This document shows positions 1 to 34,795 of a stretch of DNA of 34,795 nucleotides, one piece after another. Made by a program: the position numbers and the translations under genes. The notes under the pieces were generated by a model. That model ran no database searches. It was not told the origin of the DNA and saw only the letters and a list, made by a program, of their open reading frames with translations. Each line of letters opens with the position of its first letter. Within the stretch, counting starts at the first letter, position 1. This DNA is from a virus. The stretch spans positions 1 through 34,795 of the IMG/VR virus record IMGVR_UViG_3300015263_001465, one strand, 5' to 3'.

Positions 1-188
1 AATCATTTTGCCGATAATAAACGCGCTCAGGTTGGAGCGCAACAACTTTCTGAAAAAATCTTTCTGCCGGGAGCGGGGATCGCCCCGCCTGCGTGTGCAC
101 CAACTTTGGTTTTTGCATTATGATAGCATCTCAGTAGAACATCACCGGCAGAAAATTCGGGTGTTGAGCCACAAGGACTTGCAAACAA

Positions 189-211
189 TTTGTCAACCCC
201 GGGTTGACAAA
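189..211. repeat. Perfect 11-bp inverted repeat (possible operator or recombinase site)
   Basis: The arms TTTGTCAACCC (189-199) and GGGTTGACAAA (201-211) are perfect reverse complements around a single C at 200. The right arm contains TTGACA, a consensus -35 hexamer, with TGATTA 17 nt further on as a poor -10. It could be an operator, a recombinase core site or an origin element. Confidence 0.6.
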
Positions 212-230
212 ATCCTTGTAACCCCTTGAT

Positions 231-265
231 TATCAACGCTCTTCGTAAGTCGTTGATATTCAACG
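231..265. repeat. Interleaved inverted repeats of TCAACG/CGTTGA
   Basis: TATCAACG (231-238) pairs with CGTTGATA (251-258) across 12 nt. The right arm also starts a second palindrome, CGTTGA-TAT-TCAACG (251-265). Three copies of one half-site in alternating orientation suggest a binding site for a dimeric or multimeric protein. Nearby are GAGGGC/GCCCTC (323-328 with 344-349) and the 12-bp palindrome CTTGGCGCCAAG (349-360). Confidence 0.5.
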
Positions 266-281
266 GTATAGGAGAAAGAGC

Positions 282-318
282 GCCTCCCCTCGGGTTCTTC
301 TGGGAGCGCGGGGGAGGC
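282..318 (-). terminator. Possible terminator of the leftward operon
   Basis: GCCTCCCC (282-289) and GGGGAGGC (311-318) form an 8-bp GC-rich stem about 100 bp downstream of the last leftward gene. Read leftward, the stem is followed by GCTCTTTCT, only weakly T-rich. The 21-nt loop is large, so this is a weak intrinsic terminator at best. Confidence 0.3.
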
Positions 319-420
319 ATTTGAGGGCCAAAACATAGAAAACGCCCTCTTGGCGCCAAGTCAGGATGGGCGGAAGAAATCCGCTTCACCCTACCAGTGG
401 GGACCCGATGAGCCCACAAA

Positions 421-678
421 TCAAGTTTGAACGAAGAAGTCATGTCCTTGGATGATCTTTTCGAGCCGGTTCAGTCCGTGGGGGTCCCGCTCGAAGCACG
501 GCATACAGAGAAGGGCACCCTTCGGCGCGTAGGGGCGAAGCCGGGGATAGAAGTGGCCGCAGCGCGAGCACTTCCCGGGAACGCCCTTGATGACGATGAT
601 GTGCACATGGCCCTCCTCCTTGTAGGGGAATTCCTCCTCCACCGGAACGGAAGCAATGAATAGATTGATGCGGCTCAC
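421..678 (-). CDS. Small zinc-ribbon-like protein (CxxC...CxxC)
   Basis: This 85-residue protein starts at a GTG whose last two bases overlap the TGA of the GroES-like gene (GTGA overlap), so translation is probably coupled to it. Cysteines C37, C40, C58 and C61 form two CxxC pairs 17 residues apart, the usual arrangement of a four-cysteine zinc ribbon. The N-terminal part has a beta-strand-like stretch (HVHIIVIKG). It is the last gene of the leftward operon. I do not recognise the family; zinc binding is inferred from cysteine spacing only, and no substrate or partner can be named. Confidence 0.6.
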   Translation of the reverse strand: MSRINLFIASVPVEEEFPYKEEGHVHIIVIKGVPGKCSRCGHFYPRLRPYAPKGALLCMPCFERDPHGLNRLEKIIQGHDFFVQT

Positions 679-998
679 ACATTATTGATAGCAGGTCCGG
701 GCAAAACTGCAATGACCTGTTCGCTGTTGATGATGGAAGTTCCATCCTTGAGCGGCGTCGGCCCCTCGGTGTAGCTGTGCGTCAGGACGCGGTCGCCCGG
801 GTTGACTTCCATCGGGATCAGCACGCCTTTCTTGGTGCGCCTGCCGGGGCCCACATTCAGCACGCGCCACTCGCGCACGCCGGAGTGCTCCATCTCGAAC
901 TGGGTTCGCTCGATCAGGTGGATGCCGCCCTTACTGACTGGGCGAGGCATCGGTGCAACTCGGAGCCGGTTTTTCGTGAGTCGGATTGGTGTCGCCAT
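675..998 (-). CDS. GroES-like co-chaperonin (Cpn10 family)
   Basis: The 107-residue product has the Cpn10 layout: an N-terminal strand starting IRLTKNRLRV, a mobile-loop-like segment with GGIHL (residues 24-28) where GroES has GGIVL, then VLNVGPGR (46-53), GDRVL (68-72) and a C-terminal strand near EQVIAVL. Cpn10 rings cap GroEL during protein folding; phages such as T4 (Gp31) carry one to fold their capsid protein. I chose ATG 998 because it puts IRLTKNR at the normal Cpn10 N-terminus. An in-frame ATG at 1043 would add 15 residues deep inside the HTH gene. From 998 the overlap with the HTH gene is 68 nt, which is long. The likely role is to direct host GroEL to virion proteins; that is inference. 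Confidence 0.8.
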   Translation of the reverse strand: MATPIRLTKNRLRVAPMPRPVSKGGIHLIERTQFEMEHSGVREWRVLNVGPGRRTKKGVLIPMEVNPGDRVLTHSYTEGPTPLKDGTSIINSEQVIAVLPGPAINNV

Positions 999-1257
999 GT
1001 TTGGAGTATTTGAATCGGTTTTTCTGCGGGGTGATCGTTTCAATCGCAGCGCGATAGGCCGCGATCAGTTCCGGCGTCCAGTTGCGGCGTCCGAGTTCGA
1101 GGTCGCAGCAGTAGGGAACGCTCAGGGCAAGCTTTTCCGCCACCTCACTCATGGTGATGCGATGGCCGCGCCGAACCTTGCGGATTTCCGCCCCCGTGGC
1201 GATGGGGTCAATCTCGATTCCAGTGCCATTGCAAACGTGGCAGGGTCTTGTATTCAT
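931..1257 (-). CDS. XRE-type HTH regulator with N-terminal zinc-knuckle motif
   Basis: The 108-residue product begins with CHVCNGTG (C6, C9), one CxxCxGxG knuckle as in DnaJ zinc fingers, followed by an HTH_3/XRE domain at about residues 22-73 (GAEIRKVRR, then SEVAEKLALSVPYCCDLELG). The tail of about 35 residues is polar and overlaps the next gene. I chose ATG 1257 because a good promoter ends six bases upstream of it. The frame is also open from an ATG at 1305, but that start lies upstream of the promoter. By family, this is probably a DNA-binding repressor or switch protein, likely acting on the divergent promoter region 1258-1335 and perhaps on the palindromes at 189-265. It is the first gene of the leftward operon with the GroES-like gene. 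Confidence 0.75.
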   Translation of the reverse strand: MNTRPCHVCNGTGIEIDPIATGAEIRKVRRGHRITMSEVAEKLALSVPYCCDLELGRRNWTPELIAAYRAAIETITPQKNRFKYSKHGDTNPTHEKPAPSCTDASPSQ

Positions 1258-1263
1258 TGTGCG

Positions 1264-1292
1264 AGTATGCCCCCCTTCGCAAATCATGTCAA
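1264..1292 (-). promoter_or_regulatory. Sigma70-type promoter, probably leaderless
   Basis: On the minus strand, TTGACA (1292-1287, 6/6 consensus), a 17-nt spacer (1286-1270) and CATACT (1269-1264, 4/6) are followed by six bases and the ATG at 1257. Transcription would start at or next to the A of the start codon, giving a leaderless mRNA, as for lambda cI from PRM. Confidence 0.6.
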
Positions 1293-1299
1293 ATAGTTC

Positions 1300-1328
1300 T
1301 TGCAAAAAAAATCCGGTGCGCGTATTTC
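1300..1328 (+). promoter_or_regulatory. Weak candidate promoter of the rightward sugar operon
   Basis: TTGCAA (1300-1305), 17 nt and TATTTC (1323-1328) lie seven bases before ATG 1336. The hexamers match consensus only 4/6 and 3/6. The position, divergent from the regulator promoter and directly before a gene without a Shine-Dalgarno site, is what supports it. Confidence 0.3.
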
Positions 1329-1335
1329 TTCATTC

Positions 1336-2010
1336 ATGGAATTTCGATTGAAGAACCGGCAGCTCTCGATACCCGGAGGGCTGAAGTTCTCCCAGCCGGA
1401 GCTGAACTGGACGCCCCGGCCCGGGAGTTTCCACAACATCACGGGGCAGATCATGCGGGTCCGTCAGGCCAATCCGGCCCAGACCCAGAAGCACGGCTGG
1501 AGAACCGACGAGGCGGGTTGCGCCGACGATCTCGACCGATACAATGCCAAGATCTGCTACGACAACGGATGGCACAATTACATTGTGCAGCAGGGGGAAG
1601 GCGCACCCCCACTTCCCCTGCCCCGGCACAACGCCAGTCTGGTCGCAAAGCTAAGAAATGTTGTGGCCGGGGCTAGAACACTGGTGAAATGGATTGATGA
1701 CAAGGCGCAGGCGGTGGACCCCGATGAGGCCTCCCGACGCGCCGACATCTGCCTCCTCTGTCCCATGAACGCCAAGGGCGATCTCTCCCGTTACTTCACG
1801 GTGCCGGTCGCCTCCATGATCCGGGCGGCGATCAACCTTCGCCGGGAGTGGCAGCTCACGCTCCCGCAGGACGACAAGCTGGGCGTGTGCTCCGGCTGCG
1901 ACTGTCCGCTCAAGCTCAAGGTGTGGCTGCCGCCCAAGGACATCAAGGAAGGCGTCGCCGAGGCCGACAAAAACAACCTCCATCCCAACTGCTGGATCCG
2001 AACGCTATGA
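1336..2010 (+). CDS. Cysteine-cluster protein of unknown function
   Basis: This 224-residue protein is the first gene of the rightward operon. Its C-terminal third has a cysteine cluster: CLLC (C139, C142), CSGCDC (C185, C188, C190) and a final NCW (C219), followed by IRTL. The pattern looks like a structural zinc or metal site. The N-terminal part (SFHNITGQIM, then GWRTDEAG) has no feature I recognise. ATG 1336 was chosen over the in-frame ATG 1300 because 1300 lies in the divergent promoter region. Its last bases overlap the next start (ATGA). Lying directly upstream of sugar genes suggests a linked job, but no function should be assigned. Confidence 0.65.
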   Translation: MEFRLKNRQLSIPGGLKFSQPELNWTPRPGSFHNITGQIMRVRQANPAQTQKHGWRTDEAGCADDLDRYNAKICYDNGWHNYIVQQGEGAPPLPLPRHNASLVAKLRNVVAGARTLVKWIDDKAQAVDPDEASRRADICLLCPMNAKGDLSRYFTVPVASMIRAAINLRREWQLTLPQDDKLGVCSGCDCPLKLKVWLPPKDIKEGVAEADKNNLHPNCWIRTL

Positions 2011-2159
2011 AAAAGCCAAACCTGCTGGACCGAAAATCATTCCGCAAGTGGGACCTGCCCATGCAGCAGGTCCGCTACTGCCGACGCTTTGCCAGACAAG
2101 TCTGGAAGGCGCTGGGATCTCCCCGACCGTTCTTCAAGTTCGCCAAGGGTTTGAAATGA
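2007..2159 (+). CDS. Small basic protein, 50 residues
   Basis: The start overlaps the previous stop (ATGA at 2007-2010), and its own stop overlaps the next start (ATGA at 2156-2159), so it is a coupled link in the operon. The product is strongly basic, with many Lys and Arg and aromatic residues (RKSFRKW, VRYCRRFARQVW). It has no membrane segment. I do not recognise it. The two four-base overlaps are the main reason to believe it is translated. Confidence 0.5.
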   Translation: MKKPNLLDRKSFRKWDLPMQQVRYCRRFARQVWKALGSPRPFFKFAKGLK

Positions 2160-3808
2160 GCTGCTTCATGATAAAGCGCGCTCGTTCAGGCGGTGGCAAT
2201 CGGGTGGGCTCCGAACGCGGAGGGGCCTCGCTGGTGCTGCGCCGGAACGCCGCCATTGGCGACGCCGTCTGCTCGACGGTGGTGGCCGACCGGCTCATCT
2301 CGATGGGTTTCGAGATCACCATGCAAAGCCATCCCGCCTGCCATTGCGTGCTGCGGCTGCATCCCCAGCTGACCGACGTGAGGGCCCCGGGCGGCCCCGT
2401 GCACATCAATCTGGACGGCGCTTACGAAAACGATCCGCACCGGATCAAGAAGCACTTCCACACCATGTTCTTCGAGGCGGCCCAGCGCCAGCTGGGTCCG
2501 CTGGGAATCAACCTTGGGCATCCCAGCAACTGCCGACCCCTGTTGCAACATCCGAACATCAACCAGAAGCTCGCCTTCACGCAGAAGCTCTCGGCCCATC
2601 CCAAGCCGTGGGTCATGATCTGCCCCCGCAGCGACTCGTTCAACGTGCGTCAGGTGCCGGACGGAATCTGGGACGCCGCCGCCAAGAAGGTCAACGGCAC
2701 CTGTTTCTGGATTGGCCGACATCCCGGGCCGCCCAACTGCGTGGACCTGAATCTGCGCCACTTCGACAACGTGCTGCTGGCGCTCTCGGTGGCCGACCTG
2801 CTGGCCACGGTGGACACCGGCCCCCTGCACGTCGCGGCGGCCTTTGGCGTGCCCTGCGTGGCGATCAGCCAGAGCTCCTCGCCGGAGCTTCACCTCAACG
2901 ACCAGAACGATTTCATCTCCATTGCGCCCCCGCTGGACTGCCTGAACTGCCAGAAGAACCTGTGCCCCAAGAACGCGCACATTCCGCCCTGCCAGAACGT
3001 GGATCCCGACCTGATCGCCAGCTGGATCAATGCGCGGCTGCACCAGTATGTCACGGACGACGTTTCCGCCATCGTGACCATCTTCCAGCCCGAGGCCTCC
3101 GTGCTCAACAAGTGCCTGACCTGCCTGCTGCCGCAGGTGCAGGAGATCATCGTGGCGGCGGAAGGCAACTCGACCATCCCATCCGGGGCGTTGCAGAATC
3201 CCAAGATCCGCTACACCCGCACGCCGCAGCGCAAGATCGGCTATGGCCGCAACTGCAACCACGGGGCGCGTCATTCCAACGGGAAGTTCATGCTGCTGAT
3301 GAACGACGACGTGTTCCTCGACGAGCACGCGGTCGAGCGCATGATGGCGGAAATGAAGGACGCCGACGTGGGCGCGGTGTCGTGCCTGCTGCGCTATCCG
3401 AACGGAACGATTTATCATGCCGGGAAGGTCCGCAGTCCCGGCGTCAGGGGGTGGGGACACCTCGATCATCGCCAGTGGCATCCTTCATGGAAGGAGCCCT
3501 GCGATGTGGAGAACATGTGCGGGGCCACGGTCTTGGTTCGCCGGAAAGCCTTCTACGGCATCGGCGGCTTCGACGAGGACTTCTTCGTTTACGCGGAGGA
3601 CGACGACTTCATGCTGCGCCTAAGGAGGGACGGCTGGAGGTTGCGCTACACTCCGCACGCCTCCGGCATCCACATGGAGGGCCAGAGCACGAAGAAGATC
3701 GGCCAGCCGCATGAATACATCCAACACGCCAATCAGGTCTTCGACCGGAAATGGCGTGCCTATTTCGATCACAACCTGCAACGCATACCCGGAACCTTTG
3801 ACTACTGA
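2156..3808 (+). CDS. Two-domain glycosyltransferase: GT9-like plus GT2-like fusion
   Basis: The 550-residue product carries two glycosyltransferase domains. Residues about 26-290 look like family GT9 (heptosyltransferase type): an N-terminal strand LVLRRNAAIGDAV and the hallmark DTGPLHVAAAFGVPCVAI near residues 219-236. Residues about 300-520 look like GT2 (rhamnosyltransferase type): VSAIVTIFQPE, then MNDDVF near 382 as the DxD-like nucleotide-sugar site, GGFDEDFFVYAEDDDF near 470-485, and a C-terminal aromatic tail. A cysteine-rich stretch (CLNCQKNLC) joins them. GT9 enzymes usually add heptoses to lipopolysaccharide, and GT2 enzymes add many sugars. The real donor and acceptor are unknown. 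ATG 2156 was chosen for its ATGA overlap with the previous gene. Confidence 0.8.
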   Translation: MSCFMIKRARSGGGNRVGSERGGASLVLRRNAAIGDAVCSTVVADRLISMGFEITMQSHPACHCVLRLHPQLTDVRAPGGPVHINLDGAYENDPHRIKKHFHTMFFEAAQRQLGPLGINLGHPSNCRPLLQHPNINQKLAFTQKLSAHPKPWVMICPRSDSFNVRQVPDGIWDAAAKKVNGTCFWIGRHPGPPNCVDLNLRHFDNVLLALSVADLLATVDTGPLHVAAAFGVPCVAISQSSSPELHLNDQNDFISIAPPLDCLNCQKNLCPKNAHIPPCQNVDPDLIASWINARLHQYVTDDVSAIVTIFQPEASVLNKCLTCLLPQVQEIIVAAEGNSTIPSGALQNPKIRYTRTPQRKIGYGRNCNHGARHSNGKFMLLMNDDVFLDEHAVERMMAEMKDADVGAVSCLLRYPNGTIYHAGKVRSPGVRGWGHLDHRQWHPSWKEPCDVENMCGATVLVRRKAFYGIGGFDEDFFVYAEDDDFMLRLRRDGWRLRYTPHASGIHMEGQSTKKIGQPHEYIQHANQVFDRKWRAYFDHNLQRIPGTFDY

Positions 3809-4659
3809 TGAAAAGCAAAAAAGTCATCCTTTACGGATCGCGCGGCTGGCTGGGGCAGCAGATCATGGATGCCCTCGAAAGCCACGGCTATCCCACCTAT
3901 CGGGGCGACTACCGCAAGGGCCCCCGGGAACAGATGGAACAGATCTGCGACCTGCGGCCTGAGATGGTCGTCAATGCCGCCGCCTACGTGGCCCAGCCCA
4001 GCGTTCGCTACAACGACTTGGAGAAGCACCGGACGATGCAGGCCAACGGGGTCTGGCCCGCCGTCCTTGGGGCGCTCTGCCATGTGGCCAGCACGCCCCT
4101 GCTGCACATCTCCACCGGCTGCCTGTGGCGCTCCGGCATCCCCAAGAGCGAAATCGCCGAGCCCGAGCTGACGCTGGAGTGCCCGAAGGCCCTGTGCTAC
4201 ACCCAGAGCAAGGTCGTCGCCGAGATGGCCCTCTGGCCCAAGATGGAGGCGTGGTGCCTTCGGATCCGGCTGCCCTTCAACAACCGGCCCAACGACCGGA
4301 GAAACTTTCTGGTCAAGATTCAGGAATATCCCAGCATCCACGAGTGGGGGCATCCCCAGTCGCTGACGAGCGTCAAGGATCTCTGCCGCGCCATCATCGC
4401 CTTCGAGAAGAAGCGCCCTCCCTTCGGCATCTACAACTGCACCAACACGGGCGGCCTGACGTTCACCCATCTGGCAAAGCTGGTGAGGTGGTCGTGGGGT
4501 GATGAGGGCTGGAATCCCAAGATGAAGAAGATGTTCCCCCAAAGCTGCGCGGGAGAATCCCATTGCGAGCTGGACAATCTTGAAATCAGCCGATTCGTGA
4601 AAATGCCCACGGCTGAGGACGCCGTGATCGAGGCGCTGAAAAACCCGTGTTATGTCTAA
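3808..4659 (+). CDS. NAD(P)-dependent sugar epimerase/reductase, RmlD-like SDR
   Basis: The 283-residue product is an extended short-chain dehydrogenase. It shows a glycine motif YGSRGWLG near residues 9-16 for dinucleotide binding, VVNAAAYV near 53-60, HISTGCLW near 100, and YTQSK (131-135), matching the catalytic YxxxK. The closest family by look is dTDP-4-dehydrorhamnose reductase, or 4,6-dehydratase/epimerase relatives that make nucleotide sugars. The ATG shares one base with the previous stop (TGATG), so translation is coupled to the glycosyltransferase fusion. It probably supplies or modifies the sugar used by neighbouring transferases. The substrate is inferred from family and context only. 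Confidence 0.75.
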   Translation: MKSKKVILYGSRGWLGQQIMDALESHGYPTYRGDYRKGPREQMEQICDLRPEMVVNAAAYVAQPSVRYNDLEKHRTMQANGVWPAVLGALCHVASTPLLHISTGCLWRSGIPKSEIAEPELTLECPKALCYTQSKVVAEMALWPKMEAWCLRIRLPFNNRPNDRRNFLVKIQEYPSIHEWGHPQSLTSVKDLCRAIIAFEKKRPPFGIYNCTNTGGLTFTHLAKLVRWSWGDEGWNPKMKKMFPQSCAGESHCELDNLEISRFVKMPTAEDAVIEALKNPCYV

Positions 4660-6022
4660 CCTTCACATAAGACCTGTGCCGCCTGTAAATCCTGACTACA
4701 TAAACCATCACGGATTCTGGCATCGCCTTGCCTTTGAACCCCCCGAACTGTTCACCATCAACGATAACCCCGTCTGCGACGGCGGCTATCAAACCACACC
4801 CCATACCATGTATCGAACCCACACAAACTGCCGCGCTTGCGCGGGAGAAAACCTCGAACCGGCGATCAGTCTGGGCCTCCAGCCGCTGGCCAACTCTTTC
4901 CGCCATCCCAACGGGAATCACTCTGGATACGCTCCGCTGGAGGTGCTTCGCTGCAAGGAATGCGGACTGGGCCAGCTCTCCGTGGTCGTAGATCCGGGAT
5001 GGCTCTATCGCAATTATCTTTACGAGACCAGCAAGTCGGAGACGATGGTCAATCACATGAACCTGATTATCGGGATGATCCGCTCAAGGCTGCCCCTGAA
5101 CCGCGAAGCGAACGTCATTGAAATCGGCAGCAACGACGGCACCTTTCTGCGCCTGTGGAAAAGCCGGTTCCCCGACGACCGTGCTCTGGGAATCGAGCCC
5201 TCCCCCGATCTGGCAATGAGGTCCCGAAACAGCGGCATCCACACCTTGGACTTCATGTGGGACATGGATTGCGGCGAATACATATCGAAACGGTTCGACA
5301 AGCAGGACATCGTGGTGGCCCGACACGTCTTCTGCCATGTGGACAGCTGGCTGGAATTCTTTCAGGCCCTGCAAATGGTCGTTCAGGACGAGTGCCTGAT
5401 CGCCATCGAGGTGCCCTACGCCAAGCGAATGCTGGAACGGGCCGAGTATGACACCATCTACCACGAGCACCTGAGCTACCTGACCTTGCAGAGCGTCAAG
5501 GCGCTGATGGACCGGACGGACTTCGACCTTTACGGATTTGAGGAGCTCCCCATTCACGGCGGATCCGTGCTACTGTTCTTCCGTCGCAAGAACAGCGCGA
5601 TCAAGTATGAGGAAAGCGCCCTCAAGGTGGCCGCAGAATACATCCCCCTGTCTGATTGGAAGGACTGCGAAGAAAAGATGAAGCAGAACTCCCAGCTCCT
5701 GCGTCGTCGGGTGGTGGAGCTGGTCCAGCAGGGCAAGCGCGTGGCCGGTCTGGGCGCTTCCGCCAAGAGCACCGTCCAGTGCTGCCTGTCCAAGCTGGGG
5801 CCCGACCTCCTCGGCAGAATCTACGACAGCACGGTGGCCAAGATCGGGCGGTTTTCGCCTTGCGATATTCCAGTTGTGAGCGAGACTCAGCTCGCTGTGG
5901 ATATGCCGGATTATTGCGTCTGCTTTGCTTGGAACTTCCGCGAGGAGATCCTGCGAAAGAACAAGGATTACACCGACCGGGGTGGAAGATTCATCTTCCC
6001 GCCCGACGAAATCGCCCCATGA
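4652..6022 (+). CDS. Sugar C-methyltransferase (zinc-binding, SAM-dependent)
   Basis: The 456-residue product has the layout of NDP-hexose 3-C-methyltransferases: a zinc site from CRAC (C60, C63) and CKEC (about C101, C104) flanking LGLQPLANSF; a SAM motif VIEIGSNDGTFL near 155-166; EVPYAKRM near 253; YHEHLSYLTL near 270; HGGSVLLFF near 301; and a C-terminal lobe with GLGASAKSTV near 366. Such enzymes methylate carbon 3 of 4-keto deoxysugars on nucleotide carriers. About 55 residues precede the zinc domain, longer than I expect; the alternative start at 4808 would remove most of this but has no visible ribosome site. The start at 4652 overlaps the previous gene by 8 nt. Confidence 0.85.
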   Translation: MSNLHIRPVPPVNPDYINHHGFWHRLAFEPPELFTINDNPVCDGGYQTTPHTMYRTHTNCRACAGENLEPAISLGLQPLANSFRHPNGNHSGYAPLEVLRCKECGLGQLSVVVDPGWLYRNYLYETSKSETMVNHMNLIIGMIRSRLPLNREANVIEIGSNDGTFLRLWKSRFPDDRALGIEPSPDLAMRSRNSGIHTLDFMWDMDCGEYISKRFDKQDIVVARHVFCHVDSWLEFFQALQMVVQDECLIAIEVPYAKRMLERAEYDTIYHEHLSYLTLQSVKALMDRTDFDLYGFEELPIHGGSVLLFFRRKNSAIKYEESALKVAAEYIPLSDWKDCEEKMKQNSQLLRRRVVELVQQGKRVAGLGASAKSTVQCCLSKLGPDLLGRIYDSTVAKIGRFSPCDIPVVSETQLAVDMPDYCVCFAWNFREEILRKNKDYTDRGGRFIFPPDEIAP

Positions 6023-6023
6023 T

Positions 6024-6791
6024 ATGCCAACCCTTGGAGGAGCCATCTGTGTCCGCAACGGCAACCAGCTCGACTTCTGCTGGAAGGAGGCGGTTGCCAG
6101 CCTGCTGCCGGTATGCGACGAGGTCCTTTTGTGTGTCGGCACTGGAAACGAGGACGGCACGGAAGAGGAGGCGAGAGCCCTGTGGGCCGCCGATCCCAAG
6201 ATCAACCTCTGCATGTATCCGTGGCCCGAGCCCAAGGGCGACGCCGACTTCTGGGTCAAGTGGCTCAACTACGCCCGGGAGCATTTGAAATCCGAATGGC
6301 ATTTACAACTGGATGCCGACGAAATACTGTATGAAAAAGGCTATGACGAAATCAGGCGCTTCATTGAGAAGCCCAACCGATCCGCGATCTTCACGCGCTG
6401 GAACTTCTGGCGCGACCACCGGCACACCATCCCGCAGGGATTCTGCTGCGCCAAGCATGTCATCCGGCTCGCCCCCGCCCCCCTCTGGATGGCTTCGGAC
6501 GGGTATCATCCGATGGGGTCCGGTGTGGCTTCGATTGCGGAAGGCACTGGCATTGAAATCTTCCACTACGGTTTCATCCGAAAGCGAGAGGCCTTCTTTG
6601 ACAAGGAGCGGAAGCTGCAAAACTACTTCTTCAACACCTACGACGAGCGCCTCGCAAGGGCTGAAAGCTACCAAGGAAACTGGATGCAGATGCCGGAAGT
6701 CACCGGCTGGGAGGCGGCACTCGACGACTACAACGGCCCCCACCCCCAAGCGGCCCACCCATGGCTGAAAGAAAGAGGATATGAGCCCTGA
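6024..6791 (+). CDS. Family 2 glycosyltransferase
   Basis: This 255-residue protein starts one base after the previous stop. It begins with a GT2-type strand (GGAICVRNGNQLDFCWKEA), has a VLLCVGTGNEDGTEE segment where GT2 enzymes read the nucleotide, and LDADE at about 96-100 as the metal-binding DxD. The C-terminal half is rich in aromatic residues and has an HYGFIRKRE stretch like those in the LPS-core type GT2 group. It is probably cytoplasmic, with no membrane segment. Acceptor and donor are unknown; the island around it suggests a methylated deoxysugar. Confidence 0.7.
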   Translation: MPTLGGAICVRNGNQLDFCWKEAVASLLPVCDEVLLCVGTGNEDGTEEEARALWAADPKINLCMYPWPEPKGDADFWVKWLNYAREHLKSEWHLQLDADEILYEKGYDEIRRFIEKPNRSAIFTRWNFWRDHRHTIPQGFCCAKHVIRLAPAPLWMASDGYHPMGSGVASIAEGTGIEIFHYGFIRKREAFFDKERKLQNYFFNTYDERLARAESYQGNWMQMPEVTGWEAALDDYNGPHPQAAHPWLKERGYEP

Positions 6792-7326
6792 AGCACTGGT
6801 TGAAAAATGGAAGCACCTTTTTCAACTCAACACCATCCCGACGTGGACCGAGCCTTGGAATCTGGCCTTCTGCGCCGAACAGGCTGAGCACGCCCGTTTC
6901 GGCGTGGAGATCGGCACCTACATGGGCGCGAGCGCGAACATGATGATGCTGTCCAATCCCCATCTGCACCTCTGGTGCGTGGACAAGTTTTCCCTGATCT
7001 TCGGGCTGGAGTGGGTCTGCCGACAGAAGACCCTGAACCCGTGGATTGATTCGGGCTCGCTGGAGCTCATTGACGGCGACTCGGCCAAGGGCGGCGAGAT
7101 GCTCCAGCACATGAAGGGCAGGCTGGACTTCGTCTTTGTGGACGACGGCCATGCCACCGAGGACGTAAAGCGCGACATCAAGTGGTTCTACCCGCTGCTC
7201 AAAAAGGGCGGCGTGATGTTCGGGCACGATTGGGAGGGCGACAACGATGTGGCTCAGGGGGTAAAGCAGAGCGGGATTCCCTACGACATCCCCGTCCCGC
7301 GCATGTGGAGATCCATCAAATTATGA
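6781..7326 (+). CDS. SAM-dependent methyltransferase (Methyltransf_24-like)
   Basis: The 181-residue product shows a class I methyltransferase core: motif I VEIGTYMGASANM near residues 40-52, LWCVDKF as the motif II acidic strand, LDFVFVDDGH near 116-125 and a final GGVMFGHDW. This set is typical of the small Methyltransf_24 group, which often sits among glycosyltransferases and modifies sugars or peptides. It overlaps the previous gene by 11 nt and ends in ATGA with the SSB gene. The substrate is not visible; O-methylation of a glycan is the most likely guess. Confidence 0.75.
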   Translation: MSPEALVEKWKHLFQLNTIPTWTEPWNLAFCAEQAEHARFGVEIGTYMGASANMMMLSNPHLHLWCVDKFSLIFGLEWVCRQKTLNPWIDSGSLELIDGDSAKGGEMLQHMKGRLDFVFVDDGHATEDVKRDIKWFYPLLKKGGVMFGHDWEGDNDVAQGVKQSGIPYDIPVPRMWRSIKL

Positions 7327-7754
7327 ACATCAACAAAGTGACACTGGCGGGAAGATTGACCCGCGACCCGGAGCTCAAATACCTCCCCAACGGAACCCCA
7401 GTCGCCCGGATCTGCGTGGCGATCAACAAGAAGTGGCAGACCAAGGACGGCGAGAAGAAGGAAAGCACGCTGTTCGTGGACGTGGACGCTTGGCGCAAGA
7501 ATGCCGAGCACCTCTCACAGTATTTCTCCAAGGGCAGCGACATTTATCTTGAGGGAGCCCTCAAGCTGGACACATGGGAGGACAAGCAGACCAAGCAGCC
7601 CCGCCAGAAGATGGGCGTCATCTTGGAGTCCTTCCAGTTCGTGGGCAAGGCCGTCAAGCGCGACCAGCCCCCCTCCAAACCTGAATCCGCCCCCGCCGAC
7701 GACGGTCAGCCCGAGCTGCCTGCGAGCGAAAAGGGTGACGACATTCCCTTCTAA
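7323..7754 (+). CDS. ssb: Single-stranded DNA-binding protein (SSB)
   Basis: The 143-residue product is a bacterial-type SSB. The OB fold begins MNINKVTLAGRLTRDPELKY, continues with VARICVAINKKW and the TLFVDVDAW strand, and ends near residue 110. A Pro/Ser/Asp-rich linker follows, then the acidic tip DDIPF, which in SSBs recruits replication and repair proteins. The conserved tip suggests it can contact host or phage SSB partners. It is unusual in lying inside a sugar-modification operon, with four-base or shorter overlaps on both sides (ATGA at 7323, TAATG at 7754), so it is co-transcribed with those genes. Confidence 0.93.
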   Translation: MNINKVTLAGRLTRDPELKYLPNGTPVARICVAINKKWQTKDGEKKESTLFVDVDAWRKNAEHLSQYFSKGSDIYLEGALKLDTWEDKQTKQPRQKMGVILESFQFVGKAVKRDQPPSKPESAPADDGQPELPASEKGDDIPF

Positions 7755-8491
7755 TGAACATCTCCGTCTCATACCCCATTCCCACTGACAACTGGGAGAC
7801 GTTCGAGCCGGACGTGATCCGGTTCGCCCGATCCCTTCACCAGTTCGCCCCGGGCCGCGAGGCCGATGTGACCTTCAGGTCGTGCGTGGACAAGGGCGGC
7901 TACTACAACTCCATGCGTCAGGGATTTCTGCTGGGTCTGTTTGACGGATTCAAGATCATCACCGAGCGATATGACGGGGGTGGGTGCGACATCGGAGCCC
8001 ACCTCCACATCGCCGACATGGCGGGAGACGATTTCCTGATCTGTCTCTCGACCCGAGTTTACGCATACAGGGCCGGATGGATAGAAGCCCTCGCCCACGC
8101 CCGTGAAGAGCTGGGACCGGGGCTCTATGGAACGGCCATCTCCTTTGAAAACAATCCCCACATTCGGACGCATTGCTTCGGCATTGACGCCCGAATGCTG
8201 CGGGAGTATCCGCATCGGGTCAACACCCGGGAGCGCGGCTACTTCTTTGAGAGCGGGGTGGGCAACCCTGAAGGCTCCTTCTATAACTGGTGCTGCGGCC
8301 ATTTCATCCCGTGCCGGATCGTGCACTGGGACGGAGTCTATGAGTTTGAACCCGCCGCACAGGTTCACAACCGCTTCCGGCACGGGGACCAGTCCAACCT
8401 GCTGGTTTTCGACCGGCACACCAAGCTCTGGGAGGATTCCGAGCCCGAGGAGCGCAACCGCCTGACCGACCTGACCTATGGGCACGCCTGA
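7754..8491 (+). CDS. Glycosyltransferase-like protein, family uncertain
   Basis: The 245-residue product starts with a strand (MNISVSYPIPTDNW) and carries YDGGGCDIGAHLHIADMAGDDFLICLSTRVY in its middle, which reads like the nucleotide-sugar region of a GT-A fold: an acidic stretch before a FLICLSTR strand, with the protein at the edge of recognition. The C-terminal half is rich in Tyr, Trp and His and has two Cys (WCCGHF). It overlaps the next gene by 14 nt. Its place between SSB and an FkbM methyltransferase supports a sugar-related role, but this is a context guess; it could be another small-molecule transferase. Confidence 0.5.
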   Translation: MNISVSYPIPTDNWETFEPDVIRFARSLHQFAPGREADVTFRSCVDKGGYYNSMRQGFLLGLFDGFKIITERYDGGGCDIGAHLHIADMAGDDFLICLSTRVYAYRAGWIEALAHAREELGPGLYGTAISFENNPHIRTHCFGIDARMLREYPHRVNTRERGYFFESGVGNPEGSFYNWCCGHFIPCRIVHWDGVYEFEPAAQVHNRFRHGDQSNLLVFDRHTKLWEDSEPEERNRLTDLTYGHA

Positions 8492-9086
8492 TTTTTACTC
8501 ACAATTCGGGGAAGATCGCTGGATCACCGAGAATCTGATCCTGCCCCGGAACGGATTCTTCGTTGACATCGGCGCTTATGACGGGATCGCCTCGTCGAAT
8601 ACGCTTCACTTCGAGAAGCTGGGCTGGGACGGGTTCTGCGTGGAAGCGGTGCCCGAGCTGGCGCTGGAAAGCGCACAAAATCGCGAATGTCCCCTTTTCT
8701 GCTGCGCGGCGGCAGGCACGGATTCTCTGGACGCCTTCTTCTACATCCACGAAAACGACCGGGGGCGCTCCGGCCTGACCTCCATCGGCAGGGCCATCAA
8801 AACCCGCAAGCGCACCCTTCGCGAGCTCATGAAGCATTTCAACCGGAGGGAGATTGATCTTCTGTCCATTGACACGGAGGGGACGGAGCTGGATGTTTGG
8901 CGGGGGGCTTGGCCCTATCGTCCATCCGTGGTTGTCATCGAATACCTGACATGGGGCAGCCCCCCAAGAGACAAGGAAATCGTTGAGTCCATGCTTGAAT
9001 CCGGCTACTGGGAAGTCCACCGGACGGAGGCCAACCTCATCATGATCTGTCACTCATGCCTTGAAAAAAACCTGAAAGGAGGGTAG
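8478..9086 (+). CDS. FkbM-family methyltransferase
   Basis: The 202-residue product matches the FkbM (Methyltransf_21) pattern: an N-terminal YSQFGEDRW, SAM motif FFVDIGAYDGIASSNT near residues 27-42, CVEAVPE as the second strand, and IDLLSIDTEGTELDVW near 125-140. FkbM enzymes O-methylate sugars and polyketides, and are common in glycan clusters and in phages. It is the last gene of the sugar operon; its stop at 9084-9086 lies within the presumed -10 of the portal gene promoter. The acceptor is unknown, presumably the sugar made by the upstream genes. Confidence 0.85.
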   Translation: MGTPDFYSQFGEDRWITENLILPRNGFFVDIGAYDGIASSNTLHFEKLGWDGFCVEAVPELALESAQNRECPLFCCAAAGTDSLDAFFYIHENDRGRSGLTSIGRAIKTRKRTLRELMKHFNRREIDLLSIDTEGTELDVWRGAWPYRPSVVVIEYLTWGSPPRDKEIVESMLESGYWEVHRTEANLIMICHSCLEKNLKGG

Positions 9087-9089
9087 AGA
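9061..9089 (+). promoter_or_regulatory. Candidate promoter directly before the portal gene
   Basis: TTGAAA (9061-9066, 5/6), a 17-nt spacer and TAGAGA (9084-9089, 3/6) end five bases before ATG 9095. The spacer also holds GGAGGG (9078-9083), a good Shine-Dalgarno site for transcripts coming from upstream. Short transcripts from this promoter would be leaderless. Confidence 0.4.
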
Positions 9090-9094
9090 GGCTC

Positions 9095-11464
9095 ATGGAT
9101 TTTAATGACGCCCTTGCGCTGGATAACATTGTTTACCAGATGCGCCTTGCCGATTACCCTCGCGGACTCAACCGCGCAAGGATCAACGACCTCATGAACG
9201 GCCTTCCGCCCTACTCGGTGGAGGAACAGAATGAGAACGAGATCGAGGTCAACGTCAACGAGTTATCGGGGCCGGTGGCCGCGCACGACGCAAGGAGCCA
9301 GTTCTACAACGCCTTCCTGAAGCCGGGGAACTTTTTCACCCTGACCACCGACTCCGGCCCAAGGCACTATCGCGCCGACTACGGGCATATCGTGACCAAG
9401 CACATGAATCGCATCATGAAGCGGTCCATGCCCTACATCGAGAGCTTCCGCTCCAAGCTGGCGCTGGATGTTTTGCATGGCATCGCCCCGGCCTGCTGGC
9501 GGGACGAGTATGCGTGGTGCCCCGAATCCGTGGGCGTCGAGGATGTGATGATCCCGGCCAACACGCTGCTGACCATGCAGAACCTGCCCCTGTTCGCCGT
9601 CTATCGCCAGTTCACCGCCCGGGAGTTGATCCGGCTGACCCGGGGCCCCCGGCGCGACCGCGCATGGAACATGGATCTGGTGGATGCCTGCATTCGCTGG
9701 GTGGACTCTCAGGCCCTCAAGATGATGGGCACCAACTGGCCGCAGATCTGGTCTCCCGAAAAGCAGGCCGAGCGCATCAAGGGCGACGGCGGCTTCTACA
9801 TTGGCGATCAGGTGCCGACCGTGGACTGCTGGGACATTTACTTCTGGAATGACAGCAAGAACCATCAGGGATGGTGCCGACGGATGATCCTCGACGCTTG
9901 GAGCCAGCCCGTGGTGGATGGCTCGATTGGTCAGGAAGTCCAGATGGCCAGACGCAAGGGCGCTCCCCACGAGAAGCCGTTCGACAACCAGTTCCTCTAC
10001 AACTCCGAGAACCGCGTCTTCGCTCAGGAGCTGAGCAATATCATCACTTGGCAGTTTGCCGACCTGTCGGCGGTCGCCCCCTTCCGGTATCACAGTGTCC
10101 GATCCCTTGGCTTCCTGCTTTACTCGGTGTGCCATCTTCAGAACCGTCTTTACAGCAAGTTCACCGAGGCCCAGTTCGAGCAAATGATGATGTATTTCCG
10201 GGTCAAGAGCGCCGACGACATGCAGCGGGCCCTGAGGGTGGATCTGGTCAACCGGGGATTCATTGACGACACGATCCAGTTCATCCCAGCCGCCGAGCGG
10301 TATCAGATCAATGAGCGGCTCATCGAGGCCGGAATCAACCTGAACCGGGAGATCATCGGTCGCAATTCCTCCTCCTTCAACGGCCAGCCCCCGCAGCAGG
10401 ACAAGCGCGAGCTCACGGCGACGCAGTGGATGGGTGAGGCCAACAAGGTCACAGCCTTGGTTTCCTCAGCCCTCAATCAGGCTTACATCTACCAGAACGC
10501 CGAGTATAACGAGATCGTCCGGCGCTTCATGAAGAAGAACTCCAAGTGCCCGGATGTGCTTAAATTTCAGGCCAACTGTATGCGGGATGGAGTCCCCTCC
10601 AAGCTCCTGTTCTGTGCCGAAGCATGGGAAAGCGAGCCGGAGCGGGTGATGGGAGCCGGTAACAAAACGCTGGAGATGGCCATCGCCGACCGGCTGCTGG
10701 GCGCTCGCAACCTGTTTGATCCCGAACCGCAGCGGCAGATCCTGCGCGACTGGACGCTTTCGATCACCGACGATCCGGCCCGGGCCGAGTCGCTCGTGCC
10801 CCGACAGCCCCAGATCAGCGACAGCATCCTCGCCGCCTCGTTCGCGGCGGGAACGCTCATGGACGGCATGGAGGTGCCGGTCAAGAGCGGAATCAACCAC
10901 GTCGAGTGGGTGGAGACGCTGCTGGCGGCAATGGCCACGAAGATCAAGCAGATCCACGAGCGGGATGGCATGGGCGAGATGGAGGAGCTTCAGGGCTTGC
11001 AGAACATGGCCCAGCACATCGGCCAGCAGATCGCCAAGATCGCGGAGGATCCCAATGAGAAGCAGCGCGTCAAGAAGTATGGCGACCAGCTCAAAGGCCT
11101 CATGAACCTCGTCAAGGCGTTCTCGCAGAGGCTGATGGAGAAGCTGCAATCCGAACAGCAGCAGGGCGGAATGAGCCCGGAGGTTCAGGCCAAGATCGCC
11201 AACGACCGCATGATGATGGAGGCCAAGGCCGCCAACACCCGCGAGTCGCACGCGCAGCGCACGGCCCAGCGCCAGATCCAGTTCGAGATGAAGGCCAAGC
11301 AGGATGCCGACAAGGCCCAGCAGGACCTGAACGTCAAGGCGGCTCAGGCCGGTCAGGAGCTGGATACCCAGCGCCAGAAGGCCGAGATCGAGCTCCAGAA
11401 GGAGCGACAGAAGGCGGAAACGGCTGCGGCCAAACCAGCGGAGAGCGCCGGTGGAAAAGAATAA
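9095..11464 (+). CDS. Putative portal protein
   Basis: The 789-residue product is the right size and place for a portal ring subunit, ahead of a scaffold-like protein and capsid gene. The N-terminus (NRARINDLMNGLPPYS, then NVNELSGPVAAHDARSQFYN) and the KRSMPYIESFRSKLALDVLHG region resemble portal-like proteins of environmental phages with no tailed-tube genes. The last 170 residues are Gln/Lys/Ala/Glu-rich and predicted to be coiled coil (QQGGMSPEVQAKIAND onward), as for the portal barrel or scaffold-contact region. A GGAGGG ribosome site lies 11 nt before the ATG. The call rests on context and partial family recall; a large adaptor is the main alternative. Confidence 0.65.
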   Translation: MDFNDALALDNIVYQMRLADYPRGLNRARINDLMNGLPPYSVEEQNENEIEVNVNELSGPVAAHDARSQFYNAFLKPGNFFTLTTDSGPRHYRADYGHIVTKHMNRIMKRSMPYIESFRSKLALDVLHGIAPACWRDEYAWCPESVGVEDVMIPANTLLTMQNLPLFAVYRQFTARELIRLTRGPRRDRAWNMDLVDACIRWVDSQALKMMGTNWPQIWSPEKQAERIKGDGGFYIGDQVPTVDCWDIYFWNDSKNHQGWCRRMILDAWSQPVVDGSIGQEVQMARRKGAPHEKPFDNQFLYNSENRVFAQELSNIITWQFADLSAVAPFRYHSVRSLGFLLYSVCHLQNRLYSKFTEAQFEQMMMYFRVKSADDMQRALRVDLVNRGFIDDTIQFIPAAERYQINERLIEAGINLNREIIGRNSSSFNGQPPQQDKRELTATQWMGEANKVTALVSSALNQAYIYQNAEYNEIVRRFMKKNSKCPDVLKFQANCMRDGVPSKLLFCAEAWESEPERVMGAGNKTLEMAIADRLLGARNLFDPEPQRQILRDWTLSITDDPARAESLVPRQPQISDSILAASFAAGTLMDGMEVPVKSGINHVEWVETLLAAMATKIKQIHERDGMGEMEELQGLQNMAQHIGQQIAKIAEDPNEKQRVKKYGDQLKGLMNLVKAFSQRLMEKLQSEQQQGGMSPEVQAKIANDRMMMEAKAANTRESHAQRTAQRQIQFEMKAKQDADKAQQDLNVKAAQAGQELDTQRQKAEIELQKERQKAETAAAKPAESAGGKE

Positions 11465-11699
11465 AAACCTGAGCCTGCTTCGAGCCCTGCGTCACCGCTT
11501 TGGAGAGGGCAGGAAGTTTGAGCTGATGACCCTGTTCTGTGAAGACCTCAAGAGCTCGCTAAGCGTAAGGGGTCAGATGGTCAAGCAGGGCTGGTTCATC
11601 CTAGCCCGGGAGTTTCATCAACAGGGCGGTTGGATAGTCAAATGTTGCAGGAAATGCTTGACACAGCCAACTGGGCGAGTTTTACTGAATCATGGATAA
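11451..11699 (+). CDS. Small hypothetical protein, GTG start
   Basis: The 82-residue product starts at GTG 11451, inside the last 14 bases of the portal gene, and ends inside the start of the next gene by 8 nt. It is basic and carries two cysteine-containing stretches (FCEDLK, KCCRKC). No known domain is seen. The overlaps on both sides support real, coupled translation. Function unknown; position between portal and scaffold suggests a head-assembly accessory. Confidence 0.5.
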   Translation: MEKNKNLSLLRALRHRFGEGRKFELMTLFCEDLKSSLSVRGQMVKQGWFILAREFHQQGGWIVKCCRKCLTQPTGRVLLNHG

Positions 11700-11979
11700 A
11701 CTCAAAACTCTGAATCCGAGCCCGAAGCAGAAGCTTCTGGCCGACGGTGCTGGATGCAAAGCCCACTCCAAACTCATCTCCGATGACAGCCTCAGAGCAT
11801 TGCTCGACGTGGCCCTTGCTCAATTTACCCGGGAGAACGTCAACTCGACGTTTCAGGATCCGGCAGCGAGGTGGTGCCGCATCTCCGGCGCTCACGATTT
11901 CCTCAGTCTGTTCTACAATCTTTCGACTCCACCGCAAGCACCCGTTCAACACAAGACTGGGCTTGATTTCAAGGCATAG
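11692..11979 (+). CDS. Small hypothetical protein before the scaffold-like gene
   Basis: The 95-residue product has an N-terminal LNPSPKQKLLADGAG stretch, then a helix-rich middle (SDDSLRALLDVALAQFTREN) and a C-terminal aromatic segment. I see no metal site, membrane segment or known domain. It ends six bases before the next gene and overlaps the previous one by 8 nt, so it is part of the head operon. No function is assigned. Confidence 0.5.
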   Translation: MDKLKTLNPSPKQKLLADGAGCKAHSKLISDDSLRALLDVALAQFTRENVNSTFQDPAARWCRISGAHDFLSLFYNLSTPPQAPVQHKTGLDFKA

Positions 11980-11985
11980 CCATTT

Positions 11986-13317
11986 ATGAGCACACCCGCA
12001 ATCGTTCCCGCAGAGAAGGTCGTCCACGTCAAACAGACTGGCACGATTGACCTGAGAACCCAGAACATTGAGCCGACGCCCCAGCCGTCTCCTCAAGCCA
12101 AGCCGACGCCGCCGACCGAGCCGGTCAAACCGGTCGAGCCGACGCCTCCACCCGAGTCCTCGGTCAAGATCACCAAGCCCAGCACCGACAAGATGGCCCA
12201 GCGGCTGCGCGACAAGTTTGCCGCCAAGCCTGAGGAAACCCCCAAGGCTGAGGAGACCCCGGAAACCCCGGAGACCACGCCCGAGACTCCTGAGACTCCC
12301 GAAACCACCCCGGAGCCCAAATCACTGGAGGAGCTGGAGAAGCCCGTCACCCCGCCCAAGAAAGACAAGGTCAATCCTTGGAAACTTGTGGACGAGTGGA
12401 AGAAGAAGAACTCGGAGCTGGAGCAGCAACTCATTGAGGCCAAGAAGGCCGCGAAGGACGAGGCCTCGATCAAGGCTCAAGAGGAGGAGCTCAAGAGCCT
12501 GAAGGACAAGCTGGGCAGCTTGGAGGGAGAGCTCAAGTTCTACAACTATCAGGGCACCGAGGAGTTCAAGAGCAAATACGAGAAGCCCTACGCTGACGCC
12601 TTTGCGGAGGTCATGACCGAACTGAAGCACTCCACCGTGATCGAAAACGGAGAGGAGAGGGCGGCCACACCGCAGGACATTCTGAGGCTGGTCAACGAGC
12701 CCGACGCCCGTAAGGCCAAGGCAATGGCCAAGGACGTTTTCGGGGACATTGCCGACGACGCCATGCGCTATCGCACCGTCCTGAAGGGGCTGTGGGATAA
12801 GCGGTCAATGGCGCTGGATCAGGCCAAGAAGGACGCCGACGCGCACTTCAAGGCGCTGACCGAGGAGCGGCAGGGAAAGATCCAGACCGTTCAGTCCGAG
12901 ATCGCGGAGAACTGGAACAAGTTCAACGAGACCATCCGGGCTCTGCCCGATGACCGGGAATTCTTCAATCCCCCGGAAGGCAATCAGGAAATCGCCTCCA
13001 TTCTGGAGAGCGGATTCAAGGCCTTTGACGAGGCACTGAACACCAACCCGGGAGACCTGAGGCTGAGCTCGGACGCCCGTAAGGCCGCCCTGAAGGCCCA
13101 CGCCGCCGCCCGATGGCGTTCGGCTGGCTACAGCGTGGCCAAGCACCTCCTCAAGCTGGCCCGGGCCGAAAACGCAGAATTGAAGGCACGTCTGGAGCAA
13201 TACGAGGAGAGCACGCCCGGATCAGTGCCAGAGGGCCGCAAGCAGCCCAGCACCCCTGCTGCCTCGGGAAGAGTAACCGATCAGGTCTTTGCCCGTCTCC
13301 GGTCCAAGGCCCGTTGA
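11986..13317 (+). CDS. Scaffold-like protein with PE/T repeat linker
   Basis: The 443-residue product sits directly before the capsid gene, where scaffolding proteins are found. Residues about 24-115 are disordered and Pro/Thr/Glu-rich, with a repeated ETPETP-type unit (about 12240-12330 in DNA). Residues about 130-180 are a strong heptad-like coiled coil (KKKNSELEQQL onward), followed by a helical acidic body and a short basic end (ARLRSKAR) that could contact the capsid shell. Scaffolds are usually removed from mature heads. No protease gene is seen in this window. The role is inferred from position and composition. Confidence 0.6.
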   Translation: MSTPAIVPAEKVVHVKQTGTIDLRTQNIEPTPQPSPQAKPTPPTEPVKPVEPTPPPESSVKITKPSTDKMAQRLRDKFAAKPEETPKAEETPETPETTPETPETPETTPEPKSLEELEKPVTPPKKDKVNPWKLVDEWKKKNSELEQQLIEAKKAAKDEASIKAQEEELKSLKDKLGSLEGELKFYNYQGTEEFKSKYEKPYADAFAEVMTELKHSTVIENGEERAATPQDILRLVNEPDARKAKAMAKDVFGDIADDAMRYRTVLKGLWDKRSMALDQAKKDADAHFKALTEERQGKIQTVQSEIAENWNKFNETIRALPDDREFFNPPEGNQEIASILESGFKAFDEALNTNPGDLRLSSDARKAALKAHAAARWRSAGYSVAKHLLKLARAENAELKARLEQYEESTPGSVPEGRKQPSTPAASGRVTDQVFARLRSKAR

Positions 13318-13348
13318 CAGAGCTCTGTATCTCTGTCTCTCTGTAAAG

Positions 13349-13376
13349 CGCGAGATTGTCCCTTGACAGTCTCGCG
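13349..13376 (+). promoter_or_regulatory. 12-bp hairpin overlapping the capsid-gene -35 box
   Basis: CGCGAGATTGTC (13349-13360), loop CCTT and GACAGTCTCGCG (13365-13376) form a 12-bp stem with one G-T pair. It begins 32 nt after the scaffold stop, contains TTGACA in its right arm, and has no T run after it. As DNA it could be an operator; as RNA it could be an attenuator or processing site. Confidence 0.55.
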
Positions 13377-13391
13377 TTAACGTTATAGTCT
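13363..13391 (+). promoter_or_regulatory. Candidate promoter of the major capsid gene
   Basis: TTGACA (13363-13368) is a perfect -35. Two -10 readings exist: TATAGT (13384-13389, 5/6) at a short 15-nt spacing, or TAGTCT (13386-13391, 3/6) at 17 nt. The motif TTAACGTTA lies in the spacer (13377-13385) and recurs at 13536-13544 just before the capsid gene. Confidence 0.5.
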
Positions 13392-13560
13392 CCCTCCACA
13401 AGGTTCATCCTTTAGGCTGCCTAGCCTTATAGGCCGTGTAGGAGCGTCCTCCTAAAGCCCTCGGCGGGCCATACTTCGGAGCCGAACAGCACGCAGATTT
13501 ACCGCCCACATTGCGTGGGGGCAGTCTGTGAACATTTAACGTTAACGAAAGGTAGATATC
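13392..13560 (+). promoter_or_regulatory. Structured 5' leader of the capsid mRNA
   Basis: About 170 nt separate the promoter from the capsid ATG with no gene. Several stems can form: AGGCT/AGCCT (414-427 of the 13,000 block), TAGGAG/CTCCTA with a CGTC loop (13439-13454), TCGGC/GCCGA (13461-13485) and CCCAC/GTGGG (13505-13519). A competing long-range pair CTTTAGG (13410-13416) with CCTAAAG (13451-13457) would remodel the first two. The leader ends with GAAAGG as ribosome site. It may control translation or stability of the most abundant phage mRNA. Confidence 0.5.
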
Positions 13561-15027
13561 ATGAGTTGCCCAGACGGCACATTGGCAGCGTGTGACTTTG
13601 CTCAATTCCTAGTGGATGAGACTCCGCGCTTCGACGAGATGATTATGGAAGATATCCGGCCCACAGATGGCTGGATCGGCCACATCTCCACCGGCACCGC
13701 ACCCCTTGGGACTCCTGCTGAGATTACGCAGGACCGCTTCCGCTCGGTGTGGGCCAACACCACCAAGGCGTGGCGTCGGGTTCCTGTTTCAGGTCCCGGC
13801 TGCACCGGCAACCCCTGTGATCCTCCGTCCAGCCAGATTGGTTGGGGCGCGGATCGGTTGACCTACTACGCTGAGGAAATCACCTACGAGACCCCGCTCT
13901 TCTGCTATGACCAGCTCATGCACGTCACGCACGCGGAACAGCATCTCTCGCAGATCATCAACAACATCCTGCGGCCCAATACGCAGAACATCTTCTCGGC
14001 ATTCGCCCGGAAGCGTGGTTTGTTCTGGGCCAAATACAAGCAGATTGCCAATTCGTTGCTCTCTGCTTTCACCTATGAGTGGGTGAGTGTGGACTTGGAT
14101 GGCGACGGCACTTCAGACGACGAAATCTATTTCGATTGCTCTGCGAGCCCGACCGACATCTACCACCTCGTTCCTCAGATGTTGCAGAACAACTACTCGC
14201 GCTCCATGCGTGAGGGTTACGGGGGCAAGAATCCCTTCAAGGAGACGTTGCCCTACATCGAGCTTGTCACCGACATGGATACGTGTTGGTTCCTCGACAA
14301 GCTGGGCGGTCAGCTGGGTGTCGGCGGCGGGAACAACCCGAACGTCACGTCCAACTGGCGCTTCACCCAATGGGACGCGGCCAATCAGTATTGGCGCTAT
14401 GGGTTCTCGGGCCAGATCGGTAACTACCAAGTCCGCGTGGACGAACTGGGACTCCGGTTCAACTACGTCACGGATCTGGGTGCCGGTGCACACGGCGGAA
14501 ACGGCAATCGGTATCGCTACCAGATCGTCCTTCCGTTTGTGAACGAGACGACCACGGGTGCTGGCGGTGCGGCTGGTATTGGCGCGAACGTTAACACCGA
14601 TTACGACAATGCCCAGTTCGCCATCAGCTATCAATGGCACGTCAACGGCCTTGAGCTGCTCGTCCCGGACGCCCGTCCGATCAACCCGGATATGCCGTTC
14701 GCCCACCGAGACTTCGGCGGGAAATGGCGCTTCCTCATGCACGACTTGGGAGCCGATACAAGCGGCAACCCGATCTCGAACAAGTGGGAGAACAAGGGTC
14801 AATTCGGTGCGTGGTTCAAGTATTGGGTTCGGCCCAAGCACTACGAGTTCCTCCGTGGTTACATCCACAAGCGGGAACTCTTCTGCATCCCCGAAATTGA
14901 CGTTTGCAGCACGGATCCCGGCTATCCGTCTCAGAGCTACAGTTCGGCTCCGCCCGATTGTCCTGCTCCTGACGGTGTGTATGGGACTGGTGTTCCAACC
15001 GGCGATGAGGACGGCCCAATCGTCTAA
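13561..15027 (+). CDS. Putative major capsid protein
   Basis: The 488-residue product follows a scaffold-like gene and has its own promoter, leader and terminator, as expected for a highly made shell protein. Its sequence is rich in Trp, Tyr, Asp and Gly with few charged runs; the stretch FARKRGLFWAKYKQIAN near residues 155-171 may be the long capsid helix. The N-terminus (DETPRFDEMI) is acidic and the C-terminus Pro/Gly-rich. It has several cysteines, unusual for a shell protein. The ribosome site GAAAGG lies about 8 nt before the ATG. I recall the family only loosely; the call is from context, size and regulation. Confidence 0.7.
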   Translation: MSCPDGTLAACDFAQFLVDETPRFDEMIMEDIRPTDGWIGHISTGTAPLGTPAEITQDRFRSVWANTTKAWRRVPVSGPGCTGNPCDPPSSQIGWGADRLTYYAEEITYETPLFCYDQLMHVTHAEQHLSQIINNILRPNTQNIFSAFARKRGLFWAKYKQIANSLLSAFTYEWVSVDLDGDGTSDDEIYFDCSASPTDIYHLVPQMLQNNYSRSMREGYGGKNPFKETLPYIELVTDMDTCWFLDKLGGQLGVGGGNNPNVTSNWRFTQWDAANQYWRYGFSGQIGNYQVRVDELGLRFNYVTDLGAGAHGGNGNRYRYQIVLPFVNETTTGAGGAAGIGANVNTDYDNAQFAISYQWHVNGLELLVPDARPINPDMPFAHRDFGGKWRFLMHDLGADTSGNPISNKWENKGQFGAWFKYWVRPKHYEFLRGYIHKRELFCIPEIDVCSTDPGYPSQSYSSAPPDCPAPDGVYGTGVPTGDEDGPIV

Positions 15028-15044
15028 CTGATGTAAAATCAGTT
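15026..15044 (+). terminator. Small hairpin at the capsid stop codon
   Basis: AACTGAT (15026-15032) and ATCAGTT (15038-15044) form a perfect 7-bp stem with a GTAAA loop. It begins at the capsid stop codon and stands 8 nt before the main terminator. It may protect the mRNA 3' end or assist termination. Confidence 0.45.
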
Positions 15045-15052
15045 GCATTCAG

Positions 15053-15088
15053 ATGCCCACACGCTATTGTCTGGCGTGTGGGCATTTT
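15053..15088 (+). terminator. Strong intrinsic terminator after the capsid gene
   Basis: ATGCCCACACGC (15053-15064) and GCGTGTGGGCAT (15074-15085) form a perfect 12-bp stem with a 9-nt loop, followed by TTTC. It ends the capsid transcript 26 nt after its stop and separates it from the adhesin region. Confidence 0.88.
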
Positions 15089-15115
15089 CATTAAAGTCCA
15101 TTGGAAAGAGAGTTT

Positions 15116-15346
15116 ATGGCTGACTATCCCGATCAAGAGGCTGCCGAGCCCAGAGAGGAACCGGCAGGAACCGACTCCAACGTCGCCATTCTCCCCATGT
15201 CCTTCTTTCCGTCTGATAAGAAGGTCAAGCCCGGAGATGTGTGCGAGGTCAAGGTCACTTCCGTCCGAGACGACTCCGTTCTGGTGTCTTACTCTGGAAG
15301 TGAGGAATACGAAATAGACGAGGAAGTCTCAGATCTGATGAGGTAA
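15116..15346 (+). CDS. Small acidic protein, hypothetical
   Basis: The 76-residue product starts with an acidic, disordered segment (EAAEPREEPAG), then a beta-rich part (KKVKPGDVCEVKVTSVRDD, VLVSYSG) that looks like a small beta barrel, and an acidic end. I chose ATG 15116 rather than 15101 because GGAAAG lies at normal distance before 15116. It is the first gene after the capsid terminator. Function unknown; head decoration is possible given the position. Confidence 0.55.
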   Translation: MADYPDQEAAEPREEPAGTDSNVAILPMSFFPSDKKVKPGDVCEVKVTSVRDDSVLVSYSGSEEYEIDEEVSDLMR

Positions 15347-15348
15347 CT

Positions 15349-15594
15349 ATGACCGCCGCCGAAGTGCAAACCGCTCTTTCCGAGGTCAACTGTTACAGCT
15401 GTCTTGGCCTGACCATCGGCCAACTGTTGAAGCTGTCCTACCTGAGGACGTGGCTGCTGACGCTTGACTCAACCGCCGACGTGTCGCTGGCCAACATCAT
15501 GTCTCAAGGGGACTGCCTAGCCTGTTACGGGCTAAGCCTGTTCGAGATCATGGAGATCGTCCTGCTGGATATGATTATTGCCGTGACCACATGA
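15349..15594 (+). CDS. Cys-module protein with two CxxC(L/Y)G units
   Basis: The 81-residue product consists of two copies of one unit. The first has NCYSCLGLTIGQLLKLSYL and the second DCLACYGLSLFEIMEIVLL, each a CxxC followed by L or Y and G, then a leucine-rich helix. The same unit opens three other genes in this region (15591, 16559, 18391). The two CxxC pairs could bind one zinc, but the single-copy relatives argue against a need for it. The start overlaps nothing; the end overlaps the next gene (ATGA). Role unknown; a shared docking module is the best guess. Confidence 0.65.
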   Translation: MTAAEVQTALSEVNCYSCLGLTIGQLLKLSYLRTWLLTLDSTADVSLANIMSQGDCLACYGLSLFEIMEIVLLDMIIAVTT

Positions 15595-16562
15595 TAACCA
15601 CTGATGACATCAAATCCCTCCTCAATGGAGTTCGATGCTACGCCTGCCTTGGCATTTCCATGCCGAAGCTTGTGGAGTTGGCGCTCTATCGAGATTGGCT
15701 GTTGAGCGTCTATCCCAGCGCAGACACATCGCTGGCTGCGTTGACCGAAAATGGAAAGTGTCTGGCGTGTTACGGAATGAAGGCGTTCGACGTGCTGAGG
15801 CTTTCCCTGCTCAGCGAGATCTCCTTCTGGCTCTCCACCTCCGGTCAGACCGTTCTGGCGTTCCTTTCCGCAACCGGCATCACCGACTCCACGCAGGTTT
15901 CCGCCATTAGAAATCTGGTCACTTCGGCGGTTGACCACGGCTGGTGGGACAAGTGCGACCTGATCTATCCGTTTGTCGGTGGAAACGCGACGGCTCATAG
16001 CATCAACTTGAAATCCCCCGGCGACTTCACCATCACTTGGAATGGCACCGTCACGCATGATGCCAACGGGATCACGGGTGACGGGGCAACCGGCTACGGT
16101 AACACGCATTATATTCCAAGAACATCCGGGCAAATCACTCAGAACTCAGGCCACGTTTCCCACTATTTAAGGACAAAAGGAACTATTTTGATGTGGTATT
16201 GCGGGGCTGCGCTTCTTATAGGGACAAGAAACGGAACGGGCACAACTCAGGTTCGGACGATGGTCAACGATGGGAATCTCAGCACCTTCAACAATGTTGG
16301 GTTGGGCCTTATGATGGCAGCACGAACCGACGGATCCACGAAACGGAACTACTACACCACAGAACAAACGGCGGCAAATCTTTCCAGCCTAGTCGGCAAT
16401 TCAGAATTTTACGTGCTGGACATGAACGCGGGTGGTGGGCCGCACATGACAAATGCCAACCTTGCCAGTTTAACTGTTGGAATCGGGATGACCTTTTCTG
16501 AATATCAAGCCTTCGCCGCTGACTGGCAGACCTTCCAAACTGCATTGGGGAGGCAGATATGA
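15591..16562 (+). CDS. Cys-module protein with LamG-like C-terminal domain (putative adhesin)
   Basis: The 323-residue product starts with two Cys units, RCYACLGISMPKLVELALY and KCLACYGMKAFDVLRLSLL, as in the previous gene. The remainder, from about residue 120 (DLIYPFVGGNATAHSINL, then GITGDGATGYGNTHY) to the final TFQTALGRQI, reads like the LamG/jelly-roll modules common in phage tail-associated adhesins. The likely role is host binding at the virion surface, with the N-terminal Cys module as anchor. It has ATGA overlaps at both ends. The adhesin call is inference; the domain boundaries are approximate. Confidence 0.6.
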   Translation: MITTDDIKSLLNGVRCYACLGISMPKLVELALYRDWLLSVYPSADTSLAALTENGKCLACYGMKAFDVLRLSLLSEISFWLSTSGQTVLAFLSATGITDSTQVSAIRNLVTSAVDHGWWDKCDLIYPFVGGNATAHSINLKSPGDFTITWNGTVTHDANGITGDGATGYGNTHYIPRTSGQITQNSGHVSHYLRTKGTILMWYCGAALLIGTRNGTGTTQVRTMVNDGNLSTFNNVGLGLMMAARTDGSTKRNYYTTEQTAANLSSLVGNSEFYVLDMNAGGGPHMTNANLASLTVGIGMTFSEYQAFAADWQTFQTALGRQI

Positions 16563-16927
16563 CCAAGCAGGAGCTCCAGCAAATCCTTTCCGATGCCAGC
16601 TGTCTGGCTTGCTTCGGCATGTTCTCGCTGGCCGAGACCATCACGATCAGTCAGGTTCAGAACATCGCCACCAACGGCGTGACGTTCAACGCCGCGCTGT
16701 GCGCCGTGACCGCCTTTGCGGACGGAGGGGGAACCACCTTTGAGTGCTATGACGTGGGCAGCTACGACACGTCCATGCCGCTGGCAGGAACCCTGTTCAC
16801 CGCCCTGTATGTGGGCAACAACCCGTCGCTCATTGGTGACACCTTCGAGGACTACTCCGTGGGCGCATACGCCGGAGGGACTCCCGGATCCAGTGTGACG
16901 GGATATGGAACCATTTACGTATCATGA
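16559..16927 (+). CDS. Cys-module protein with short internal repeat
   Basis: The 122-residue product has one N-terminal Cys unit, SCLACFGMFSLAETITI, followed by a Gly/Thr-rich region with an internal near-repeat: TFECYDVGSYDTSMPLAG and TFEDYSVGAYAGGTPGSS. Such short beta repeats are typical of fibre-like or spike-like proteins. ATGA overlaps link it to both neighbours. No enzyme motif is seen. It is probably a small tail-associated or head-decoration protein, but this is uncertain. Confidence 0.55.
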   Translation: MTKQELQQILSDASCLACFGMFSLAETITISQVQNIATNGVTFNAALCAVTAFADGGGTTFECYDVGSYDTSMPLAGTLFTALYVGNNPSLIGDTFEDYSVGAYAGGTPGSSVTGYGTIYVS

Positions 16928-17625
16928 GTGTTGAAATCGTCAGCATCGGAGACAAGCGACTTGCGATCAGCAACGACGCATGGGCCGCCTCTCTGGATGT
17001 GGGCACCGGCTGGAACCGGATCAGGATCGGATGGCGCTGGGCTGTCAACGACACCGGGGCCAACCTCGCCGCCCTTCAGGCCTACATGGGCGTCCTGTCC
17101 AACCCCACTGCCGGACTAGCGGAATCCCCCTTGCTGGCCACCTGCACGCACTACGTCGGAAGCTACCGGATCGGGACGGCCGCCCGGACTGCTGGGCCAC
17201 CGACCTACTACGTTCCATCCTTCCGGGTCTGCAAAAAGGTGGGAGCGACCATCACTTCAGCCATCCCCGGAGTGACCGCCACCTTTCTTTCCGCCTCCCC
17301 CAGCACGATCAACACGGTTCACATCACCGAGATTGTGAAGGGAGCGCCGAACTACACGATCAACCATCTCTTCGCCCGTGGCTCAGCGGCCTTGGTGGAC
17401 ATCGCCGACTTGGCCCCCTTGACGAACACCCTGTTGGGTCCGGTGCCGTTCATCGAGACAGGGCTCAACGCTTACATCGGCGGGGCCGGGACTCGCTATT
17501 CCACCACCGGGGCCTCTGTTGCCGTGGATGAGGGTGTGGATGGAGCCCTCAATGCCGTGACCGTGGCTTGGGAGGAAACCAGCGCGATCAACTTCAAAGA
17601 AATCCTTGTCGCCATCGTCACATGA
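16924..17625 (+). CDS. Hypothetical structural protein, paralogue A
   Basis: The 233-residue product is clearly related to the next gene product. Both share WNRIRIGWRWAVND (WSNIRIGWRWAADD in B), a YMG-L-x-x-P segment, and GTRYSTTGASVAVDEG (GTRYSNSSASLAVNQV in B). The sequence is beta-rich, Gly/Thr/Ala-rich and without cysteines beyond a few. It has no signal peptide or membrane segment. It overlaps its neighbours by ATGA on both sides. The lack of Cys module and its beta content fit a virion surface or fibre component, but no family is recognised. Confidence 0.55.
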   Translation: MSVEIVSIGDKRLAISNDAWAASLDVGTGWNRIRIGWRWAVNDTGANLAALQAYMGVLSNPTAGLAESPLLATCTHYVGSYRIGTAARTAGPPTYYVPSFRVCKKVGATITSAIPGVTATFLSASPSTINTVHITEIVKGAPNYTINHLFARGSAALVDIADLAPLTNTLLGPVPFIETGLNAYIGGAGTRYSTTGASVAVDEGVDGALNAVTVAWEETSAINFKEILVAIVT

Positions 17626-18347
17626 GCACCTCCATCGTAGATCTTCCCATGCCGTTTGAGCCTCAGGAAAAGAGGCTGAGTCAGAGCAATTCCCAGTGGG
17701 CGGCGAAGCTGGATCTCGGAGCGTCATGGAGCAATATCCGCATTGGCTGGCGGTGGGCCGCCGATGACTTCAACGCCCTCAATCTGTGGGATACCCAGTG
17801 CTACATGGGCCTGATGACGACTCCCGACTCCGGGATCACCAACGGCCCGCTGTCGTGGCAGACCGAGCACTTTGTTGGAATTCGGCGATTCAATTACAAC
17901 GTTTACACGGTTGCCGCAACCCCCTACTGGTCCACGTCTTGGAACATGTCCAAGAAGATCGGGACGACCATCACCAACTCGGCCCCGGCCATTTCCACAG
18001 CCCTGTTCTCGACTGATCCGTCCTCAGTCAGGACGATTCACATCATTGATTTTCAGGTTGTGGGTCCGCTTATCACCGTCTCCCACGTCACTTGCGAGGG
18101 GGTCAGCGGGTTTCTGGACATCGAGGAGAGGTCTGTGTTGGAGGATGCTATGAACGAAGCCACCGTGGCTTTGGCCACTGCGTCTATAAACACCTACATC
18201 GGTGGAGGTGGAACAAGGTATTCCAACTCATCGGCTTCCCTCGCTGTAAATCAGGTCGCCGACGGAGCCTTAAACACATTTGTGGCCGGATGGCCTCTGG
18301 TTCAAAACCTATACCTGTCCGAGGTTTTGTTCCGAAAGCTATCCTGA
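17622..18347 (+). CDS. Hypothetical structural protein, paralogue B
   Basis: The 241-residue product is the second copy of the preceding protein, matching it over most of its length with a longer N-terminus (about ten residues) and many substitutions. Two adjacent paralogues suggest duplication followed by divergence, as for receptor-binding variants or heteromeric fibres. The start ATG 17622 was chosen for its ATGA overlap. Twenty-some residues at the N-terminus differ most. No enzyme motif is seen. Confidence 0.55.
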   Translation: MSTSIVDLPMPFEPQEKRLSQSNSQWAAKLDLGASWSNIRIGWRWAADDFNALNLWDTQCYMGLMTTPDSGITNGPLSWQTEHFVGIRRFNYNVYTVAATPYWSTSWNMSKKIGTTITNSAPAISTALFSTDPSSVRTIHIIDFQVVGPLITVSHVTCEGVSGFLDIEERSVLEDAMNEATVALATASINTYIGGGGTRYSNSSASLAVNQVADGALNTFVAGWPLVQNLYLSEVLFRKLS

Positions 18348-18356
18348 CGGTTTCGG

Positions 18357-18385
18357 TTGCAGATATTGAACAAATTGACTAGAGT
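18357..18385 (+). promoter_or_regulatory. Weak candidate promoter before the fourth Cys-module gene
   Basis: TTGCAG (18357-18362, 3/6), 17 nt and TAGAGT (18380-18385, 4/6) end five bases before ATG 18391. The -10 and spacing to ATG match the portal-gene case. Evidence is the recurring layout more than the hexamers. Confidence 0.3.
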
Positions 18386-18390
18386 GCGCT

Positions 18391-18654
18391 ATGACATCAG
18401 CTGAGATACAAGCCCTGATCGAGGAAGCCAAGTGCTTCTCGTGTTTCGGTGGCAGCTTTACAGACCTGCTTGTCATCTCCCTGCTCAATCGAATTTCGAC
18501 TGCCGGGAGTGGAACGAGTGCTGTGCAGGGTCAGGCTGGAGACTACGCCGGGGGAAACCCGACGTGGACACCCACGTCTGACGTGGCGCTCGCCTATGAC
18601 ACATCAACGACACCTGCAACCCAGTGGATCTGGTATGATGGAGCTTGGCACTAA
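18391..18654 (+). CDS. Cys-module protein with tail-fibre-type C-terminus
   Basis: The 87-residue product has one N-terminal Cys unit, KCFSCFGGSFTDLLVISLL, then a Gly/Ala/Ser-rich linker and a C-terminal segment PTWTPTSDVALAYDTSTT ending TQWIWYDGAWH. That closing pattern, a proline/threonine strand then Asp and an aromatic end, is common at the tips of phage fibre or spike proteins. It stops one base before the next gene. The Cys module is shared with genes at 15349, 15591 and 16559. Fibre role is inferred. Confidence 0.6.
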   Translation: MTSAEIQALIEEAKCFSCFGGSFTDLLVISLLNRISTAGSGTSAVQGQAGDYAGGNPTWTPTSDVALAYDTSTTPATQWIWYDGAWH

Positions 18655-18655
18655 T

Positions 18656-19702
18656 ATGAAATCAATCGCAAAATTCCTAGCCGTCGTATTCCTGATCGGA
18701 TTCGTCACCGTGCTTCTGGCCGCCTCCGGCACGCTGTTCAAGGGGAAGTTCGTTGGGGGCGGGTTCTCGCCTGACTTTGTCGGGGACGCCAGCGGTGTCA
18801 GCAATGCCGCCGCCGTCTATCCCGCCGACGCCAGCATCGCCATCACCACCAACGCGGACGGCAGGCGATTCGGCATCGCGGCCACCGGCGCAGCGGCGGG
18901 AGATACGAACTTCGTCAACGACGGGCAGAGCGTTGTGGTTCGTGACACGAATGGATGGAACAGAATTATTGTGAACTCCAACAACGTGATGATTCTGGAC
19001 AGTGGAAGCAACTTGGTGTTCAACGCCGTGCGAGGATATGGAACGCTGGTGGTGGATCCTTCAGCCAACAGCTACCTTCAACTGTCGAACACTGGAACGT
19101 TTCACTACGGAACTCGACACGACTTTGGGGGAACGGTCTATGGAACCTTCTCTGGAGACGGATCCGCGCTGACTGCGGTGCAGTCCTTCATTACCACCAA
19201 CGTGGTTCCCAACACCATCATCACCAATCCCATCCTGAAGGGGGTTCAGTTCCAAGACAACAACGGAGGAGACGACGTTAAAATCACCCAGACTCTCTCT
19301 GCGCTCTCTTGGCAGTCCACCAGCGCACCTTGGGATGCTCCGTTCGTCATGGATGTGACCGGCGTAACCGCCTCCGCATACTCTGGATTCTTCCGTCAGG
19401 GAACGAACAGTCTCGGAAACGCCAATGTTGATTTCGCCAAAGGTCATGTGGCCATCACCAATCTGGCAGGCAACTGGACAATCACAGGCTGTCAGAACAT
19501 GAACGCAAACGAGGACAACTGGCAGGTCATCAAGCTGAACGCCAACGGGGCGGATCGAACCATCACCGTCCCCGCCGACTGGTATGTCTCCGGGTTCACC
19601 AACAGCACGACCGTGACCGTGACAAACGGGACTTGGGCCGAGCTGGGGGTCAGCGCCATACAGGGGATTGTGACTCAGGCTGTTTTTAATGGATACTGGT
19701 AA
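18656..19702 (+). CDS. Membrane-anchored or exported fibre-like protein
   Basis: The 348-residue product begins with a basic start and a hydrophobic stretch (KFLAVVFLIGFVTVLLAAS, about residues 6-24), a signal anchor or signal peptide. The rest is Gly/Asn/Thr-rich and beta-like, with SGDGSALTAV, a GDGSxLT pattern frequent in phage and bacterial surface proteins. An exported signal on a fibre-like protein is unusual for a virion component. It may be a host-surface or superinfection protein. ATG 18656 was chosen because it directly precedes the hydrophobic segment; ATG 18635 would add seven residues. Confidence 0.55.
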   Translation: MKSIAKFLAVVFLIGFVTVLLAASGTLFKGKFVGGGFSPDFVGDASGVSNAAAVYPADASIAITTNADGRRFGIAATGAAAGDTNFVNDGQSVVVRDTNGWNRIIVNSNNVMILDSGSNLVFNAVRGYGTLVVDPSANSYLQLSNTGTFHYGTRHDFGGTVYGTFSGDGSALTAVQSFITTNVVPNTIITNPILKGVQFQDNNGGDDVKITQTLSALSWQSTSAPWDAPFVMDVTGVTASAYSGFFRQGTNSLGNANVDFAKGHVAITNLAGNWTITGCQNMNANEDNWQVIKLNANGADRTITVPADWYVSGFTNSTTVTVTNGTWAELGVSAIQGIVTQAVFNGYW

Positions 19703-20424
19703 TGAAAAAGATGCTCACCATTCTCGCGTGCCTCTTCGCTGTGGCTGCGCCCTCGCAGCTCAGGATCACCTCGTTCTTTCCCGCACCACCCCCAGCCGCA
19801 GCGCCCAGCGGACAGGACTTCTCTGACGACTTCAATCGGGCTGACTCCTCCAGCCTTGGAGCCAACTGGTCGGCCAACTCCGGCCAGATCAACATCGCCT
19901 CCAATCAGGCTGTTCCGAACACAGCAGCATACGGCAAGGACACGTCTATCTATACGGCCACCGCCTGCGACACCGTTGAACAGTATGTGAGAGTCACTCT
20001 TGCCACCCTGACCGCAACGTCGTATGCCGAAGTCGTTCTTCGATTTACGAATGACTCGACACACTACTACGCGGTCCAGTTCAACACGGGTGGAAACATC
20101 TGGTGGCAGTATCTGGCCAACATGGCGGATACCTCCGGCAGCACCATCGAGAACATCGGAACGACGGTCGCTTCGGGGGACATCTGGGGAATTACCATCA
20201 CCGGAACCGGGGCCAGCACGGTGATCCGATGCTGGAGAAACCCGACCGCGACCCGCCCTGTGGCAGCGGACGAATGGGACAGTGGGGATACCACCCCGGA
20301 GGCAAGCTTCACCGCTGATCCGGGAGCCAGCGCCGTGGACACCGGCAACTATCTGGGAATCGAATGCTTCCAAGGCAACGCATCCGAAACGGCCTACGAC
20401 AACTTCTACGGTGGAGATATATGA
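19702..20424 (+). CDS. Secreted jelly-roll (LamG/concanavalin-like) protein
   Basis: The 240-residue product has a signal peptide (MKKMLTILACLFAVAAPS), a Pro/Ala linker (FFPAPPPAAAPSG), then a beta-sandwich domain opening DDFNRADSSSLGANW and continuing with VEQYVRVTLATL and YAEVVLRF. The DDFNR-x-LG-x-W opening is typical of bacterial concanavalin/LamG-like domains that bind glycans or act as adhesins. Its start overlaps the previous stop by one base (TAATG). In a phage, it could be a secreted glycan-binding protein or a spike; enzyme residues were not seen. Confidence 0.6.
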   Translation: MKKMLTILACLFAVAAPSQLRITSFFPAPPPAAAPSGQDFSDDFNRADSSSLGANWSANSGQINIASNQAVPNTAAYGKDTSIYTATACDTVEQYVRVTLATLTATSYAEVVLRFTNDSTHYYAVQFNTGGNIWWQYLANMADTSGSTIENIGTTVASGDIWGITITGTGASTVIRCWRNPTATRPVAADEWDSGDTTPEASFTADPGASAVDTGNYLGIECFQGNASETAYDNFYGGDI

Positions 20425-20690
20425 GCCGGTGGTTCAAGGAGGCGTTTGTATGGAGGCTGGCCATCGTCAGGCTGGCTTCTTATTCCATCGTGGTGGGTGT
20501 CTCCACCTTCAGCACGGCCATGAATGGTTTGGAGTGGGGAGTCCTCAATCCAACCCAGCAGTTCATTACCGTGTGCGGAGTCGTCTCCTCCATTGCCGGT
20601 GTGGTGTGCGCCTTCCTTGACCGGACGATCAGCAACATCGTCAGCGGCAAGCCGCCAGTCACCGGAGATTCCATTTCAGATAATACTTGA
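20421..20690 (+). CDS. Putative holin or small membrane protein
   Basis: The 89-residue product has two hydrophobic segments, roughly residues 11-33 (RLAIVRLASYSIVVGV) and 44-65 (FITVCGVVSSIAGVVCAFL), with a short polar turn and a polar tail. Size and two-segment topology fit class II holins that open the inner membrane at lysis. It overlaps the previous gene (ATGA) and sits before an XhlA-like protein. No endolysin is visible in this window, so the lysis role is a moderate inference. Confidence 0.5.
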   Translation: MSRWFKEAFVWRLAIVRLASYSIVVGVSTFSTAMNGLEWGVLNPTQQFITVCGVVSSIAGVVCAFLDRTISNIVSGKPPVTGDSISDNT

Positions 20691-20714
20691 CTCTTATCCG
20701 ATTCTGCTCAAAAT
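20687..20714 (+). promoter_or_regulatory. Weak candidate promoter of the HTH-TM-FN3 gene
   Basis: TTGACT (20687-20692, 5/6), a 16-nt spacer and CAAAAT (20709-20714, 4/6) lie nine bases before ATG 20724. The gene is separated from the previous one by 33 nt, one of the few gaps in this region. Confidence 0.35.
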
Positions 20715-20723
20715 GGGAACACT

Positions 20724-21410
20724 ATGGACCTTCCGTTTGATTTTAGAGAAGAGCTCGAAAAGCTGAGAGAGCTTGAGTTGAAGGCCTTAAAAGCTGACAA
20801 CGCAGTGCTTCGGCAGCGGTGCAAGATCTTTCCCCCGGTTGAAGAAGAATGTAAAAAGGCCCTTAGTGCTATAGACAAAATGAAGAACGAGGCTATCGTC
20901 GAAGCTGTGAAAAGAACTGGATCAATCGCTGGCGCAGCTCAAGAGTTGGGAATGGGAAGATCAACCATTCACAAGCGGATCAACCAATTCGGTATTGCGA
21001 TCTGCATTCCGATTCTCATGCTGCTTTCTGTCTTCAGCTCCAACGCCCAGACTCAGGTCAAGATCCAGTGGGATCCATCACCTTCTCCGGGTGTGGAATA
21101 CCGACTCTATGCTGCCACGAATTCGATTTCCGAAACCAACAAGCTGGCATCCCCCATCATTGTTGGCGCGGGAACCAACCTGACCGCCACGCTGGATCAG
21201 GTCGTTCCAAACACTTACTACGTCAGAGCCACTGCATACTACCCCTCCAACGGCGTCGAGAGCGTCTTGTCAGACCAGCTTGTTTTTTCGATCCCGCACC
21301 CTCCTGCCAGCCTGTATAACGTCTATCTTCAATGGACGCAGGACGTGACCAGCACCAACTGGATCACGTTTACCAACGGGTTCTTCAGGATCAAATTTGG
21401 AGACAACTAA
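20724..21410 (+). CDS. HTH-membrane-FN3 fusion protein
   Basis: The 228-residue product has three parts in one frame. Residues 1-50 are a charged, leucine-rich coil (EELEKLRELELKALKADN). Residues about 53-92 are a Fis/NtrC-type HTH (AIVEAVKRTGSIAGAAQELG, then MGRSTIHKRI). A hydrophobic segment follows (about 92-108, IAICIPILMLLSVFSSNAQ), and the remainder is a fibronectin type III-like domain (VKIQWDPSPSPGVEYRLY, NTYYVRATAYYP) with a C-terminal FFRIKF. By layout it would place DNA binding in the cytoplasm and the FN3 domain outside. It could instead be a recent fusion of a DNA-binding gene and a secreted FN3 gene. Confidence 0.6.
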   Translation: MDLPFDFREELEKLRELELKALKADNAVLRQRCKIFPPVEEECKKALSAIDKMKNEAIVEAVKRTGSIAGAAQELGMGRSTIHKRINQFGIAICIPILMLLSVFSSNAQTQVKIQWDPSPSPGVEYRLYAATNSISETNKLASPIIVGAGTNLTATLDQVVPNTYYVRATAYYPSNGVESVLSDQLVFSIPHPPASLYNVYLQWTQDVTSTNWITFTNGFFRIKFGDN

Positions 21411-21721
21411 TGCCACGCGATGACGAAGCCATCATTGTCAGATTTCAGGCCATAGATGACAAACTGGGTGAAATGCACTCAGACTTCAAACGTCTGGAGG
21501 CCCGGGTTATGAACGGGCTCACCGAGCGAATTGTCGAGGTGGAGAAGCAGATTGCCGTCAGCGAATCAGACCGAACCCGCAAGGAGAGAACCATGATGAT
21601 CTGGCAGACAGCTATCATCTCAGCGATAGTCATGCTCTGCGTCGCTCTCGGTGGTTACGTAGTCACTGAATACGTCAAACACCAAGAAATGAGACACAAC
21701 ACCACACATCAAACCCAATGA
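21410..21721 (+). CDS. XhlA-like coiled-coil membrane protein
   Basis: The 103-residue product has an N-terminal coiled coil (RFQAIDDKLGEMHSDFKRLE and VEVEKQ-type heptads), a basic junction (SDRTRKERT) and one C-terminal membrane segment (about residues 61-85, WQTAIISAIVMLCVALGGYVV). This matches the XhlA-type proteins found in lysis cassettes with holins. It starts with a one-base overlap (TAATG) and ends with ATGA on the next gene. The role, membrane association during lysis, is from family resemblance and context. Confidence 0.6.
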   Translation: MPRDDEAIIVRFQAIDDKLGEMHSDFKRLEARVMNGLTERIVEVEKQIAVSESDRTRKERTMMIWQTAIISAIVMLCVALGGYVVTEYVKHQEMRHNTTHQTQ

Positions 21722-22260
21722 AGAAAATAGCTGGTATCCTGATGGCCGCGATGCTCTGTTTCGCGGGTTACTCACAAACAAACGCTCCACCCCCGGAGAC
21801 CTCCACCAACCAGCCGCCCACGCTGCCAGAAATCCCGGGCATCGTCCTGAGCTTCCTCAGCAACACGGCGAGCAACTGGTATGTGGCTCCCTACGGGATC
21901 TACTGCAACGACACCGAGAGCTTTGGTGCTGGCATTGGGATCGGCTACGCCATCAATCCCAACGTCGTCACGGTGATGCGAATGGACTACGTGAATGGAG
22001 ACATCTGGCTGCCCTCCGGCAGCGTCCAGTTACAGGCTCCAATCCTTCTGATGGGAAAAATCCAAGCGACCCCGTTCGGGTTTGGAGGAATCGCAACTCC
22101 GATCAGCGGAAGAGGCAAGGACAATACCACCGCCGTAGGCATCGCTGGCGCGGGGCTCGGGATCAGGTTCAACGAGCACGCCGGTGTGGTCTATGACGTG
22201 GAGTATTGGTCAAGCTTCTCCGGCCCCCAGCATCGGTTTGGCGTATTCTGGAAGTTCTAA
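21718..22260 (+). CDS. Outer-membrane beta-barrel protein with signal peptide
   Basis: The 180-residue product has a signal peptide (MKKIAGILMAAMLCFAGYSQ), a Pro/Thr-rich linker (residues about 21-40), then alternating hydrophobic/polar strands rich in Gly and aromatic residues (IGIGYAINP, FGFGGIATP, AGAGLGIRF). It ends in HRFGVFWKF, with a terminal Phe, the usual C-terminal signal for outer-membrane assembly. Phages carry such proteins to alter the host surface (lambda Lom type) or block other phages. It directly follows the lysis-type genes, so an outer-membrane disruption role is an alternative. Confidence 0.6.
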   Translation: MKKIAGILMAAMLCFAGYSQTNAPPPETSTNQPPTLPEIPGIVLSFLSNTASNWYVAPYGIYCNDTESFGAGIGIGYAINPNVVTVMRMDYVNGDIWLPSGSVQLQAPILLMGKIQATPFGFGGIATPISGRGKDNTTAVGIAGAGLGIRFNEHAGVVYDVEYWSSFSGPQHRFGVFWKF

Positions 22261-22820
22261 TGAAAACCTGCATATTCGACCTAGAGACGTTCTCTCTGTC
22301 GGCGAATACCGGGATCCTCCTATGCTGCGCTTACAAGACCTATGGTTCAAAGGAACAGCCCTTGGTCATCCGAGCGGACGAGTTTCCCAACTGGAAGAAG
22401 CGTAGGAGTGATCCCAGTGCGATTGTCGCCGAAGTCATCAAGCAACTCTCCGATTACGACATCTACGTAGCCCACAACGGGCAGAGATTCGACAAGCCCA
22501 TGCTGGTCTCTTGGGCGCTCAAATACCACCAACCTGTTGCCCTCCGCTTTGCGAAGTTCATTGACCCCGTGCTGCTGGCTCGGCGTCACATGCGGCTGGC
22601 GAGGAACAGCCTTCAAGAGCTCATCCGTTTCCTAGACATCCCAGAGGACAAGACCCACGTCGAGTTCCGTCACTGGCTACAGGCCGCGATGGACGGGGAC
22701 AGCAAGAGTCTGGACTACATCGTCCACCACTGCGTTCAGGACGTGAAATCTCTGGAGATGGTCTATGAGCGCGTAAAGTCACTGACGAAGGTGATTGACG
22801 AGAAGGGGAGCTCGTTCTGA
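22260..22820 (+). CDS. DEDDh-type 3'-5' exonuclease
   Basis: The 186-residue product has the RNase H-like exonuclease motifs: FDLE with D7 and E9, AHNGQRFD with D78, and HHCVQD with H156 and D161 at the HxxxxD spacing of DEDDh enzymes. Such enzymes degrade DNA or RNA from the 3' end with two metal ions and often proofread or recycle nucleic acid. The length is close to a lone exonuclease domain. The ATG shares one base with the previous stop. Its place between lysis and terminase genes is odd; the substrate cannot be told from sequence. Confidence 0.8.
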   Translation: MKTCIFDLETFSLSANTGILLCCAYKTYGSKEQPLVIRADEFPNWKKRRSDPSAIVAEVIKQLSDYDIYVAHNGQRFDKPMLVSWALKYHQPVALRFAKFIDPVLLARRHMRLARNSLQELIRFLDIPEDKTHVEFRHWLQAAMDGDSKSLDYIVHHCVQDVKSLEMVYERVKSLTKVIDEKGSSF

Positions 22821-23023
22821 TGAAACCACTCTCAGCCGACTTCCCCTCCGTGGTCGTTGACCAGAGCGCCCAGACTCTTCAGGAGCTCATGTCCGACTGG
22901 CCCAAGTCACACTGCCAGCTGACCCGTTTTGCCAACGAGCAGATTCAGGCAGGCAGATGGGAGCGCGTTGCCAAGCGCATCAAGGGAAGGCTGACCCCGG
23001 CCTACCGAAGGGTCAAGCGTTGA
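22820..23023 (+). CDS. Small basic protein, hypothetical
   Basis: The 67-residue product is coupled to the exonuclease gene (TGATG overlap). It is basic at the C-terminus (RVAKRIKGRLTPAYRRVKR), consistent with nucleic-acid binding. No domain is recognised. Its end overlaps the 3' end of the convergent terminase by 11 bp, and the following hairpin probably terminates this rightward operon. Confidence 0.5.
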   Translation: MKPLSADFPSVVVDQSAQTLQELMSDWPKSHCQLTRFANEQIQAGRWERVAKRIKGRLTPAYRRVKR

Positions 23024-24905
23024 AATTCAGAGACCCGGAGGCGTGAAGCTTCCGGGCTCTTTCAATCAGTTCGGTCTTCCAGCGTTCGTGCACAATCCGG
23101 TTATCTTCCTTTCGGGCTCGCTTGATGACGAACCCGCGCTGGAGCGCCCCGTGACAGCCTATGGCCACGGCATCGGCCAAGTCGGGAGACTTCCCGCACT
23201 TCTCCTTCATCTCCTCCTTGGTCTCGACTGAGATCTTGTTTCCCATCGTGGTCTTCCATTCCCGCTGGGCAAACTCATTGCAGACCGAGAAGGTCATGCC
23301 CCGGAACTGGCCCGACTCCACGATCAGCCTGACGGTGAACCAGATCTCGGTGATCTTGCGGTCGTAGTATTCCCGGCAGGTCTTCTGAATATCAGCGGAG
23401 ACCCAGTTCTCGGACGGCCTGCCGCCGCAGTCAATCGAGTTCACCATCGGGCTCCACAGGCGCGAGAAGGACGTGACCAGAGAGGTTCTCATGCCGGAGT
23501 CGAAGAAGAAGTTCTGGGGTGGAATCTCCCGGCGATCACACTGTTCCTTCACGAATTGGACGATCTGGTCCTCAGGGGATGTGGCCGCCCGATCCCCTTT
23601 GACCGGGATGATTAGAACGTCAACCAGATGCAGGATCATCCTGCCATCCGAGTTGCCGGAGTCCCGATAGACCAGCCCGGAGCTGTCCACCGCCTTGGCC
23701 TCCTGAGAGGCCTCAAAGCCAAAGACCAGCTCTCCAAAGACGCAGCGATCCCCGCCCACTCCCCGGTAGGCCGCGTCCAGAAAGGCGATGGACGTGCGCC
23801 TGCTGTCCCGCCACAGGGGACGCTCGAAGGCGTCGAACTGCTTGGCCATCTGGTGGGTGATGACGCGACGGCTGCCCTGCCCTCTGGGCATCCGGGCCTC
23901 ATTCATCATGGTGTAGTGCCAGTCATCCACTCCCCATATCTCGGCATCGTTCTTCATCTGCTGCATGGTGATGAGGAACGGGAACGGAGGCTCGACATCC
24001 TCCGGGGCGTTCTTGTTGGGCGTATCGCTCCCGGGCAGCTGCAAGGCGATTCCGTTGGGAAACTTGGTCTTCCATGTCTTCGTTCCCGGCTGCTGGTCTA
24101 TGCCGGAGTCCCATCCCCCAAGGTCGGGGTGAGGCTCGCAGAGGACGCCGTGGGCGTTGGTCGTCTCGTTGGGATTGCCTAGACCGACGAACTTGAAGTC
24201 TTCGCACTTGGACAGGTTGGAGATGGAGTCGAGAAACCCACGGGGCATGAGGTTCATTTCATCCCCGATCAGGCGCACGCGAGTGTTGTGAATCCCGATG
24301 TAGGACCCCAGCCCGACGAACTGGCTTCCCCGCTTGCAGGCCACGGCGATGATCCCGTTCTTGAAGTCGCGCCCCTCCGAGGCCTCTTCCCTTGGATCAA
24401 GCACCAGCATCTGCTTGCCCTCAATGAGATGCCCCGGCAGGCTTGGGCACTTCTCCTTGGCCAGCTTGTGATACTTCTTGACCATGCCCCAGATGCGGAG
24501 CTCAAGGGATTTCAGGTCGGTGGAGGAGACGAGGACGGTCGTCCCCTTGGATCGGGCATACCATTCGGTCAGGGCGATGCTGCCAAAGCTGTCGCTCTTG
24601 CCGCTTCCCGCGCAGCCCATGACGCCCAGATAAGTGTGGTTGATCCAATTCTCAAGGCAGGCCTCGGCCCAGTGATTCTTGAAGGGTCCGCTTTCCCATA
24701 GCCTTCCGGGCCAGACGATCTCCTGAAACCTGCGGTAATGGAAGAACAGCCCCTTGCCAGCTTCCTCTCCGTTGGACTTCGTCCACTTCCCACCCTTGGC
24801 GATCATGGTGAGCTCTATTAACCAATCTGGCGAATCTTTCATCCACTGGAGGTTGTATCGCTCAAACTGTCCGGTGGATTTCTTGGACGGCTTACTGTAA
24901 TACAT
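23013..24905 (-). CDS. terL: Terminase large subunit
   Basis: The 630-residue product has a packaging ATPase: Walker A GCAGSGKS (97-104) and Walker B VRLIGDEMN with D215 and E216. The C-terminal RNase H-like nuclease shows SIAFLDAAYRG (D377), FFFDSGMRTS (D469) and PDLADAV (D575, D578). It cuts and pumps DNA into the head through the portal. The frame is open further upstream, but ATG 24905 is preferred because upstream codons overlap the divergent gene; no clear Shine-Dalgarno site precedes it. Being on the opposite strand from the head and tail genes is unusual. No small terminase subunit is recognised in the window. Confidence 0.88.
   Translation of the reverse strand: MYYSKPSKKSTGQFERYNLQWMKDSPDWLIELTMIAKGGKWTKSNGEEAGKGLFFHYRRFQEIVWPGRLWESGPFKNHWAEACLENWINHTYLGVMGCAGSGKSDSFGSIALTEWYARSKGTTVLVSSTDLKSLELRIWGMVKKYHKLAKEKCPSLPGHLIEGKQMLVLDPREEASEGRDFKNGIIAVACKRGSQFVGLGSYIGIHNTRVRLIGDEMNLMPRGFLDSISNLSKCEDFKFVGLGNPNETTNAHGVLCEPHPDLGGWDSGIDQQPGTKTWKTKFPNGIALQLPGSDTPNKNAPEDVEPPFPFLITMQQMKNDAEIWGVDDWHYTMMNEARMPRGQGSRRVITHQMAKQFDAFERPLWRDSRRTSIAFLDAAYRGVGGDRCVFGELVFGFEASQEAKAVDSSGLVYRDSGNSDGRMILHLVDVLIIPVKGDRAATSPEDQIVQFVKEQCDRREIPPQNFFFDSGMRTSLVTSFSRLWSPMVNSIDCGGRPSENWVSADIQKTCREYYDRKITEIWFTVRLIVESGQFRGMTFSVCNEFAQREWKTTMGNKISVETKEEMKEKCGKSPDLADAVAIGCHGALQRGFVIKRARKEDNRIVHERWKTELIERARKLHASGSLNFNA
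23030..23062 (+). terminator. Probable rightward terminator inside the terminase 3' end
   Basis: GAG-A-CCCGGA (23030-23039) pairs with TCCGGGCTC (23051-23059), a 9-bp stem with one bulged A and an 11-nt loop, followed by TTTC. It begins 7 nt after the last rightward gene and lies within the coding end of the opposite-strand terminase. Confidence 0.55.
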
Positions 24906-24951
24906 GCTTGCGGAAACACTATGTCTAGTTGACAGTGCGTGCAAGGATAAG

Positions 24952-26742
24952 ATGCCATCTTCAAACAGCTTGATAAGGGTTGACGGCAGCATGGACTTCA
25001 GCGGCGGTGTGGACTCGCTGAAGGTGACGACCGTTGCCAGCGAGAGAGTTCCAAACGGGCTACAGCGAAACCAGCTGGCTTGGCTGGACAATGCCACGGT
25101 GCGCGATGGAGGCATCACGCAACGGTATGGCTGGCAGCCGATTGGGGACATGGCCGAAGGCAGCGCCCTGTATCAGGGAGGGGCTTTCTACTACCCGGAC
25201 AGCGGGGATCCCTATCTCATCCATGCTCTGGGTGGAGTCCTGTATCGTCAGGACATGACCACGGGGCAGCTGACAGCCCTGAGCTCGGACCCTATTTACT
25301 TTCATCCCGCCAGCCAGCCCATCTTCTTCTTCGCCCAAGCCGAGCAGTTCATGGTCGTTCAGGCCGGAGACGGCGTCACCAATCCCCTGATCTGGGACGG
25401 GGTCACGCTGAGCCGGTCTCGCGGCATCACCGGGGACGCAACTCCGGGCAGTCCGAACTGCAACCAGATTCCCCCGGCTGGCCCAATGGACTACTTCATG
25501 GGCCGCCTGTGGTATGCCCGTGGCAGGCAGGTCACGGCGGGAGACATCGTGCTCGGCCCTTCCGGCTCGCCAGCCTACGGGCTTCGCGACTCGGTGCTGT
25601 ATGTCACCGAGAATCCTTTAGCCATTGGCGGTGACGGCTTCACTGTCCCATCCAATGACGGCGCGATCCGGGCTCTCAAGCATAGCGCCAACCTTGATGC
25701 GTCCCTTGGTCAGGGGCGACTCTTCGCGTTCACACGCAAGGCCGTATATGCGATCAACGCTCCGGTGACTCGCACGGAATGGATTGCGGCGACCAACAAC
25801 AATCAGCCACTGATGACCGTGGTTCAGCTGGTGAATGGTTCGGTCAATGACAGGTCTGTGGTTGCCGCCAATGGTGACTTGTTCTACCAATCGCTGGAGC
25901 CGGGAATCCGATCCCTGCTTCAAGCCATCCGTTACTTCAACCAATGGGGAAACATTCAAATCAGCTCAAACGAGCAAAGAATCCTTCAGTTCAACAACCG
26001 TGCGCTCCTATACGCCGCCAGTGGCATCGTATTCGACAACCGGTTGCTCATGACGGCGCTGCCATTCGAGACAGCGGTAGGGGTCGCTCACTCAGCCTTG
26101 ATCCCGATGGACTTCGTTCCCATCAACAGCTTCAACAAGACCAAGGAGCCAAACTGGGAAGGGATGCACGAAGGCTTGGATTTCCTCCAGCTTTTCGTTG
26201 GGGATTTCGGCGGAAGAGAAAGGGCTTTCGGAGTTATCTATTCCCGGGAAGCTGGCAATATCCAGCTCTGGGAGCTGACGAGGGACAACCAGAGGGAGAA
26301 TGGGGATGGTCGGGTGACTTGGATCATCGAGACCCCGGCGTTCACATGGGGGCAGGAGCTTGACCTCAAGAGGCTGCTGACCGCCGAGCTGGGGGTGGAT
26401 CGCCTGTTCGGGACGGTTCAGTTTCAGGTCGAGTATCGCCCGGACTTCCAAGGCTGCTGGCTGCTGTGGCATCGCTGGAAAGCCTGCACGCCCCGCAACA
26501 GCGCGGAGGACTACGCCAACCCGATCAGCTATCCCCTGACCCAATACGGGGAATGCTACAAGACCAACATGGTTCTGCCCAAGCCGCCTCAGGAATGCGC
26601 GGACTGCAACACGGGCAGGCCTGCGAACTTGGGATACCAGTTCCAGCTTAGGATCACCATCAAGGGCTTTTGCCGAGTCCGTGGGATTTTGCTCTACGCC
26701 GAGCCGGTGGACAGGCAGCTCTATAAGGGTATTGTGTGTTGA
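24952..26742 (+). CDS. Tail nozzle-like / head completion protein (putative)
   Basis: The product (596 residues from ATG 24952) opens with a pattern seen in nozzle or head-stabilising proteins of short-tailed phages: DFSGGVDSLK, then a long beta-rich body with repeated Trp/Tyr/Gly strands (GGAFYYPDSGDPYLIHALGG, PIFFFAQAEQFMVVQAGDG). The last 130 residues have many cysteines (about nine), e.g. ECYK and CADCN. ATG 24952 is preferred because AAGGA lies four bases before it; ATG 24991 is a shorter option. It is divergent from the terminase. The nozzle call comes from size, beta content and neighbours, so it is moderate. Confidence 0.5.
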   Translation: MPSSNSLIRVDGSMDFSGGVDSLKVTTVASERVPNGLQRNQLAWLDNATVRDGGITQRYGWQPIGDMAEGSALYQGGAFYYPDSGDPYLIHALGGVLYRQDMTTGQLTALSSDPIYFHPASQPIFFFAQAEQFMVVQAGDGVTNPLIWDGVTLSRSRGITGDATPGSPNCNQIPPAGPMDYFMGRLWYARGRQVTAGDIVLGPSGSPAYGLRDSVLYVTENPLAIGGDGFTVPSNDGAIRALKHSANLDASLGQGRLFAFTRKAVYAINAPVTRTEWIAATNNNQPLMTVVQLVNGSVNDRSVVAANGDLFYQSLEPGIRSLLQAIRYFNQWGNIQISSNEQRILQFNNRALLYAASGIVFDNRLLMTALPFETAVGVAHSALIPMDFVPINSFNKTKEPNWEGMHEGLDFLQLFVGDFGGRERAFGVIYSREAGNIQLWELTRDNQRENGDGRVTWIIETPAFTWGQELDLKRLLTAELGVDRLFGTVQFQVEYRPDFQGCWLLWHRWKACTPRNSAEDYANPISYPLTQYGECYKTNMVLPKPPQECADCNTGRPANLGYQFQLRITIKGFCRVRGILLYAEPVDRQLYKGIVC

Positions 26743-26745
26743 GTT

Positions 26746-27738
26746 ATGCCGTTCACAAATCCGCTTTACATCGCGTGCGATTCGGACCCGAGCACCTGCA
26801 CGGATCCGTCAACGACTTCGCCTGTCCAGAACATCTCTTCGGAGGCTCAGGATACCGAGGACTTCTTTGGAAGGTCCTACGGCACCTATGACCCGCCCCC
26901 GCTGGGGTCCAACTTCACGGCCCAATGGTGCTTGGGCCAGTGCGTTTCCTCGGTGTCTCAAGAGGATGCCGACCAGTGCGCCCAGAGGGCGGCCATTCTT
27001 TGCGTGGGAGACAACAACAATCCCAGATGGCCGACGGCCAGACCCAACCCCAATCCCAACCCGACGCCGGACACGCCTCCGTATATCCCGGGCAACCAGA
27101 CGATCTACTACAACACCGAGCAGTCGGCTGACTTCGTTTGCCCGGACGGGAGCGTATTCACCTACACCATTCCAGCCGGGGTGTATTCCGCCTTTACTCA
27201 GGCGGCGGCTGACAATATCGCCAACAGCGTGGCCACCACCCGGGCGGCGGAAAGGCACATCTGCATTGGTGAACTGAGCCCGGACAGCGCGTGCCTTGGC
27301 GACGACTACGAGGCAACCGTGACGGTCACATCCGGCGCTCCGCTGGCCAGCATCCTCATGACCGACGGGGAGCTGCCTCCCGGGCTGACCATTGATCTGG
27401 GAGATACCAGCTTCACCATCAGCGGCACGGCATCCGGCGTGGGCGGGTATATCTTCAGCATTCTGGTCGAGGACACCTACGGCGGGTTCATGGAAAAGGA
27501 ATTCACCATCCGGGTGGCGACGATTGCCAACCAGACGCTGCCGGACGGAGTTCTCTCGGTGCCCTACACGCCTGCGCTGGCGGTGGACGGAACCACCAAC
27601 CCAACCGTGGTCTGGAGCGTGGTGTCTGGATCCCTTCCCACGGGCGTTTCACTGGCGTCCAATGGACAGTTCAGCGGAAGCCCAACCGCCAACGGAGTCT
27701 TTACGTTCACCGTCCAGATGGAGGATGACCAGCCATGA
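26746..27738 (+). CDS. He_PIG (putative Ig) domain protein with incomplete last domain
   Basis: The 330-residue product has a cysteine-containing N-terminal part, a Pro/Asn linker (NPNPNPTPDTPP, about residues 100-112), then two He_PIG-type Ig-like domains. The first (about 185-262) ends VEDTYGGFMEKEFTIRV; the second (about 263-330) ends VQMEDDQP and stops. The second therefore lacks the final strand equivalent to FMEKEFTIRV. The next gene begins MICQREFTVTI, an excellent match for that strand. Probably a tail-surface protein. It is linked to the next gene by ATGA. Confidence 0.65.
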   Translation: MPFTNPLYIACDSDPSTCTDPSTTSPVQNISSEAQDTEDFFGRSYGTYDPPPLGSNFTAQWCLGQCVSSVSQEDADQCAQRAAILCVGDNNNPRWPTARPNPNPNPTPDTPPYIPGNQTIYYNTEQSADFVCPDGSVFTYTIPAGVYSAFTQAAADNIANSVATTRAAERHICIGELSPDSACLGDDYEATVTVTSGAPLASILMTDGELPPGLTIDLGDTSFTISGTASGVGGYIFSILVEDTYGGFMEKEFTIRVATIANQTLPDGVLSVPYTPALAVDGTTNPTVVWSVVSGSLPTGVSLASNGQFSGSPTANGVFTFTVQMEDDQP

Positions 27739-28247
27739 TCTGCCAGAGGGAATTCACCGTCACCATTGCTGACGCGATGTTCTCGGATGTGGTGTGGATT
27801 GAGCCAACCGACGGAACCAATGACCGGCTTCCCATCACGGCAGAGCACGGATATGTGAACAGCTCGTGGTCGTTCAGCGTCAGCGGTAGCGCGACGGATC
27901 GCCTGATCTGGATGGTTCATGTCACCAACGGCACCGCCGACAATTACAACATCCACATGGAGATGGGGGTTTCCGGCGTCATCAACGCCATCAATGGATC
28001 CAGCCCACATGTAAGCACTCTGGTCAGGTATGGTCTGGCCGGTCCACCGGTGAGCGTGCCCACGGCTGGAACCGTGATTGCCAACGACGCCACCCTTGGC
28101 TCCGTTCTGGGTCCGTATTCCAGAAGCGAATCCGGTGACTATGTTCTCAACGCGGGGCTGGACATCTGGTTTGCCGTCCAATGGGATCCGTTCAGGGTGA
28201 GTGGAACCATAGATGGAACGCTCATTTGCACCTCCTCCATTGTATGA
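27735..28247 (+). CDS. Tail-surface protein beginning with a He_PIG-type strand
   Basis: The 170-residue product begins MICQREFTVTI, resembling the last strand of a He_PIG domain, and is followed by a separate beta-rich region (DVVWIEPTDGTNDR, WSFSVSGSATDRLIW) without known motifs. The same eight residues MICQREFT begin the next gene. The start overlaps the previous stop by ATGA. Either it donates this strand to the upstream protein, or a -1 frameshift joins the two. No signal peptide or enzyme motif is seen. Confidence 0.6.
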   Translation: MICQREFTVTIADAMFSDVVWIEPTDGTNDRLPITAEHGYVNSSWSFSVSGSATDRLIWMVHVTNGTADNYNIHMEMGVSGVINAINGSSPHVSTLVRYGLAGPPVSVPTAGTVIANDATLGSVLGPYSRSESGDYVLNAGLDIWFAVQWDPFRVSGTIDGTLICTSSIV

Positions 28248-28741
28248 TCTGTCAACGAGAATTCACGATAGAGATCATCTCCTGTATCGGACTGGGAGCG
28301 ACGGCGGCGTGGACCTACAATCCGGGCCTGAACCCCAACCAGCCCCCGGCAGAAGTCCTCCTGACCTACGACATCGAGGGGTATTATGGAGTCTGGACCG
28401 CCGTGAGAACGGGAGGCCCAACGTCCGTCTGCGTTGCGGAATGGAGGGTTGACTGGACGAGCGCGGCAGGAAAACTCCTGAGGGTCACTTCCACGATTGT
28501 CGGCCCTGTGACTAGGGCCGGAGTCGCGGCCAATGTGATCTGCCGGTCAACCGCAAACGGAACACTTGTTTCCTCAACCCAGAACTGCCCCATCAACACC
28601 ACGACTCAGGTGAATCTCACGGCGGTGGCAACCAAACTGTTGACGGGAGGGGCGGCTTACATTGACATCAACCATCAGATTCCTTCAGATCAGTCATTCA
28701 GCCTCTCTGGGGAGGTGATTGTGGAATGCGTTGATCCGTAG
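28244..28741 (+). CDS. Second protein beginning MICQREFT
   Basis: The 165-residue product shares the start MICQREFT with the previous gene and continues IEI, then diverges (GLGATAAWTYNPGLNPNQPP, VWTAVRTGGPTSVCV). It is beta-rich with scattered cysteines. The ATGA junction copies the previous gene boundary at the DNA level (ATGATCTG then CA), which suggests an ancestral duplication of the start and of the overlap. No family is recognised; likely a tail-associated protein. Confidence 0.55.
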   Translation: MICQREFTIEIISCIGLGATAAWTYNPGLNPNQPPAEVLLTYDIEGYYGVWTAVRTGGPTSVCVAEWRVDWTSAAGKLLRVTSTIVGPVTRAGVAANVICRSTANGTLVSSTQNCPINTTTQVNLTAVATKLLTGGAAYIDINHQIPSDQSFSLSGEVIVECVDP

Positions 28742-28787
28742 GAATGGCTTGCAAAGTTATCGTTATCGAGGTAACAAAAGGACATAT

Positions 28788-29837
28788 ATGGCACAGCGCC
28801 TTAGACTCTACGACATCCGAAACTCAAGGATCCCGGCCAATCTGGGCCTGTGCGTTGGCGATCAGCTTGAGATCGCCGCCTACGTCAACTCAGCTCAGCA
28901 GCGTTTACTTTACTGCAAGGAGGCAGGAAATGATGGCTGGTGGGGGACTTACGCAGAGGTCGCGTTCACAGTGAACCGTGATGATCCTTACCTGACTCTT
29001 CCAAGAAATATGGCAAGGGTCATCGCGGCCAACTGGTGTGATGAATACGTTCCAGTGCAGAACCAGTGGTATGAATACCTACAGTTCGGGAACGGCAGAA
29101 TGCCCAAGACGTTCGTAACAAACTGTTTCCAAGAGAAGCAGATGTTGATGAGAAACAACGTCGTCACCAGCACCGACCTATCCAGCCCACCGCAGCTGAT
29201 CCGCGTCTATGTGACCGAATCCTCGGATGTGGGCAAGCGCGTGGTCATCGGCGGTCTGGACAACAATAACGTGAGGATTTACTCGCAGGACGGGCTGAAT
29301 CGGGTGGATGGAATCTATCTGGTTCTGGACAGCCCGTTCGTCACGAGCGCCTACCAGTTCAACCAGATCCTGTCCATCCAGAAGGATGTGACGGATGGGG
29401 AGGTCAAGTTCTATCAGGTGGATCCAACCACGGGAGACGAGGTTCTCCTGCTGACGATGGAGCCCGGAGAGCAGACGGCGTGGTATCGCCGCTACTACCT
29501 GAGCAACCTGCCCAGCAGCTGCTGCCCTCCACCGAACGACAACGGAGACGTGACCTTGACCGCCATCGTGAAGCTGGAGCTTCTTCCGGTGCGGTATGAC
29601 ACGGACTACCTGTTGATTCAGAATCTGGAGGCGATCAACGCCGAGTGTCAGTCTATCCGGTTTTCCGAGATGGATCAGCCCCAGTCCAAGCAGAGCGCAG
29701 CCGAGCGCCATCAGCAGGCGGTCAGGCTTCTCAACGGAGAGATTCAGCACTACCTTGGATCGGAGCAGATCGCGGTTGGGTTCAAGCCGTTTGGGTCTGC
29801 GTCCTTGAGACGGCAGCAAATTGGCACAATAATTTAG
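28788..29837 (+). CDS. Head-tail adaptor or tail-tube-A-like protein (putative)
   Basis: The 349-residue product begins MAQRLRLYDIRNSRIP and continues with AAYVNSAQQRLLYCKEAG and YLTLPRNMARVIAANWCD, a helical start then strands, as I recall for adaptor-type proteins of short-tailed phages. A ribosome site AAAAGGA precedes the ATG by five bases. A beta-rich middle (VKFYQVDPTTGDEVLLLTM) and a helical end (SAAERHQQAVRLLNGEIQ) complete it. It follows the tail-surface genes and precedes internal virion proteins. The family call is from memory and moderate. Confidence 0.55.
   Translation: MAQRLRLYDIRNSRIPANLGLCVGDQLEIAAYVNSAQQRLLYCKEAGNDGWWGTYAEVAFTVNRDDPYLTLPRNMARVIAANWCDEYVPVQNQWYEYLQFGNGRMPKTFVTNCFQEKQMLMRNNVVTSTDLSSPPQLIRVYVTESSDVGKRVVIGGLDNNNVRIYSQDGLNRVDGIYLVLDSPFVTSAYQFNQILSIQKDVTDGEVKFYQVDPTTGDEVLLLTMEPGEQTAWYRRYYLSNLPSSCCPPPNDNGDVTLTAIVKLELLPVRYDTDYLLIQNLEAINAECQSIRFSEMDQPQSKQSAAERHQQAVRLLNGEIQHYLGSEQIAVGFKPFGSASLRRQQIGTII
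29805..29833 (+). promoter_or_regulatory. Promoter before the internal virion genes, leaderless type
   Basis: TTGAGA (29805-29810, 5/6), 17 nt and AATAAT (29828-29833, 5/6) are followed by six bases and ATG 29840. It lies in the end of the adaptor gene. Spacing and distance to ATG match the HTH gene promoter at 1264-1292 exactly, and no Shine-Dalgarno site precedes this ATG. Confidence 0.55.
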
Positions 29838-29839
29838 TT

Positions 29840-30457
29840 ATGGCATACACCATTCCAGCATACTTGCAGCCCGGAGTCGTTGCGACTCCCGGGAGCGACC
29901 TCTATAACCAGCGAATCGCCTACAACACGAGTCGCGGAGTCCCCGGAGGCGGGGCCGGTGTTGGCGTTCCCGGCCTTGAGACCGGCGTGGCCTCCAGCGT
30001 CAACCAGTTCATGACGGGTCAGGCCCAGCTTCCGTTCATCCAGAACCTTCCCGGGTATCTGGGAATGAGGGCTCAGAACAGCATGAACATCCTCTCGCAG
30101 TTGCAGGGGGATGTCCCCACCGATGTCATCAACGAGATCTTGCAGCAGGCCGCCGAGCGAGGGATCGCCACGGGCGGCGGTGCTGGCGTGGCCAAACCCG
30201 CCTATCTCAAGGCGCTTGGCCTCACCTCTCTCGACTTGATGAAGCAGGGACAGGAGGGATTGAGCAAGGCCATCAGCGACACCCCTGTCCCTGAGCTTTG
30301 GAATCCGGCTGACCTCTACACGTCAGAGCGTCTGGCGAACAAGCAGCTGGAGATTGCGAAGGCGGGAGCAACAACCTCAACCTCGGGATCGAGGACCACC
30401 TCGCCGTGGGGGAACCGGTCCTTCACGAACGAGAACTTCTTTGGAGGAATTTGGTAA
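29840..30457 (+). CDS. Putative internal virion protein (Gly/Ala-rich)
   Basis: The 205-residue product is rich in Gly, Ala, Gln and Ser with no charged runs. Its middle (VINEILQQAAERGIATGGGAG, AYLKALGLTSLDLM) looks helical, and its end is disordered. It starts three bases after the previous stop and runs up to a GGAGG site for the next gene. It fits small ejection-type proteins that precede the large internal protein in short-tailed phages. No motif proves this. Confidence 0.5.
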   Translation: MAYTIPAYLQPGVVATPGSDLYNQRIAYNTSRGVPGGGAGVGVPGLETGVASSVNQFMTGQAQLPFIQNLPGYLGMRAQNSMNILSQLQGDVPTDVINEILQQAAERGIATGGGAGVAKPAYLKALGLTSLDLMKQGQEGLSKAISDTPVPELWNPADLYTSERLANKQLEIAKAGATTSTSGSRTTSPWGNRSFTNENFFGGIW

Positions 30458-30458
30458 T

Positions 30459-31364
30459 ATGCCGGTCATCCCATCACATCGAGGATCGCTGCCAGTGCCC
30501 GACTTTTCGGGCGCTTGGCTTGGCGGTCAGAATCTCCAGCTCAAACAGCAGGAGCTGCAACAGAGCGCGGCCAGCGACAGCGCACGCATCGCGCTTGGCT
30601 ATGCCCAGCTCCGCGCCCAGCGTGAGGCAAACGAGCTGGATGCGTCCATCAAGATGAAGATAGATTCTCAGGAGCGCCTTGAGAACCAGCAACGCATGGA
30701 GATTGACAAGGCCTACAAGGATTCAATGGTTGCCATCGAGCAGCAGAAGCTTCAGACCGCTGCGGCTGATCTGGCCATGAAGCAGCAGAAGGAGTCCTAT
30801 CGCCAGCAGGCCATCGGAGAGTTTCAGAAGCAGATCGGACAACCCAACGCCGACATTGAAACGCTCTGGTCCAAGTATGGCCCAGCGATGGAGGCCACCA
30901 TTCCGGCTGGGATCTTCAAGGATGAGAAGCCCTCTGGAGGAGAACCCCGCGAGGTCAAGGGTAAAAGCGGAACGCTCTACGTGGAGCGAGATGGAAAGTT
31001 TTACGAAGTGGCCACTCAGGTGGACAGGGAGAAGCTGGACGCCGCCAAGCAACAGGCTGACATCGAGAAGGAGAATCGCGCCTACGAGCGAAAGGTCTTG
31101 GACGACCAGAGAAAGGACATGGTCAAGCAGATTGATGTTTTGGACAAGATTGTTCAAGGGCAGAAGGCTCTGGCCAAACTGGGAAAGAAAGAAGTCACCA
31201 AGGAGTTTGAGCAGGTGTTCAAGGAGAACGAGGCCCTTCTGAGCACTCTGAAGACAAACCTGATCCAGCTCGATGAGAGGCGAATGTCAATGAACGTTCC
31301 CCGCAATCCGCCGACGCCATCGGCATCAACCAACGCGCCAGCCATCAAGTGGAGACTGAAATAA
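30459..31364 (+). CDS. Coiled-coil internal virion protein (putative)
   Basis: The 301-residue product is dominated by long helices with Gln/Lys/Glu/Ala heptads (about residues 25-110 and 185-280, e.g. KMKIDSQERLENQQRMEID). A small beta-rich insert (GTLYVERDGKFYEV) lies near 170-185, and the end is Pro/Asn-rich. GGAGG (30443-30447) precedes the ATG by 11 nt. It likely folds as a rod or ring component of the ejection apparatus. The role is inferred from composition and position. Confidence 0.55.
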   Translation: MPVIPSHRGSLPVPDFSGAWLGGQNLQLKQQELQQSAASDSARIALGYAQLRAQREANELDASIKMKIDSQERLENQQRMEIDKAYKDSMVAIEQQKLQTAAADLAMKQQKESYRQQAIGEFQKQIGQPNADIETLWSKYGPAMEATIPAGIFKDEKPSGGEPREVKGKSGTLYVERDGKFYEVATQVDREKLDAAKQQADIEKENRAYERKVLDDQRKDMVKQIDVLDKIVQGQKALAKLGKKEVTKEFEQVFKENEALLSTLKTNLIQLDERRMSMNVPRNPPTPSASTNAPAIKWRLK

Positions 31365-31377
31365 CTAGGAGACCATC

Positions 31378-34300
31378 ATGCCAAAGTGGGAAGTTGAACT
31401 CGAAGATGGTCGCATCCTTGAGTTGGAGTCTGACGCCAAGCCGTCCGATGAAGCGATCAATCAGATAGTTGCCGGTCTGCCAAGGCTGGAAAAGAGCGTT
31501 GGCTCGATCACCAACGAATGGAAGGCCTCCGCTCCGGTGGAGGTCGGGCCGCCCAATGCCGCCTTCCCTTCTGGAGAGCCCAAGGCCCAGACCCCGCTCA
31601 GCAATGAGCAGAAGGCGATGGAGGACACATGGAAAGGGCTGTCGGGATTTGAGAAGTTCTTCGCCAGCGACTTTCCCCAGCTGGCCAAGGGCGCGATTGA
31701 AACCGTTGGCGCAACGGTGAAGGGGGCCGGGATTCAATCCGAGCTCAATCCGCCAGAGCTTCTGGCCGATCCTGAGTTCGGAATGGGCAGGGGTCTCGAA
31801 CAGTTTTCAGAACAGATCAGACAGTCCAGAGAAGCGGAGACGCCGGAACAGCGAGGACAGCGGATTGCAACAAACCCTTTGGTAAAGGCGGGTGAGGCAA
31901 TTCAGGAATACAGCGAAGCCACGTTTCCAACCATTCAGCCACAGTCCGTCGAGCGCCCCATTGGAGACATCCTGCAAGGCGCAGGCAGTTCGGCGGGATT
32001 CGCCGCCAGTGGATTGCTTGGCCCTGCCGGGATTGCGGCCTCCGGTTACTTTTCATCTGGCGCTTCCGCCTACGACGAGGCGATTCAGAACGGAGCAACT
32101 CAGGCTCAGGCAGAGAAGGCGTTCTTCATCAACGCCATTGCCGGAACATCCGAGGCGCTGCCGATTGTCCACATCTTCGAGCGGATCAACAAGATGGCCG
32201 GTGGAACCCTGTCGGGCGCACTCAAGGAGATGGTTGCGTCCGGGTTTGAGGAGGGGGCTCAGGAAGCCTTTCAGGCCATCGTTGGAAACGCTTCGGCCAA
32301 GTATCTCTATGATGACGAACGGAAACTCCTACAGGATGTCGCCAAGAACGCAGGCGTTGGCGGTGCCGTTGGATTCCTTCTGTCGGCGTTTGGTATCGGT
32401 GGAGCAGGAGCCCTGCGAAGAGCGAGAGGTGGTGAGAGAAATGCCCGCAAAGACACGCAAGCAGCAAAGGTTCATGGCGATGTGCGCCCACAGCCCCAGC
32501 AAGGCCCGGGGCAAGTGCCCATCCAAGAAGGTGGCAAGGGAGTTCAGCCACTGGCCGAAACACCTGCAAAGGAAATATCACTAGACGAGGCGCAAGTGGC
32601 GGCAGCCAACGAGCCGCTGCTTAACGCCAATCAGGACCTTCAAACCAAGGAACTGTGGAACAGTGTTCCCAAGGAGATCCGCGCCCAGATGTCCGGTGGT
32701 CGAGAGGATTTGACGGATGTCAGTTGGGAAGATCTCACTCCGGGAGAGCGTTACCTGATCGCCGCCAGAACCGGGGTGGTGGCTCCCACAGCTGAAGAGG
32801 TTCAAGGAGAGCCGCTCAATCTGGTGGAAGCCAACATGCGGATCGCCAAGGTCAAGGGGCCTCGGTGGATGGTCGAGCCCAAGGTGGACGCCCTTGGCAA
32901 TACCGTCGGATACAGGGTGAGGGTGAGGGCTCCTCGCGCCATCACCCCGATGAAAACCAAGAAGGTGGCCCGGAAGCAGCAGCTCAAGAGAAGGCTTCGC
33001 TCGGAGACGCCACAGGCAATCCGTGGAGAGGGCAACACCATCGAGGAGGCCCTGAACAACGCGAAGGTGGATCTGGAACTGGAGACATGGACGGATCGCC
33101 GACGGGAGAGTCAGCCGATCACGATGACTCAGTCCCAGAAGGAAGAGCTGGATGCGCTCAGAAATCAGCAGACCCAGATGTCAACCACTGGGCTGGAGAT
33201 GAGCGATGATGGCAAGCAAAGGCTTTTGCAGCTTACCAATCTGGAAGCCATCGTTGAAAGAACGAGCGATCCCAATCTGGCCAAGCCGGGACCGCAGCGG
33301 GTTCCGGTCAGCGCAGAGCAGGCCGAGCTGGTTAAGCTCCTGACCGCCGACGAGATCGGGATGCTGACCGATCCAAAGGATCGCGGACGGATGGAGGAGC
33401 TCCTGAACAAGTTTGAAGCTCGGGCCCTGACCGCATTGGAGGAGGGCGCTTACATCTTTGCTGAGCGTGCCGCGCTGGAAGAGGACACGAAACTCAACAG
33501 CGGCAAGAATACCGGCATCGAGGTCATCAGCAAGGAGCAGCTGACCAATCCAGACCTACCCTTTGCGGCAACGCTGGCTCCCTATACCGTTTTCACAGTG
33601 AACCGTCAGACGGGCAACGTGGTTGCCGTGGCGGGAAACCTTCAGGAGTGGATCAACGAGATGCGCTACGGCAAGCAGTTCTCGGACGAGAAGATCCACC
33701 GCGCCATCAAGTCGGCCATCGCCGAAGAGCTGATCCATCTTGGCGTTCATGACACGACCGCGCTCAATTACTGGAACGGCCTGACCGCCTTTGAGAAGTG
33801 GGTCATCAAGAACCGCTACCTCATGGGCCAGAAGATGAACCTGAGCGACACCCAGCTTGGGCACGAGGCGCTCCGCTTCAGGATCCAGCAGGCGCTCAAG
33901 CTGACCCCAACCGAGTTCAGCCAGATGGCGATTGGTGATCGCATCAGCTGGGGTGCGCTGAGCACGCTGGAAAGAATCATCCGGGCCATCCGTGAGAACT
34001 TCAGCACGATGGGCAAGACGCAGGTCGCCCTGTTCGATCAGGCCCTGTCCAACCTGACCAACGTCAAGGCCATGTATGTGGCCGCTGGACTTGGCCCTGT
34101 GTCCGCGCCGAGACAGAAGATCCGGCTCAAGACGGCAGATGGAAAGATCATCGAGGCCGAGTGGGCTGGATACTACGACATGAGGAAGTTCCGCCAGAAG
34201 CGGGTCTTCCCCAACATCGGACGGATGCTGGAGGAGGGACAGCCTTGGGATCCCAAGGAGGTCACTCACGGCCCATTGCGCGAGGGCGAGGTCATCCTCG

Positions 34301-34795
34301 ACCCCATCCCGTCCTTCGACGAGTGGATCAGGGAGATCAGCGGATCCGATCCGGTTGCGCCCAAGGTTTCACTGGCCGCTCCCCGTGGCCAGATCAGCAA
34401 GGCCGCCGCCAAGAGAATGGAAACGCTCCGAAAATACATCGAGTCAATGGCTGACAAGCCGGTTGACTACGAGGAGCAACAGCTTCTTCGGATGAAGAAG
34501 GAGCAGGAGGAACAGCTGGCCCGACAGATGGAGGCCATGAAGCCGGACAATGCGAAGGCGTTTCTCAGCGAGTATCTCTCGACGAGGGGGAACATCTCCA
34601 TTGAGGACTTCTCCGAGAAGTTCAGAGACAAGTTTGGAGTAGGGCCGAAGTCTTTCGACCCGACCCGGGGCATCAGCGATGATGCCATACAGCAGCTCAT
34701 GAAGGACAACTGGTATGAGGTTCTTCAAAAACTTCCGGGCAGCGAGATCAGAAGGATCATCATCAAGCGGGGGCTGAGCAAGCTGGTGGTCGGGG
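31378..34795 (+). CDS. Large internal virion (ejection) protein, runs off window
   Basis: The frame is open from ATG 31378 to the window edge (1139 codons seen, no stop). AGGAGA lies five bases before the ATG. It opens with a small domain MPKWEVELEDGRILELE, a pattern I know from the start of many large phage internal proteins. Residues about 190-345 are Gly/Ala-rich hydrophobic segments (GAGSSAGFAASGLLGPAGIA; GVGGAVGFLLSAFGIGGAG) able to enter membranes. Later it is long, charged and helical. A stretch AEELIHLGVH near residue 785 resembles a zinc-protease motif but lacks the first His. Probably injected into the host envelope with the genome; a polyvalent enzyme cannot be excluded. Confidence 0.7.
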   Translation, partial: MPKWEVELEDGRILELESDAKPSDEAINQIVAGLPRLEKSVGSITNEWKASAPVEVGPPNAAFPSGEPKAQTPLSNEQKAMEDTWKGLSGFEKFFASDFPQLAKGAIETVGATVKGAGIQSELNPPELLADPEFGMGRGLEQFSEQIRQSREAETPEQRGQRIATNPLVKAGEAIQEYSEATFPTIQPQSVERPIGDILQGAGSSAGFAASGLLGPAGIAASGYFSSGASAYDEAIQNGATQAQAEKAFFINAIAGTSEALPIVHIFERINKMAGGTLSGALKEMVASGFEEGAQEAFQAIVGNASAKYLYDDERKLLQDVAKNAGVGGAVGFLLSAFGIGGAGALRRARGGERNARKDTQAAKVHGDVRPQPQQGPGQVPIQEGGKGVQPLAETPAKEISLDEAQVAAANEPLLNANQDLQTKELWNSVPKEIRAQMSGGREDLTDVSWEDLTPGERYLIAARTGVVAPTAEEVQGEPLNLVEANMRIAKVKGPRWMVEPKVDALGNTVGYRVRVRAPRAITPMKTKKVARKQQLKRRLRSETPQAIRGEGNTIEEALNNAKVDLELETWTDRRRESQPITMTQSQKEELDALRNQQTQMSTTGLEMSDDGKQRLLQLTNLEAIVERTSDPNLAKPGPQRVPVSAEQAELVKLLTADEIGMLTDPKDRGRMEELLNKFEARALTALEEGAYIFAERAALEEDTKLNSGKNTGIEVISKEQLTNPDLPFAATLAPYTVFTVNRQTGNVVAVAGNLQEWINEMRYGKQFSDEKIHRAIKSAIAEELIHLGVHDTTALNYWNGLTAFEKWVIKNRYLMGQKMNLSDTQLGHEALRFRIQQALKLTPTEFSQMAIGDRISWGALSTLERIIRAIRENFSTMGKTQVALFDQALSNLTNVKAMYVAAGLGPVSAPRQKIRLKTADGKIIEAEWAGYYDMRKFRQKRVFPNIGRMLEEGQPWDPKEVTHGPLREGEVILDPIPSFDEWIREISGSDPVAPKVSLAAPRGQISKAAAKRMETLRKYIESMADKPVDYEEQQLLRMKKEQEEQLARQMEAMKPDNAKAFLSEYLSTRGNISIEDFSEKFRDKFGVGPKSFDPTRGISDDAIQQLMKDNWYEVLQKLPGSEIRRIIIKRGLSKLVVG

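Follow-up and report, generated by a model that had tools for sequence, protein, structure and literature searches.

A candidate glycan cassette in an exchange slot beside the putative portal gene of an undescribed phage group

Introduction

What does a phage do with a series of sugar enzymes encoded immediately ahead of its structural genes, and on which molecule do they act? Phage glycosyltransferases usually occur singly, without context. The stretch of DNA analysed here (the window, an IMG/VR record of 34,795 bases) carries several such enzymes between positions 2156 and 9086. A first-pass annotation, made from the letters alone, described this region as a sugar-modification island in a phage late region that could make a branched or methylated deoxysugar and attach it to the virion, the host lipopolysaccharide (LPS) or the phage DNA.

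Results

Gene content of the island

The region 2156–9086 holds eight overlapping or tightly coupled genes, all on the plus strand. Neighbours meet at −14 to +1 nt, and 8 nt separate the last of them from the right anchor gene, so the reported coupling is borne out. Nine coupled genes had been counted. Eight lie within this region, and the ninth is a short ORF at 2007–2159; its start codon lies across the end of the preceding gene and its stop codon across the start of the GT9–GT2 gene, with 4 nt shared on each side. The features are as follows.

1336–2010, plus strand: left anchor, a conserved phage protein of 224 aa with seven invariant or nearly invariant cysteines; homologues at the same place in 29 loci
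2007–2159, plus strand: basic ORF of 50 aa, bridging the left anchor and the island
2156–3808, plus strand: GT9 (heptosyltransferase-like)–GT2 fusion of 550 aa with a Cys-rich linker; PF01075 and PF00535, both over cut-off
3808–4659, plus strand: SDR sugar reductase, nearest to bifunctional 3,5-epimerase/4-reductases; PF04321; PDB 4qqr, 7jid
4652–6022, plus strand: predicted NDP-sugar 3-C-methyltransferase (TylC3 type); PF08421, PF13489, PF08484; PDB 4rv9
6024–6791, plus strand: GT2-like glycosyltransferase; weak family match (PF13704, E 0.0007, below cut-off)
6781–7326, plus strand: SAM methyltransferase, Methyltransf_24; PF13578, 51.3 bits
7323–7754, plus strand: single-stranded-DNA-binding protein (SSB); PF00436, 9e-31; TIGR00621
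7754–8491, plus strand: predicted GT-A-fold glycosyltransferase, family without a Pfam model; fold from an AF2 model
8478–9086, plus strand: FkbM-family methyltransferase; PF05050, TIGR01444
9095–11464, plus strand: right anchor, putative portal protein of 789 aa, named from gene order and size

Six of the eight island genes have homologues at the same place in related phages (40–64% identity), and the SDR and SSB plainly belong to their families; the island genes are thus more than chance calls. GC and GC3 of the island resemble those of the flanking genes, and the flanks are not host-like. Scans for sigma-70 promoters and terminators gave no excess over shuffled sequences.

Sugar-making and methylating enzymes

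The SDR was correctly placed in the RmlD superfamily (PF04321, 49.8 bits against a cut-off of 27). RmlD proper (dTDP-4-dehydrorhamnose reductase) was rejected, as the protein falls far below the cut-off of the RmlD equivalog TIGR01214 (47.3 against 224.05 bits). Its best PDB match was the 3,5-epimerase/4-reductase 4qqr (6.2e-19), followed by the UDP-L-rhamnose synthase 7jid (5e-9), which we take to be the mimivirus enzyme. Residues aligned with C115, Y144, K148 and K183 of 4qqr are all kept and are invariant in three phages, C115 and K183 being presumably those with a role in the 3,5-epimerase/4-reductase type. The protein therefore has both the YxxxK motif and the Cys/Lys residues that mark bifunctional 3,5-epimerase/4-reductases (NRS/ER, UDP-L-rhamnose synthase).

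The sugar C-methyltransferase was also identified correctly, each of its three domains exceeding the Pfam cut-off (PF08421, 51.9 bits; PF13489, 63.2 bits; PF08484, 98 bits). These correspond to an N-terminal zinc domain, with invariant zinc-type cysteines, a SAM domain and a C-terminal Methyltransf_14 domain. The best PDB match was the D-mycarose 3-C-methyltransferase TylC3 (4rv9, 4.9e-64), and the catalytic YHEH is kept within a segment, DTIYHEHLSY, that aligns identically. The predicted activity is thus closest to that of a TylC3-type NDP-sugar 3-C-methyltransferase.

The two further methyltransferases of the first-pass annotation both exceed their Pfam cut-offs. The Methyltransf_24 protein is 55% identical to a protein of relative L053, where it adjoins the same GT2-like gene, and 54% identical to those of L055 and L091. 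The FkbM protein scored 53.9 bits with PF05050 (cut-off 22.7) and 43.3 bits with TIGR01444 (cut-off 37.7).

Glycosyltransferases

Two glycosyltransferase domains are indeed joined in one protein, matching PF01075 with 26.4 bits (cut-off 22) and PF00535 with 52.8 bits (cut-off 23.3). Relatives of this fusion occurred in eight IMG/VR records, two of them as the GT9 part alone, and its NDD and EDD motifs and four linker cysteines are invariant in four phages. The gene at 6024–6791, earlier called a further GT2, scored 20.5 bits with PF13704, below the cut-off of 27.5, and we therefore call it GT2-like only; homologues with 46–47% identity and the same neighbours do occur in L053 and L055.

The protein at 7754–8491, previously listed as glycosyltransferase-like, matches no Pfam family. 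It has 17 homologues across 13 loci, and an AlphaFold2 model built from these was confident (pLDDT 89.4). Foldseek gave a best E value of 1.3e-6, and in VIA a Z score of at least 8 was obtained for 981 of 998 aligned chains; comparison with the rhamnosyltransferase RmlT gave Z 14.6 and rmsd 4.2 over 190 aligned residues. The modelled protein has a GT-A fold, in agreement with the earlier label.

A partial pathway to a 3-C-methyl sugar

None of 15 records contained a nucleotidyltransferase, and no 4,6-dehydratase was found in the window or in the L055 record. A dTDP-glucose 4,6-dehydratase was present in the record of L071, which has the same SDR–methyltransferase pair; it scored 388.1 bits against the NCBI equivalog cut-off of 365.1, and its gene is on the other strand, immediately before the left anchor and next to the island's counterpart. 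The expectation that the island could make and attach a branched or methylated deoxysugar therefore stands as to the enzymes present, but the pathway is partial and needs dTDP-sugar genes of the host or further ones of the phage. A published in-silico scheme for virenose runs from dTDP-4-keto-6-deoxyglucose, the compound that a dTDP-glucose 4,6-dehydratase produces, through 3-C-methylation to 4-ketoreduction (PMC3539893). From this scheme, the likeness to TylC3 and to epimerase/reductases, and the missing upstream genes, we infer that host precursors would be turned into a 3-C-methyl-6-deoxyhexose.

The steps would be as follows. Host RmlA and RmlB, with a phage RmlB in one relative, would supply dTDP-4-keto-6-deoxyglucose. 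The phage 3-C-methyltransferase would add a methyl group at C3, and the epimerase/reductase-type SDR would reduce C4, possibly after epimerisation, to give dTDP-3-C-methyl-6-deoxyhexose. The GT9–GT2 fusion, the GT2-like protein and the GT-A protein would use this sugar in building a short glycan, which the Methyltransf_24 and FkbM enzymes would O-methylate.

Relatives of the window phage

The window record is classed as linear and is therefore a fragment, probably 34.8 kb of a genome of about 55–59 kb. Pieces of the same phage, with a 100% identical large terminase (TerL), were found in two further metagenome records. Scans of IMG/VR with the right-anchor protein or the methyltransferase as single proteins returned no relatives; a TerL search returned eleven loci, and a search with a four-row alignment of the right-anchor protein returned 46, many in records of 54–59 kb. 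All are uncultured contigs. In a tblastn search of 50,697 annotated phage records, the window's two main structural proteins had no recognisable relative. The window phage belongs to an undescribed group with genomes of roughly 54–59 kb. Among MCP relatives, one contig lay in a Pedosphaera MAG and none was found elsewhere in 388 genomes of its phylum, Verrucomicrobiota; this is a single weak hint at a host in that phylum.

A slot between two anchor genes

The same two anchor genes enclose a slot in 29 loci, the window included, and the L055 record adds a thirtieth. In the left anchor, C139, C142, C185, C188, C190 and C219 are invariant in 25 sequences, and C74 is kept in at least 90%; its mostly helical model gave no fold match. 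The right anchor has 46 relatives at 47–59% identity and matched nothing in PDB or PHROG. As profiles of the putative portal and the putative capsid matched no PDB chain, both names are inferred from gene order and size.

The slots range from 2643 to 8532 bp (median 4376). At 7.1 kb the window's is 27th of 29 in size, so the claim that the island is larger than usual holds only mildly (range 2.6–8.5 kb). Genes of the relatives were called with a simple purpose-written caller and checked by ORF listing, so that gene counts are lower bounds; across the slots, 138 of 141 called cargo genes lie on the operon strand. They encode mostly glycosyltransferases (GT2-like, GT-A-like and PLOD-type), methyltransferases (Methyltransf_24, TylF and FkbM), radical-SAM enzymes (radical SAM and SPASM families), a polysaccharide pyruvyl transferase-like protein and HNH nucleases. 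HNH nucleases lie in the slots of L035, L044, L052 and probably others, and one slot has a C5 DNA methylase; the slot is therefore not purely one for glycan genes. In 27 related, non-independent records totalling 1.5 Mb, every Methyltransf_24 match (24/24) and every FkbM match (4/4) falls in the 7.5 kb that precede the right anchor, and on that gene's strand.

A PLOD-type glycosyltransferase occupies the slot of L037, which suggests a collagen-like acceptor. Such an acceptor was sought in eleven records and was not found.

Cassettes are exchanged as blocks

The island is not confined to the window, as related phages have a sugar cassette at the same place. The order of genes, which the first-pass annotation had proposed to compare, is not kept, and the content is swapped between phages. 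Between L052 and L058 the DNA on both sides of the slot, as far as the left anchor and beginning again with the right anchor, is 88–90% identical, and the cargo is unrelated. L048 and L071 share about 77% identity in the left anchor gene and again beyond the cargo, where the alignment picks up about 50 nt ahead of the right anchor; the cargo itself differs for the most part. Four tips of the right-anchor tree carry the GT9–GT2 fusion, a distribution that takes four changes to explain, the largest number possible. L055 has six of the window's eight island genes (SSB and FkbM are missing) in a different order. On these comparisons, the phage group seems to exchange whole sugar-decoration cassettes at one slot.

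Some neighbours nevertheless stay together despite the swapping. In each of the four slots with both an SDR and a 3-C-methyltransferase gene (window, L055, L071 and L092), the two genes adjoin in one fixed order, at varying positions within the slot. The GT2-like gene lies next to the Methyltransf_24 gene in the window, in L053 and in L095, and one gene separates them in L055. This kept adjacency points to functional modules maintained by selection and against cargo assembled by chance.

These data bear on the idea that the slot chiefly receives mobile genes, moved by HNH-driven homing or recombination, with the glycan genes as weakly selected cargo. Two of the HNH nucleases abut the right anchor gene, cassette replacement is clean in L052/L058, and one relative encodes RecT. 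Yet the frames are intact, coupled and conserved at 40–64% identity, the cargo is strongly and non-randomly biased towards glycan and methyl transfer, and the SDR–methyltransferase pair survives rearrangement. We regard this account as improbable.

SSB and the question of a DNA target

The island includes an SSB gene that was absent from the earlier gene list (TIGR00621, 127.8 bits against a cut-off of 53.95). No homologue was found in the slots of the other loci, and SSB genes in 4 of 33 other records lie outside the slot. The SSB does not fit a sugar cassette, and it counts against the explanation we prefer. Together with the C5 DNA methylase in one relative's slot, it would suit an alternative in which the sugar is placed on phage DNA against restriction, and DNA glycosylation by phage glycosyltransferases is well known. 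Against this, thymidylate-synthase-like or hydroxymethylase homologues (PF00303), the base-modifying enzymes expected for DNA hypermodification, were found in none of 28 virus records of the group, most of them full length. The island also lies late in the genome, and to our knowledge neither FkbM nor TylC3-type enzymes are DNA-modifying families. Phage DNA, one of the three targets first proposed, is thus disfavoured, and we give this alternative very little credence.

Discussion

We consider the island most readily explained as a late cytosolic glycan cassette that would convert host dTDP-4-keto-6-deoxyglucose into a 3-C-methyl-6-deoxyhexose and attach it, likeliest to a virion protein; we put the probability of this reading at about 0.5. 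The cassette heads a rightward, presumably late, operon, in keeping with the late region of the first-pass annotation. Because it opens the structural operon and runs closely into the putative portal gene, it is probably expressed late. A virion protein would be the likeliest acceptor because the enzymes all appear soluble and are co-translated just ahead of the structural genes. Glycosylation of phage capsids and tail tubes by phage glycosyltransferases has precedent (PMC12363180). The benefit may be an altered or shielded particle surface, and frequency-dependent selection would then explain the swapping of whole cassettes.

The same enzymes could equally act on host lipid-linked glycans at the cytosolic side. 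They might modify the host envelope late in infection (LPS core, O-chain or capsule precursors), and so exclude competitors or prevent progeny from sticking to debris. GT9 enzymes are typical of LPS core synthesis, and the resemblance of the GT9 domain to LPS heptosyltransferases points weakly this way. The relatives' pyruvyl-transferase-like protein and mosaic sugar enzymes recall polysaccharide loci. Glycosyltransferase islands in the structural region of pelagimyophages (PMC7029224) and a glycosyltransferase near the portal and capsid genes of 'Gratiaviridae' (PMC8008677) were so read by their authors. On the other side, no island protein has a membrane-type hydrophobic segment (Kyte–Doolittle maximum in a 19-residue span, at most 1.56), which leaves the island without a flippase or a Gtr-type enzyme bound to the membrane, and the 34.8-kb window has no GtrA or GtrB match in Pfam, so that the flippase and membrane-spanning glycosyltransferase of Gtr-type O-antigen conversion are both missing. 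Probable late expression, suggested by the cassette's place in front of the structural genes, also speaks against it. An envelope target is a tentative but substantial possibility; soluble enzymes and the lack of a flippase or membrane-bound Gtr-type partners lead us to favour the virion slightly.

Several known systems resemble parts of this arrangement. The host recognition cluster of pelagimyophages and cyanomyophages is likewise a hypervariable island among the structural genes of phages that are syntenic elsewhere, and it has many glycosyltransferases and deoxysugar enzymes, but it spans about 34–45 kb in T4-like myophages and includes tail fibres (PMC7029224). Here the phages are different ones, the islands are 2.6–8.5 kb and always lie between the left anchor and the putative portal gene, and there is no recognised tail gene; no island protein had a PHROG tail match, and the tail fibres that mark a pelagimyophage-type cluster are thus missing. 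Mycobacteriophages Che8, Corndog and Myrna share phage glycosyltransferases and the target proposed here, a virion protein (Freeman 2023, as cited in PMC12363180). Those phages have one or two glycosyltransferases, and the glycosylation is reported to have been shown chemically, whereas the cassette predicted here combines several enzymes, some making the sugar and others methylating it. The virenose/mycarose branch likewise has a TylC3-type 3-C-methyltransferase and a ketoreductase acting on dTDP-4-keto-6-deoxy sugars (PMC3539893); it belongs to bacterial antibiotic or LPS pathways, whereas here the last two steps lie in a phage cassette.

The glycosylation clusters of Megavirinae combine nucleotide-sugar enzymes, many glycosyltransferases, a methyltransferase and a pyruvyltransferase, much as here, and their clade-specific glycans are on the particle (PMC10117803). 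Those are giant eukaryotic viruses with full sugar pathways, whereas here a dsDNA phage would use host precursors. A bolder and rather doubtful extension of our reading is that the phages keep a dedicated slot for interchangeable virion-glycan programmes, a counterpart of the giant-virus clusters, and that the one in the window decorates the particle with a 3-C-methyl branched deoxysugar. We know of such sugars only from antibiotics and some bacterial envelopes.

A fixed slot with anchors means that dozens of cassettes can be compared on closely related backbones. The target of phage glycan islands, whether particle, host surface or DNA, becomes directly testable through this slot. If the target is the particle, some phages would alter their surface chemistry by swapping whole blocks of genes.

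Slot cargo and the left anchor

The slot, the variable-cargo stretch between the left- and right-anchor genes, holds, among other genes, the following in the window and in two relatives' loci (L037, L044).

Window 7323-7754: SSB, complete, with acidic tail DDIPF, inside the sugar island
L037:7394-8077: PLOD-type phage glycosyltransferase (PF25342, 4.8e-23)
L044:8475-9308: C5 cytosine DNA methylase, in this one relative

An SSB is present in 4 of 33 other records, in none of them in the slot. A collagen-like protein was sought in the records of three relatives carrying the same PLOD-type gene as L037 (G031, G033 and G038), and was not found. The conserved left-anchor protein (window 1336-2010) has seven near-invariant cysteines. 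Its predicted structure is mostly helical, and a PDB fold search with this model returned no matches.

Window genes outside the island

675-1043, minus: phage-encoded GroES-like co-chaperonin (NCBIfam hits are weak and score under the cut-off)
15349-16927 and 16924-18347: two paralogues in tandem, lying downstream of the gene for the putative capsid protein
23013-24905, minus: large terminase gene

Relatives carry homologues of the GroES-like gene at the same position. The terminase gene interrupts the rightward structural genes mid-run on the opposite strand, and does likewise in relatives. The N-terminal domains of the tandem paralogues are approximately 39% alike, and two neighbours of this pair are approximately 36% alike.

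ORFs abutting the right-anchor gene

Two relatives' loci carry an ORF that abuts the right-anchor gene.

L052:9150-10004: HNH nuclease, by Pfam
L061:9357-10004: HNH-like, the likeness being by eye only

The N-terminal residues of both ORFs mimic the start of the right-anchor gene (MKFETA..., MNF.N...). They look like homing insertions at the 5′ end of that gene.
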